From contig NC_134570.1 of assembly GCF_050947875.1 (NCBI RefSeq), positions 228,703,265-228,767,264 on the forward strand: a stretch of 64,000 nt of DNA. The letters run 5' to 3'. This document shows positions 1-64,000 of this stretch, in pieces (the first letter of the stretch is position 1; every line of letters starts with the position of its first letter). The DNA is from Dermacentor variabilis. Its lineage: Eukaryota > Arthropoda > Arachnida > Ixodida > Ixodidae. Below the pieces are notes generated by a model that was given only the letters and a program-made list of their open reading frames with translations, did no database searches and was not told the DNA's origin. A program made the position numbers and the translations under genes.

Positions 1-374
1 ATTCCAGAAACTTCCAATACATGCAGGCGCGTCCTGCGCTGTGCGACAACATGTGTTAGGCGGTGAAACGTGTCGCCCGATAAAGGCAAATACACGTGTC
101 AATATCCGATTTACTGCCCTCTAATTCCTCCAATAGCACTGCTAGGCTTGCCTCACTAGATAACATTCTAGCGTTAAATGTTGCCAGGTTCAGATTCCAA
201 TGGCGGCCTGTCCGGATTGGTCTTGCTCATTGGTCATTGGTCAAGATGTTCATTGATCTCATTGGTCTTGCTTTTTTGGCGATGCCATGTTTTGGTTTCA
301 ATTGTAAGTTGAACCCCCACTTTAGATTCTCAAATAAAAAAAAATAGGTCAACTTACAATCGTGTAAACACGGT
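1..374. other. Unannotated flank left of the I-type LINE
   Basis: I see no supportable gene here. One short open frame spans about 96-347 but has no recognisable domain. An A-rich run (about 338-346) precedes the LINE target site. Probably intron or intergenic DNA. Confidence 0.4.
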
Positions 375-388
375 ATGTGCTAGAGGTT
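375..388. repeat. Target-site duplication, left copy
   Basis: ATGTGCTAGAGGTT, 14 bp, identical to 6124-6137. It abuts the LINE 3' tail on the minus strand, which appears as GATGATGATG reading rightwards. Confidence 0.93.
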
Positions 389-744
389 GATGATGATGTG
401 TGGTGTTTTATGGCGCAAGGGCCAGGTTTGGCCAAAGAGCGCCATGACGAGTGGTAGTGTTAACGATGTATTATGGAAGATGTGACTTGGCTGTAAAGTG
501 GCCTAAAAAAAGTCGCTGCAAAGTGCGTAAAATCTACGTGCTATAAAATTATGGCGATGACTAATGACGAATACTATGAACATTAAAATCCATCATAGAA
601 GAATGATGCATTGTTTAAAATATGCGAGATGTTAAATTGCTTACAGCACTACTGCCTCGCCAGAGCCCTTGAACCACAAGGGCATAGAGGCATGTGCTAT
701 TCAAAAATAATTATCACAGCGACATCCTCTGAAGAGAGCAAGTG
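389..744 (-). other. 3'UTR and tail of the I-type LINE
   Basis: About 356 bp between the ORF2 stop and the target duplication. On the minus strand it ends in a short CATCATCATC tract rather than poly(A). No gene seen. Confidence 0.7.
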
Positions 745-2064
745 CTACGAACATGTGGGGCTAATAACATGCAACACAACTTCTTTCAAAAAACCTAGGA
801 CGGCGTTGGTGTCAAAGAGTGGTTCTGGACCAAGTAACATAACAGGATGAAGGGGGATGTGCTGCTGGTATGCTAAGAGAAAATGTTTATTTCTTTCAGA
901 TTCGGCTTCCCGACACTCCAGTAGGACGTGGAGGACGGTCAGCCTCTCCCCGCATCTACCACAAGTTGGAGGCTCGTTTCCCGTGAGTAAAAAGTTATGT
1001 GTGCCAAAAGTGTGTCCTATTCTTAGATGGCAGAATAGGATATCTGTCCAGCGGGATTTTGTTACAGGAGGCCAGAAACCTAAATGTGGCTTTATTACAT
1101 GAAGTTTATTATTTATTTCTTCGTCCCACATGCATTGCCAGTGGTTTCGTAGTTTCCTTCTTAAGAAAGGCTTCAGGTCTGTGACAGGGACCGAAGCAGT
1201 AGGATTAACTGCATGAAATGAAGTTGATGTGGCCATGTGGTCGGCTAGAACGTTTCCCTCGATGCCCCTATGTCCTGGCACCCAGCATATAATCACATGT
1301 TGGTTAGATATATATGCTTTACACAGTGCGGAGTAGAGCTCATTAAATACTGGATTTTTGTGATTACAAAAAGACACCAAGGCCTTCACAACACTGAGGG
1401 AGTCTGTATATATAACTGATTTCTGGAGTTGTGATTTATTTATATGCTTTACGGCCGACAGCAGTGCGTAGGCCTCAGCCGTAAAGATACTAGTTTCCGG
1501 ATGCAGTACATCGGATTCTGAGAAGGATGGACCGACGGCTGCATAGGACACACCGTCGTGTGACTTCGATGCGTCTGTGTAGAACTCCGTGCAGGAGTAT
1601 TTGTGCTGGAGTTCCCGGAAATGCATTTGCATTTCAATCTCTGGAGCGTGTTTTGTAACTTGCATGAAAAATATATCGCATTGTATCAGCTGCCACTCCC
1701 AAGGAGGTAGCAGCTTGGCTGGATGCATTAGGCGAAGCTCGAGTAGTGGGACATGCATTTCATGACTAAGCTCCCTCACACATAGCGAGAAAGGCTGTCT
1801 TATGGAGGGACGATTATGAAAGAGTGTAGCATATGTCATCTCGTTAACGGTAGTATAACACGGATGTTGAGGATTAGAGTGGACTTTCAGAAAATATGTT
1901 TGGCTGATGTATGTTCTCTGGAGATGAAGTGACCACTCATTCGATTCTGCATATAAGCTTCGTATGGGACTCGTTCTGAAAGCGCCAGTGGCCAGTCGGA
2001 TTCCTAGGTGGTTGACTGGTTCTAGCATATTTAGCGCGCTCAGGGCAGCAGAGTGATAAATCAC
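745..2064 (-). pseudogene. LINE ORF2 C-terminal part: RNase H and Cys/His domain
   Basis: In-frame continuation of ORF2 after a TGA at 2077-2079. The context suggests this was an arginine CGA codon (CpG decay, inferred). RNase H degrades the RNA strand of the RNA:DNA hybrid. Visible acidic motifs in order are FYTDAS, FTAEAYALL, YTDSLS and GNVLADHMA, with the family signature WVPGHRGI before the last. A terminal CGRC...H...C cluster matches the putative zinc motif at the end of I-type ORF2 proteins. The frame is open to its natural stop at 745. Confidence 0.88.
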
Positions 2065-2079
2065 GGCACCATAGTCTAG

Positions 2080-2901
2080 TCATGAACGAATGAGGCTTTT
2101 ATAGAGTTTCAATAAACACTTCCTGTCACTACCCCATGTAGTCTGGCATAGAAGTTTCAGTATGTTCATCGTTTTTAGACATTTTTCTTTAAGATGTTTA
2201 ATGTGGGGGACGAAAGTGAGCTTGTAGTCAAGTATAACACCTAGAAATTTGTGCTCTTTGTTTACAGGTATTTGTTGTCCAGCCAGTTCTAAGCAAGGAT
2301 CTGGGATCATTCCTCTCTTTCTTGTAAAAAGAACGCAAGAGCTTTTGTTAAGATTGATCTTAAATCCATTCTTGTCTGCCCACATTGAGACTTTGTTCAG
2401 GCCATGCTGTACCTGTCTCGCGCACACTGCGAGGTTACAGGATTTTAAAGCTATCTGAATGTCGTCCACGTAGACAGAGTAAAAGATGGCCGGTGATAAT
2501 GAAGGGCGAAGCGAGTTCATCTTTACGATGAAGAGCGTGCAGCTGAGCACGCCTCCTTGGGGAACACCCGTTTCTTGCGTAAATGGACGTGAAAGTTCAT
2601 TGCCAACTTTTACCCGGACGGTACGATCGGACAGATAGCTTTCTATTAGGTTTAGCATATTCCCATGGATGCCCATTTCTGACAAGTCTCTTAAGATTCC
2701 GTAACACCACATTGTATCGTACGCCTTCTCCATATCGAGGAATATGGATAACAAAAACTGTTTGTGTACAAATGCGTTCCGGATATTTGCTTCTACACGT
2801 ACAAGATGGTCAGTTGTGGAGTGCCCTTCTCGGAAGCCGCACTGATGAGCATCAAGCATTTTGCTCTGTTCAAGGAAATGAATGAGTCGCCGATTTATCA
2901 T
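2080..2901 (-). pseudogene. LINE ORF2 middle part: reverse transcriptase palm
   Basis: A 273-codon open stretch holding the RT core: FLDMEKAYD (first catalytic Asp), GVPQGGVLS, and the active-site box YVDD at residues 144-147 of this stretch. It polymerises first-strand cDNA on LINE RNA. It is shifted by one frame from the upstream stretch because an A-run near 2905 has lost one base, so VFKK runs into stops while the next frame resumes at MINRRL. It ends at the TGA at 2077-2079. Confidence 0.9.
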
Positions 2902-4601
2902 TTTTTGAACACCTTACAAATGCAACTTTTGAGGGCTATCGGCCGGTAACTTGCCACCGAGGAAGGGTCTTCGCCTTGTTTCAAAACAGGGACTACAATG
3001 GCTTCCTTCCACGCGGTTGGAAGGTACCCTGCATCCCAGATGGTGTTGAAAAGTGTGAGTAGTGCAACTTGCGTATCATTGTGTAAGTTTTTAAGCATTT
3101 CATACATGACTCGATCAGATCCCAGTGCGGAGCTCCCGCATGCGCTCAAGGCAGCTCTCAGTTCGGCAATACTAAAAGGACGGTTGCAAGGCTCATTCTG
3201 TCGACATTTTCTGATGAGTGGCTTGCATTCTTCTATTTGTTTATATTTCAGGAAGGATTGTGAATAATTTGTTGAACTTGACACATTCTCAAAATACTCC
3301 CCAAGTGAGTCTGCCTGGTCTTGCAGTGTATCGCCCTGTGTGTTTACCAGAGGAAGTGAATATGTTTGACACCCTCTAATCCTATTAACCCTGTTCCAGG
3401 CTTTGGCCTCATCTGTATAGGAGTTGATACTGGATAAAAACTTCTGCCATCTCTCTCTTCTGGCCTCTCGGCGGGTTCGCCTGCCTTGGGATTCTACTTT
3501 TTTAAAATTGATAAGATTCTCCGCAGTGGGGGAGGCGCGTAGCAACCCCCACGCTTTGTTTTGTTTCTTACGAGCGATCCTACAATCATCGTTCCACCAC
3601 GAGACACGCCGTTTGCATGCCAATCCATTTACTTGTGATATACACTTAGTTGCGGCATCTATTACGAAGGCTGTAAAATATTCCACAGCCGCATCAATTC
3701 CTAACGAGGACATGTCATCCCATGAAATACTTCTGAGAGTTCGGAATTTCTCGCAATCAGCTGTATCAATCTTCCACTTTGGAGCCTGTGGTAGATATTC
3801 GTTTTCTTTAGGTGTTCTTATCAGTATGGGGAAGTGGTCGCTCCCGTAAGGATTGCTCGCAACTTCCCATTCGAGTTCGGCTAGTTTAGACGGGGAAACT
3901 ATACTGAGATCTATTGAAGAAAAGGTTTTGTTGGCAACGCAGTAATATGTGGGTTCTTTCTTATTCAGAATGCACGCACCAGAAGAGAAAAGGAATTGTT
4001 CAACAAGTCGTCCTCGCGCATCTATACGAGGGTCGCCCCACAGGTAGTTGTGTGCATTGAAATCGCCAAGAACAATATAAGGTTCTGGCAATGCATCTAT
4101 GAAGGACTGAAATTCATGTTTAGCTAATTTGTAATCTGGGGGTATATAGAGCGAGCACACGGTGATAAGTTTGTTTAGGAGAACAGCACGAATCGCCACT
4201 GCTTCAAGGGGCGTTTGTAGCTGTAAACACTGACAGGAAATACTTTTATGGATAAAAATGGCAACACCGCCTGATGATACGACAGCATCATCGCGATCTT
4301 TGCGGAACTTGACATATGGTCGGACAAAGTTTGTGTGTTGTGGTTTTAAGTGTGTTTCCTGTAGACACAGCACTTTTGGATTGTGTTTTTGGATAAGCCC
4401 CTTGAGGATAGGTGTAGTGTCCATTCCCTCTTGTGAGGCGCCGGACACGTGCTCTTGTGAGCGAGAAGTTACCAGGCAGAGTCCTGCCTTTGAGGGCAAG
4501 ACCCCTGCGCCCACTAGCCCGGAGGTCGATGGGGCTCCCTGGGGGATTTGGCTGCGCCGGCAGTTGCCAGCGCTGGAAGGGACCTGGGAGGTTGAGGCAG
4601 C
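2898..4601 (-). pseudogene. LINE ORF2 N-terminal part: endonuclease and RT fingers
   Basis: Encodes an exonuclease-endonuclease-phosphatase (EEP) domain that nicks target DNA. Visible motifs are LCLQETHL, VLGDFNAH and GSDHFPI, followed by RT motifs EAIVVPVLKQG and SYRPIAL. The usual N-terminal Asn-containing motif of the EEP fold is not visible. The residues before QETH read like an ORF1 tail (Ser/Pro-rich, SQEGMDTTP). The stretch is in the same frame as ORF1 with only the amber codon at 4602-4604 between them, so I infer an internal deletion that removed the ORF1 end and ORF2 start. No real ATG marks an ORF2 start. Confidence 0.85.
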
Positions 4602-5600
4602 CTAAGCTGCGCCCACCTTCGGGGTGGATGGTCCCGTCTCCTCGGTTGACGGAGCAGCGCTATCTGCAACCGCCGCGGGGGCAGATGGCGTAACTGCCGA
4701 CTCACTGCTTGTGGGTCGGACAGCCGCCGGAGGCCGTTGTGACGCTGCCCCCTGACGCGCCACATCGGCAAAGGTTTTCTTGGGCAGGTATGATACCCGC
4801 CTGCGTGCCTCCTTGAAAGTTATGTTTTCCTTGACTTTGATTGTAACAATTTCCTTTTCTTTTCTCCAGGAAGGGCACGACTGTGAGTACGCGGCGTGCT
4901 CCCCATCACAGTTTACACAGTGGAGAGCGTTCGCACAAGCTTCAGTGGTGTGTTCGTGGGCACTGCATTTCGCACATGTTTGGCGGCCGCGGCAGCTCTG
5001 CGAACTGTGGCCGAAGCGCTGGCATTTGAAACATCGCAGTGGATTTGGCACGTACGGCCTAACACGGACCTTTATGTACACGGCCTCGAATGACTCGGGA
5101 GAGACACTTGAATTGAAGGTGAGTATGAGGTGTTTGGTTGCAATCTCTTTACCATCCCGCCTCATCTTTATTCTTCTCACATTGACAACATTTTGCTCAC
5201 TAAAGCCCTCCAAGAGCTCTGCGTCTGTCAGCTGAAGCAAATCATCGTCTGAGACAACGCCGCGGGTAGTGTTCATAGTGCGGTGCAGAGTCACTGTCAC
5301 TTGAACGTCCCCAAATGACACGAGACTGGGTAACTTTTCAAATTGTTTCAGATTATGGAGCTCCAAGAGGAGATCTCCACTTGCCATCCTTGTTGCCTTG
5401 TAAACTTGACTAAGAGCCTCAGTTAAAGACTTTGAAACCAGAAATGGGGAGATTGTGCGTACTTGTGTGTCTGACTTTTCCAAGTGAATCACATGAAATT
5501 GTGGGAAGTTGGGTCTTTGTCGTCCAAAAAACTGAAATACATCTTCGGTGCGCCCTTTTTTCTGAGGGCGATCTGGGAGGGGAGGGAAGGAACTAGACAT
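4602..5600 (-). pseudogene. LINE ORF1, nucleic-acid-binding protein with three zinc knuckles
   Basis: 332 codons from the ATG at 5600. The reading frame extends upstream of that but without an ATG. ORF1 proteins of I-type LINEs bind element RNA in the RNP particle. Three knuckles follow a folded N-terminal region: CFKCQRFGHSSQSC (residues 190-203, CX2CX4HX4C), CAKCSAHEHTTEAC (209-222) and CVNCDGEH...C (228-242). A Pro/Ser/Ala-rich tail runs into a TAG at 4602-4604. The same frame stays open past the TAG, so the stop is probably a mutation rather than the original end. Confidence 0.88.
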
Positions 5601-6123
5601 AGAATTATGTAATTTTCGGCAATAATGCCAGCCACCCACCGTGGAGCCCTACAAGGGGACGGTACAGGGACTGTAAAAACAGGTCCTGCAAACGCCAGCT
5701 GTACATTATCACTATAACCAAATATAATATAACCTAGGTTGGTTATTCACACAAGGTTAACCCTTGCTGCCTGGAAAAATTGGAAGTAAATGGAAGCTAG
5801 GAGAAGATAGGAAAGACGAAAAGTGAGAGAAAGACGAAGGCTAGAGGGAGAGACAGACAGGAAAAGGCAACTGCCGATTTCCCCCGGGTGGGTCAGTCCG
5901 GGGGTGCCGTCTATGTGAAGCAGAGGCCAAAGGGGTGTGTTGCCTCCACCGGGGGGCCTTAAAGGTCCAAACACCCAGCATCAGCTCAACCCCCAGGATC
6001 CCCCTTTCCCCAGACACGGCTAAGCCGTGCACGGCTACACACGGGAGGGTCCAACCCTCGTGTGCTCGGGTACGTGTTGTCGCAACACACCAAACGCCTG
6101 CTGACACAGACGCCCCTGCGGGG
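5601..6123 (-). other. 5'UTR of the I-type LINE
   Basis: 523 bp between the target duplication and ORF1, GC-rich at its 5' end (minus strand begins CCCCGCAGGGGCG), consistent with an internal-promoter 5'UTR. No gene seen. Confidence 0.65.
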
Positions 6124-6137
6124 ATGTGCTAGAGGTT
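6124..6137. repeat. Target-site duplication, right copy
   Basis: ATGTGCTAGAGGTT, identical to 375-388, directly upstream of the LINE 5' end (minus strand). Confidence 0.93.
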
Positions 6138-7022
6138 CTCTGTTTGAACACTGCCGTCAGACAATGTTATAGATGTTTACTTAATTACTCATGTGCAGTT
6201 GTTTAACATGATCAGTTTACAAAGTCCCAAAGTCATTAAACGCAAGAAGTTCGAACTTTAGGTAAATCCATGTCACATCCATCATTCCCATGCTGGCAGC
6301 TCCCATGGACACTAGTGGAACATTTCTCTCTAGTAATTATTGTATGAAACTCTATGGCACACAGACCAACAAGAATATGTATCACTCGATCACTGCGAAC
6401 ACACCCTGTCGGAACACTTGCGTGATGAACAGCACAGGCAGAAGGGAGCGAATGCTTTGGGGCTGCCTCTCGTTTCAACATGTGTTTGACATTTGAGATT
6501 TTGCAACCTGAAACACCAGACACACAAAAAGACAGTGCACACAAAGCCACAAGACATCTCAGCTTTCCCAGCCTTTGCCCCACTGACCAACGAGGTAGGG
6601 CACAACATGGCCTGCGTATGTGTTCAGCCATGCAGACAGCCACGGCTGGGCCAGGGCAGGAGACACACACTCATCTACCCTAGTGTGCGCTTATTCACAT
6701 TACCTCCAACATTATTTAAGCATCAAATGAAAAATTTTGAATTGGATCTCCAATCACATTGCAATTCTTGTTACTTAAGCAATCAAATCGGTCTAGTTGG
6801 TACAAGTCCATAATGGTAGGCAGTGCAAAAACTTTCAGGAACACTAAACAAAGAACAAAAGACCAAGCACTTGCAGTGTTTCGTTCCTTTTTTAGTGTCC
6901 CTGGAAGTCTTCGTGCTGCCTACCATCGTTCAAATCTTGTACACCATAATTCTTCTACTTCAAAACAACGCTTTACTTATTTCACATTTTGTGATTTTGA
7001 ATTGGAGCTGACAATATGTCTA
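6138..7022. other. Unannotated stretch with an imperfect hairpin
   Basis: Short open frames only, none with a recognisable domain. An imperfect inverted repeat lies at 6814-6856 / 6883-6925 (see separate entry). Probably intron or intergenic DNA. Confidence 0.4.
6814..6925. repeat. Imperfect inverted repeat, 43-bp arms and 26-bp loop
   Basis: TGGTAGGCAGTGC... at 6814-6856 pairs with ...GTGCTGCCTACCA at 6883-6925 at roughly 80% identity by eye. It could be a small foldback element; its size is also compatible with an RNA hairpin. No expression evidence. Confidence 0.5.
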
Positions 7023-7353
7023 CAGTGAAATCTCGATATAACGAACTTTAGGGAACTACGGCAAATTGTTCATTATTCTGAAATATCATTATAGAGAAAG
7101 CCCCAAAATTAACCATTTTACCCATCAGCCCAACAGTTTATCAGTTGTCACTGTATGAGCTATCCATAAAAAACATCGCAGGTAGCTCTGGCTTGCGCTG
7201 TTGCTATTTTTCATAGCTTTCACCACCATGCACCGCACAACCGCAGCACTAAACAGTAATACCTCATTAACTCGAACTTGCATATCTCGAAAAATCAGCT
7301 AATTCGATATTTTCCGCGGCACCGAACCATTTTCCATACATGCCATTTATTTA

Positions 7354-7477
7354 TTGCAATGCATCATGTAACCGCACAAAAACAAGGGACAAAGAAGGAA
7401 CACACAAGACAGGCATGGATGTCTTGTGTGTTCCTTCTTTGTCCCTTGTTTTTGTGCGGTTACATGATGCATTCCAA
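7354..7477. repeat. Near-perfect 58-bp palindrome with 8-bp loop
   Basis: Arms 7354-7411 and 7420-7477 are reverse complements except for one mismatch (7357 versus 7474), around the loop GGCATGGA. Each arm contains AACCGCACAAAAACAAGGGA. Such symmetry inside a decayed element implies recent formation or gene conversion of the arms. Confidence 0.9.
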
Positions 7478-8247
7478 TAACGACCACCAACTAGCCCGCT
7501 TATCCCTGTTAAATATTTATTGCCCTTAATTTTGAAGCATTCTTGGGCCAAATTGAGGATATCTCGAAATCTTGACTGAGAGTCGAACAAGAACTCTGCC
7601 GCCAAACCATTAAACAAGCTTTGCACAAGGCTGCCGCACCTACCACAATGTGGACACTTTCCGCAAACGTGAAGTCGGAACCTAGCGGCACGACAACTTT
7701 GTCAAGCAACCATGTGGCAATTCATGTGATGGGGCAGATGTGTGCCCACAGAGGAAGGAAGGGAGCGTACTGTAACGTGACTGAAGCCAAACCTAGTGAC
7801 CCAACATGTGCGCAGTTGGGTTTAATGTTCCCGCTTTGCAGCCAGAGCCCTGGCAGGGCAGCCAGACAAATGCGCACTGAATGAAAACTGCTGGCACAGC
7901 TACTGGAAACCAAACATTCTAGCAAATCTCGATTCTTACTCCGTAATCTCGATGTAAGAAGTGACATGTTGGGCCACCACTGTGGCTTCACGGAGCATTT
8001 GCTTGCCGAGAATCGCTGGGTGATGCAACGCCCTCTCCTATATTTTTCCTTCCTCCACACATGCACAAATGCAGGTCCTACAAAATAGCACCCTTGATGC
8101 AGTTCATTTTGTTCGCTTTACGCAACACATGTGATTTACTATCGGAGGTGATTTCCATTTTAATTTTATTCAATGTAACGCATGCAACACGCAATTTTTT
8201 TGTTCTACGCAACGTAGAATAAAAATGCATGTGCTGAGTGCATTCTG

Positions 8248-8300
8248 GTACATCTTGCTTGCATAGCATGTATTCGTGAATGCTCACATCGTTTTCTGCA
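8248..8300. repeat. Inverted-repeat arm left of Gypsy A
   Basis: Contains GCTTGCATAGCATGTATTCG, the near reverse complement of 12735-12786. With Gypsy A removed, the arms would be under 60 bp apart, so Gypsy A landed in the middle of a palindromic segment of the host DNA element. Confidence 0.7.
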
Positions 8301-8327
8301 GAAGGGCTCCCAGTAAATCCATAAGTC

Positions 8328-8332
8328 CGCAT
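8328..8332. repeat. Target duplication of Gypsy A, left
   Basis: CGCAT directly before the LTR start TGTAGTGTACGG; matches 12715-12719. Confidence 0.8.
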
Positions 8333-8456
8333 TGTAGTGTACGGCAGTATCACTGGATGGCAGCGCAGCATCCATGACTATATAAGGGTGGAATAAGTCC
8401 TGTTGGGCACTTGCCCACCCAGAGAGTTGGCTGCTGTGTCATTCGCTCACTTGACA
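8333..8456 (+). repeat. 5' LTR of Gypsy A (124 bp)
   Basis: Starts TGTAGTGTACGG and ends CACTTGACA. It aligns along its length with the right LTR (TGTACGATAG... to GCTTGACA). Confidence 0.85.
8378..8387 (+). promoter_or_regulatory. TATA box in the 5' LTR of Gypsy A
   Basis: CTATATAAGG, 45 bp into the LTR, the expected place for the Pol II start of an LTR element. In the right LTR the site has decayed (CTGTACAAGG). Confidence 0.55.
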
Positions 8457-8570
8457 CGACGTCAAAAGTGGGCGGGATCCGTCCCCGCTGATCCTGTGCT
8501 TGCAGCTTTGACACACAGCCTGGCCCCACCATTGCTGCTCTTCCTCGAAGAAGTCACCTTCCCTCCGTTA

Positions 8571-9230
8571 TGGCCACCATTCAAGGCTGCGCTTGGACGT
8601 CCGCTGCATCGTCGGCCGCTCCATTCCTACAAGGTATGGGGTCCACCGCCAGCATTTGACTTTGAGAACCCTAGCTCCTGGCCCTCATGGTTGCTCCAGT
8701 ATGAGGACTACTCGTTCGCCACAGGACTCTATGCTGCTCCGACAGAGGTCCAAGTGCGCTCCATGCTCTACTGCATGGGCCCTCAAAGCCAGGGTTGTCC
8801 TCGCGTCCACTACGCCGCGAGAGGCGGACCTGAAGGACATCGCCTCCATGAAGAAGGTGTTCACTGACCACTTTGTCCACCCGCCGAATGAGATGTATGA
8901 GTCGGTGTTCTTTCACCGCCATACATAGCAACCGGGTGAGTTGGCCGACGTGTTTTTCACTGCGCTCTGGACGATAATCATGGTCAAGCGCTGCAACTAC
9001 TCCTCGTGCCACGTCAAAGAGCAGCTTGTCCGAGACCATTTTCTCGTAGGCTTGCGTGACCACAAGCTCTCAGACCAGCTTTGTCGGAACCCGAGAATGA
9101 TGTTGCACGAAGTGCTCATGTACGTTCACCAACATGAAGACGTTGATAACAAGTGCAAAGCTTCAGACTTGGCTGATTCATTGTCGCTCGCTGTCAATGC
9201 CGCTTGCCTTCGCAAGGGAAACCAGTGCCA
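8571..9230 (+). pseudogene. Gag of Gypsy A, frameshifted
   Basis: Structural protein of the retrotransposon particle. A plausible ATG at 8571 (MATIQGCAW) is followed by a frameshift. The gag body is readable in pieces: DFENPSSWPSWLLQYEDYSF, then STTPREADLKDIASMKKVF, then ELADVFFTALW and LVRDHFLVGLRDHKLSDQL. At least two frameshifts and a stop (TAG after FFHRHT) interrupt it. LVRDHFLVGL is typical of Gypsy gag capsids. Confidence 0.75.
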
Positions 9231-9611
9231 GCTGATAATACGACCCAGCAGCCGCGCCCATTCTGCGGGCGTACACCACACCCTCGCACCAACTGTCCTG
9301 CTCGCAGAGCGTCCTGCAACTTTTGCCGCAAGATTGGCCGCTTCGAGAACGTGTGCCTCAGGAAAAAGTGCATCAACGGCAAGCACAACCAGAAGCCTTC
9401 TGCCAGCTGCATCGAGCTACATGCAGTTGAGGGAGAGTGCCCGAACGCGAGGTACTTGTCAATACGCGGCCCACTTCCCTTCAAGGTGGACTCCGGCGCC
9501 GAAGTTACTGTCATACCCAGTCCGTTTCCCGGCATCCCCTCGAAGCTTCAAGACCCCAAGAACAAGTTGAGAGGCCCCGGCACCCCGGCAACAACATCCT
9601 GCTGGTCATAG
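9204..9611 (+). pseudogene. Gag zinc knuckles and aspartic protease of Gypsy A
   Basis: An open stretch joining the nucleocapsid region (CNFCRKIGRFENVC, a knuckle whose His position is Phe) to the protease active site VDSGAEVTVIP. The protease cleaves the Gag-Pol precursor. The degenerate knuckle and a following frameshift indicate decay. Confidence 0.75.
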
Positions 9612-9645
9612 GCACTTACGTCGCTACCATCTCTATGTCGCTATC

Positions 9646-10434
9646 ATGTTGTGGTACAGCAAGTCCCCCAAGCAGCTGCTCTACGTCCTGGCAACCAAGA
9701 CAGTCCCACTGCTGGGCTTCCCAGCAATCCAAGCCTTCGGCGTCTACATGTTTGTCAACCAAATCTTGGGTACTCCACAGCCTACTGGCAACATGTGTCT
9801 CGATACCAGCTTCATTCAAGGACTAGGGACACTCCCCGAAGCCCACACTATCAAGCTGCAAACCAACGCTACGCCTTTCTCCTTGAGCGTACCCCAGCGC
9901 ATTCCACTCCCTCTCCGCGATGTCATCAAGACTGAGGTAGACAAGCTAGAAGCAGAGGGCATGATTCGTCAGGTGGACACGCCAAGTGACTGGTGTGCTG
10001 GACTGGTTGTCGTCCTCAATGTCTCGGACCTCTACATGGCTCACTACAACACCGCATACAGGACCACGGTCCCGGCCGACGGCTCCTATGGCCTTGGGGT
10101 AGTACTTCTTCAGGAGCAGCCGTCAGATGAGCATTGGGCCGTTGGTTTCGCATTGCGGTCCCTCACAGCCACGGAATGCTGGTACAGCCAAATGGAGAAA
10201 GAAGCTTTGGTGGCCAGCTGGGTGGTCCGTGGGCTTCAGTTCTTTCTCGAGACAGACCATCAACCTCTGGTGGCGCTCTTGGTGTCTATGGAGATTGACC
10301 TGCTGCCACCAAGGATCCAGCGGTTTCACTTGAAGCTTATCCGTTTCCAGTACCAAGTACTTTATGTACCGGGGAAGTTGTTGGCAACTGCTGATATACT
10401 ATCACACGCACCGCTAGATTCCCTTGCCGGGTGA
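9646..10434 (+). pseudogene. RT/RNase H frame of Gypsy A lacking the RT palm
   Basis: 262 codons open from a true ATG. It begins with the spacer and RT fingers (EVDKLEAEGMIRQV, TPSDWCAGLVVVLN), then jumps directly to RNase H (ADGSYGLGVVLLQEQ, WYSQMEKEALVASWVV, ETDHQPLVALL) and the VLYVPGKLLATADILSHAP segment. The whole RT palm and thumb (Asp motifs, YxDD) is absent, yet no frameshift or stop marks the junction near residue 125. RNase H is itself readable but the product cannot reverse transcribe. Confidence 0.82.
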
Positions 10435-10658
10435 ATCAAATCAAGTTTTTTGCACAAGAGGTTGTCCGCTCCTTCCCAGACATCGTCTCGTCACAGCTCG
10501 AGCACCTGCGACGACAGCAAGTACAGTCCAATGCTTCAGTACTGCGCCATTGGCTGGCTCTGGCAGTGCCACTTGCCTCTACATGTGAAAAGGTACTGGC
10601 AGTACCAAGGGGACCTCAACGTCTGTGAGGGACTGCTTCTGAAGGGTCCCACATCGTT

Positions 10659-11480
10659 GTGCTATCTTCCCTTCAGCGCCGCATGCTCAAGCTTCTTCAT
10701 GATCGGCATCAAGGCATCAACTGGTGCAAAGCTCTGGCTCGGGAATCAGACTGGTTGCCGGGCATCACCAACCAGATAGACAAACTGGTGGCTAACTGCC
10801 CTACGTGCACCGAAACCAGAGTGCAGCACTCAGAGCCTATGCTGCCGGCAAACACTCCAAATCGGCCCTGGGAAAAGGTGCTTGTCAATCTTTTTCATCT
10901 GAACGGCCAGGACTACGTTCTTCTGGTGGATTACCGGTCATGCTTTCTGGAAGTCATCAGCCTGCGCTCGACGACAGCACCTGCTGTCTTCAATGCCATC
11001 AAGAGCACCTTCGCACGCCATGGGATCCCGAGACTAGTACACAGTGATAACGGTCCTCAGTTTGCTGCAAGAGAGTTCTCTGCCTTCACCCAGTCCTACG
11101 GCTTCTGCCATGTCTCAATGAGCCCCCATTTTCCACAGTCAAACGGGGAGGTAGAACGGATGTTGAGGACAGTCAAGGACCTGCTTCAGAAGGTGGATGA
11201 TCCCTACCTGGCACTTCTGGCATACCGGGACACCACTGAGGTAAATGGAGTGAGTTCATGGGGCCAGCTCAATGCCCCTGCTCCTACGTAGTGAAGACTC
11301 CGATGGGTGTACTCCAGCACAACCGGATGCACCTGGTTCCCACAACGGGACATTCTGTGGAATGCACTACCAGCCCAGCTGAAACTCCCGTGGTGGCGCA
11401 GACCGCCAGGTCCACAACAATGCTTGGAGCTGCTCGAGCAGCCTGAGACCAGAGAACCGCATCGCCTCGGGAAAGCACTT
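10659..11480 (+). pseudogene. Integrase of Gypsy A
   Basis: The integrase inserts cDNA into the genome. Visible: an HHCC zinc region (LHDRHQGINW...CPTCTE), then core residues D (LLVDYRSCF), D (VHSDNGPQF) and E (SNGEVERML), so all three catalytic positions are kept. The frame ends at 11291. The C-terminal part (VVKTPMGVLQHNRMHLVP, typical of the Gypsy integrase tail) is readable in another frame to about 11425. Any remaining tail up to the 3' LTR is not clear. Confidence 0.85.
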
Positions 11481-11637
11481 CCACTGAAAAGGCACCCCCG
11501 CAGTTCTACTTCTATGCCACGTGTCTCAAGGTTCAGCAGAAACATCTGCAAGCCAAGAAGGCTCGACCTGTCAATGTTTTCTTTCGGAGTAAGAGTTCCT
11601 CTGTTTTGTTGTTTTGTTTTACCAAAGGAAAGATATA

Positions 11638-12592
11638 CCGTATTTACTCGCATAATGATCGCACTCGCGTAATGATCACACCCCTGAATTTTGTCGTCAA
11701 AATTCGATTTTTTTCTTTCCCATGTAATGATTGCACCCTGAACTTGTTGCAGCGATATGTCATGTGCCAAGTCTAGCTAATGATGATCGTGCTTACCATC
11801 TGTCAAATGCTACGTGAACGACTCTTGAAGACATACCAAGCGGTCTGCACACACCCAACATATTAAGCAGATGCCCCATTGCATTCCTTTCATCAATTTC
11901 CCCACTTCCATGAAAAAAAACTACAATCAAACTTGCCTTCGCTTTATTATTTGTAGGCTTCATAATGGTTTTGGTCAACAACAACATAAAGGGCATCTTT
12001 CGATTCTTCTCATCTGCACTCGTGGGCATGCAACAAATTGTGGGCGGCCAAGTTTGCACTGATACGTTAGAAGTGTACCCTATTTATATGCTGATGCCTG
12101 TAACGCAGCTAAGATATTCGCCCACCCTTAGTGGAAACATGCCATATTAGGATAGCAGTGAAGACAAATACTGCAGTTTCCACAGCATGCCCACCATGTG
12201 TTTCTATGTCACTGGCAGCTAAGTGCACCAACTCTGTTTCTGTCCCCTCAAGAGTGGACATGGCTACATTATAATTATTGTCGCAAACTTTCCAATATTA
12301 TTCATATTATTCATTACTGATATGGAAGAAAGTGTTTCAATGTGCATAGAGAAGAAAAATAATCACGATCAGCGCGTTTGGCTTGCTCCGCAGGCTGCCA
12401 TTTTGTTTTTGTGTCCCGCATTGACAGCGGCAGCCGCCTGCTTGTTGACCCGTTGTCATCTTGCAGTAAATGCGGGAAGAAAAAAGAAAATGTTTCTTTT
12501 TGTGGGACATTTAACCTGCGTAATGATTGCACCCCTGAATTTGAGTCAATTTTTTTGACAAAAAAGTGCGATCATTATGCGAGTAAATACAG
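11638..12592. mobile_element. MITE with 27-bp TIRs inside the Gypsy A 3' LTR
   Basis: The left end CCGTATTTACTCGCATAATG and the inverted right end CTGTATTTACTCGCATAATG match over 27 bp with one difference. TA flanks both sides (11636-11637, 12593-12594), so a Tc1/mariner-type TA target duplication. 955 bp, no transposase frame. It inserted at bases 3-4 of the Gypsy A right LTR, so it is younger than that LTR element. Confidence 0.88.
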
Positions 12593-12714
12593 TAGTGTAC
12601 GATAGTACCGCTGGATGGCACCATGGCACGCACGACTGTACAAGGGCGGAATAAACCCTGTTGGACACTTGCTCAACCGGAGAGTCGGCTGCTGTGTAAT
12701 TCGCTCGCTTGACA
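12593..12714 (+). repeat. 3' LTR of Gypsy A (main part)
   Basis: Homologous to 8333-8456. Its first four bases lie at 11634-11637 (TATA where the left LTR has TGTA), on the far side of the MITE that inserted at the TA dinucleotide. The purine-rich tract just upstream of 11634 is the likely polypurine tract. Confidence 0.8.
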
Positions 12715-12719
12715 CGCAT
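12715..12719. repeat. Target duplication of Gypsy A, right
   Basis: CGCAT directly after the LTR end TTGACA; matches 8328-8332. Confidence 0.8.
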
Positions 12720-12734
12720 CGCCTGCGTAGCGTA

Positions 12735-12786
12735 GCAGAAAGCCACATGAGCATTCCCGAGTACATGCTATGCAAGCAGGATGTAC
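12735..12786. repeat. Inverted-repeat arm right of Gypsy A
   Basis: Contains GAGTACATGCTATGCAAGCA, pairing with 8248-8300. Confidence 0.7.
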
Positions 12787-14040
12787 GGGTGAATTTAGTG
12801 ATGCTGAAATCGCTGGGATGGCTAGAAACGGAGGGGACGGTGAAGGTGATGACGACAAAAGACATCAAAAGGTGCCGACATCAGTCGAAACAAGAAACAC
12901 GCTTCCCTTGCTGAGAAATAAAGCGCAGCGGAAGGCACGATCGGCTCGTGCAATGTGTGAAGCAGCTCGAGAACACCTTTCTAGGTCCAAGTGCTACCAC
13001 CAAGAAGATCAACATTACGCACTTTTTATGCACTGAATAAAATGGCAGTACTGCAAAACGGAGCTGTTTGATATCTCTGGTACGATTTTCTTTCTTTATG
13101 TTTGAAACCTTTACGAAGAGCCAGTTTAGAAGCCCTTATTGAAAAGCTTGTCAATAGTGGTGAATTTTTTAGAAGAAACTCGACTTTTCATAGCAATTTC
13201 AACGACTTTGCTTATCTCGAAAATTCCCTTATCTCAAAATTTTTTCTAGTTTTTACTTCTTCGAGTTGATGGGATTATTACTGTATATAGAATGGCCTAC
13301 ACAAAGGAGACGCTGATGCCGAGAAAACCAGCTACAAACAATAAGCTCCATGTCGTCTATAAAGTGTACTGTATCTTTTGTTTGCTTGTTTGTTTTTCAT
13401 TTTCCATGCCGTGGGCACCCCAACTGTCTTACTCGAAGTGAACACCTGAACTATTCCAAAGTGCAAGCGCCTGTAAACGACACCATCTGGAAAGTGCGAA
13501 TGTGTAGCATCCCCATGAACGCAGATGTTACATTTTTCCACTGGCTGTAGAAAGCACGAAAGAAAGGGCGAAATAAGGAAGAGACACGCCTCTGTTGCTA
13601 GGTGACATTTGTCTGGGTGGAGCATACGCTCGCAAAACCTGATGCGTCGCGTTGCCTCCGCAATAATAATAAAAAAAGAGAAAAGTCCCCTTCTGACATT
13701 TATTTCCTCCAGTGCCGTCTCGGGTTTTCCGCATCTATGCCGCAGCACCCGCTTTCTGCGCCTTGTCGTCTGCTAGTCTACTCTTCCGGTTGCCTTAAAA
13801 AATACAGGGAAATCTAAGAATCCTCAGATTTCTGAGTATTCGTTTGTTGTACTGAGGCATTGCTAACATGACACAGAAAATGAATAATGATTGTTATTCT
13901 GAAAAGTTCGGTGTTCTGAAGTTTGCAGTAGTGAAATATTTTTACATTGAAACTATGAGCAGTCAGCAGGGGATTTCTGAAAAGTTTGCTAATCGGAAAA
14001 ATTTGTTTTGTGGTGTTCGTAGTAATGAGGTTTCACTGTA

Positions 14041-14689
14041 TTATCAAGGCATTGGTGGATAACTTTGATCATTTTATGTCACTCAGTACTATGTGTAGTG
14101 TCAATGGTCTTGTTGAACATTAGCATTTTGTGAACTCGTGCATTGATCGTCATGTTTATTTAAAAACAAAGAAAGTAAATCATAAGCTTCCTTGGATGAA
14201 CAGCGAAATTTTGCACTTGTCACACCACATCAGCAGGTTGCAGAACTCAAGAAAGTCCACTCCTGAAGATGGCGCTATCTTTGAATGTTCCAAGGAAGAA
14301 CTTTGATTTCATACTAAATGTGCTAAAGACTTTTTTCTTTTTGGTGCAGTTCCCTTTACCACTTAAATCAAATGTTTGCATGTTTTGGACTTGCATTTTA
14401 CTAACTGCAACGCCTAGTATCTCTTTCAGGATTGACAACACTATTACTAATGATCTAGTTATAAATTCTAATGCTGAAGTCGAGGTTTTGACGGAAGCCC
14501 GTCTGGTTGGGAGGCGTCATGAAGAAGGGTAAAAAGGACACCAACCACTGAAAGAATACAAGAAATGACGCTTCGGCTCCCCTGATAAGAGCCTTGTTCA
14601 CAATGAAATAAAGGCAGTGCGATACACTGTTTACATAGCTTTAAAACATGATGTAAGCAGCGCGTGTAGATGGGGGGAGGGTTCTGTCA
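14041..14689. other. Stretch without recognised genes before the Penelope-like element
   Basis: No coding sequence recognised. 14545-14640 contains a short imperfect hairpin (CTTCGGCTCCCCTGATAAG...) and may be the 3' non-coding part of the adjacent minus-strand Penelope-like element; not proven. Confidence 0.35.
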
Positions 14690-14704
14690 TTCTGGTTGAG
14701 GGTG

Positions 14705-15472
14705 CTATCTGTCATTTGGATTAGGAGGGATTCCAAGTGGTGTTTCGAAGTGAAATTTTTTTTCTTTTTCTAATATCTTAGTGTTATCCCAATCAATCCT
14801 GTGACCCAAGTCCCCTGCATGTTCTGCCAAGGCGTTTGATGCAACTTTTTTCTCTTTCACATCCTTGACATGCTGCTTCAACTGCTGTTGGAAATTGCCT
14901 GTCTTGCCGATATATACGCAGTCGCAGTCTTCACATGGAATCCCATAGATGATGCCAGGAAACTTTTTCTTCGGAAGCTGGTCTTTCACATTTACCAGCC
15001 GATGGCATAATTTTTGGAATGGCACGTGAGCTACCTGGATGTCATAGCCGTGTAGAACGCAGGCTGAACCCTCGCTCACACCGGGCACATATGGTATGGG
15101 GGCATATTTTCTTGGGAGCACACAGTCAGGCCTTGGGGGCTGAGACAGATGGCATTCCACCAAGTTTACAAACGACCTTGGATACCTAAATGCCGTCAAA
15201 TTTTGGTGCACTTCTTGTAGGTCAGCAGCCGGGCATTGTGGTGTTGTGCAGATACGCTTGGTTCTGCCGACAAGAGAGGCTACTACCGATCTCTTCTGGT
15301 TCATGGGGTGCATTGAATTAAAATGCAGACAACTGCCTGTGTATGTGCTCTTTCTGTACACAGAGAATGCCAGACTGTGCCGGTCACGTTTCACAAGGAC
15401 GTCCCCCCCCCCCCCCCCCCCCGAAAAGGAAGCTCGCCATCTTTTTCTTTCTCGACTGTGAATTGGATACAC
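14705..15472 (-). pseudogene. Penelope-like C-terminal region with GIY-YIG endonuclease
   Basis: 255 codons open. After YRKSTYTGSCLHFNSMHP (the conserved linker after the RT) comes the nuclease: GIIYGIPC (residues 173-180) and VYIGKTG (186-192) form the GIY-YIG core, then FQQQLKQH where the family usually has an Arg in place of one Gln, then EHAGDLGH. The endonuclease would nick target DNA for priming. A 20-bp C run (15403-15422 on the plus strand) lies inside the frame as a glycine stretch and is a likely slippage site. Confidence 0.85.
15403..15422. repeat. C20 homopolymer
   Basis: Twenty consecutive C on the plus strand (G on the coding minus strand) within the Penelope-like frame. Length may be an assembly or sequencing artefact. 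Confidence 0.85.
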
Positions 15473-15489
15473 GCTTCAATACTATTCAA

Positions 15490-16744
15490 ATGCGACAAAA
15501 ATGAAGGAATTTCTTTTCGCTGAATTATGCAGAACACATCGTCTGCGTAACATAGGAAACTCTGGGCAGCGAGTTGAAAGAGGCGAGTGCTCGATGCTCA
15601 AGCCATTCCATTGTTAAATTTGCAGCAGTTACCGAAACAGATGCACCCGTCGGTGTCACGTGCACTTGCCTGTAGAAGGTGCCTTCAAAAATGAAGTAGG
15701 TGTTCTCCAGGCAGAACAGAAGGAGCCTCTTCAAGTCAGCAACGTCGATGGGTGTCCTTTCTGATAGGGTAGGGTGATCGTCCAGAGCGGCAGTGCAAGT
15801 TTCGGCGGCGAGTCGAATAGGAACACTTGTAAAAAGCAACACGACATCAAACGAGACAAGTGCTTCCTGATCGTCTGGAGTAAAATGATGAATCCTCTTT
15901 ATGAAGTCTTCAGAATGGCGAACTTGAGTGGCACCTACACCAAAGAGAGGGTAAAGAATGTTATGAAGGTATTTGGACAGTTTATGAAGCGGAGAGAGAG
16001 TAAAGTCAACAACTGGTTGCACCTGGACGTTAGGTTTATTGGCGAACCGTAGAGCGCCGAACCGTTAGTGCACAGAAGGGAGAAGGGCAACCCTCTGTGC
16101 CATGGGTCTACAAAACAAAACACATCCGTAAGAAGTTTCTGGAGCTCCCTCTGTATCTTGAGCGTAGGATCCTTCTTCAGATGACTGTATGTCGCCTCGT
16201 CCGCAAGCAGTGATAACATCTTGTCACGGTAGTCAGTCCTGTTGAGTAGCACCGTGGCGTCGCCCTTGTCAGCCCGAAAGATGACAAGGTTTTGGTTTTA
16301 GCGAAGGTTTTTGATACGTAGCCTTCTTTCGTCTATTGAAAGCGGGGAGACGGAGGGGTGTGCGTGAATCCACGAGGGAATGCCTATAGTGCTGGTTCGT
16401 GCCTCCTCCCGCTTTGAAGGTTCAATTTGGTCGATAGCATTTTCTACAGCACAGACCGATCTTTTTTGCATCCTTCTGCGGTCCGAGGTTGAAGTTTAAA
16501 CCCAGGCTCCAGACAGCGAGTTCTGCCGAGTTAGGCTTGTGCGACGAGAGGTTGTGCACGGCGGACGCGGCAACGTTTCTGTGCAAGGCATCAATGGGTG
16601 GTGACAGTCTACCAAGTTTTCTTTCGTGAGCCTCCTGCGTACGACGGGATTGTAGCCTGGCCTTGAAATTTGCGTGCAATTGAATGCTTGCAAACTGGTC
16701 TGGGACCCGGTGCTCAAGACAACGGCGTGCGAAGAAAGCTTCAT
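15490..16744 (-). pseudogene. Penelope-like RT, N-terminal region and palm
   Basis: Pieces in order on the minus strand: VHNLSSHKPN (about 16550), VLLNRTDYRDKMLSLL with DPTLKIQRELQKLL (16252-16140), VRPVVDFTLSPLHKLSKYL (about 16030-15970), LVSFDVVLLFTSVP (first catalytic Asp), TPTGASVSVTAANLTMEWLE, and CYADDVFCI in a shifted frame near 15540. The shift just before YADD (LPRVSYVTQTM versus the active-site frame) inactivates it. This RT type is related to telomerase RT. Confidence 0.85.
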
Positions 16745-17013
16745 TTTCTAGATTCCTTATGAATTCCTTATTCTAAGATCCTGGCTTGTAAAAGGAGTTT
16801 TTCCGCCTTGGCAACCACGCTGAAGCCAAAACTGTCACTGGTGATAAATACGTTGATAATAAATATGCTGATTGTAAATAAGACGCATACCACACTTTCA
16901 TTTTTCTATATTGTTCTGCTGTTTTATTAAGTTGCATACTGAAAGCTCTTTTGATTTTTAACCCTCTTTTGTTTGCTTTTTTGGAATTATTTGGTCACCA
17001 AGGTGACTATCGC

Positions 17014-17404
17014 TTATGATTGCAATGATATATGGCCAGTGGCTCTAGTGGCGACACTGGAAAGGTTCTTGGCTAATGTGAGCTCTATAGACGACCGATG
17101 ACCCATCGTGGGTACACTAATGCTTGCGTAACATTCAATGCTGAACATTTCCAAGGGAAACACTATGAACCACTTTCCGTCTGGCCAAGACATGTCTATG
17201 TTGAAACCACCCACAATCACAATGGGAGTGGAGTCGGTAGGGGTAATCCAACCAAAGGTGCATACGCTTGGCATTTGCGACACCATCTTCGTCCGTATTA
17301 GGTGCCACCTGCTTACCCCGCGCACATTCCCGCTTCTGTTCACAATGGTATTCTTCGTAGGCATGCTGTGCTTCCGCAGTCCTCACTACACGCGGCCTAA
17401 TCAT
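17014..17404 (-). pseudogene. Nuclease-like (EEP) fragment, possibly from a Helentron-type element
   Basis: A short stretch with PIVIVGGFNIDMSWPDGKW and HRSSIELTLAKNL resembles the GDFN...D part of exonuclease-endonuclease-phosphatase folds. The N-terminal part is in a neighbouring frame (RVVRTAEAQHAYEEYH). I recall similar fragments joined to helicases in arthropod Helitron/Helentron elements, but no helicase is visible here, so the source element is uncertain. Confidence 0.45.
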
Positions 17405-18469
17405 TGCACGGGTGAAAGGGAACTGGGATAAGATTACGCGGTTTGCCTACAGAGTCAGTGATGTCAAACTGCAATTCATACTAAACAGTGTCTATTCCGG
17501 TTTTCTTTTTTTATTATGATATTTTTTTACCACAACATGTTTTGACACTTCTAGCAATTAAACGCAGCTAGGGCATACTCGGCAATATGCGCTTGCTTTA
17601 TGCTTTAGCTTTTTTATCTCTGGGGTGGCTGCGATCTTTTTTCACCGACGCACACAAACCGCGAGAACCTAGTCTATAACAGATCGGCTGTAAAACTGCA
17701 AGAAAAAACATACTAACTGGGAAAATGTACGATCCGAAGTAACTAAAAAAATATGACAGGCTTCAGTTGAAGAGAAACCAGGCAGAGGCTGGCGCATGGT
17801 GTCCACAAATTATATTTTTAGCCGAGCCCGCTCAATCAGGCAAAAGCCCGATTCTGTCGATTCCTCTGCTCTTACACCGTCAGCGTGCTGGGCATGTTGC
17901 CGTCGTCTTTTCTGATCGGACTATTGTGGCACGTATTAGTGTGTCAACCATTGTCGACATCTACGTAATGTGAAGCTTCGTGGGAATTGTTGCGGCACAA
18001 GACGCCGATGTGCGTCGAGCTGGCAGTGCTCTGGCGGCTCAAGACACATCTTGTTGTTTTCCTATTGTGTGGTGTTTAAAGAGGGTGACGGTGAACAAAA
18101 ACAAAACAGAGCTGGTGGGTGACTCCAGATGCCACCGAAGTGAAACGCGATGCCCACATCGTGAAGCCTGCAACAGGGAATAGCGGCGTGTGTGGATTGT
18201 CACCTACTAAAAGCGTGCAGTACGCTCCCAATGGCACTACACACCACGCGCTGTAGAACAGATAGGTGAAGATGCTTATCGCAATAGGTTTGGTGGCGAT
18301 AGCTGTGAACGAGGTGTGCGGTTACCCGGGTGGAGATTGGCTGATACCGGGAGAAGAAACTGCACGCGCCGTCATTTTCACGTGACACGGGTGGCTATAT
18401 ACTGTTCTTGATCGAGCGCGCCTCACACCTTTTCTTGTTCACATGGGATCTAGCGGCCAGAAAATGTAT
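17405..18469. other. Repeat-derived DNA left of the long-TIR transposon
   Basis: No gene recognised. The segment 18190-18469 is repeated in direct orientation at about 24410-24708, so it belongs to a larger repeat into which the long-TIR transposon inserted. A TIR-like end with a TA flank lies at 24889 (CAGCAGAACCTCATTGATAT read leftwards); a matching left end was not found. Confidence 0.45.
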
Positions 18470-19160
18470 GGGTAATTCCACGCGAAACGTCCAAGACCCC
18501 CAAAGTGAACATCTTTGATTTTCCTGAAAATATTTGGGTTAGATGGCTATTGTGTGAATAAGGTGTCGTCAAAGTATTCTTGTCAAAAAAAAATTTTTGT
18601 AATCACGTGGCCACTGAAATTTCCAGGAAGAAGGCAAAGTTGGCTGGAGGCAATTTTTTTTTTTCAAGTCTGAAAGTAGGTGCAATAAAAAATTTTATTT
18701 TAGAGCAGTGTACTGGCATCCTTCTTTCATATTACATTTAATTGAATGCATTTTAGAATTTTCCACATTTATATGGCTCAGTAAAAAATAAAAAAAGTTT
18801 TATTGTGTTCAGAATTTTTTTTTTCATTTTTTTCATAACTTTTTAGCTGCAATAATGTTTCTTCCTTTTCGCCAGTTGCTATAGTGTTTGCTAAAAATAA
18901 TGTGAAATTATTAAGAAACATTTTTGATGATGATATCTTTTGAGAAAAATACCTCCAAATTTGGCAAAAAATTGCTTCTACGCAAGAATCAGGCCAAATT
19001 TAAGCATTATGGCCCTCCAGATAAAAATATGTCAGATAGTGCAATACAAGCACCGACATCTTAGCTTGTGATATCGATCTTTCTTTCAGTAAATTTTGTT
19101 TGAAGCGAGAAAAAAAGTTTGAAGTCAGCAACCCATGTCATCAGTAGGCACTGCCGAGCT
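18470..19160. repeat. Left long terminal inverted repeat
   Basis: About 690 bp, AT-rich, matching the right arm in inverted orientation, for example CATCCTTCTTTCATATTACA at 18718 against the complement of TGTAATGTGAAAGAAGGATG near 24095, and the shared GTAGGCACTG segment at its inner end. Confidence 0.8.
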
Positions 19161-19759
19161 CAGACCTCACTGTGCAATGCGTATGTGCCGCCGGAGACTT
19201 TTTGGGCTCCCATATGCACTCCGGCTCTTTTCCAAATGAATGTTGACTCTGTCGGCTATGTCGCTTGGTGTCAGTCTAAACACTTCCTTAATGGCCTGTT
19301 TTCGTCTGGTTCATCCCTTGTCATTTTTGTGGCTTGGGACTGTCAGGTTGGTGAACACTGATTGGTGTGGGCATCTTGCACTAATAGTTAATGGCTAACT
19401 CTGTCTCCTGTTCGGTGCGGAGGCAGAGCAGGAGGCAACACGGTCACTTGTTTTCTGCTGTTCCACACCAGAATGAAGACGCTTGCTCACCGAGCTGCAG
19501 ACGCTCATAGCTGGAGATAAGAGCCTAAAAATTGGAAATTTCTTGTCAACTCCTTTTTTCATCCACTCATGTTCAACTCTTCAACACATGAACCTTTACA
19601 GGCAAATTAAGGCCTCCTTAGTATTCATGCCCATTTTTTTACTTGAACTTCTCCAGTGTTTGAGCATGTGGTGATGGCAACCCAAAAAGTTCAAACCGTC
19701 ACTGGCTTAAGTGGTGCAATAGTCACGTTCCTTTAACAGCAGTTGCTATGCTGAATCTC

Positions 19760-21767
19760 TAACCAAGCTCTGTTCTTTTTTCTTGTATTTTGGAATTAGG
19801 TACCCAGATTACTGTGATTCCCTTCATATTACTTTTGACCCAGTCAAACATATCCTCTGGAGACTGAATCTGGTCATGATACTGCAGGCGTGATCTTGCT
19901 GCCAGACATACGAGTGTACTGCCGACATCATTGCATGCGCTTTTGCCATGCAAAGTGGCGAAGAAATCCCATTCTGCCGATAGATCACGGTAGCAAAATT
20001 CAAAAAGTTATTTTTGTTCTTACAATGTGTGACGCTTCATCAGAGAAATAATTTTTTCTTTCTTCAGGCGGATCTTGTTTTCCTACCTCGAGCTGCACTC
20101 TGAAATGTGTGTACTGTGACTGTATCATGCTCCATACACTCAGAAACACCACAGAGAGACCTCTCCATAGTTGCTTTGCTCCTTGTGAAAATAGACAACT
20201 ACAGGATGTAGTGTGGCTTGTACGTTTACCTAGTGGTACGGCAGTGGTGCATCCTAAGTATAAAACTAATTTTCCACAAAATCCAACACTATGACAACCT
20301 TGTGTTGGCTTAGGTTAAACTTCAGTTCTCGAAAGTAGCGAGCTGGCTGCTTACTGATGAAATGGTGGATCTTATGTTGATTCAACATGTCTGCGAACTT
20401 CTCAGAAAATTCTTCTGGCATCAAAACAATGGTTTCGAGTCTACAGAGGACTCCACTTATCCATTGCTGGACACGTTGTCTCAGCTCTCGGTGATACGGG
20501 CAAGACTTTGTGGAAGCAGATGCTCAGTGTGATTTGCACCAGGGCAGGATGTGCATTTGCGGAAAATACAAGTGTAGCCAAAAGCTCTTCATTTGTGTCC
20601 TTAAGGCCACTAGAATGAAGCATTAGTTTAAAGCTCTAATAACTCATGCAGACACACAGTGTGTGTGTACCGCTTCCACCAGACAAAACAAATTGTGGAA
20701 GACACAAAACGGCCAACGTTGAGAAGCCACACTTTAAATTGTAATTCTTCTTAGATTTGTCATGCATTTCCTTCAGTTCATCGACAATAGTCGCTTTTGG
20801 TGGCCTTTCAGAGTGTCATTTTTCCCTGGTAGGCAATAAGACACTGAGTCGCCCTCGTAGAAAGCTCTGACAAATGACTTCACCTCCTCACTAACTGGGC
20901 CACCACATGTTCCTTGCCGCATGTCTAGAATCCCACTGTTAGTGTTGACTTTCATTGCCTCGCAAACTTACCGTTCCGATGCACCATCATTTTTTCACGA
21001 GACCAAGATTGGGGCATTAAAGTTGGGTAGTATTGTGTTTTTTTCTCCGCTTTGTTCTCGAGAAGACTCTCTTTTTCAGGTTTTGCATCCAGCAGACATG
21101 ATCATCCAGGAGGAGTTACGTACCCTCGTGTTAGTCAAGCGTCAATAGCTGGCACAGTTTCGGGGACGTAGCTGTTATTCCCTTTGCGTTTTCTCGCAAA
21201 GTTTCCACTTTCTTTCTTTTTTTCGTACAACTGCTGTCCGTGCTGCAGTTGTTTCTTTTTGAAGCTGCTGACACCTCTTTCTAAGGCCTCCTTTTCTGTT
21301 CCAGTACCACCAGCTTCAGGCTCAATTTCACTACCTCCAGATAGTGTGTTGAGATGTTGTTCTGGCACTACCAAATTTGCCATCTTTTGAGTACTATACA
21401 ACTGCCACTTGCAAGCTTCACTAATTCAATTTTCTGGAACTAGGCCAAGGGAAGGGTGGGCGTCAACAATGGCCAATGTGATGGCTGTCGACCCCCGGCA
21501 GTGTCTTGCATGTCTAAAGAATGGGTCTGAGCACAACTTGGAAGCGATTTTAGAAGTGTATCGATGAAGGTAAAATTGCTTGTGGTGTTTACAAATTGTT
21601 GCATCGTCATCCAGGCTTCTCTTTAAGTGCAGCGCAAGAAGACGCCGATCTATGTTGCTCAAAAGACACTCAGTTGTCAGTTGCTGCTCGCTACAGTAAG
21701 TTGTTTTGTGGCAGTTTCTTGGGCCGAAAGAGCATGGTGGAAGCTCAATTCCTGAAAATAGTGCCAA
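19760..21767 (-). pseudogene. Transposase-like protein of the long-TIR transposon, decayed
   Basis: Readable pieces in order: a Cys/His region ATICKHHKQFYLHRY...CSDPF (21767-21426), a Lys/Glu-rich region (21401-21135), SFVRAFYEGDSVSYCLPGKN with HQKRLLSMN (20955-20773), GGSGTHTLCVCM (about 20660), VVIVLDFVENYSF (about 20275), FSDEASH (about 20050) and FFATLHGKSACNDVG (about 19965). I recognise this as a large arthropod and cnidarian family of uncharacterised proteins. The conserved acidic residues in DFxENY, FSD and the HGK block suggest a DDE-type nuclease, but that is inference. Multiple stops and frameshifts. Confidence 0.65.
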
Positions 21768-22894
21768 GCATACCTGTAAGCCTCCAGAAATAAGCTCGTC
21801 TTAGCTGCACTGCATTCTGTTGGTCTCACAGTCTAACATTTTGATATTTCTGACATACTTCAAAACATGTAGCACTGTAAATGGGAGATTAAAAAAACTC
21901 AGGCTGTTCAAGAAAACATTGCGCAATTGATATAGCAAACATCATTTTAGATTGTGCCTTCAAATATAAGTCTTGTGGAAAATTCTGATTCAGTTCAGGC
22001 ACTCTAGGTGAATTTCGCAAGGATTCCAAATCGTAAGTTAATGCTAGAAACATTTTCTTACCTTTCTAAACAGAAGAAATCGATGCTGGAAAACATGGTA
22101 CTGAAGCTTGGATTTTGCATCCATTCTCAAGGTGTTGGACCGAGCACTGTGCCTCATTCATTCCGATGTCCTTTCGTTGCGACTTCATTAGTATGCATTC
22201 CATTGAAAGCTGTTCAAAGGAAGCCTTGTCTGCTGCCTTCTGCGTCTGTCAGCTGATCACACTATTCTGATCTGACAAACACAAGAATCTGACAAACATG
22301 TAAAGGTAAACAAGTATCCCCAGAAAGATTGAGGAAAGTAGTTTTCTTTGCGTTGCTTTCACTAGAAACAAAAGAATGTCGAAAATTTTCATATGCAGTA
22401 TTTATTTATACTAGCTGCTGTTTGCTTGGATGGCAGACGACAAGGAGAAAGCAGACAACACACAAACGACAAGGAGAGCTGCGGCACATACTCAGTGCCT
22501 ACTGGTGGCATAGGTTGCTGACTTCAAACATTTCTTTCTCGCTTCGAAGAAAATTTACTCCTATAAAAATTTCTACATCACAAGCTAACAGGTCAGTGCG
22601 TATATTGAGCGATTTGACATATTTTTATCTGGAAGGCCTTAATGCTTAAATTTGGCCTGAATCTAGCAAAAAGGTCATTTTTTGACAATTTTTGAGGTAT
22701 TTTTCTCAAAAAATTTACCTCTTGATAACTTTGAATTATTTTTAGCATACACTATAGAAAGAGGTAAAAAGGCAGAAAAATTATTGCAGCTGTAAAGTTA
22801 ACGTAGTTCTTGCAAAACATTTCTGAAAACGCAGCTTTTTTCTTTTGCTGTTTTACTGAGCAAAATGTGAAAAATTCTAAAATGTATTCAATTA

Positions 22895-24089
22895 CAGTCA
22901 AACCCAGCTATATCGAACTCGAAAAAAAACCCTATCAGTTTGATACAGAGCATAATTCAATATAAGCCTGCTAAATAATTGGATGTCATAAAAACACATA
23001 CCATTTATAAAATCACTTTATTGATGAAACTAGCTTAGTTTCGTATGAAATAGTCCTGCATTTTCTTCTGCTTGGGCAATTTTGCTGCCTGTGACGCACG
23101 CACTTCTCCACATTGTCTAAGGAGTCAGAGCAGCTGAGGCCGCTTTTCTTGAAAAGCGACCATTATGGGCCAGTCGCTTGTTGCTCGATTTTTCAGTCGC
23201 GCGACCGTGGTGGCAAACTGATAAACCAATTAGCGGCGCACCGGAAGTGATCTTTCATATGTCTACATCTGGCCTGCTCCCGCGTCACAGCAAATTCCGT
23301 GTAGATTCCGAGAGCTCTTGCTGAGGATGATAATCTCCGGGATTGCGACTCGCGGGTCGCGCTCAGCCGGGCTTGCAGTTGTGAACATCAGTTGCCTTCG
23401 GTCGCTTTTTGGTCGCGAGTCGCAAATGGTCGCGCGACCTCCTCAAGTCGCTGGTGTGAATGAGCCATTCATTTCCGGGTTCTCCTGTAGTCATGCACTC
23501 ATGTAAGCATTTGCACTCACAAGCTCGTCCACCGTTGATTTGTCAAGAGCTTCTGGAAATTCTGACAGCTCGCTCCAAACTTCGGCAACAGCGGCAACGG
23601 CTTCGTCGCATTCATCAGAATTTACAGTCATCATCGAGCATGTGGAGGCCGGCACGTCTGAAGCAATTTCGGATGAGCCATACGTACATGGCCGTGCGTA
23701 CGCATCGAGCACCACGGGCACTGGGTCGCGAGTTTGGCCGCTTTAGCCCTAATCTCCCACTTATTCTTCAAGATCGTGCTGAGAGTGGGCGGGCCAGGAT
23801 CATTCTTTTGCGGGGGGGGGGGGGGGGGGGGGGTCAACGGCTTGTCCGAGGCAGCGCGGTCCTGGTAGGGAGAGTGGTTCGATTGAACCGCGCCGCCGGG
23901 CTTCCCTGCCACCACGAGGGAAAGCCAACTTCTGGGGGCACTTTTCTGCCGTTTGACATTATATATCTTTTTGTTCGATGTAAACGTAACTTTTGCTCTA
24001 TATACTCATTGTGACTATATTGTGTCCAGAAATTGTTCGATATATAGAATAATTCGATGTAAATGGGTTCGATATAGTCGGGTTCGACT
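22895..24089. mobile_element. Tigger/pogo-like MITE nested in the right arm
   Basis: CAGTCAAACCCAGCTATATC at 22895 mirrors CAGTCGAACCCGACTATATC read leftwards from 24089, with TA on both sides (22893-22894, 24090-24091). 1,195 bp, no transposase frame. Removing it restores continuity of the host inverted repeat, so it is younger than that transposon. Confidence 0.9.
23812..23833. repeat. G22 homopolymer
   Basis: Twenty-two consecutive G inside the nested MITE; length may be unstable or a sequencing artefact. Confidence 0.85.
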
Positions 24090-24409
24090 GTACAATGTAA
24101 TGTGAAAGAAGGATGCCAGTAAAATGCTCTGAAATGTAATTTGTTATTGCACCAACTTTAAGACTTGAATAAAGCAATTTACCTCCAACAAACTTTTGCT
24201 TCTTCCCGGAGACTTCAAACAGCGCTCACGTGATGAAATTCCTTTTTTGACGAAAATACTTTGGTGAAGCCTTATTCATGTAATAGCCATCTAGCCGAAA
24301 TTTTTTCAGGAAAATCAAAGATGGTAGCTTTGGGGGTCTGATACGTTTCGCATGGGATGACCCGTATCCGATCACAGTCTGCAGCAGAGAACAGAGGCGC
24401 ATTTCGATT

Positions 24410-24708
24410 ATGGCCCGTTAGAAACGTGCGATATGCTCCCGATGGCATCACGTGCTCTGAAACAGATAGACGAAGATGCTTATCGTAATAGGATTGGAGG
24501 TGACAGCTGTGAATGCCGCATACGACGACACCGGAGAAGGCTTGCTGGTACCAAAATGAGAACCTGAGTCCGCGCCGACATTCTCACTTGAGACTAGCGC
24601 ATGAGTATTGTGGTGAAGCTGCTGCGACAGGCAGCTATACACTGTTTTCGATCATGCACACCTCGCACATTTTCTTGTTTATATGGGATTTAGTAACAGG
24701 AAAACGTA
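24410..24708. repeat. Direct repeat of 18190-18469 (unoccupied copy)
   Basis: Shares GAAGATGCTTATCG and a TTTTCTTGTT...ATGGGAT segment in the same order as 18190-18469, then continues as AAACGTATCATACGATCGCAG where the other copy is interrupted by the transposon. Flanks 18461-18469 plus 24364-24380 reconstruct the same order. Confidence 0.75.
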
Positions 24709-24891
24709 TCATACGATCGCAGTTTGGCGACGTACTGAACGTTGGCACCAAAAAAATAATGTTTTCTGAGAGCTAACAAACCGGTGAGAAATGTGTGTAA
24801 CTCTATTGGGTCATTTTTTGTGTCCTCGATTGCGAACGTTGGCCCTAGAAAAACGTACGTAACGGGAACATATCAATGAGGTTCTGCTGTA

Positions 24892-25299
24892 CTATATCAG
24901 TTATCTGGCTCATAAGACCTCATCTGTGGTCTGGCTTTATGCTGATGATTGTTTTCTGTATAAGATTGTTTATTAATTACTTAATTAAATTTTAGAAGGA
25001 AAAAGTGGAACAACTGAATGTCTCTTCTCCTGTAAATGATAAGAAAAATCGCAGCCATTTACTAATAATCCAAATAAACAGTGAATAGGTTTTTCTTTCA
25101 AAAAGCTTCCTCCACATTGTGCATTCCTGCAGATTTGTTTGCTCACATAATTCATGGGGATTTGAAAGCTGGCATTCAGCATAATGAAGACATGGCCCAG
25201 GACAGTGTTAGGACCATGTCCTGATTCAATGAACAAGAAGTTAAAGAAGAACATGACGTGACACGGCGGAAGCAGAAATGAGTCAATGCATGTGACATA
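24892..25299. other. No recognised gene
   Basis: AT-rich sequence with short tracts. An open frame on the minus strand crosses into the SINE pair but has no domain. Nothing else seen. Confidence 0.4.
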
Positions 25300-25503
25300 A
25301 AGCAATGAATGAATGAAGGAAGACCACATGGAGTTGAGTGTGCCAATCAGTATAAAATGATTAAAGAGAAAATCGTACATCCACCTGTTTGTAGCAATTG
25401 CTACAAAGGAAACCCTCCTGGTCAAAAATTCCTCCTGGTCAGGGACTCGAACCCGGAACCACTGCCTTTCTGGGGCAGCCGCTCTACCATGAGCTAACCT
25501 AGC
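25300..25503 (-). mobile_element. tRNA-derived SINE, minus strand
   Basis: Read on the minus strand from 25503: a tRNA-like head with TTAGCTCATGGTAGAGC (D-arm/box A region) and GGGTTCGAGTCCC (box B), followed by a tail containing TTTCCTTTGTAGCAATTGCT shared with the neighbouring SINE. It resembles tick tRNA-derived SINEs of the Ruka type (recalled, not tested). Outer limit approximate. Confidence 0.7.
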
Positions 25504-25690
25504 CTGGTTAGCGCAGATGGTAGAGCGGCTGCCCCGGAAAGGCGGTGGTCCCGGGTTCAAGTCCCGGACCAGGACAAATTTTTCTTCAACGCTGAGGCTT
25601 TTCTTTTGAGGAACCCGTATGGGGTTTCCTTTGTAGCAATTGCTAAGAATTGGTGGATGTCTGATTTTCCCTTTATTCATTACTTCTCTC
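25502..25690 (+). mobile_element. tRNA-derived SINE, plus strand
   Basis: The head 25502-25574 folds as a tRNA: acceptor CCTGGT (25503-25508) pairs with ACCAGG (25568-25573), box A TAGCGCAGATGG (25509-25520), an anticodon stem CTGCC/GGCGG with a GGA anticodon position, and box B GGTTCAAGTCC (25554-25564). It lacks a plausible gene context and has a repeat tail (TTTCCTTTGTAGCAATTGCT), so it is a SINE rather than a tRNA gene. The box A and B elements are an internal Pol III promoter. Confidence 0.75.
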
Positions 25691-27715
25691 TACCTTGCTG
25701 GTTTCCGCAGAACTACATCAGTATAATATGTGTCAAAGCAGTTTTAAAGTCTATGGAATGGAACATTGGTGGGACTGTAAACCAAACGAACTCGTGGATA
25801 CTACAGCACTTCATTTTTTCTATTGATCTATTGAACTTGTAGATTGTAATGCATGTTTAGCGTGCAACTTGTGCTTTCGGGTTTTCTTGGATGTAATTAG
25901 TTGGTTTTTCTGTTGTATTAACCTGTGTACCACTTTGAGCCTTGTTCCCACACAAAGGTCTAAAAGGTTCCTGTTTTGTGCGTTCAGCCTAAAGACCATC
26001 CATAGTTTAGGTCCAATGTTTTGGAGAGTCCTTGCTGCTCGAACACAGGCAGGAATGGCCACTCACCAGTCAGCCATCTCAGGCAGGATGAAGTGCTGCC
26101 CCAGGTGGTGTTCTGCACATGCATGGGAAAGCATCACGGCTCCCTTGACTTCTCAGTGTTTCGTTAAGACTCCTGTGGCTGTAAACTCTAAGAGTTCAGA
26201 CAAAACTCAATCTAATGGAACTCCTTGTTGCATATGCAAATTCAAAATATTTGAGCACAAACTGAACACAGACTCCTAACTTTGAATATCAAATTAAACA
26301 TCAACGAATGGTATTCATGTGCTGTTACATAGCCAGTTTCTTTAATGCAGCATGTTGGAACATCACAATTGTGCTGCCCACAGTAAAAAATACACCAGTA
26401 AGCCATTACAACAAAAAAACACAAGCCACACTTGTTTATTTGACACTCATTCATTACCAAAGTTGAGTCAAAATTGCACTGTAAGTGTGGTCTCGTCAAC
26501 CCGTATATTATTATACCGCATCAAATGCCCCTTAAATCAGAGGCAGTTGACCCTCCGCCAGTTGTTCCTCAGTGTCGTCAAATGAGAGTGCCACTAGCAC
26601 CTAAGGAAAACAAAGACCAGCAGGCATTTGCTGGCATTTATGTTGCTTCAAAAAGCCCGTGCTTACCGACTTTGTTTGTTTGCAGAACCACCATTTTAAT
26701 TTGCATTTCCGGCACTTGACTTTGGGAAGCTGTTTACACATATTTATATTGGTAAGGAAACAGCAGAACAAAAAAGCTTAATTGTCATAAAGGCATATTA
26801 ATTACAGCTGAAATTTGTAAAAGTTCATGCACAAGCAGACGTCCTCATCGGAGAGCTGGCCAGTGCTCTGTCCTTTCACTCTTCCCAATTTTTGTGTGCC
26901 AGTTTCCATCGTGTCTGCCCTCTAGATCGAGTAGAGGAAAGGAAAGCTCTTTCGGTGTTTCACTTGAGAGGCATGGCCACTCGGGATGGTGCTCTTTCAG
27001 AATGTTGCCCTGCACTGCATAGAGGCTATATTTGGTATTCATTCTTTTTTTCATAGCCTCCAGTGGCTCTACCTCACGTGCCAAGATACAGGGCACCTCG
27101 GTGCCTGCAGTACTTCGAAGCTCTAGACTTAAGAGCCCCTGAAAACTGAACCAATTAGTTCTGTTCCTATAGCTCCTCTGTTGTAATAACTATGCGTTTG
27201 TCATGCACGTCTTGCTTGGGGAGACTTGCCGATATTGCACAGGTCTGCACGTGCCAGGTATCGGTGTAACTGCTCGGCTTGGAGAAGTTTTGTTTATTTA
27301 TTGTTTGTTTATTAATACTGTTAACCCCCAAAAGGTCAGGAATAAAGATATAACCAATGTTTACAATACAATGAAGAATCATACATGCCACAATGAAGAC
27401 GATAATGATGATGATTGATGATGATAATTATCCTAATAATAATCCAAATACAGTTACACTCGTCGTGTTATTGAACTAGCAGATCAGAACACTTCTTGAC
27501 CTAAATGAACGAGAACATGCCCCTCGTTTAGAAATGTAATTATTGAAGAAGAGCAAACCAGTGAATCGGGCAGCATGTTCCATTCCTTAATTATTCTAGG
27601 AGAATAGCAATATTTAAAAGTGTCATTTTGTGTTAATGGGGGCTTGATACACATGCTACGTCAATGTGGGAAGCATGCGTTGGGTGATAATTTGAAGATA
27701 TTGGACCCGATAATT
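25691..27715. other. No recognised gene
   Basis: Several short open frames, none with a domain I recognise. An 83-codon minus-strand frame at 26845-27096 is unidentified. A GATGATGATT-rich stretch near 27390-27430 resembles a LINE tail but no LINE coding sequence precedes it. Confidence 0.4.
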
Positions 27716-28447
27716 TTAAGAGGAAGCTTTAGCTCGGGCGCTCTTATCTAAATGCATGTAAAAGGAGAATGCATTTTTCTCGGCAACCACTGTACCAAAC
27801 TTGGTGAGGTTTGTTGCATTTAAAAGGAAAACTTAAAATCCAGTGACTGTTTGTTTCAAATTGTCGATTTAGGTTGTAAATTTTTCATAAAAAATTGGCA
27901 AAATCACAAATTTTCAGAAAACGAAGCTATCAAGTTTAAAACTCTGTAACTCAGCAATGAAAAAGGATATCACAATAATGTGAATTGCATATAATAGTGC
28001 ATGTAAAGCGGACAAAATTGGTATGTCACACATAAATCGTAAAAATTTTAGCAATATAGAAATACAGCTTTTGCAGAACCCTTGTGCACAACGTAACAAA
28101 TTCACATAAGATATAAATTGACATGTTAAATTTGTCTGCTTTCAATGATCCTAGCGGATGCAGTTTACAGAACCGCGTTACCTGTTCTTGATGCAGAGCT
28201 ATTAATTTGTAAGCTTCGTGCTTCTATTTTTTTCAGACTTGAGAATTTCGGAAAATCTTCTTCATAAAATTCAAGCCCTAAGTTGAAATTCTGCTTCCAA
28301 CAGTCACTAGACTTTACCTTTCGCTCTCAAATGCAACAAATTTTATTAAGATCAGCCTAAGGGTTATCGCGGAAAAATGTTTTTGCATTTTACATGTATT
28401 TGAATAGGCTGCTTCGGAGTTGGGCCCGAGCTAAAGCTTCCGCTTAA
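27716..28447. mobile_element. MITE with TTAA flanks
   Basis: TTAAGAGGAAGCTTTAGCTC at 27716 mirrors TTAAGCGGAAGCTTTAGCTC read leftwards from 28447; the ~26-bp ends differ at about three positions. TTAA at both outer edges suggests a piggyBac- or Kolobok-type target duplication. 732 bp, AT-rich interior, no frame. Confidence 0.8.
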
Positions 28448-28479
28448 GTTTATTATGAATGATGAGGTCAGTCAGTCAA

Positions 28480-28640
28480 GAACTTTATTGAGGTACTGAG
28501 GAGTTTCAAGCCGTTGGAGATCCCACGCGGGGAACTGCTCCGGTCAAAACCGTAGGTGACGCCCAAGTTGGGACGGGAACGTGGTGACGCTCCACCAGTT
28601 CTTGGGCCCTCTGGACGGCCCAAGAACTGGGCCCTGATAT
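28480..28640 (-). mobile_element. 3' end fragment of a minus-strand LINE
   Basis: On the minus strand it ends AATAAAGTTCTTGACTGACT, a tetranucleotide-repeat tail like that of the LINE at 53457-55895. It carries a perfect 14-bp hairpin (28595-28630). It may be the displaced 3' end of LINE B at 29945 and above, separated by Penelope-like element 2, or a different copy. Confidence 0.55.
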
Positions 28641-29964
28641 TTGTGTGTCTGTGTCATCTCCTGATCCTGCTGTTCTGGTCAGTCACATAGCTTTTGCTGT
28701 ATGCCGTGCAAGGATGCTTACGTTCTGCATGAAGAATGGACATGTTCCTCAAGACGTGGCAAGTCTCTTCGGGAACGTCAGGCCTTCCATCGGTCACTTG
28801 CGGCGAATGTGTCGGATTCTTCGTTCTGAAATTTGGCGGCTGGTACGCCTTCTGTACGACTGGTTGAGAGCTGTCTGCTACTCGCGCGATGCGCCTATTG
28901 TGGCCGAGAAGAAGTTTCGTTTCTACAGACGTCTATCAACTCAGACTACAGAATTCTGGTGGACACCAGCTGCTGCTACTCCTCCGGTCCAGACTCCCGC
29001 GCAGAAAGGAAAAGACGCAACCTGTCACCGCTGGTTTCCAGGTACTCGGTGACGTCAGGCTTCCTGACGAAGTTGCTGCATTGTTAAAGAATGGGCCGAA
29101 GTATAGCACGGAACCAAGAATTCCTGCACATGAGCTACTGGCTTTGAACAGGCGCATCGCAAGGAAAGCAGAACTAGAGGACCAGGAGCGGTGCCTCCTC
29201 GATGGGGTGGACTGCCTTCGTAGGACCGCTACTGGGAGCGCGCCACCTTCAACAGCTGTGATCTGGACAGTATCTGAGCTGGACAGTATCTTTCTTTAGA
29301 GACAATGAACTTCAGCTGTTACTGAGTGACAAAGAGGGCGGTTTTGTGATAGCTCCGTCTGCTGTCTTCAACAAAAAAGCCATTGAGGCTGTCAACAAGA
29401 ACTTCATTCTGGCAAACGAGAAAGCTCAGAAGGTAAAACGCAAAGCCATTTCTTTGTTGGAAAATATAGGCCTCACCAAGCTTGTGAAAGATGTAAAACA
29501 ATGTAAGGTGCTTGCTCTAGATTTTTTTTTTTCACTGCAAAAACGCACAAACCGGATGTGCCTTTCCGTACAATAGTCAGTGAAAACAACTGTTGGCAGG
29601 TTTTGGTTAGCCGCTTTTTGCAAAAACAGTTGAAGCATTTAACTATTGATGATCTTTATGGAATAAAAGATTCTTTTGATGTTGTTTCTTTTCAGGAAGA
29701 CAACCATTCAGTAGCCGACATTTTTTCTGTTGACGTCGAAGATCTTTACTATTCAATACCGCATGATGAGCTATTTCGCAGTGTGATGACGTGCATCGAA
29801 GAAAGTGGCGAGGTAGATTTTCGCAATGCGACCGGGTTGTCTTCCGAAAGTTTCGTGTCCCTTCTTGAATCTTATTTAAGTGCAACTTTTATCCGGTTCG
29901 AAAATAACCTTTTTATCCAGAAAAGTGTGTGTATTGGTTCATGTGTGGCGCCTGCTCTTTGTAA
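28640..29964 (+). mobile_element. Penelope-like element 2 (RT only), truncated
   Basis: Plus-strand coding pieces in several frames resemble a second Penelope-type RT family: SLFGNVRPSIGHLRRMCRIL, VRLPDEVAALLKNGPKYS, LLLSDKEGGFVIAPSAVF, FSVDVEDLYYSIP (first catalytic Asp region) and CIGSCVAPALCN, where it stops abruptly at LINE B sequence before the second Asp motif. No GIY-YIG region follows. Frameshifts near 29040, 29290 and 29550. The family assignment is from recalled motifs. Confidence 0.65.
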
Positions 29965-32757
29965 TGGGCCGCGTACTGGGCCGCGTCCACAAATGCGGTG
30001 GCTTCACGATCCGTGTCGATGCGGTCGAGAATCGCGCGGGCGCCGGCCTGGCACCTACCCACGTTGTGTTGTGGGTGGACGTTTCTGGGAAACGGTGAGA
30101 CTTTGTAGTTGTCTCTAATTTCGCTTGGTAGGGTAACTGCGTGCTCGAGATAGAGAGAAGGGGAGACATTGGCTTCATTTAGGATTAGTCTACCGGCTTT
30201 GGACAAGGATAGGTGGAGTATTTGCGCCATAGTCTGGGCCTCGATCACTTTGTCGATGTTGTTGTGCATGCCTAGCTGATAAACCTTTGCTGTACTTGCT
30301 CTTTGTGGAATGCCCAAGACCTGTTTGATGCTCTTGCGCATGAGTGTGTTTAGTTTCGTCTTTCTTATTTTCGTCCAGTTGTGGGCAGAGGCGACATAAT
30401 TAATGTGGCTCATAAGAAACGCATGGTATATGCGCAGAAGGTTATCTTAGCAGAGACCCTTCCTGCACCCCGAGACTCTGTGGATCAGTCTGATCATGTT
30501 TTCAGTTTTGGCGGTTAACTGTTTGATTGTGTGTCCGTGGCATCTGGTGGCTTCGATTAGGAGCCCAAGAATGCGTATGTGGATGACTCGCGGCATCTGT
30601 TGTCTGTCTCTTGTGTGTAGTGCGATCGGAAGTTCGCCTAGAGGAGTTAAGTAGCGGACTCCTTGGCAAGACTTGCGAAATAGTAAGAGTTCCGATTTCT
30701 TGGAGGATAGTTTCATTCCTGTGTCTAGTAGGAACTCTTCCCTGGCGTCTAGGGTAGACTGTAATGCCAGCTCCATGTCTGCCAGGGAGCCTCCCGGGCT
30801 CCAGATGGTAATGTAATCTGCGTATAGAGCGCAGTTTACGTTTGAGATGTTTCGTACTTAGTCTGCGAGTCTCTTCATCACTATATTAAATAGTAATAGA
30901 GAGATGACTGAGCATTGCGGTGTTCCAACGGAGCCCAGCGTGTAGGGGTCAAACTTAAGTTGTGAGACTCGCAGTAGGGCTCCTCTGTCTTTTAGGAAGA
31001 AGCGTACGTACTCCTAAAACCTCTGACCGAGGCCAAGGCCTGCCACAGATTCCAGTACGAAGCAGTGCGAGATGGTGACGAATACTTTCGTGAGATCGAG
31101 GGCGAGGATGCCCCGAACGTCTCTTGTTTTAACATCGAAGATCTGTCTCTTTAAGAGTAACATGACATGTTGGGTGGATAGGCGGGGCCAAAACCCTACC
31201 ATGTTGTGTGGGGGGAGTTCGTGTTCCTCAATGTAGCGTGACACTCGGTTTTGAATGACGTGCTCAGCTACTTTACCCACGCATGAAGTAAGGGAGATGG
31301 GGCGTAAATTGTCGAGGTTAAGTGGTTTGCCAGGTTTTGGGATGAGGACCATCGTGGCAGTGTACCATTGCGTTGGTACCTCTCCTGTTTCCCATACGTG
31401 GTTGATGTCTTTTGTGAATAATGTAATGGCTTGGTCGTCTAAGTTACGTAACAGTCGGTCGGTTACCCTGTCGGGTCCTGAAGCCGACCTGCTCTTTTAG
31501 TTGTGTAGCGCCTCTCGGACTTCTGCTTCCGTGAAGGCAGCGTCTAGTTCGGAAGTGGTTTTGCACTTTATGCTCGGGTAATCGTTGGGGTGAGCATTGC
31601 CTAGCGGAATGTATCGTTTGGTAATTTCTTCCAGGAAGGACTCTTCCGTTCCCCCTTTCTCTTCATGTGAGTGTAGAAGTTGGTCTAGCACGTGGCTTTG
31701 ATTATCATTCGTTTGGCTGTCATCTAACATGCGTTTCGGGGAGTTCCACTTACCTGCTGTCTGCATGCGGCCATCGACTGCCGAACAGAGTTCGTGCCAT
31801 CGTAGTCTTGTGAGCTCCGTGCAGTATTGGTCTATGTCTCGGTTGAGGATCGCGATGCATTTGCACAGGCGTCTGTTGAGACGTTGCTTTCTCCATCGTG
31901 CAAGTATCGAAGCCTTGGCCTCGAGTTAGTGTGCAAGGTGAGCATCAAACCTTGGGACCTCCAGTTCCGTGTGTATGGTTTTCGTGGCTCTGGTTACGTC
32001 GCCCTTTATCACAGAGAGGAGTTCCGCGACGAAGTCGTACATGTTTGTATCTCCCTTCCGCAACTTACGGAAGGTATCCCAGTCTGTGCGTATGATGAAG
32101 TGATCACTGCCCAGGTTCTCTTGCGTGTTCGTCCATGTGTAGTTTGCAACATTTCGAAATAATGTGAGGCCCGGCGTAGTATCGAGCCGCTGTCGACGTA
32201 CCCAGTCTGGTGGGAAACCTGTGGTCTGTCACCAGGGTGAGGAACAAGTCGTCTATTGCCTGCGAGAGGTTGTTGCCACTAGGCTTGATTGTGGGGTAAC
32301 CCCACAACGGGTGGGGGGCATTGAAGTCACCTGTGATAATGATCGGTGAGCTTCGTGCCAATGATGTGGCTTTAGTAAGGATCACGTGGAAGGATTGGTG
32401 GTAGTGCGCAGGGGAGCTGTAGACGTTTAGTACAAAAACACTTTGTTTTAAGAGTCGGTTAGGTACGAGCTCAATTAGAATCTCCTTGATGCGACTCTTT
32501 TTTGGTAGGACATCGTGAATGTGCGCGAATTTTCTATTGACGAGCGTGGCGATGCCTCTCCTGGCGTCCCCTCCTCTTTGGGAGACAGTGCTGTATCCTG
32601 AGAGCGTAAGGGTTTCGCATAGGGTTTCCTGTAATAGTATTACGTGTGGCTTTTTGGGTTAAACTTTCATGTACTGTTGCAGCGAGGATTTGCGTTTCGC
32701 ATAGCTAGCACAATTCCACTGCCAAATTTCTAAAGTATTCTATGTCGTGTTAGCCAT
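29945..32757 (-). pseudogene. LINE B ORF2 (endonuclease, RT), degraded
   Basis: Likely ATG at 32757. Endonuclease motifs: WQWNC (Asn motif), VILLQETLCE and IIITGDFNAPHPLWG. RT motifs: MVLIPKPGKPLNLDNLRPIS, then GILALDLTKVF, then SSKKSELLLF. The C-terminal region keeps NYVASAHNWTKIRK and HNNIDKVIEAQ, and ends as RNase H begins (ATAFVDAAQYA). At least six stops or frameshifts. No intact RT active-site box was located. Confidence 0.8.
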
Positions 32758-32841
32758 GATGGTTTTGCGAGGAATTTATAGGTGCCGAAGGGTGTGTCGT
32801 CATGTCCATCTGTTGTGGCTGACTAGCTTTGTTTTTAATTT

Positions 32842-34371
32842 TTATAGCGACTTTGTTTTCGTTGGGTACGAATTCGCTAGGGTACGAATACTTTCTAGGT
32901 TCGCTCGAGTGAGGTGCAGAATTTCACCTAGGATGTCTTGCTGTGCATTACTCTCTTCTTCCGTCTCTGGGAGTGGAGGGGGTTTGCGTTTGGCTGTGCT
33001 TACTTTTACGTTTGTCTCTTGGGGTGGTGCTTGTTTGGAATCTTTAAGGTTTTGAATCTGCTGTTTCGCGTCATTAAGCTGCGCTGTAAGCACTTGTATG
33101 GTGGCTCGGAGACTCGCTAGTTCCTGTCGTAGGACTGTGACTATCTCACTCTCATGCTCGGGCAATGAAGACCGCGTTACCTGTTTGGTAGATGAGGCGT
33201 TCCGTTGCTGCTGCTGGTGTTGTTTCCCTCGTACTCGGTCGGCCCACGTCAGTTCGGTGTGGCCGGATATAGGGCGCCCCCTGAAGCGGGAGCGGCTGCT
33301 GCGGACGGCACTGCGGCACTTGGGTGTCGGCGTGACTGAGCGACTCCTTGTTGTCACTTTGGAAATTCCTGAGGTGGCGCTTGAATCACGGTGACTGGCG
33401 CCGCTCAGTTCTTGGGAGCGGCCGCGGCCGCGTTGGTTGCGTCTGTGGCAGCGTTTCTGTTGCACAATGTAAGGGACTTGAAACTTGCGTTTGCAGTTTT
33501 TGTCGGCGGTGAGGTGTGGTCCGCCGCACAGGGTGCAGTGAGAAGTACACTAGTGATCTGGTGGTGTTTTGAGGCCCCACTTTCGCCACCACATGGTGCT
33601 GGGGTTAGGGCAGACATCCGAGCATTGACCGATGTCACAGTTGTAGCAAACTTCCGTGTGTCTGCAAAAGAGCGTGCATCGAACAATGCTTGCTCCGCAG
33701 TAGATGTAACTTGGTATTACTTGCATTCTTTGGAAAAGGATTGTCACGGCTGTGGTGTTCTTGATTCTCTTCACCTCCAAGGCGTTGGGGTTGCGTTTTG
33801 TGACGATCAGTTCTTGGAGTTGGGAGTCGTTGAGCTCGAGGTCGATTCCTCGGACTATGCCTTTGCAGGTGTAGGGTGGGGCAGGGCAGGGTGGGGCAGG
33901 GCATACCGGGACCCGATACGTGGTGTCCTTCATGCGAATCTGTTGCAACGTGGCGTATGCTCTCACGTTACGTTCGCTGGGGGTGCAGATGATGAAAATA
34001 TTCTGAGTTATGTTGGGGCATATGGAGTCTTTCGTGAGGTCTTGAGGAGCCATGGCTGCCGCCATTGCCAGGGCTTGCTCAACCTGCACTGGTGTGGATT
34101 TGGGTACGTTGAGGCCGTCTCGGGGTCTCACAATGATACGGAGCATGTCCCTCAGTAGCTGAGGAAGTTTCGAGGTAGTGACGAGGCGCTGGTATGCGCT
34201 GTTCAATCCGGTGGTGCGATCGCCGTCCCTTCGTCTGCCACGTGTACTTGACGAACTTGCTCCTTTGGGTTGACTGGCCTTGCCCTTGTGTGGTTTGCGG
34301 TTATATGCCGCGATCCAGTCCGGGTCATTCGCGTCTTCCGGCGATATCGTCTCACCGGTGACGATTTCCAT
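32842..34371 (-). pseudogene. LINE B ORF1 with zinc knuckle, one amber stop
   Basis: From the ATG at 34371 the frame runs 510 codons to 32842, interrupted only by a TAG at 33550-33552. Features: Arg/Lys-rich N-terminus, a degenerate first knuckle CYNCDIGQCSDVC, then after the TAG an intact-looking HCTLCGGPHLTADKNC knuckle, an Arg/Ser-rich stretch, and a C-terminal coiled-coil-like region (VLRQELASLRATIQVLTAQL) ending at LANSYPTKTKSL. The RNA-binding role is by analogy with other LINE ORF1 proteins. Confidence 0.8.
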
Positions 34372-34423
34372 GGTGGTAGTGAGTGACTTGCGGTGTTAGC
34401 CCTAGGCCTACCCGCCTTTGCAC

Positions 34424-34661
34424 GCCGAAGTTGAAAATTCGAATGCAGAAAATATTGAGAAAGGGTCCACCCACCGAAATAAATCCGGTATCCACAGAAT
34501 CCGCGTAACTTGCTGCTTTCCTTCGTATGTGATTCTTTCGATTTGGGGTGAATAACCTCGTGAAATCATTGATGATATTGGGAGCTGATGTTTGCTCGTC
34601 CGCACTAGTCGGTGCCCCACTCTGAATGATGAGGAAGATAAATTTTAATCTGTCCATTGTG
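34424..34661 (-). repeat. LINE B 5'UTR monomer, inner copy (~238 bp)
   Basis: Shares long blocks with the next unit, for example GGGTCCACCCACCGAAATAA and TCCGGTATCCACAGAATCCG, in direct repeat. It lies immediately upstream of ORF1. Tandem promoter monomers are known for other LINEs; promoter function here is inference. Confidence 0.75.
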
Positions 34662-34817
34662 GCCGAGGTTGAAAATTTGAATACAGAAAATGTTAAGAAA
34701 GGGTCCACCCACCGAAATAAATCCGGTATCCACAGAATCCGCGTAACTTGCTGCTTTCGTTCGTATGCGATTCACTTCGATTTGGGGTGAATAACCACGT
34801 GAAATCATTGATGATAT
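34662..34817 (-). repeat. LINE B 5'UTR monomer, outer copy, part 1
   Basis: Second monomer, continuing after Gypsy B at 40224-40307. The split point is ATGATAT, where the uninterrupted inner monomer reads GATGATATTGGGAGC. Confidence 0.75.
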
Positions 34818-34962
34818 TGCCACATGGTGTGGCACAGCAAGGGGACTGAAGAAGAAGAGAAGGAGGTTTGTCTCAGCATCGTGCGTCAACAGTTATGTTT
34901 CGTGAACTACAAACGCCCGGATCCCCATTCAGCGTGTATACTTCAGCAGGGTACACGCGACA
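34818..34962 (+). repeat. 5' LTR of Gypsy B
   Basis: 145 bp, TG...CA ends, with the short palindrome TGCCACATGGTGTGGCA at its start. Followed by ATTTGGTGGAGC, the likely start of the primer-binding region. Confidence 0.9.
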
Positions 34963-35114
34963 ATTTGGTGGAGCTTCCTGGGTACACCCAACTTATGCAG
35001 GAGACCCCACTGGGCAGTTAGAACCTCGCACAATTGGAGTTGACTCCAGTTCACCGCACAAGCCGGCGAATCCGAGGCCTCGCCCCAGAATTTGGAAACC
35101 TCCAGGAAAAAGTG

Positions 35115-36249
35115 ATGACTACGACCACTGCGACTTCTACGGAAAGGGTGACACCGACTTACCTAACGCTGCTGAACTCGCAAGTGCCAACAGCTTTTCA
35201 TGGCGACACATTTGAAAATGTGGAAGACTGGCTGGCGGAGTTCGAGCACGTGGCTGCGTTTAACGAGTGGGACAACAACGCCAAACTCAGAAACGGCTAC
35301 TTCAGCCTCCAGGATGGTGCTCGCAAGTGGTTTATGAACCGCAAAAGTGCCCTGTCATCCTGGCCTAATTCCAGCGCAAGCTACAGGAGACTTACTCCAG
35401 CCCCGATCGCCAGAAAAAAAATGGAGCGAGCCCTTCAGTCACGTGTACAAAAGCCCAACGAGAGTGTCACAATGTACGTGAAGGACATGACGCGTCTCTT
35501 TCAGTGTGCCGATCCGAGCATGGCGGAAGAGAAGAAGGTGCGTCATCTGATGAGAGGCGTAAAGGAACAGCTCTTTGGAGGTCTTGTTCGGAATACGCCC
35601 AAGACTGTCGTGGAGTTCCTCACCAAAGCCACCGCAATGGAGAAGACGCTTCAGCAACGGTCAAACATGTACAACCGACAAGTAAATTTCGCCTGCACTC
35701 CTGATACGCCGTTAGGCTTCGGGTGCGACGTCGTCTTGCTTTGCGAGCTGATTCGCTCAGTGGTTAGTGACGAGCTGCAGAAGCACCACGGTACGTCGCT
35801 ACCACCAGTCAGCTCCCTTGCCAGCGTCGTACACAACAAAGTACAGCAGGCACTGCAGGCATCTCTTGAAGCGCCACCTCTACGAAGTGAGTCCCGGCGC
35901 AAGACTTATGCAGAAACATTACTGAGCCCCGCCCAAGCTTTCACACCTACTTATGTTGCGTCGCCAGTCGCATTGCAATCGACGCAAGCCGCTCCGACAA
36001 CTCCGCTACCGTACTTCGACGACCGCCGAACACCCACAAGGAAATCAGAGGTTTGGCGAGCACCCGATCGATGGCCGCTATGCTACCACTATGGCAGCTG
36101 GTCATGTGTGTCGGGAGTGCCCCTATCGACGACTAGGACTGTGGGGTTTTTCGATCGATTCGCCTCGACCTAGGTTTGGCCAGAGGCCTCCCGACATCGC
36201 AGAATTCATCGAACAGCAGTGCAGGCCGGGCGCATCGCAGCGGCAGTAA
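35115..36249 (+). pseudogene. Gag of Gypsy B, frameshifted in the zinc knuckle
   Basis: Likely ATG at 35115 (MTTTTATSTERV). Capsid motifs: FENVEDWLAEFEHVAAFNEW and LQSRVQKPNESVTMYVKDMT, and PSMAEEKKVRHLMRGVKEQL. Near 36085 the nucleocapsid knuckle loses its frame: one frame reads CYHYGSW, the other continues GHVCRECPYRRLGL. A one-base deletion in the CYHC...GH segment explains this. Confidence 0.88.
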
Positions 36250-36476
36250 CGCTCACCCTCACCACGGCGATATTTCTCTGCTCGTGATACCACCTCGAGG
36301 ACGACGCAAGGGAGATCACCAAGTCCACGCCGGGAAAACTGACGTCAGCGACCTTCCGAGGTGGGGCCACTGATACTTGATGCACTGAAGACCTCGCATC
36401 GTGCCAACCGCAATACAACGAAAACACGACAACGCCAGAACCAGTTCCCGCAAACAAGATTTCACTGGACATACCT

Positions 36477-37250
36477 GTGTTGATCGACGGCAGAAAAATG
36501 AGTGCACTTGCAGATACCGGCGCCGATCATTCTATTCTTAGTGGCAAACTGGCGAGTGTTCTGAAAAAAGTTACGTTGCCCAGGAACGGGGCACCAGTTC
36601 ATACGGCAGGTGGCCACGTCGTCACACCACTTGGCTTATGCACGGCGAGAGTAGAAATTCATGGTGCTGCTTTTCTCGCCACTTGTCTGGTTCTACGCGA
36701 GTGTTCCCGCGATTTAATTCTCGGGATGGACTTTCTCCGCGAATATGGCGCCATTATTGACCTCCGCGAGCGCTGTATCACTTTCTCGATGCAAAGGGCA
36801 ACAACACAGACTAACACCGTTGGACACAGATCCGCACTTCGCGTTTCGGACGACAGCATCACGATACCGCCGCGTGCGAGTGTTATGGTTCCGGTCAAGT
36901 GCGACGAGCTACAAGACGGTGAAGCCATTGTAGAAGGCAACATTTCTATGTTGCTGACTCAAGGTATTTGTGTAGCACGAAGCCTTGTGGAACTTCGTGA
37001 TAGCCAGACAGCGGTCCTCATTACCAACTTTACCTTTGAGCATCGGCACATTTTTCGTGGCACTGCCAACGCCTACGCCGAACCATCAACGGACATCATC
37101 AAGTGCTTTCCTTCTGAAGTGGACACAGATGACGGTTTGCTCAGAGACATCGATGTAAACTCCAAGCTTACGGACGACCAAAAGAGCACACTGCAGGAGC
37201 TCTTGAACGAATTCCGCGCGTGCTTCGCTCCGTATTCTAAGGTGGGCTAA
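36477..37250 (+). pseudogene. Protease and spacer of Gypsy B
   Basis: Aspartic protease with active site ALADTGADHSIL, flap-like TAGGHVVTPLG, and the second conserved segment LILGMDFLREYGAIIDL. A spacer follows up to the RT (SKLTDDQKSTLQELL). Open for 257 codons, ending in TAA at 37248-37250 just before the RT segment TPITKHRI, so pol is broken here. Confidence 0.88.
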
Positions 37251-38130
37251 ACACCAATCACGAAGCACCGAATAATGACATCCACCGACACACGCCTCAT
37301 CAAACAACAGCCTTATCGTATCTCACCGAAAAAACGTGCGGCAATTCAAGCCCAAGTCAAGGAGATGCTAGATGGTGGTGTCATTCAGCCTTCGCACAGT
37401 CCGTGGTCGTCCCCGGTCGTTCTGGTCAAGAAAAAAGACGGAACGCTTCATTTCTGTGTTGATTATTGACGCCTCAACGATGTCACCAAGGAGGATGTGT
37501 ACCCACTACTACGTATCGATGACTCTTTAGACAGGTTGCGGCGAGCTAAGTATTTTTCGTCTCTTGATCTAAAAAGCAGTTACTGGCAAATTGACGTAGA
37601 TGAACAAGACCGCAAAAAAAACTGCTTTCGTCACTCCAGATGGCCTTTACGAATTCAGGGTACTTCCTTTCAGGCTCTGTTCGGCGCCAGCAACTTTCCA
37701 GTGAATGATGGACACCGTTCTCGCTGGTCTGAAGTGGTAAAGCTGCCTCGTCTACCTCGACGACGTGGTTGTTTTTTCAGCGACATTTGACGACCACCTG
37801 AAACGACTGCAGCAAGTTCTCGAAGCCATCCGATCGGCTAATCTCACCCTTAAGCCTCAGAAGTGCCATTTCAGCTACAAGGAGCTCACGTTTCTGGGAC
37901 ACGTGGTCAGCGTGGAAGGAGTTAGCCCGGATCCCGCGAAAACTAACTGCCGCTGTAGCCACGTTTTCCTCACCGACCGACAAGAAAGGTGTCCGACGCT
38001 TCCTGGGCCTTTGTGCATACTACCGGCGTTTCATAGAAAATTTTTCGAAGAAGGCGGAGCCACTGACTCGACTCACGAGGGACGATGTATTGTTCGTCTG
38101 GGCCTCAGAGCAAGAGACTGCTTTCACTGA
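37251..38130 (+). pseudogene. Reverse transcriptase of Gypsy B
   Basis: Motifs: PYRISPKKRAAIQAQVKEML, VIQPSHSPWSSPVVLVKKKD and HFCVDY followed by an in-frame TGA (37467-37469). Then YFSSLDLKSSYWQIDVDEQD (first catalytic Asp), a frameshifted stretch, and the active site LVYLDDVVVF near 37747-37776, where two frames overlap. FLGHVVSVEGV and the connection region follow in a decayed form. Confidence 0.88.
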
Positions 38131-38142
38131 GCTTTGACAGCG

Positions 38143-38530
38143 TCTAGTGTCAGCACCAGTTTTGGCCCACTTTGACGAGGAGGCGGACATGGAAGTTCAT
38201 ACAGACGCCAGTAACGTTGGTCTTGGTGCGGTGCTTGTACAATGGCAGGAAAGTATTGAAAGAGTGATCGCCTATGCAAGTTGCACACTATCGCGTGCAG
38301 AGACCAACTACACCACTATGGAGAAAAAGTGTCTTGCCGTCGTATGGGCGCTGGCCAAATTTCGACCTTACCTCTATGGCCACCCATTCAATGTTGCGAC
38401 CGATCATCAGTCGTTATGCTGGCTTGCAAATCTGCGGGACCCTTCTGGACTACTGGCCCAGTGGAGTCTACGTTTGCAGGAGTACGACGTGACCATCGTA
38501 CAAGTCGGGCCGCATACACGAAGACTCTGA
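38143..38530 (+). pseudogene. RNase H of Gypsy B
   Basis: [18 protein letters not shown] (Asp), [15 protein letters not shown] (Glu) and [11 protein letters not shown] (Asp) are intact. The frame ends at a TGA just after the LQEYDVTIV segment, where the downstream linker to integrase should continue. Confidence 0.88.
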
Positions 38531-38599
38531 CGCACTCTCACACGCCCCTATCGACACTACCGACCAAGACATTGAGGACGACAGCGTTTTCCTTGGGGC

Positions 38600-39885
38600 C
38601 GTAAGCATTACTGATTTGTCCACCCGGCAGCGCGCAGATGACACACTACGCCCTATATTCGAACGTCTGGAAGGACGAAACCCATCAATACCCCGGCACA
38701 TTGCTCGAGGATTGTCGTCTTTTTGTTTACGACATGGCGTCTTGTATAAGAAGAACTCTGTGGCCACCAACAAGACATACCTTTTGGTTGTTCCAGCAGG
38801 CCTCCATGCCGAAGTTTTATTCGCCTGTCATTACGAGCCTCCGTCTGGCCATTTGGGCTTTACGCAAACGCTTGATAGAGTGCGCAAATCCTACTACTGG
38901 CCGAAACTTGCCGAGTGTGTTAAGCGGTACGTCCAAGGCTGCCGTGAATGCCAGCGCCGAAGGTCCCCAGCTGTGAAGCCTGCGGGATTGCTGAATCTGA
39001 TTGACCCACCTGGCAAACCTTTCCACCAGGTCGGCATGGATCTTCTGGGCCCGTTTCCACTGTCATCTTCTGGCAACAGGTGGATAATCATCGCCACAGA
39101 CTATTTAACGGGGTATGCTGAGACAAAGGCGTTGCCTAGAGGCACAGCTTCCGAGGTTGCCCAGCTTTTCCATACAGAGCATCGTCCTATGGCATGGCGC
39201 CCCATCGCACGTCATCACAGACCGAGGCAAAGCCTTTACAGCGCAGCTCATTCAAGACGTTTTTAAACTCAGCTGCACAACCCATCAAAGGACAACTGCC
39301 TATCATTCGCAGACAAACGGCTTGACCAAACGACTAAACAAAACGATGACTGACATGCTGTCTATGTACGTAGACGTACAGCAGAAGACGTGGGACGAGA
39401 TACTCCCATACGTAACGTTTGCCTATAACACTAGTACGCAAGAAACAACACGCTTCACCCCGTTTTACCTTGTTCACGGCCGTGAAGTGCAGACTATGTT
39501 AGAAGCAATGCTGCCGTGCGACAACATCGATCACCTCGATCTCGCCCAAGATGCCGAACTCTTCGTGCAACGCGTGGAAGAAGCCCGTCAGCTTGCCCAA
39601 GTGCACGTAAAGCAACAACAGAGCATCGATGCCCAATGTTGCAATCTCCACCATCGACAAGTCGAGTTCCAACCTGGCGATAAAGTTTTTGTCTGGACTC
39701 CCGTGCGCCAAAAAGGACTATCCGAGAAGCTTTTGAATCGCTACTTCGGACCTTACAAAGTGTTGCAGCGAATTAGTGACGTGAATTACGAAGTCCTTCC
39801 TGATGGAAGCCAACCTCCTCGACGTCGACAACCGCAATCTGAGATTGTGCACGTTATGCAGTTGAAACAGTACTATACCCCGTAA
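38600..39885 (+). pseudogene. Integrase of Gypsy B, frameshifted, catalytic Glu changed
   Basis: HHCC region HYEPPSGHLGF...CRECQRRR, core Asp in IIIATDYLTGYAETKAL, a frameshift near 39180, second Asp in HVITDRGKAF, then HSQTNGLTKRLNKTM, where the family has Glu at the Lys position; the catalytic triad is therefore broken. The C-terminal domain (FQPGDKVFVWTPVRQKGL, FGPYKVLQRISDVNYEV) is intact to the stop at 39885. Confidence 0.9.
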
Positions 39886-40077
39886 AATTCTACGTTTTCA
39901 GCCGCTTAGGTTAGTTTTTGTTGTTGCTCACCCCTCAGTGCCTTGTGACTACATCGCACACCACAGTGATTGTGACTATAGCCTATGTGTTCGTCCTAGG
40001 CCATCTCAGCGCTCTCACATCAAGCCTATGTATGTTTTCATTCTTTTGTTGTTGTTTGTTTTTTTAAGAGGAAGTAG
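39886..40077 (+). other. Gypsy B 3' non-coding region and polypurine tract
   Basis: T-rich region between the integrase stop and the 3' LTR, ending in AAGAGGAAGTAG (40066-40077), the expected plus-strand primer. Confidence 0.7.
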
Positions 40078-40219
40078 TGCCACATGTTGTGGCACAGCAA
40101 GGGGACTGAAGAAGAGAACGAGGTTCGTCTCGGCATAGTGCGTCAACGGTTACGTTTCGTGAACTATAAACGCCTGAATCCCCATTTAGCGTGTATACTT
40201 CAGCAGGGTACACACGACA
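40078..40219 (+). repeat. 3' LTR of Gypsy B
   Basis: 142 bp, preceded by the polypurine tract AAGAGGAAGTAG (40066-40077). Differs from the 5' LTR by about a dozen substitutions and a 3-bp indel. Confidence 0.9.
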
Positions 40220-40223
40220 ATAT

Positions 40224-40307
40224 CGGGAGCTGATGTTTGCTCGTCCGCACTAGTCGGCGCCCCACTCTGTATGATGAGGAAGATCAATTTTAATCTGTCC
40301 ATTGTGG
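40224..40307 (-). repeat. LINE B 5'UTR monomer, outer copy, part 2
   Basis: CGGGAGCTGATGTTTGCTCG onward matches the inner monomer from about 34578 to 34661, ending at TCCATTGTGG. Confidence 0.75.
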
Positions 40308-41755
40308 CGTAATTTGTGAAGCAGGAAGATTTGCATTCCAGCTAAATTCACTAGGGGAGTGACAATGCACTTGGTGGCGCGTCTATTTAAAAAATGTCTT
40401 TACACTTGGCCCACGAATAAAGGCAGGGCCCCTGCAATATCCACAAGGCCCAGTTGGGTCTTGAAACAGGTGGTGTGCTCACCTTAGCTGTGTCCACTAG
40501 CTGGCATGCACTGATTTCTGCACGGGAGAGGCACCAATAGTGGGCACTAAATAATGCAGACTGCCACACTTTTCTTCTTCCCACTGTCCACTTTTAACGT
40601 GATTGGAATTCTCTGGGAACTTGATCCAGTTTGCGGTATGCATCCAACTCCTTGCACATGACCCTCCCCTGCAGAGCCGGCGACATGGGCCACACCGGGC
40701 ACGAACAGACAACTTGCCTGTTTGTGGCCAATCCCCAAGCGTGCATGCACGTGCCAAAGTGACGCAAGGGGGGTGTGCAGCCTCAGGCACAGTAAATCAA
40801 TATCTTCCTCGCTGTTGCAGTTTTCCTGGCTTCTGTGTCATGTTTGGAACCATCCAGACCTAAAGTTTACTGACTCCTTTGTATTATGTTTCCACTTTAT
40901 ATGTTCCTTCATGTTACATAGAATTTTAACGCTGCGGTCAAGTAAATTTGCTGATGCACCAGCAAATTTGCTCTTGCATGTTGCTATGAAGACAATAAAT
41001 ATATACTCGCAGTTAAGCCTGTCAAGCCCCACATGTGTGGTCATTGGCATGTCCATTGCAATCCTTGAGGCATTCTGGTTGGTGGCTGCAGAAATGTTTC
41101 CCCTTCTTTACGAGATGGCTGTAAAGCTCTTGTTGCAGTTTTCTATGACATATGCGTGCGAGCATGCTTTGTGCAGGCTTGCATACTTCAAAAGTAAATA
41201 CAGAAACAGGTTGAATGTGGCTACAGATATGCATCTCTGCTTAAGCATGATGACACCATGTATTGACAAGCTGTCCAGATTGAATAGACATGGCACTTTT
41301 GTTTGACCATTCTTTGCCAGGTTGCAATAAAAGGCACCTGTTCCATGCTCCATGTGTTTCACGCTACATTGCTGCCATGGAATGTGTGTGACACGTTGAA
41401 ATTTCCCCCAAACAGCTGACTACTTTGGCTGAGGTTGCAGGTGTGAATTGAGCTGCATAAGCACTGCCAAGGAAAACAGCAGCTGCACTGACAAGTGCCC
41501 TTGCCAAAACACTGGCTTTTGGTTTTTGCACATTGCCATTCTAGAGAAGCGAACTCGCAAGGCAGTTTCAATGTAAAATGTAGCCTTCATAGATCACACG
41601 TGCACTTGAGTAGCCGTTGCCAGAAAGATGGCGCACTGATGCATAACGCTAGGTGCCACAATCATTACTGCACAAACAGCGCAACACATGCAACAAGCCA
41701 ACATATTCGGCAAAGCGATCCATGTTTCACTGGCTGTCATCAATAAATTACTAAC
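40308..41755. other. Probable intron DNA 3' of GIT exon (41756-41850)
   Basis: No recognised coding sequence and no recognised transposon. The next GIT exon downstream (coding DHKNG-like residues in other animals) was looked for and not found here. Confidence 0.45.
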
Positions 41756-41850
41756 CTGGGTTTCGCCCACTGAGGTGGTGGGCCAGTCGGTCGGTAACCT
41801 CGTACTGGCTCTCTATGAGGCGTGCTTCAAGGTCAGCATGGCCAGCTTCC
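41756..41850 (-). CDS. GIT: GIT-family ARF-GAP, linker exon after the ankyrin repeats
   Basis: A 95-bp exon on the minus strand, bounded by acceptor ...TTTGTCTTTCAG and donor GTTAGT. In the phase left by the exon at 56446-56576 it encodes EAGHADLEARLIESQY and TDRLAHHLSGRNP, closely matching the segment after the third ankyrin repeat of animal GIT1/GIT2. GIT proteins are ARF GTPase-activating scaffolds that bind PIX and paxillin at focal adhesions and synapses. It starts by completing an Arg codon (AG|G) and ends with one base of the next codon (expected Asp). Confidence 0.85.
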
Positions 41851-43279
41851 CTGAAAGACAAAAAACAGTTGCTTGGGCACATTGGCTCTTCTTTACACTA
41901 AGGTGAGCTGTGTCCACAATAATATGAGCAAGAAAATAAAGAAAGCTACAGTTTTGATAGCGATGCATTGGACAACTACACAAAGTACGGTTCGTAGATT
42001 TTTAGCTCTGTAAACTGCAGCAAATATTTGCATACAAGTTAAGTGAAGAAGAAGCATGGTGCACGCATGCACAGGAAAACATACAGATCCCACTTAATGT
42101 CTGCATTAACTGTTCTGTCCCAGAGGCTGGCACTGTTTGCTATGCCAGCGTTGCAACAGCAAATGATCACGGTCATCAAGTGAGGTCAGTTGTTGTTCAC
42201 GTGTGTGCATATAATGCCGTGCTTGTTAATTTAATAGGTAGGTAAATGTTTACTGCAATTTACACGACTGATAATGCTATGAACCTTACTTTGTGCCTAA
42301 TACTTGGCCATTGCTATCAATGCTTTGCTTTTAGGTGAAACTGTGGCTTCTTTGCTTGTTTGCTTTGCTTCTTTGAAACAGCTTCTTTGCTGTTGGACCA
42401 ATGAGCTTGAAACCACCTATTGCAATCAGACAGTTTGGCTAGAATCAGCCAGATACACCAGTCCCATAATAGCTGCTGTATGACTCATCCCTGTTATAAA
42501 AGGAAATGTTAAGAGCTGTCGTAGACACGATGAGGGAACAAAAAATGTTTGGAATCTCTGCGTACGTGCATAGGCTTCAACACAGTCTAAAAAATGCTCC
42601 ATCAAGCTGTGGTGTCTCGGCAGCATTTACCCCACTAAAGAGACCTTCGCAGTTCTATTTCTAGGTCTGGAAGAAAATTGAAGCTCCAGTTATGCATCAT
42701 GAAGCCGGTTGTCCAATAAAGCACAGGAAGTGCTACACTTAGTCAAGACTGCTTAGCATACCAGATGCCACTGACCCTTCCTATGCTCCCACTTGGCTGA
42801 CCACTGTCATAGCTGTGACTGCAAACCGACAGATTAACAGGAAAATTAAGGAGGCATTCCACACTAAATAGATGGGACAAGCTTCTGTTAGTCAGGCATC
42901 TATCATGTTGACAGAAAAAGAGCAAACTTATCTTTGTAGCCAGTGTTGATAGGAAAGGCCAGCTGTGACGTGTTCTCATTGTTTCAATAATCCTTTGTTT
43001 TGTGTTCTTTTCCCTGTATGCTTGTAAGAGATACTTCAGAGGCATTAATGGAGTGACTGACTACTGCATGACCTTTGAGGCTCTCCGTAACTGGTCTGTG
43101 CCGATCTTGGAGGCCATGGCTACCGACTTGACACCATGGCCAATTTGACATATTGCCGGGATTCTTCCTTCAATTTGCCCCTCACTTCGTTAACACTTTC
43201 CTTGCCAAAACTAGAGAAAAATGACCCTTTCTTGATGGCATGTAAAACTCCTTGACTGGGACCTTTGAGGTATTTCATA
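41851..43279. other. GIT intron DNA without recognised elements
   Basis: No transposon coding sequence recognised. A minus-strand open stretch about 43126-43285 (GSFFSSFGKESVNEVRGKL) is unidentified and may be a decayed repeat or a stray exon; I could not place it. Confidence 0.4.
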
Positions 43280-43284
43280 CAAAA

Positions 43285-43323
<39 letters not shown>

Positions 43324-43366
43324 AAACAAACAAACAAATAAAATAATAAATAAATAAATAAAAAAG
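43280..43366. repeat. (AAAT)n microsatellite
   Basis: A run of AAAT/AAAC units. It could be the tail of a retrotransposed sequence on the plus strand, but no parent element is recognisable upstream. Confidence 0.85.
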
Positions 43367-43407
43367 GTCTTAGTAAGGATTATATTTTTATTGAACAGAG
43401 CATCAGG

Positions 43408-43541
43408 GTTGCAACAATATTGGCATGCGCTAGTTACGCTAGAAGACGAGGATAAAGAAGTGTGCGTGGTAGCTGCTGCAGAAACGAACAGTAAACAACC
43501 GTTCACTTGGAACTGACTGCTTGCCTTTTCCTCTCGCGACA
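43408..43541 (+). repeat. Probable 5' LTR of Gypsy C
   Basis: Inferred by analogy with Gypsy B: a short palindromic start (GTTGCAACAATATTGG), a CGACA end, then the GGTGGAG leader. With no 3' LTR for comparison, its start is uncertain. Confidence 0.5.
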
Positions 43542-43778
43542 AACTGGTGGAGGTGCAGGGTACGCATCCACCATATGCCGACTGGTCCTGAACGAGAATC
43601 CACCGACGCCAGTACCTCGGGGACGGCAGAAATCCATCAAAGCAGCCGCCATTTCCAAGGTCTTCCACTGCAATACAATCCCCTGGCAAGCTCCGTGAGG
43701 AAGATGTCAACAACAACCACAAGCCAAACCGAGGGGATCCCAAATGCTGCTGAACCATGCATTGTTAACGCACCTCGC

Positions 43779-44878
43779 TGTGATGTGTGGTGCGCGACAT
43801 GGTGCGGTGATAGGGACGGTCATGAGCAGACGACAAAGAGTGCGCGTGCCGAGGCAAATTCCGTGCTGGAAGGAGAAAAACGACAACGCCGAAGAGCGTC
43901 CAGCACGTGAACACGCGGTGCCAGAAAAACAACTAAAAGAAGAAAAGCAAACCAATTAGAAAAGACCACGGGGCGTCAGGCAGCCAATCCGAGAATGCCT
44001 AATCGGCTAGAAAGAAGAAAAATCGTGGTGCGCTGGCAGAAAGAGGAGACGCCGGGGAGACACCAGGAGAGTTCCAGGAAGCGACGGCAGGAGGAGGTCA
44101 ACCACCGGAGCGGGCGTTGAAGACGGGCCGTCGGGTTCCGGATCCGAGCCACCAGGACTTCACCCGACCGGGGCCTCCTGCCAACCTGTTCCTGTGCGTC
44201 GCCCGTCTACCCGAGCGTGCCGCCAGCTCCTCAAGGCCAGTGAGCTTCTGTGCTCGTGGGTACGACGGGAACAGTCGGGCTACGGGCCCGAGTTCTACGC
44301 CAGCTGCCCTGCCAGAACGCCACCCCCGTTTGTCGTACCGCCGGCTGCCCGAGGCCGGCGTCCGAGCTTCTGTGCCCGTGGGCAGGACAAGAGCAGTCGG
44401 GCTACGGGCCCGAGCTCTACACCCAGCTGCCCGGCCAGAAAGCCGCCGCCGTCTGCTCGTGCCACCAAGCCGCCTGGTTTACTTCTCCGAGACAGAGCTG
44501 GCCAGCTCCGGTCGCTCGGTCAACCAACTTAGACCACGACCTTTGGTGAGACTGGCGCCACTCCTTTCACCAGCTTGTCGCAGCGTCGCAGCTTCGAGAC
44601 TGTTATGTATCCCTGCCGTCGTGGCAAGCCCGGACTCGCGCACTACTTAGCTCCATACTAGCCCCAAATGTGTGTCTTAATGTGTATTTGAGTGTTTCTT
44701 TTATGTTTGCTATTTTCTTCTATTTATTTTTTAGCCTTCTTTAGTTCCATTAAACGTTTGTGTGTGTGTTCGAAACGAATGGCTTTGTCCTCATTTGGGT
44801 TCTCGGAGGCTCCGCCTGAGAGAACCATCAGAACCTTTTGAGTACCCGAACCTTTGTCCCCATATTAGGGCCATCACA
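43779..44878 (+). mobile_element. Solo LTR (1,100 bp) with 5-bp target duplication
   Basis: The ends TGTGATG...CATCACA are perfect 7-bp inverted repeats. CTCGC is duplicated (43774-43778, 44879-44883). Removing the insert and one CTCGC restores the gag reading NAPRTPNP. The interior is non-coding, GC-rich, and contains a ~122-bp tandem duplication. A lone LTR is expected after recombination between the two LTRs of an inserted element. The orientation is given by the AATG/AAACG-rich 3' part and is tentative. Parent family not identified. Confidence 0.9.
44243..44486. repeat. Tandem duplication inside the solo LTR
   Basis: Two ~122-bp units beginning AGCTTCTGTG (44243 and 44365), both with CAGTCGGGCTACGGGCCCGA. 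Long open frames through this GC-rich region are a side effect and not genes. Confidence 0.8.
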
Positions 44879-46149
44879 CTCGCACACCTAACCCACTCCA
44901 TGGAAACGCCTTTAAGGACATTGAAGACTGGTTGGACCACTTCAACCGGGTCGCAGCCTTTAACGACTGGGACGATTGCCGTAAGTTGAAGAACGTCTAC
45001 TTTTTTCTTTTAGATGTGGCAAGAGTACGGTACAAGAACCACGAAGCCTTATTTACCAGCTGGCAGGAGTTTTACCGACTGCTTCGTGACGCCTTCAGCA
45101 CCCCCGAAAGGAAATAAAGAGCTGAACAGGCACTGTCTTCGAGGTTCCAAATACTGAACGAAATCATCGCCATGTTCATCAAAGACATGATGCAATTTTT
45201 TTGCCGGTCTGACCCACTAATGCCAGAAGACAAGAAGGTGTGTCTGTTTATGCGAGGCGGAGAAGAACAGCTTTTCGCAGGCCTTGTGCGCAATCCTCCT
45301 ACAAAAGTAGTTTGTTCGTTCATGAAGCAACAGTCATGGAACGTATGCTTCGGCAGCGGCTCTCGCAGGATGAACGCCAGACCACCATGACTACTGCATG
45401 CTCTCTCGTACCTGCAAATGATGACAGGGAGTCCCTTACTAAAATAATATGGCAAATCGTTTGAGAAGAACTGCAGAAGGGTTATGCATCGGCTCCAGCA
45501 CCTCCGAGCGCCGTGGCTCTTACGGACGTCATTTGGGAGGAACTCGGCAAAGTGGTTCATCCCTCGCCACCAACACGTACCGAGCCCTCCATGTTCTCAT
45601 AAGCAGATGCTCTTCGGGTTTGCGCGCCGTCAACAAGCCGTTTCTTGCAGCCACCTGCTGGGATTCCTCGACGCTTCCCAAGTCCAATCCACGCACGAAT
45701 CTGCAAGCAGCCTTTCATACTTGTCCACACAAGTTTTCAGTATGGTGTGCTCCCGACAACAGTCTGTTGTGCTACCACTGTGGGGAGGCTGGTCACATGT
45801 ATCGCGACTGCCAATACCAACGGATTGGTCTGCGGGGATACCATCCGGATGCCCATTGCCCGCGCTATGGCGAACGCCCACACAAAATCGAGTAATACTT
45901 AGAAAGTAGCCGGCTTCCTCCTGCCCCGCATCGAAGACAGTCACCGCCGCTGTCACCTCGTCGGTACGCGTCACCAAACTGCGCTCAACCCGCCTATGAT
46001 TCCGCTGGAGTCAACGTTGGAAGCCCGCGCCATGGAAGCTGGAAATGCCGACCTCTGGGGGTGAGGCCGCTGTCATGCAAACCATCAAATATCCTCCGCC
46101 GACGCCACCCCTCGCGATGTATCGCTGACTCCTTCATTCGAAACAGCCA

Positions 46150-46555
46150 AAAGAACTTCCGCTGCTATTACTGCTTCCATTGATGGTTATCCGGTAACTG
46201 CATTTGTCGATAAGGGAGCTGATTACTCGGTTATGAGTGCCTCACTGGCCACTCGGCTACACAAGGTGCTGACAGAGTGGGATGGCCTACATCTGATTAC
46301 GGCTGGAGGACACCTCGTGACACCCACTGGACGATGCACCGCCAGACTTACAATTTCTACTTCAACTTTCGTAGCGTCTTTCCTTGTGCTGCCCAAGTGT
46401 TCTCGGCTGGTTATACTGGGCATGGATTTTCTCCAGGAATATGGGGCAATCATTAAACTGCGTGACTTGTTCATGACTTTTTCTATGTTTCTTCGAATTC
46501 GAGTGTGGAGAATGAACATCACCGGGCGGCTTTATGCATGGTCGATGACTGCGTG
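46150..46555 (+). pseudogene. Protease of Gypsy C with altered active site
   Basis: Reads VTAFVDKGADYSVMSASL, where the aspartic protease signature is D-T/S-G; the middle residue is Lys here. Then ITAGGHLVTPTGRCTARL and LVILGMDFLQEYGAI. Ends in frameshifts and a TGA. Confidence 0.82.
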
Positions 46556-46849
46556 ACGTTACCACCTTGAAGTAGCATCTTTGTCCTCATTGAATGCCCC
46601 CAAGACCAACTAGGAATAGGCATCGCCGAAGGTAACCTCACCATTTTGCTGGATCGAGAAGTCTGCGTCGCACAAGGTCTCATAGAGCTACAAAATAGGC
46701 AAACCACGATCCTAGTTACCAACTTAAGTGGCAAATACAAGCACTTTGTGAGGGATACCACCATGGCCTACTTAGAAACGGTGGCCGAGTCCAATGCCTG
46801 TGCTTGGTAACGACAATCTCAATTGCGGGACCAAGCGATGTGGACTTGA

Positions 46850-47801
46850 CCAGTCACATCAACTTCAACCCACAGCTAGATCAACCCGAAAAGGAGAGGC
46901 TCCCCACTCTGCTATTGTCATTTAGCGACTGTTTCTCCCCCACGTCGAAGGTCAAACACACTCCTTTAACCAAACACAGAATCATCACTGAACCAACTGT
47001 CCAACCTGTTCACCAACACCCTTATCGCGTGTTGCAAAGAGAACAGGATGCTATTCGTCATCAAGTTAAACAAATGCTAGACGATGATGTCATTCAACCA
47101 TCGACAAGTCCTTGGGCTTCACCAGTTGTATTAGTTAAGAAGAAAGTTCACTACGATTCTGTGTCGATTACCGCAAACTGAACAAGATCACGAAAGAAGA
47201 CGTTTACCCACTTCCTCGGATTGACGACTCTTTGGATCGCCTGCGACATGCCCGTAACTTTTCTTCAATGGATCTGCGTAGTGGGTACTGGCAGATTGAA
47301 GTTGACGAACGGGACCAGGAAAATAACGGCGTTTATAAAACCTGGTGGTCTATCAATTTAAGGTCCTCCCTTTTGGATTGTGTTTCGCTCCGGCCACATT
47401 TCAATGCATGATGGACACAGTTTTATCTAACCTCAAGTGGCACTCGTGTTTAGTCTACTTAGATGATGTAGTTGTTTTTTTCCACGACGTTTGAACAACA
47501 CATCCAGCGGCTTGAGGCAGTTCTTCAAGCCATCCGCACCGCCGGCCTGTCTCTGAAGCCTGAAAAATGTCCCTTTGGCTACGAGGAGCTTAAATTTCTA
47601 GGTCATATTTTCAGCAGCACCTGCATGTGCCCTGACCCTGACAAAGCCATGGTAATTGCTCTGTTCCCGATACCAAAGTCAGAGCATGATGTCCGCCGAT
47701 TTTTAGGGATTTGTGCATATTGCCGCCATTTTGCGCCCAATTTTTGTGACATTGCCGAACCTCTGCAACAACTCATCAAGAACGATGTCCCATTTGTTTA
47801 G
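46850..47801 (+). pseudogene. Reverse transcriptase of Gypsy C
   Basis: HTPLTKHRIITEPTVQPVHQ, VIQPSTSPWASPVVLVKKK, then in shifted frames FCVDYRKLNKITKEDVYPLP, FSSMDLRSGYWQIEVDERD (first Asp), LVYLDDVVVF near 47450, and LSLKPEKCPFGYEELKFLGH. At least five frameshifts. Confidence 0.85.
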
Positions 47802-47869
47802 GGTCCAGCACCCAATCTGGCGCCTTCCACTACCTTCAGTGATGTCTACAGACACCACCGATCTTTAGT

Positions 47870-48300
47870 CACGTTGACACCGAGGCCGACACAGAAGTGC
47901 ATACTGATGCTAGTAACATTAGTCGCGGAGCGACACGCGCACACTTTCAAGCTGGTGTTGACTGCATTATTGCGTATGCCAGCCGAACTTTGTGTGCTGC
48001 TGATAAAACTACTCAGCAGCTGAAAAGGAATGTCTGGCAGTCGTATGGGCTATCCAGAAGTTCCAGCCATACTTGTACGGACGCCCCTTCTGTGTCGTCA
48101 GCGACCACCACTCTCTCTGCTGGCTGGCGAATCTCAAGGATCCTTCAGGCAGTCTCGCAAGATGGAGCCTTCAGTTGCAGGAATTTGATGCGACAATTGT
48201 CTGTAAGTCTGGCCAAAAAAAGCACGGACGCCGACTGTCTCTCCCGCACACCCGTCGAACCCGCACCACCAGATACTGATGACGACTCTGGTTTTCTTTG
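47870..48300 (+). pseudogene. RNase H of Gypsy C
   Basis: [19 protein letters not shown] carries the first Asp. The Glu region is shifted ([19 protein letters not shown] in another frame near 48020), and [20 protein letters not shown] is readable at 48090-48150. Confidence 0.8.
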
Positions 48301-48339
48301 TACTCTTCCGTCTTTAAACCTAGCTTAACAGCAACGCCA

Positions 48340-49065
48340 AGATTCTGAGCACCAGCCCTTGATTGAATGCCTTGATTGAATGCCTTGAAGGAAGCCACTT
48401 ACAACCCACGTGGCAGTTCGCGTATCACATGTCCTCTTTCTGCCTACACGGCAACATCCTATACAAGCGGCACTTTCACCCTATGGCAACCGTTTTCCTG
48501 CTCGTTGTTCCCGCTCTTCTCCGCAACAACATTCTATCTGCATGCCGCGACGAACCAACGTCCGGGCGTCTTGGTTTCACATGTACTCTGGCAAGGATCA
48601 AGCAGAAGTACTACTGGCGAAAACTCACAGAAACCGTGAAGCGGTACGTCAGAAGTTGTCAAGACTGACAGCGTTGCAAAGTTCCACCACTGAAACCAGC
48701 CGGTCTGCATGAGCCTGTACGACCTCCTTGCTCACTTTTTGAACAAGCCAGGATGGATTTACTTGACCTGTTTCCCAAGTCTTCGGCTGATAACTGCTGA
48801 ATCGTCGTCACCGATGACCTCACTCAATACTGCGTAACACAAGCCGTTCAGTGAGCTACTGCTTCAGATGTAGCCAACTTTTTTGTCAAAAATATCGTCC
48901 TTCGACATTGTGCTCTCACTGTCGTCATCACAGACTGTGGTACGGCCTTCACTGCCCAGTTGGTCCGAGATATTCTGCAGCTGAGTGGAACAACAGCGTC
49001 TCAACAAAATGATTGCGGATATGCTTTGCGGATATGCTATGTTGCCACGGATCATAAAAATTGGG
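48340..49065 (+). pseudogene. Integrase of Gypsy C, truncated
   Basis: Zinc-region pieces CRDEPTSGRLGF and YYWRKLTETVKRYVRSCQ (the second Cys of the HHCC pair is lost to a stop). Core fragments IVVTDDLTQYC and VVITDCGTAFTAQLVRDIL follow, then ATDHKNWEE, after which RTE sequence begins. The catalytic Glu region is missing. Confidence 0.8.
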
Positions 49066-49243
49066 AGGAACGGAATCCTGCTTGGTCCTTTGGTTGACTG
49101 AAGTCTAAGGTGTTCCTGATTCTATTTGCGATTACCTTAGTAAATACCTTGTAGGCAACGGACAGTAAGCTGATCGTTCTATAATTTTTCAAGTTTCTAG
49201 CATCCCCTTTCTTATGGATTAGGATTACGTTGGTGTTCTCTTC
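49066..49243 (-). mobile_element. Old RTE LINE, fragment 3 (minus strand)
   Basis: Reads NVILIHKKGDARNLKNYRTI and SVAYKVFTKVIANRIRNTLD, the RT part that follows directly after fragment 2 (52416-53456). The two were separated by the plus-strand RTE insertion. It ends at DQAGF, joined to the Gypsy C integrase. Confidence 0.85.
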
Positions 49244-49253
49244 CAGGAGTGCA

Positions 49254-49320
49254 GCGGTAGCATAGAGGTAGAGCATCCACCTCACGTGCAAGAGGACCGT
49301 GCTTCGAATCCCGGTGCCGC
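49254..49320 (+). promoter_or_regulatory. tRNA-like module with Pol III boxes A and B at the RTE 5' end
   Basis: 67 nt. The ends GCGGTA and TGCCGC can pair as an acceptor stem. Box A TAGCATAGAGG (49258-49268) fits TRGCNNAGNGG and box B GCTTCGAATCC (49301-49311) differs from GGTTCGANTCC at one position. The anticodon loop is not canonical. It is either an internal Pol III promoter at the element's head or an older SINE fused there. A functional tRNA is unlikely. Confidence 0.6.
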
Positions 49321-49450
49321 ACAATTTTTCACCGGATTGAAAAAAAAAATCCACGTGTTGATAAAATTGCATAAACAGGCCTGGAGTGCGGCCTGATTCC
49401 GATGACCAGAACCACTAACGCACTCCCTCACCAGAGCAGGATGCCAGTAC

Positions 49451-50633
49451 TTGGCCACAACCTCCTATATGAATACAACAATCAAACCCCGGCCCTCAGT
49501 CCCCAGCAGCTGCGAAGCAACTGACCACGGCGGCGGTCAGACCTGCGACGCAGCAGAGGGTGCTAAGAAACACTGGCTCCGGACAGGCTGCTATTGGAAT
49601 ATGAACCTGGCAACGTTTAATGCTAGAACGTTATCTAGTGAGGGGAGTCTTCCAGCGCTATTGGAGAAATTAGAAAGCAGTAAATGGTATATAATAGGGC
49701 TCAGTGAAGTTAGGAGGACAAAAGAAGCATATACAGTGATAAAAAGTGGGCATGTCCTGTGCTACCGGAGCTTAGCAGAGAGATGAGAATTAGGAGTCAG
49801 ATTCCTGATTAATAAGGATATAGCTGCTAACATACAGGAATTCTATAGCATTAACGAGAGGGTGGCAGGTCTCGTTGTGCAACTTAATAAGAGGTACAAT
49901 TTGAAGGTTGTACAGGTCTGCGCCCCTACATCCAGTCATGATGACCAGGAAGTCGAAAGCTTCTATGAAGACGTTGAATCGGCGATGTGTAAAATCAAAA
50001 CAAAATATACTATACTGATGGGCGACTTCAATGCCAGGGTAGGCAAGAAGCAGGCTGGAGACAAGTCAGTGGGGCAATATGGCATAGGCTCTAGCAATAG
50101 CAGGGGAGAGTTATTAGTATATTTTGCAGAACAGAATAATATGCAGATAACGAATACCTTCTTCCGCAAGCGGGATAGCCTAAAGTGGACTTGGAGGAGC
50201 CCAAATGGCGAGAGTAGAAATGAAATCGATTCATACTCTGCTCTAACCCTGGCATTATACAAGATGTGGACGTGCTCGGCAAAGTGCGCTGCAGCGACCA
50301 TATGATGGTAAGATCTCGAATTAGCCTAGACTTGAGGAGAGAACAGAAGAAACTGGTACATAAGAAGCCAATCAATGAGTTAGCGGTAAGAGGCAAACTA
50401 GAGGAATTCCGGATCAAGCTACAGAACAGGTATTCGGCTTTAACTCAGGAAGAGGACCTTAATGTTGAAGCAATGAACGACAATCTTATGGGCATCATTA
50501 AGGAGTGTCCAATAGAAGTCGGTGGTAACTTCGTTAGACAGGATGCCAGTAAGCTATCGCAGGAGGTGAAAGATTTGATCAAGAAATGCCAATGTATGAA
50601 AGCCTCTAACCCTACAGCTAGAATATAAATGGC
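49451..50633 (+). pseudogene. RTE endonuclease region
   Basis: MNLATFNARTL (Asn motif), KWYIIGLSEVRR (Glu motif position), then after a TGA the pieces YTILMGDFNARVGKKQAG and IDSYSALTLAL, a frameshift, and DVLGKVRCSDHMMVRSRISL (SDH motif), followed by the linker LRREQKKLVHKKPINELAVR. It nicks target DNA. At least three breaks. Confidence 0.85.
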
Positions 50634-52280
50634 AGAACTTTCCAAGTTAATCAACAAGCGTAAGACAGATGACATAAGGAAGTATAATATGCATAGAATT
50701 GAACATGCTCTCAGGAAGAGAGGAAGCCTAAAAGCAGTGAAGAAGAAACTAGGAATAGGCAAGAATCAGATGTATGCGTTAAGAGACCAAAACCGGCAAT
50801 ATCATTAGTAATATGCATGAGATAGTTCAAGTAGCTGAGGAGTTTTATAGAGAGTTATACAGTGCCAGTGGCACCCACGACGATAATGGGAGAGAGAATA
50901 GCCTAGAGGAATTTGAAATCCCACAAGTAACGCTGGAAGAAGTAAAGAAAGCCTTAGGAGCTATGCAAAGGGGGAAGGCAGCTGGGGAGGATCAGGTAAC
51001 AGCATATTTGCTGAAGGATGGTGGGCAGGTTGTTCTAGAAAAACTGGCCATCCTCTATATACAATGCTTCATGACTTCGAGCGTACCGGAATCTTGGAAG
51101 AACGCTAGCATACGTAATCCTAATCCATAAGAAAGGGAACGCCAAAAACTGGAAAAATTATAGACCGATCAGCTTACTGTCTGTTGCCTACAAAGTATTT
51201 ACTAAGGTAATCGCAAATAGAATCAGGAACACCTTAGACTTCCGTCAACCAGAGGACCAGGCAGGATTCTGTAAAGGCTACTCAACAATAGACCATATTC
51301 ACACTATCAATCAGGTGATAAAGAAATGTGCGGAATATGACCAACCCTTATATAGAGCTTTTATTGATTACGAGAAAGCGTTTGATTCAGTCGAAACCTC
51401 AGCAGTCATGGAGGCATTACGGAATCGGGGTGTAGACGAGCCGTATGTAAAAATAATGAAAGATATCTATTGCGACTCCAGAGCCAACGTAGTCTTCCAT
51501 AAAGAAAGCAACAAAATCCCAATAAAGAAAGGTGTCAGGCAGGGAGATACGATCTCTCCAATGCTATTCACAGCGTGTTTACAGTAGGTATTCAAAGACC
51601 TGGATTGGGAAGAATTGGGGATAAAAGTTAATGGAGAATACCTTAGTAATTTGCGATTCGCTGATGATATTGCCTTGCTTAGTAACTAAGGGGACCAACT
51701 GCAATGCATGCTCACTGACCTGGAGAGGCAAAGCACAAGAGTGGGTCTAAAAATTAATCTGCAGAAAACTAAAGTAATGTTTAAGAGTCTCGGAAGAGAA
51801 CAGCAATTTACAATAGGTAACGAGGCACTGGAAGTGGTAAGGGAATACATCTACTTAGAGCAGCTAGTGACGGCGGATCCGGATCATGAGACGGAAATAA
51901 TCAGAAGAATAGGCTGGGGTGCGTTTGGCAGGCATTCTCAGATCATGAACGGTAGGTTGCCATTATCCCTCAAGAGGAAAGTGTATAATAGCTCAGTACA
52001 CACATATGGTGCAGAAACCTGGAGGCTTAGGAAAAGGGTTGTACTTAAATTGAGGACGATGCAACGAGCTATGGAAAGAAGAATGACGGGTGAAACGTTA
52101 AGGGATAAGAAAAGAGCAGATTGGGTGAGGGAACAAACACGAGTTAATGACATCTTAGTTGAAATCAAGAAACAGAAATGGGCATGGGCAGGAAATGTAA
52201 CCAGGAGGGAACATAACCGATGGTCATTAAGGGTTATGGACTGGATTCCAAGGGAAGAGAAGCGTAGCAGGGGACAGTAG
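50634..52280 (+). pseudogene. RTE reverse transcriptase region
   Basis: Linker (NMHRIEHALRKRGSLKAVKK), then KALGAMQRGKAAGEDQVTAY, a shifted LIHKKGNAKNWKNYRPISLL, FIDYEKAFDSVETSAVMEAL (first Asp), VRQGDTISPMLFTACLQ followed by a TAG, the active site LRFADDIALLSN with a TAA just after, then VGLKINLQKTKVMF. The C-terminal region (YGAETWRLRKRV, WAGNVTRREHNRW) is open to 52280. FADD is the usual RTE form of the active-site box. Confidence 0.88.
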
Positions 52281-52415
52281 AAAGTTAGTTGGTTGGATGA
52301 GATTAAGAATTTTGCAGGGACAACATGGCCACAATTAGTACGAGACCGGGGTAGTTGGAGAAGTATGGGAGAGGCCTTTGCCCTGCAGTGGGCGTAACCA
52401 GGATGACGACGACGA

Positions 52416-53456
52416 AGCATTCTTGAGTCATGAGGCATTGTGTATATAGGGTGGCCAGTTTTTCTAGAACAATCTGACCACCATCCTTCAATAAATCTGC
52501 TGTTACTTGACCCTCCCCAGCTTTCTTCCCCCTTTGCATAGCTCCCAAGGCTTTCTTTAGTTCTTCCGGCTTTAATTGTGGGATTTCAAATTCCTCCAGA
52601 CTATTCTCTCTTCCATTATCGTCGTGGGTGCCACTGGTACTGTATAAATCTCTATTGAACTCCTCAGCCACTTGAAATATCTCATCCATATTAGTAATGA
52701 TATTACCGTCTTTGTCTCTTAATGCATGCATCTGATTCTTGCCTATTCCTAGTTTCTTCTTTTCGGCTTTTAGGCTTCCTCCATTTCTGAGAGCATGCTC
52801 AATTCTATCTATATTATACTTCATTATGCCAGCTATCTTATGCTTGTTACCTTGGAAAGTTCTGCAAGTTCTATTCTAGCTGTAGGGCTAGTGGCTTTCA
52901 TACATTGGCATTTCTTGATCAGATCTTTCGTCTCCTGCAATAGCTTACTGGTCTAACGGAGTTATCACCGACTTCTATTGCACACTCCGTAATGATGCCC
53001 ATAAGATTGTCGTTCATTGTTTCAACACTAAGGTCCTCTTCCCGAGTTAAAGCCGAATACCTGTTCTGTAGCTTGATCTGGAATTCCTCTAGTTTCCCTC
53101 TTACCGCTAACTCATTGATTGGCTTCTTATGTACCAGTTTCTTTTGTTCCCTCCTCAAGTCTAGGCTAATTCGAGATCTTACCATCCTTTGGTCACTGCA
53201 GCGCACCTTGCCGAGCATGTCTACATCTTGTATGATGCCAGGGTTAGCACAGAGTATAAAGTATATTTCATTTCTAGTCTCGCCACTCAGGCTCCTCCAC
53301 GTCTACTTTCGTCTATCCTGCTTGCGGAACAAGGTATTCATTATCCGCATATTATTCTGTTCTGCAAACTCTACTAATAACTCTTCCCTGCTATTCCTAG
53401 AACCTATGCCATATTCCCCCATTGATTTGTCCCCAGCCTGCTTTTTTCCTACCGTG
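52416..53456 (-). mobile_element. Old RTE LINE, fragment 2 (minus strand)
   Basis: From 53456 downward: VTVGKKQAGDKSMGEYGIGS (endonuclease), LGKVRCSDQRMVRSRISLDL, linker (RIEHALRNGGSLKAEKKKLG), KALGAMQRGKKAGEGQVTAD, ending LATLYTQCLMTQE at 52418 where the younger plus-strand RTE begins. Its 5' neighbour (fragment 1) lies beyond the twin-primed LINE at 55896-55985. Confidence 0.88.
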
Positions 53457-53770
53457 ACATTTTTCAGTTGTATCATGGCGTCCTGAGTTCTGAGCTTGTT
53501 TCGGAACCTGATGACGGTGTTTGGGTAGAGCCCCGAATTTTCCAGGTACTTCTGCCACCTGTACATGAGTACATGCTCCAATGCTCTGCCCACACAGGAC
53601 GTAAGCGAGATCGGCCGGAGGTTCTCAATGTTGAGTGGCTTGCCCGGCTTGGGAATCAAGATGGTCTTGGCTGCTTTCCACTGCCGGGGTAGTAACCCAG
53701 CTAGCCAACAAGTGTTGAAGTATGCCGTATGATACAACTGAAAAATGGAATCCTCGATGACACTGCCAAC
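53457..53770 (-). pseudogene. Inverted RT segment of the twin-primed LINE
   Basis: Minus strand reads VIEDSIFQLYHTAYFNTCWL, KAAKTILIPKPGKPLNIENL and RPISLTSCVGRALEHVL, ending TQDAMIQLKN at the left edge. In the family this is immediately N-terminal to the RAILGLD segment that starts the plus-oriented part. Confidence 0.88.
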
Positions 53771-55782
53771 ACGAAAGAAAAGCGAGCCATCTTGGGTTTG
53801 GACCAAGTGAGACACTCTGCGATCCTGGCCCAGGTGTCACGGCTAAACATGGGCAAGAGAACATAGGCGTACATCAAAGATTTTTGGCGAAGCGGACTAC
53901 CAAAATCATCACCGGTGACCTGCGGCTCCAAAAGAAGAAGCTCAGCAGTGTTGGGACCCCCCAGGGCTCGGTCATCTCGCCATTACTTTTCAACCTTGTA
54001 ATGATAGGGGTGGCCGAGCGGATCTCGCGAGTCGCGCGGGTCCGACACACCATTTATGCCGACGACATAACGCTCTGGGTTCCAGGAGGAAGCGACAGGC
54101 ACATCGAGAGTACATTACAAGAGGCGGTTGACGCTATCAAGGAGCAGCTGGACGGGTCTGGGCTCGTCTTCTCCCCAAGCAAGTCTGAGCTGTTGGTTAT
54201 TCCTCCGAAAAGAGCAGCTAGGAAGACAAAAGGCAACGAACCTGCGAGAGAGCAAGACACAATAAAGATCAAGACGAGCGGTGGTCACACGATCCTGGTT
54301 GTCAAGAAGATCCGAGTGCTGGGCATGCTGATTGAGCACAAACGAGTCAACGGCGAGACGGTCAACCGTCTCTCGGCCAAGGTCACCACGGCCATCTGCC
54401 TCATTAAGAGGGTGTCACACAGAACAGCAGGCATGAAGGAAGAAAGCCTCACCCGGCTAGTGGAATCCTTCGCTATAAGCCACATTACATACGTTGCTGC
54501 TTTCCACAACTGGAGGCAGTGCGAGCGAAATAAGATCAATGCGCTCATACGCAAAGTGTACAAGGCTGCACTCGAACTTCTCGACTGCACAAGCACCGAC
54601 AAGTTCCTGGCCCTAGGAGTGCATGACACCCTGGAGGAAATGGCCGAGGCGCAGAGGACCGCTCAGCTCACACGGCTATCGGAAACAAGAACGGGCAGAC
54701 AAGTGCTGCGTGACCTAGGCCTGGGACCAAAGGAAAGGGGACCCGAAAATACAGAAGTGCCTGTACCGGACACAATTAGTAGATGGCTACGGTTATGTCC
54801 AGTGCCAAGAAACATGAACCCTAAGTTCCACAAAGAGCGGCGGGCGGCGAGGTCCAAGGCGCTCATCAATCTCCATGCCAAAGACAGGGGTGCCGTGTTT
54901 GTGGACGCGGTAGAGTATCCACATGACAGAAAGGCATTCACCGTTGCAGTTGTCGGGGCATCGACAGGTGCAACGAGAACAGCGGCGAGTGTGCGGACTC
55001 GAGGGGCGCATCAAGCTGAGGAGGTGGCCATTGCCCTGGCCATCGTCAACCCCGAGTGCATGACTGTGCGCTGTGATTCTAGGACGGCAGTGAAAAATTA
55101 CGCCAGAGCAAGGGTGTGGGGTGAAGCCGCGCGTGTTTTGCGTGTGGTCGATCTCGCGAGTGGAAATCGGTGTGTGGTGATAAAGTGGTTTCCGGCCCGC
55201 ATGGGCAGTGATGTGTTGGATTGCGGCAACGCAAACCACAACGAGACGGCGAACACGGTGGCACGAGGACTAACCAACCGTGGTGCTGCTACTGCAGTGG
55301 ATACGTCGTGGTGGTGGGAAACCAAGGACAAAATGACTTCCTACAACGAAATTGTGAAGTGGTACAGACTAGAGCGAAGGACTATGCCGCCACCTCATCC
55401 AGGCTTGACCTGTAAGGAGGCGGTTTTATATCGACAACTTCAAACAAGGTCGTTATTCACCCCGGTGCTGATGAGACACGTGTGTCCAAGTGTTTATGAA
55501 AGTGACCTGTGTTGTGTGTGCCGAAAGGAAAGAGCCACTGCAGCTCACATCCTTTGGGACTGTGCTAAGAATCCGCACCAAACTGCAATGATAACAACGA
55601 TCCCGTCGTGGCTCGAGGCCGCAACAAGGTGCTATGATCAAGATGTCCAAGCCCAGGCTGTCCAGCAGATCTCGGTGGCCCTCGAAAGGCAACGACCGAG
55701 CGAAACCGGAGGGAGGCTGCCACCCCTAAAGAGGGGCAGGCGCGGTCGACCAAAGGGAGTAGTGCGGCCACGGCCAAAGTAG
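53771..55782 (+). pseudogene. RT palm, RNase H and Cys/His domain of the twin-primed LINE (632-codon open frame)
   Basis: RAILGLDQVRHSAILAQVSR begins the segment. After a TAG and a one-base shift near 53880 the frame is open for 632 codons to 55782: GTPQGSVISPLLFNLVM, active site YADD (residues 58-61 of the open frame), SPSKSELLVIPP, then RNase H (FVDAVEYP, AEEVAIALAI, VRCDSRTAV, NHNETANTVARGL) and a terminal CCVCRKERATAAHILWDC zinc-like motif. It is the longest uninterrupted coding stretch in the window, suggesting a comparatively recent insertion. Without its 5' half it cannot act alone. Confidence 0.9.
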
Positions 55783-55895
55783 AGGCGCCCCTAGCCGTGA
55801 AGACGTCATGGTAGCGTCACGGTAAGGCTTCCCTAACAGGGGAAGGCTAACCGTTCTGCAGGCCTTCATAACAAAGTTTCTTCACTCACTCACTC
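55783..55895 (+). other. 3'UTR and tail of the twin-primed LINE
   Basis: Contains short hairpin-forming CCTAACAGGGGAAGG-type sequence and a (ACTC)n tail directly before the target duplication. Confidence 0.75.
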
Positions 55896-55985
55896 ACCGT
55901 GGCATTGAAGTCGCCCATCAGTATAGTGTATTTTGTTTTGACTTTACCAATCACCAATTCCATGTCTTCATAGAAGCTTTCGACA
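55896..55985 (-). mobile_element. Old RTE LINE, fragment 1 (minus strand, 5'-truncated)
   Basis: Reads VESFYEDMELVIGKVKTKYT and ILMGDFNAT, and resumes at 53456 as VGKKQAG beyond the twin-primed LINE. The homology starts at about 55985. Confidence 0.88.
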
Positions 55986-56445
55986 AAGGCATAAAACGAC
56001 ACTTGCTGCCAAACAGCTGACGGCTGTCCGGGCTGGCTTTGTGTGTCTCTATTGTCTGAAATAAAAGAATGCGATTGGTCACCATCTTCAGAGTCAGTGC
56101 TACGAGTGGCATCCAAACAATCACCTCAGGATCCAGCAAAATTGCGAGACCAACATTGTTCTTGTGAGAGCTCAGCTACCTGAGCGTCTGCCATCTTACT
56201 GGGTGCGCAGCTTCGCATGATTCCTATAAGCTGCCCCAGCATGGCATTAACTACCCAGAAAATAGAAGTCCACTCCCCTGACTGCATAGTAGATGGCACA
56301 GAAAGCAAGGGACCTGGAAGGCGGCAAATAAGCAAAAGCCACGAAACAAGCACAAAATTGGTTATGTGAAGATGTTCCCGTGACGCGTCAGTGGCAAGAA
56401 GCGGTGGACGAAACTTTATAGGACACGACACCACCATCAACCTAC
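55986..56445. other. GIT intron DNA, unidentified
   Basis: A minus-strand open stretch (FISDNRDTQSQPGQPSAV) reads into the RTE fragment but matches nothing I know. No other feature seen. Confidence 0.4.
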
Positions 56446-56576
56446 CTGGCACAGTCAGCGGGCGTCATGCCCTGCGAGTCCCTGGCAGTCAGGTCAGCCC
56501 CGTACACCAGCAGCAGCTCCACCTGGCAGGCCTGGCCACTGCGCGCAGCCACATGCAGTGCCGTGCTGCCTTTGTC
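56446..56576 (-). CDS. GIT: GIT-family ARF-GAP, last ankyrin-repeat exon
   Basis: A 131-bp minus-strand exon between acceptor ...TGTGTGCGTAG and donor GTAGGT. It encodes DKGSTALHVAARSGQ and ELLLVYGADLTARDSQGMTP, then ADCA plus two bases (AG) of an Arg codon completed by the exon at 41850. The ankyrin signature and the LLxVYGAD form closely match the third ankyrin repeat of animal GIT1/GIT2, ARF-GAP scaffolds linking PIX/PAK and paxillin. The next exon is 14.6 kb away. The upstream ARF-GAP exons are not in this window. Confidence 0.87.
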
Positions 56577-57656
56577 CTACGCACACACACAGCACCAGTT
56601 GCAACGGGCAGCAACGAACAAAAATGAAATGGCCAAGTTTCCAGTCTGTGCAGTTAAATAAGAGATTTGTGGGTTTGCATACTGCCCTGACGTTGCAGCA
56701 TGCAGACTGAGTGCTATGAGCCTTGGCTTTCCTACAATGTCAGAGCTTTCACATATAAATTACAAATTCTCGTCTAATTACAAAGGCAACAGAGACTTGC
56801 AAGGCAAATGGCAAAGTGCTTAGTTTTAGCCATAGACGACCATCCACGTATGTGATGGTTGCAGAGTCGCTCAAGAAAACTGGATTATTAAACAGAGTGG
56901 ATTGCACAGAGAATGATGACATGGTGCAATCTGTATACAGCACCAGAAAGCCATTTGAGATTGAGTGATGGACATTAGGGGTAACTGTATGGTGCATTGT
57001 TGCGCTGCATAATACACAAGAAACAAACAGAGACCTTGCACAAGGTCCACACTAACTTATTGTTTTTCGCGTTCGTGCACCTCTACTTCTGCAGCACACC
57101 ATACAGTCACACCATACCAGATGGCCTCAGCCAAAGCACTTCTGAACATGACATGTATTATAGGTTTCCATTCTGTGACAGTGAACTATACAGCTTCCAT
57201 CTTTCACATAAAAAGTGAGCAGCGACGACATGACACACTATCAACGTCGACATGTTCCTGTTCTCAAAGGCTGCCAGTCGCGCTCGCCGCCACTTCTCTG
57301 CATTAAATGTGACTACACGCATAATGTATTTTTATGTACTGTTTTGCTGACTCATTATTTAGCTTCCAAGATGCACTGTTTGCCTCTTGTCTCAAATAGA
57401 CAACAAATGGACGCCCCTTCGATACAGCAGCGTAAACAACTGCCTCGTTCAGCTGCCAACGGTGTGAGTACTGGCGTCAAAGTTCCCGTGAGAAAACTAA
57501 GCACTCTCTAATTGAATCATAATATACACAAAGTCTTAATCTACGACTACCTTATGGATCACACGAATTGTGTGCATGAAAAGAGTACAAAGAACAATAA
57601 GTTAGGCAGCATATAACTCATATATTACAGTCTCCCGCTAGCTGGTTTTGCAGGTA
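56577..57656. other. GIT upstream intron, no recognised element
   Basis: No gene or transposon recognised. The preceding GIT exon (LGAQANFFHP-like in other animals) was looked for and not found. Confidence 0.45.
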
Positions 57657-58622
57657 CAGTCGAACCCACTTATAACAATACCAGTTTTAACAATATATTG
57701 GTTATAACAATGAGAAGCTGCTGCACCATCGACTTTTCTATGTTTTCCATGGTGAAATAACCCGCTTACTACAATGCCCCGATGCCACATTATCAGTTAT
57801 AACGATGAAGTCTGGCTGCTGGGTGTTCGAGCTGAAAGGTAGTGAAAAACGAAATCATTGAAAAGAAAAAGAAAACGAGAAATTCAAGCCGCTGCACGAT
57901 GGGCCTCTGCTCCAACAGCCGCCACATGCTCATTTTCCGGCCATCTTTGCGCAGCTCTCTCCCGTCGCCCTTCCACCCCTCCGAACACAAATGGGCTGCG
58001 CCCACAGCTCTACGCTGCCCTACCCTCCGAAACACAAATGGACCGCGCCAACTGCACCACAAACAGATTGCGCTGAGCCGCGCTCCCGCACGAGACGTTC
58101 ATTTGAGGGATCGCCAGCCGTTTCTGCACAGGCGCATATGAGCGCGCATGAGAGAGAAAATCTCTGAGCTTTTGCTCCTTGACTATATGAGTCTGCCTAG
58201 GCAATACAGAGAAGGTTTCTTAACACGTGTTGTACGCATTTGTCCCCTACACATGCCGGCATTGCGGAGTGCGGTCGAGTTTGTTTACGCTCTGCCGCTG
58301 ACTGCCCGCACGGTGAGCCAGTGGGCACGGACGTGCCATTTGGTGATCGCTGTGTCTGAAGGGGCAAGGTTTTGACTAGTGTCGTATGTCACGGGTCACT
58401 TTTTCCGTCACGACAGGCTGGATTCTTGGACTCCTGGATTCTGTTCCAGGAGGGCATATGTAACCGGCAAATGGAAGCCTCAGGAGAACACCTGAGATTA
58501 TAATAAAGCAGGCGGCTCAGGATCTCCAGGACACCCAAGGGCTAGCGGGAGGATTGAAGCTGGAAGCAGGGCGGCCCGTGGGTTGGAGTCGCGGAGGCCG
58601 AAGTGTGCCAGGGGGTGTCCGC

Positions 58623-58840
58623 ATAAAAAATTGGCTGTTCGCGATAGCGGACAGCCGATCTCATACACCCCTCGCACGCTTTGGCCTTCGCATCCGGCGC
58701 CTGTAACCAACAAAGGCATAGCATTTAAGACCCACAATTTAAATACAGAGGGTGTCACTTGGTTAATTGGAGATTTCAAGGAGAGGCTTTTGTCCTGCAG
58801 TGGACATAAAAATAGGCTAAAAAATAATAAATAAGAAAAT
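58623..58840 (+). mobile_element. LINE/SINE-derived fragment
   Basis: 58623-58700 (GGCTGTTCGCGATAGC...) has a second copy at about 61922-62010. 58785-58840 reads GAGAGGCTTTTGTCCTGCAG, similar to RTE-type 3' ends, then an AAAATAATAAATAAG tail. Confidence 0.5.
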
Positions 58841-58868
58841 GACCCTTTGCCGCCAAAGCCTGGCCGGG

Positions 58869-59096
58869 TGTAGCAAGTATGTCACGCCCCCTCGGGCATA
58901 ATCTTGGTTCGCCCGCCAAGCTTGGTGGCCTGCTACAGCTCGGCAGGCAACATTGGTCACCGCATCACAATAAACACTGACGAGCACGGCTGCTCGCCGG
59001 TCAGTCATCGTTCAGCACCACCACGCTGCGGAGCATCCGTCTATCGGAGGGTGCCACAAGCCCTCCCTTGTTCACGACCCGGGGTGGATCGTGACA
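58869..59096 (+). repeat. 5' LTR of Gypsy D
   Basis: 228 bp, TGTAGCAAGTATG...GATCGTGACA. AATAAACACTGACGAGC inside may serve as the polyadenylation region. Confidence 0.92.
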
Positions 59097-59215
59097 GTTT
59101 TTTTGTTTTGTTTTGGCAGTCAAGTTTCTGTGTGAAAATAAATGCCGACACTTCCTTTCGTAACACCCCTTGTACATATATACAGCAGGTGTTGACAGCA
59201 GGTGTTGACGTGACA
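59097..59215. repeat. 113-bp insertion at the 5' LTR/leader border
   Basis: GTGACA occurs at 59091-59096 and again at 59210-59215, followed by CTGGCGACGAGGATGG, a Gypsy-like leader/primer site. The intervening DNA starts GTTTTTTTGTTTTG and ends in two copies of CAGCAGGTGTTGAC. This suggests a small insertion with a 6-bp duplication; alternatively it is part of a mosaic LTR. Confidence 0.5.
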
Positions 59216-59325
59216 CTGGCGACGAGGATGGGATCCTCGTGACACTGACGAGGCTGGCGACGAGTACCTACGGAGCGTCCCACGCCGCCGCGAGCGCCGA
59301 AACACCGCCCCCCATCGCTGTCGCC

Positions 59326-59664
59326 ATGCCGCTGTACGGAAGGCTGAAGCCGTTCGAGGGAGATGGGTCCGCCTGGCAAATTTACGGGGAGCAAGTCCAC
59401 GTGTTCTTCCGGGCAAATGACACACCCGAGGCCAAACAGCGGGACATTATCCTGGCCAGCTGCAGGACCCGCGTCTTCAGCCTCTTGCTCGACCTTCTCA
59501 AGCCAGCCACGCCGCACGTTAAGACGCTGGGTGAGCTGCTTGCCATACTGCGCTCGCATTTTAACCCAGCACTGTCCACACTAATGAAACATTTCCGCTT
59601 TAACAACTGGAGCCGCCGGGAAGGGGGACCCTCGGGCGGTTCGTTGCTGTGCTATGAGAGTTAG
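59326..59664 (+). pseudogene. Gag N-terminal part of Gypsy D
   Basis: ATG at 59326 gives MPLYGRLKPFEGDGSAW and WQIYGEQVHVFFRANDTPEA, then LLDLLKPATPHVKTLGELLA and LRSHFNPAL, typical of Gypsy capsids. It ends in a frameshift at RREGGPSGGSLLCYES. The gag body resumes at 59697 in another frame. Confidence 0.85.
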
Positions 59665-59696
59665 CGAGTGCCTGCGTTTTCGGAGACCAGCTGGAC

Positions 59697-60038
59697 TTGC
59701 TGCTCCGGGACTGCTTCGTCTGCGGAATCAACAACCCCGCCATGCAGACGCGACTCCTGGAGCTGCTTCCCGACCCGTCGCTGGACAACGCCGTGAAGGC
59801 AGCGCTGGCAATGGAAGCTGCCGCCAAGGACGCCGGCGAGATTTCCCGTGCGACTGGATCACCGTCGGCGGAAGCGGCAGTCAACAAGTTCACGACAAAG
59901 GGCAGTACCTGCGGTCGCTGTGGCGGTGCCCCCTCCCCTTCACAGTACCAGTTCTCTCAAGCACAATGCTTTACGTGCGGGAAAACTGGGCATCTGGCAC
60001 GTGTATGCCGAAGGGGGACGACGAGCGTATGCGGCTGA
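59697..60038 (+). pseudogene. Gag C-terminal part and zinc knuckles of Gypsy D
   Basis: LLRDCFVCGINNPAMQTRLL and ALAMEAAAKDAGEISRA, then a partial first knuckle (CGRC) and a complete second, CFTCGKTGHLARVC (CX2CX4HX4C). Ends at a TGA at 60036-60038. Confidence 0.85.
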
Positions 60039-60053
60039 GGCATGTGGCAGCAG

Positions 60054-60277
60054 GCTCAAGTTCTTCCGTGGCCAGGCTCCACGTCATGGCCGAGAACCCG
60101 CCGATTTTCAACATGTGGCACACAGGCTTTGTACCGTCGTCTGTGCCGCCATACATGCTGACCGTCGAAATCTGCGGGCACCCCATTTCCATGGAGCTGG
60201 ACACAGGGGCCAGCATGTCAGTAATGGCTGGGAAACTCTCCAAGCGTACTTTCCCCGGTGTGTCCGTCAAGGCTTAG
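60054..60277 (+). pseudogene. Protease of Gypsy D, followed by an in-frame amber codon
   Basis: VEICGHPISMELDTGASMSV carries the aspartic protease active site DTGA. It ends in a TAG at 60275-60277, but the same frame continues directly into the 60284-61510 frame, so the stop is either a late mutation or a readthrough site. Confidence 0.82.
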
Positions 60278-60283
60278 GGCGTG

Positions 60284-61510
60284 ATGCTGCGCAGCTCATC
60301 CGGGCAACTCTCCCAGGTCCAGGGTCAGGCACAGGTCAGCGTTCGTTTTGGCGACAGGGAGGCAACCCTTCCCCTTTACTTAACGAAGGGGTCGTCGCCG
60401 ACGCTGCTGGACCGAAACTGGATTCATGCACTGGGCCTTCGTCTGCCAGAGTACCCGGAAGCCAGCCTGCATCTGGTGCAGAGCTGCCAAATCTGCCAGG
60501 AGTATCAGCGAGCCTCGCGTAATGTGGAAAGCACCCCCTGGCCGTTCCCACAGAGACCCTGGTCCTGCCTACATGTGGATTTTGGGGGCTCTGGCGGTGG
60601 TGGCGGAGCAGCCTCCTTGCGCTTTGAGGACCTGCAGAGCCAGTTCTCCGTGCTGTACAACGAGAGCATGCAACTCAAGACTCAGCTGGACGAGTGTCGC
60701 TCCTTGCTGTCGACAGCCAAAAACTCACACCTTCGCCACATTGAGCAGATGGAAAGCGAGGAGCTGGTCGTCCAGAAGAAGCTTCGCTTGGAGGTCATCC
60801 GCCTCGAGGACAACATCGCGCAGATTTGTCGAGAGTACGAGAATCTACGCACTGAGTTTGAGGCGTCGTCGGTGGTCGGCGAGCAGGCTCAGCCAATCAA
60901 CCGGGAGATGTGGCACATTATAACGAGCCTGCAGAGCCGCAACAGGCGGCTCAAGAGCGAGGTCTCCTGCAGCAAGCACAAGCTGCGCAAGGCCCAATCA
61001 GAGACTCAGAAGCTGGCTGCTGACCAAGGGTGCTGTCCCGGGCCTTTGCCAGAGTCGGGAGCTCCAGTTCTCGCCAGGAACTTCTGTCCTGGCCCACCCT
61101 GGTCTACCGGACAGGTGGTGTCCCCTGCCAGCGCCTCATTGCTGCTCGTGCGCATGCCAGACGGGGACATGTGGCACAGACACGCCGACCATGTCAGGCC
61201 TCGCCTCGGGACCTGGCCAGCACCCTCGACTGCCACTGAGTTCCAGCCCGCAGGAGGACTAGCGGCAGCACCAGTCGCTTCCAGCGGAGTACCACCCACC
61301 TCGGAGGCGGCAACTGTTGCCAGTGGTGCGGCACTCGTTGGACCGGTGTCGAACCTGGCACCACTCGCAAGGCCGACTACTACGAACCCTCCGGATGGAG
61401 CAAGGCTGGCTCAGGCAGCACCCGGCGTTGCCACACCCGACCCGTCAACACTGGTGCCCAAGTGGAGTACTCGACGGCGGAGGCCACCAGACCGTTACTC
61501 GCCTGGGTAG
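60284..61510 (+). CDS. Fusion: protease end, integrase zinc remnant, BRE1-like coiled coil, integrase C-terminus
   Basis: About 408 codons, uninterrupted, first ATG at 60284; residue numbers below count from codon 60281. 1-60: protease end (ATLPLYLTKGSSPTLL). 62-101: integrase zinc remnant (SCQICQEYQRASRN, PWPFPQRPWSCLHVDF). 102-110: Gly-rich. About 111-246: coiled coil with RHIEQMESEELVVQKKLR, EVIRLEDNIAQICREYENLR and EQAQPINREMWHIITSLQ, closely matching the conserved region of BRE1 (RNF20/RNF40), the E3 ligase for H2B mono-ubiquitination, minus its RING. 261-309: integrase C-terminal domain (PVLARNFCPGPPWSTG, HRHADHVRPRL). 310-409: Pro/Ala-rich. BRE1 identity is from recalled family sequence. 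Expression and function are unknown. Confidence 0.85.
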   Translation: MLRSSSGQLSQVQGQAQVSVRFGDREATLPLYLTKGSSPTLLDRNWIHALGLRLPEYPEASLHLVQSCQICQEYQRASRNVESTPWPFPQRPWSCLHVDFGGSGGGGGAASLRFEDLQSQFSVLYNESMQLKTQLDECRSLLSTAKNSHLRHIEQMESEELVVQKKLRLEVIRLEDNIAQICREYENLRTEFEASSVVGEQAQPINREMWHIITSLQSRNRRLKSEVSCSKHKLRKAQSETQKLAADQGCCPGPLPESGAPVLARNFCPGPPWSTGQVVSPASASLLLVRMPDGDMWHRHADHVRPRLGTWPAPSTATEFQPAGGLAAAPVASSGVPPTSEAATVASGAALVGPVSNLAPLARPTTTNPPDGARLAQAAPGVATPDPSTLVPKWSTRRRRPPDRYSPG

Positions 61511-61590
61511 CAGGCACCGTCGACCCAGCTAGGGTGGAGGCGGAGCCTCATAGTGTGAACATGGACGTTTGTTTTTCATTTAACAAACAA

Positions 61591-61606
61591 ACTGGGGGTA
61601 AGGGGG
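61591..61606 (+). promoter_or_regulatory. Polypurine tract of Gypsy D
   Basis: ACTGGGGGTAAGGGGG directly before the 3' LTR; the plus-strand DNA primer in LTR elements. Confidence 0.75.
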
Positions 61607-61834
61607 TGTAGCAAGTATGTGACGCCCCGTCGGGCATAATCTTGGTTCGCCCACCAAGCTCGGTGGCCTGCTAAAGCTCGGCAGGCAACATTGGTCACCG
61701 CATCACAATAAACACCGACAAGCACGGCTGCTCGCCGGTCAGTCATCGTTCAGCGCCACCACGCTGCGGAGCGTCCATCTATCGGAGGGTGCCACAAGCC
61801 CTCCCTTGTTCACGACCCGGGGTGGATCGTGACA
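61607..61834 (+). repeat. 3' LTR of Gypsy D
   Basis: 228 bp, same ends as the 5' LTR, preceded directly by the polypurine tract. Confidence 0.92.
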
Positions 61835-61837
61835 CTG

Positions 61838-61875
61838 AGATTATGCCCGAGGGGGCGTCACCATACTTGCTACAG
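61838..61875 (-). repeat. Inverted LTR fragment beside the 3' LTR of Gypsy D
   Basis: AGATTATGCCCGAGGGGGCG...CTTGCTACA is the reverse complement of the first ~36 bp of the Gypsy D LTR. Confidence 0.8.
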
Positions 61876-62349
61876 TAATAATATTCTCACGACGAATGGA
61901 TTTCGTGGTGCTCATTTCGTCTAAAAAAAAAATGGCTGTACACAATAGCAAACAGCAGATTTCATACATCCCTGGTACACTTCGGCCTCACGAGCCCCAA
62001 CCTGCAGACCAGTCCGGGTTCTAGCTTTGGTGTCCCTGTTGCCGCTTTGGTGTCCTGGAGCCGCCGCCAGTAATGCGAAATAATGACACATGGTTACAGT
62101 TAGTAAAAAACACGATTGAATAAATATATTTACATCCAACTTCCAACTTGTCATGCTAAGTTCAGCACTACAGCGCCCTAAGACTTCTGCAACACCAGTC
62201 AAAACTTTGCCTCTGAAGGAACGTCAGACAGACTTGCTAAGGCACTCTGCCTTCTAGATTTTCAATACATGCGGCCCAGGCTCTACTACGGTCGCAAGCT
62301 ATGATCCGCCACGACTGACTTAGCACGAACGCCACAGGAGCAAGACAGT
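61876..62349. other. No gene; repeat-derived DNA
   Basis: Contains the second copy (61922-62010) of the fragment at 58623-58700. Otherwise nothing recognised. Confidence 0.45.
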
Positions 62350-63726
62350 CTGTCCGACACAGCGGTTACCAAATCGGGCATCAGTGCCCACTGCTTCACC
62401 TATTTTACTGCGCCGGCAGCCAGCGTCCATGCGTAAACAAACTTGAGCCCACTCCGCAATGCCGGAATGCCTAAGGACAAATGCCCACAAAATGCTCTAA
62501 AGAAACCTCCTCCGTAGTGCCTTATAATCTTAATTCAAGGAGCAAAAGGCCCCAGATTTTCTTTTTCGCACCTGCCTTTACTCGCGCGTGCGCAGAAACG
62601 GCTGGCGATTCCTCATATGAACATCTCGTGTGCTTTCGCAAGTGTTGCAGAAGATAGTGCCAGCCTTTTCTCCTTCCCCCACCCCCCCCCCCAGCAAGAA
62701 CGACTTCTCTCGCATGTTGTCCTCCTTCATGGGTTGCAAAATCAAGCGTCTTTCCTTTCTTTAGATCACTATCATCATTATCGTTATGTTGCTCGCCGGC
62801 TCCTTATTCAGTTCAGTTCTGTGAACAGCTTAATCGCTTGCGTTCATTTTTGTTGGTTGTGTCGAAGTCGTTCCCAGCCACATAGTTTCTCAACTTCGCT
62901 CGACTCGCTACCGAAACAGAAGATGTCTGATCTACCCACTGATCATCGGCAATGCACGCCGTTGCCGGTGAAAAGAAAGCGTACGGCTATAGATGGTGGA
63001 AACAAGTGCTTTTAACCAATGAGACAATCGTCGTGAACGTGCTTGCATCAGAAAGCAACGGCGACGACGGCAGCGATGATACAATAGGGCAGGCTGCCAC
63101 AATGTTGTCTTCACAGGAGGCCCGGCATGATGCAGTCCCTCCGGGGCTTCGTTTTTACGAGGAGCCTTTCGCTGCACTACGTGGAGCACTTGGATGCCTT
63201 GGAGAAGGATGTCGGCAAACTTCGCGTAAAGCATGCATGTCTGACAAACATAGGCTTTTCTCTTGCAAGCCAGTGAGAAGTACATGCTGAGATGCTTGTG
63301 ACTATCTGTCCTCAGCATTTTTTCTGGATTTGTCAAACTGACAGGCTGCCGTGGCAGCTTTCACACAATTTTTAATAGGCCCCTTTTGGGGCCACCAAAG
63401 CGATGCCTCGGCGGTGCTCGCATATCGCTTGCCACCCGTGACGCCTCTTTGTAGTTGTTATAGCAGTGCCATTCTTTAACGCCGACAGCCGTGGCTTGTT
63501 ACATGCGATCGAAGGGCCCAGGAAGCAGTTAAACGTGTGAACACAATCAGCAGCAGGGCGGAAGAAGGTAGTGGGGAGGGGCACTGGCCTTCCTGCCATT
63601 ATAGTTTTCTCGCATCAGCTTTGCCATCCCCATATTTTGATTTTTTCATGCAATCCGGTTATAACAATTATCGGTTATAACAAAATTTTCGCGGCACTTG
63701 AATATTGTTATAAGTGGGTGCGACTG

Positions 63727-64000
63727 TGTCCGGTCGCTCATACCAGCAGGACTCGGAGTGATGTGCCAAAATCTTCCCTGCTCAAAATCTGCATTTTTGT
63801 TATGTTCTGACATTTCTTGATGTCACTGATAAATGGCTTGCATTATTTTTCAAGCGAACGACGAGCGGTCACTGTACCAGCCGATGTAAACAAATGCACC
63901 GTTCAGTGCTTTGGACTGCCAGCAGCGTTCTTCCGGGCAAATTCTGCACTGGCGAGCCAGGCATGCCTTGCTTGCTTTTCCCGTTGGTCTACCATATGTG
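63727..64000. other. Right edge, no recognised feature
   Basis: No coding sequence or repeat recognised. Confidence 0.4.

Follow-up and report, generated by a model that had tools for sequence, protein, structure and literature searches.

A 64-kb window of Dermacentor variabilis DNA (64,000 nucleotides, the whole stretch analysed here) contains a long reading frame in which part of a host protein lies between pieces of a Gypsy-type polyprotein. This raises the question of whether an LTR element captured a host coding sequence and, if so, by what steps and with what consequence. The initial annotation proposed that such an element had taken up ~136 codons of the BRE1 (RNF20/RNF40) coiled coil in one uninterrupted frame, within paired 228-bp LTRs that are ~96% identical. 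The frame and the repeats proved to be as described. The ORF runs from 60278 to 61510 on the forward strand, is open over 410 codons with its first ATG at 60284, and encodes, in order, a Gypsy protease tail with an integrase zinc remnant, the BRE1 stretch of ~142 codons and an integrase C-terminus. The host coding sequence sits inside the LTR pair, whose two members have TG...CA ends and differ at 10 of 228 positions (Table 1).

Identity of the inserted segment

The identity of the segment was settled by a sequence search of PDB proteins, in which BRE1 was by far the best match. Human BRE1B (residues 388-520) was returned by phmmer at E=5.6e-43 and BRE1A (residues 381-510) at 4.9e-36, with the next protein at 0.0085; retroelement polyproteins did not outscore BRE1 for this segment. 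When the ORF was scanned against Pfam, just weak coiled-coil families appeared, all under their cut-offs, and neither PF26052, the precomputed annotation of most BRE1 matches, nor a RING domain was returned. Because the middle coiled coil of BRE1 alone is present, the ORF product is not a ligase. The product of the tick BRE1 gene was found as well: the best full-length sequence is P0190 of D. andersoni (946 aa), followed by those of Hyalomma, Amblyomma, Rhipicephalus and Haemaphysalis (from the best 120 of 1559 matches). Viral contigs gave two pattern matches, none confirmed, and 0 matches to a 33-base LTR piece, while prokaryote genome contigs queried with D. andersoni BRE1 gave 12 pattern matches, none confirmed.

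The capture begins in the Gly-rich linker of BRE1 and finishes at QKL, the final three codons, which match the retroelement too. P0190 reads SGGGSGGGGGAASLRLEDLQSQLEEQ...EYKCLQSQFSV...SETQKLRQM, and the window reads HVDFGGSGGGGGAASLRFEDLQSQFSV...SETQKLAADQG. The first estimate of ~136 codons was close to the ~142 codons between 60590 and 61015, but the stretch is not collinear with BRE1, since 56 residues between two LQSQ motifs are gone. On the two sides of the segment, ORF residues 1-104 share 87.5% identity with the Gypsy polyprotein P0002 of D. albipictus, and residues 244-402 share 88% with P0001 of D. andersoni. The integrase flank residues were not found in the three full-length tick BRE1 sequences examined. 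Given flanks that are 87-88% identical to Dermacentor proteins and that do not occur in the tick BRE1 sequences examined, we consider the capture real.

Anatomy of the element

The element shows several Gypsy-type traits, namely the paired LTRs, a gag zinc knuckle that scores over its cut-off, a protease that scores under it, and integrase flanks near tick polyproteins. Its close matches among the polyproteins of ticks have integrase and RNase H-type domains. Reverse transcriptase (RT) and RNase H are missing from the element itself, where the protease end directly abuts the integrase zinc region, and because of this absence we class it only as a non-autonomous remnant. The integrase remnant ends in HVDFGG, which we take to hold the first catalytic Asp. 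Upstream of the ORF, the gag region is frameshifted relative to P0002, with P0002 residues 59-96 matching frame 1 and residues 97-189 matching frame 3, and the protease start is ended by an in-frame TAG at 60275-60277, 6 bp upstream of the ATG. The 113 bp flanked by two copies of GTGACA (59091-59215) likely represent a small insertion with a 6-bp duplication. No Rfam match was found within 58800-61900 up to E=0.1.

Table 1 Features of the element and of the captured segment, in window coordinates.
Feature	Position	Strand	Evidence
5' LTR, TG...CA	58869..59096	+	95.6% identical to 61607-61834
113 bp separating the 5' LTR from a second GTGACA (the LTR's last six bases)	59097..59215	+	sequence reading
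Putative primer-binding site TGGCGACGAGGATGG	59217..59231	+	suggested by its place after the second GTGACA; no tRNA match assigned
gag remnant with CCHC zinc knuckle, in two frames (59209-59664, then 59658-60038)	59209..60038	+	zf-CCHC 22.4 bits, cut-off 20.8
Aspartyl protease start	60161..60277	+	PF13650 E=2.6e-4, 22.0 bits, under the curated cut-off of 24.3
Protease tail up to the RT/RNase H deletion junction ASLH/LVQSCQ	60278..60472	+	P0002, 87.5% over ORF 1-104; P0002 shares the junction
Integrase zinc-finger remnant through HVDFGG	60473..60589	+	tblastn to P0003, P0011, P0013 and P0014, 65-78%
Captured BRE1, Gly-rich part and SLRFED (BRE1: SGGGGGAASLRLED)	60590..60631	+	aligned with P0190, the BRE1 of D. 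andersoni
Captured BRE1, coiled coil LQSQFSV...SETQKL	60632..61015	+	90.6% to P0190 370-497 (tblastn); human BRE1B 388-520, E=5.6e-43
LQSQ marking the 56-residue internal deletion	60632-60643	+	P0190 alignment
QKL common to BRE1 and the retroelement	61007-61015	+	sequence comparison
Integrase C-terminus and Pro/Ala-rich tail	61016..61510	+	P0001, 88% over ORF residues 244-402
Purine-rich tract preceding the 3' LTR	61594..61606	+	sequence reading; role putative
3' LTR, 228 bp	61607..61834	+	pairs with 58869-59096
Inverted 37-nt piece of the LTR start, 3 bases past the 3' LTR	61838..61874	-	blastn 94.6%

The surroundings of the element are rearranged. A target-site duplication is absent, as CCGGG precedes the 5' LTR and CTGAG follows the 3' LTR, after which the inverted LTR fragment occurs; a later rearrangement could have erased it. 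Given the lack of a duplication, the LTRs could stem from more than one insertion, and the recency that had been read from their identity is unsupported.

Elsewhere in the window, other retroelement-like frames are numerous, and further Gypsy-like pol fragments lie at 10036-11192, 37708-39561 and 47502-48216, with 23-40% identity to tick polyproteins. At 25432-25575, a pair of tRNA-like matches (Rfam RF00005, 37.2 and 31.6 bits) lies on opposite strands with a two-base overlap; they may be tRNA-derived repeats.

A second chimera in D. variabilis

Besides the window copy, we found one predicted D. variabilis gene model, P0005 (230 aa, annotated 'E3 ubiquitin-protein ligase Bre1-like'), in which BRE1 is joined to protease and integrase pieces from the same element family. 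Its name is likely an annotation error, the model being a retroelement-BRE1 chimera. The first 23 residues of P0005 are the protease stretch MAGKLFKRAFPGVSVEASGVMLR, identical at 19 of 23 positions to window 60224-60292, and one of the mismatches corresponds to the TAG stop of the window. The two chimeras are shaped differently. In P0005 the left junction is VMLR/APPASLR, so that BRE1 is entered from another protease position, the BRE1 part is longer and retains most of the 56 residues deleted from the window copy (two are missing), and the exit is made through integrase LKQKLA, with two residues (LK) more than at the right junction of the window, before a short C-terminus.

The BRE1 parts of both chimeras share two derived residues. 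Among the 305 proteins examined from the matches listed (the best 120 of 189, the best 120 of 1559 and all 78 of a third set), P0005 alone of 254 motif carriers has Ala after EFE and alone of 139 motif carriers has Arg in LQSxN (LQSRN), and the window has both. Further chimeras beyond those in the best 120 of 189 and best 120 of 1559 matches may exist. A tree of 12 rows and 125 clean columns groups the two captures with a support of 86/83, and the captures with D. andersoni BRE1 at 77/73, so that the clade suggested by these aligned residues has moderate, not decisive, support. A first tree, with a capture clade at 80/78, was set aside because it included non-homologous tail residues.

Two explanations of this pair were weighed. 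One BRE1 exon might have been captured twice independently, in the window lineage and in the P0005 lineage, and the junctions of P0005, which differ on the left and on the right, together with a clade support of just 86/83, would fit such a history. We consider it decidedly unlikely, however, since the two shared changes are unseen in the other motif-bearing proteins among the 305 listed matches examined and the BRE1 part is flanked on both sides by the same element family. Because a second, differently shaped chimera exists, the theft was probably passed on. The same protein bears on whether BRE1 and the element were falsely joined in assembly or annotation, which might be suspected because the chimera was read as DNA in one genomic copy. 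An artefact is scarcely credible and was rejected because of P0005, a second predicted chimera; moreover, the segment has diverged by 9% from D. andersoni BRE1, and it has changes in common with P0005.

Order of events

According to the initial annotation, BRE1 replaced RT and RNase H as well as the integrase core, and the relative without BRE1 speaks against this. P0002 of D. albipictus (600 aa) has the same gag-protease-integrase order as the window element and a matching protease-integrase junction (ASLHMVQSCQ in P0002, ASLHLVQSCQ in the window), but it possesses the integrase core and lacks BRE1. Among the fetched proteins this junction was found in P0002 only; in P0003 of R. microplus the matching parts are separated by 186 residues. 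Thus, judged from one protein, P0002, RT and RNase H were probably lost first, and BRE1 then replaced the integrase core only.

Junctions and the mechanism of capture

At the protein level, the two sequences overlap at every break, by GG on the left, by QKL on the right and by LQSQ at the internal deletion. When breakpoints were placed at random in P0190 and P0002, an overlap of at least two residues arose with a frequency of 0.011 and one of at least three residues with 9.2e-4, and random internal deletions within P0190 291-520 gave an overlap of at least four residues at 8.4e-4. The GG overlap is weak as evidence because the BRE1 linker is Gly-rich, and the QKL overlap does not discriminate between an mRNA and a DNA origin because the retroelement itself encodes QKL. 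By analogy with the described route, the overlaps match template switching between the element RNA and a packaged mRNA; microhomology-mediated DNA repair would give similar ones.

The initial annotation looked to introns for a test of origin. None was seen in the captured part, but this is probably uninformative: the tick-like sequence P0010 appears to read the whole captured region as one exon and to exit at HK/V, where the BRE1 of the window ends, a point consistent with a splice donor. Because P0010 would put the whole segment in one exon, introns cannot test the origin here. This leaves room for an insertion of the BRE1 exon into the integrase gene by microhomology-mediated repair, with no reverse transcription, given that the segment seems to lie within one exon and that microhomology is compatible with both mechanisms. 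The route described for LTR elements is nevertheless template switching onto packaged mRNA (PMC5408686, in its available part), and we regard the DNA-level origin as unlikely.

Our preferred reading, to which we give a probability of roughly 0.78, is that of a dead, non-autonomous Gypsy-type LTR element carrying a transduced piece of the host BRE1. Under this reading, the element would first have lost RT and RNase H by deletion, yielding a gag-protease-integrase derivative. The RNA of this derivative would then have been copied with a reverse transcriptase supplied in trans, and the enzyme would have jumped to a packaged BRE1 mRNA, presumably at a Gly-Gly encoded by both templates, and returned at a Gln-Lys-Leu that is likewise encoded by both. 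In this way perhaps ~200 BRE1 codons would have taken the place of the integrase core in frame. The chimera would subsequently have persisted or spread, by transposition or as one inherited insertion, to give the related D. variabilis copy P0005, and the window copy would have dropped 56 codons between the two LQSQ motifs. Decay would have followed, with the upstream stop and frameshift, CpG-type changes in the BRE1 part and the rearranged LTR surroundings.

Divergence, openness and possible function

Selection on the frame had been offered as one reason for its staying open, and we found this unsupported, as the segment has changed and chance openness is possible. Compared with D. andersoni BRE1, the captured segment has 12 changes in 127 residues and P0005 has eight in 127, while D. 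andersoni BRE1 itself differs from the genes of Hyalomma, Amblyomma and Rhipicephalus at 2, 14 and 17 of 127, respectively. Six of the 12 changes in the segment would be explicable as CpG transitions, given the probable parental codons. Such protein divergence points to relaxed constraint, although the Rhipicephalus gene is a counter-example, and we give this argument less weight because Rhipicephalus and Amblyomma show that BRE1 does not evolve slowly in all ticks.

The frame is open over 1.23 kb, whereas the 1.07 kb upstream has one stop and at least one frameshift. In simulations, the probability of no stop after 20, 30, 40 and 60 substitutions was 0.51, 0.36, 0.26 and 0.14, respectively; with 0.05 frameshifts per substitution it became 0.187, 0.080, 0.035 and 0.007, and with 0.1 frameshifts per substitution 0.069, 0.018, 0.005 and 0.000. 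An open frame beside a broken upstream region, with a probability of 0.005 at 40 substitutions and 0.1 frameshifts, could hint at selection. Because the simulation rates are assumed, we use the openness neither for nor against selection. The captured piece is mutating and, most likely, has no present function.

The segment spans a region implicated in WAC binding. Deletions of RNF20 416-507 and RNF40 421-490 are reported to abolish WAC binding, and the predicted WAC contacts include RNF40 E428, E431, E434, R442, E449 and K457, RNF20 E427 and, on strand 2, RNF20 766-826 (PMC12802937, in its available part). The equivalents of E428, E431, E434, R442, E449 and E427 are kept in the segment, K457 is replaced by Arg, and the strand-2 region is not part of the capture. 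The retention of the predicted contacts means little because 12 of 127 positions have changed. The fold model contains one confident helix at residues 116-249 (mean pLDDT 65.2, pTM 0.34), and most of the retroelement portion is modelled with low confidence.

These features could be taken to indicate a functional chimera, translated from the ATG at 60284, whose coiled coil would bind BRE1 or WAC and act as a dominant negative on H2B ubiquitination, from which the element would profit. The 410-codon open frame, the coverage of the WAC-binding region with most predicted contact residues retained and the helix predicted with high confidence at 116-249 are what this proposal would call for. It is opposed by the 12 changes in 127 residues relative to D. 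andersoni BRE1, six of them CpG-type, by the stop 6 bp upstream of the ATG and the gag frameshift relative to P0002, and by the position of the predicted strand-2 contacts outside the segment, and we judge such a product to be very improbable. The segment as a WAC decoy would be a long shot, and a broader version seems more improbable still. There, the WAC-binding coiled coil of BRE1 would be the cargo of a Dermacentor Gypsy family, whose product or RNA would reduce H2B ubiquitination at loci of the element or of the host. If this were true, a mobile element would interfere with the host chromatin machinery through a stolen part of that machinery.

The segment might instead act through RNA, its transcripts feeding small RNAs that trim BRE1 expression, as in the PxyMasc retrocopies of Plutella. 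A precedent exists in the piRNAs against a host gene that derive from retrocopies joined to LTR gag sequence (PMC9674220, in its available part), and the window has numerous other retroelement-like frames. The segment is sense-oriented to the LTR, however, and occurs as a single copy within the 64-kb window, and its protein sequence has diverged by ~9% from D. andersoni BRE1, which would probably weaken targeting. This route appears very improbable, and the dead element with a transduced BRE1 piece remains our preferred reading.

Relation to known captures and significance

Bs1 of maize is non-autonomous in anatomy. As in Bs1 and plant transduplication, an LTR element has here taken up cellular gene sequence (PMC5408686 and PMC13317346, in their available parts); unlike in those systems, one gene and one fragment are involved and the host is an animal. 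In metazoans, LTR-mediated retroposition has been described as template switching in the virus-like particle (Tan et al. 2016, via PMC5408686), and LTR-mediated retrocopies are reported in Drosophila and mosquito in the available part of the latter source. The present element resembles these cases in that a host mRNA fragment lies within an LTR element and the junctions show short stretches of similarity. It differs from the cases in that part of PMC5408686 in its tick host, in a recipient that seemingly had already lost RT, in host codons that share the reading frame of the protease and integrase remnants, and in the existence of a related chimera, P0005. The Pxyfem retrocopies of PxyMasc also join an arthropod host gene fragment to LTR gag sequence, and have features of their own, namely piRNAs against PxyMasc and tandem arrays on the W chromosome (PMC9674220, in its available part).

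LTR-mediated capture of host coding sequence is thus already known, and LTR-linked host gene pieces are known in arthropods (PMC9674220, in its available part). We found no case that links BRE1, a retrotransposon and a tick in the literature searched, which is no proof that such a case is unpublished. The locus provides a clean tick case of an LTR element with an in-frame host coding fragment, and P0002 and P0005 let the steps be ordered. Counts of gene families can be distorted when gene prediction gives a chimera such as P0005 the name of the host gene ('Bre1-like'). Should there be several copies, the rules of template switching could be measured, as could what becomes of a chromatin gene once it is captured.
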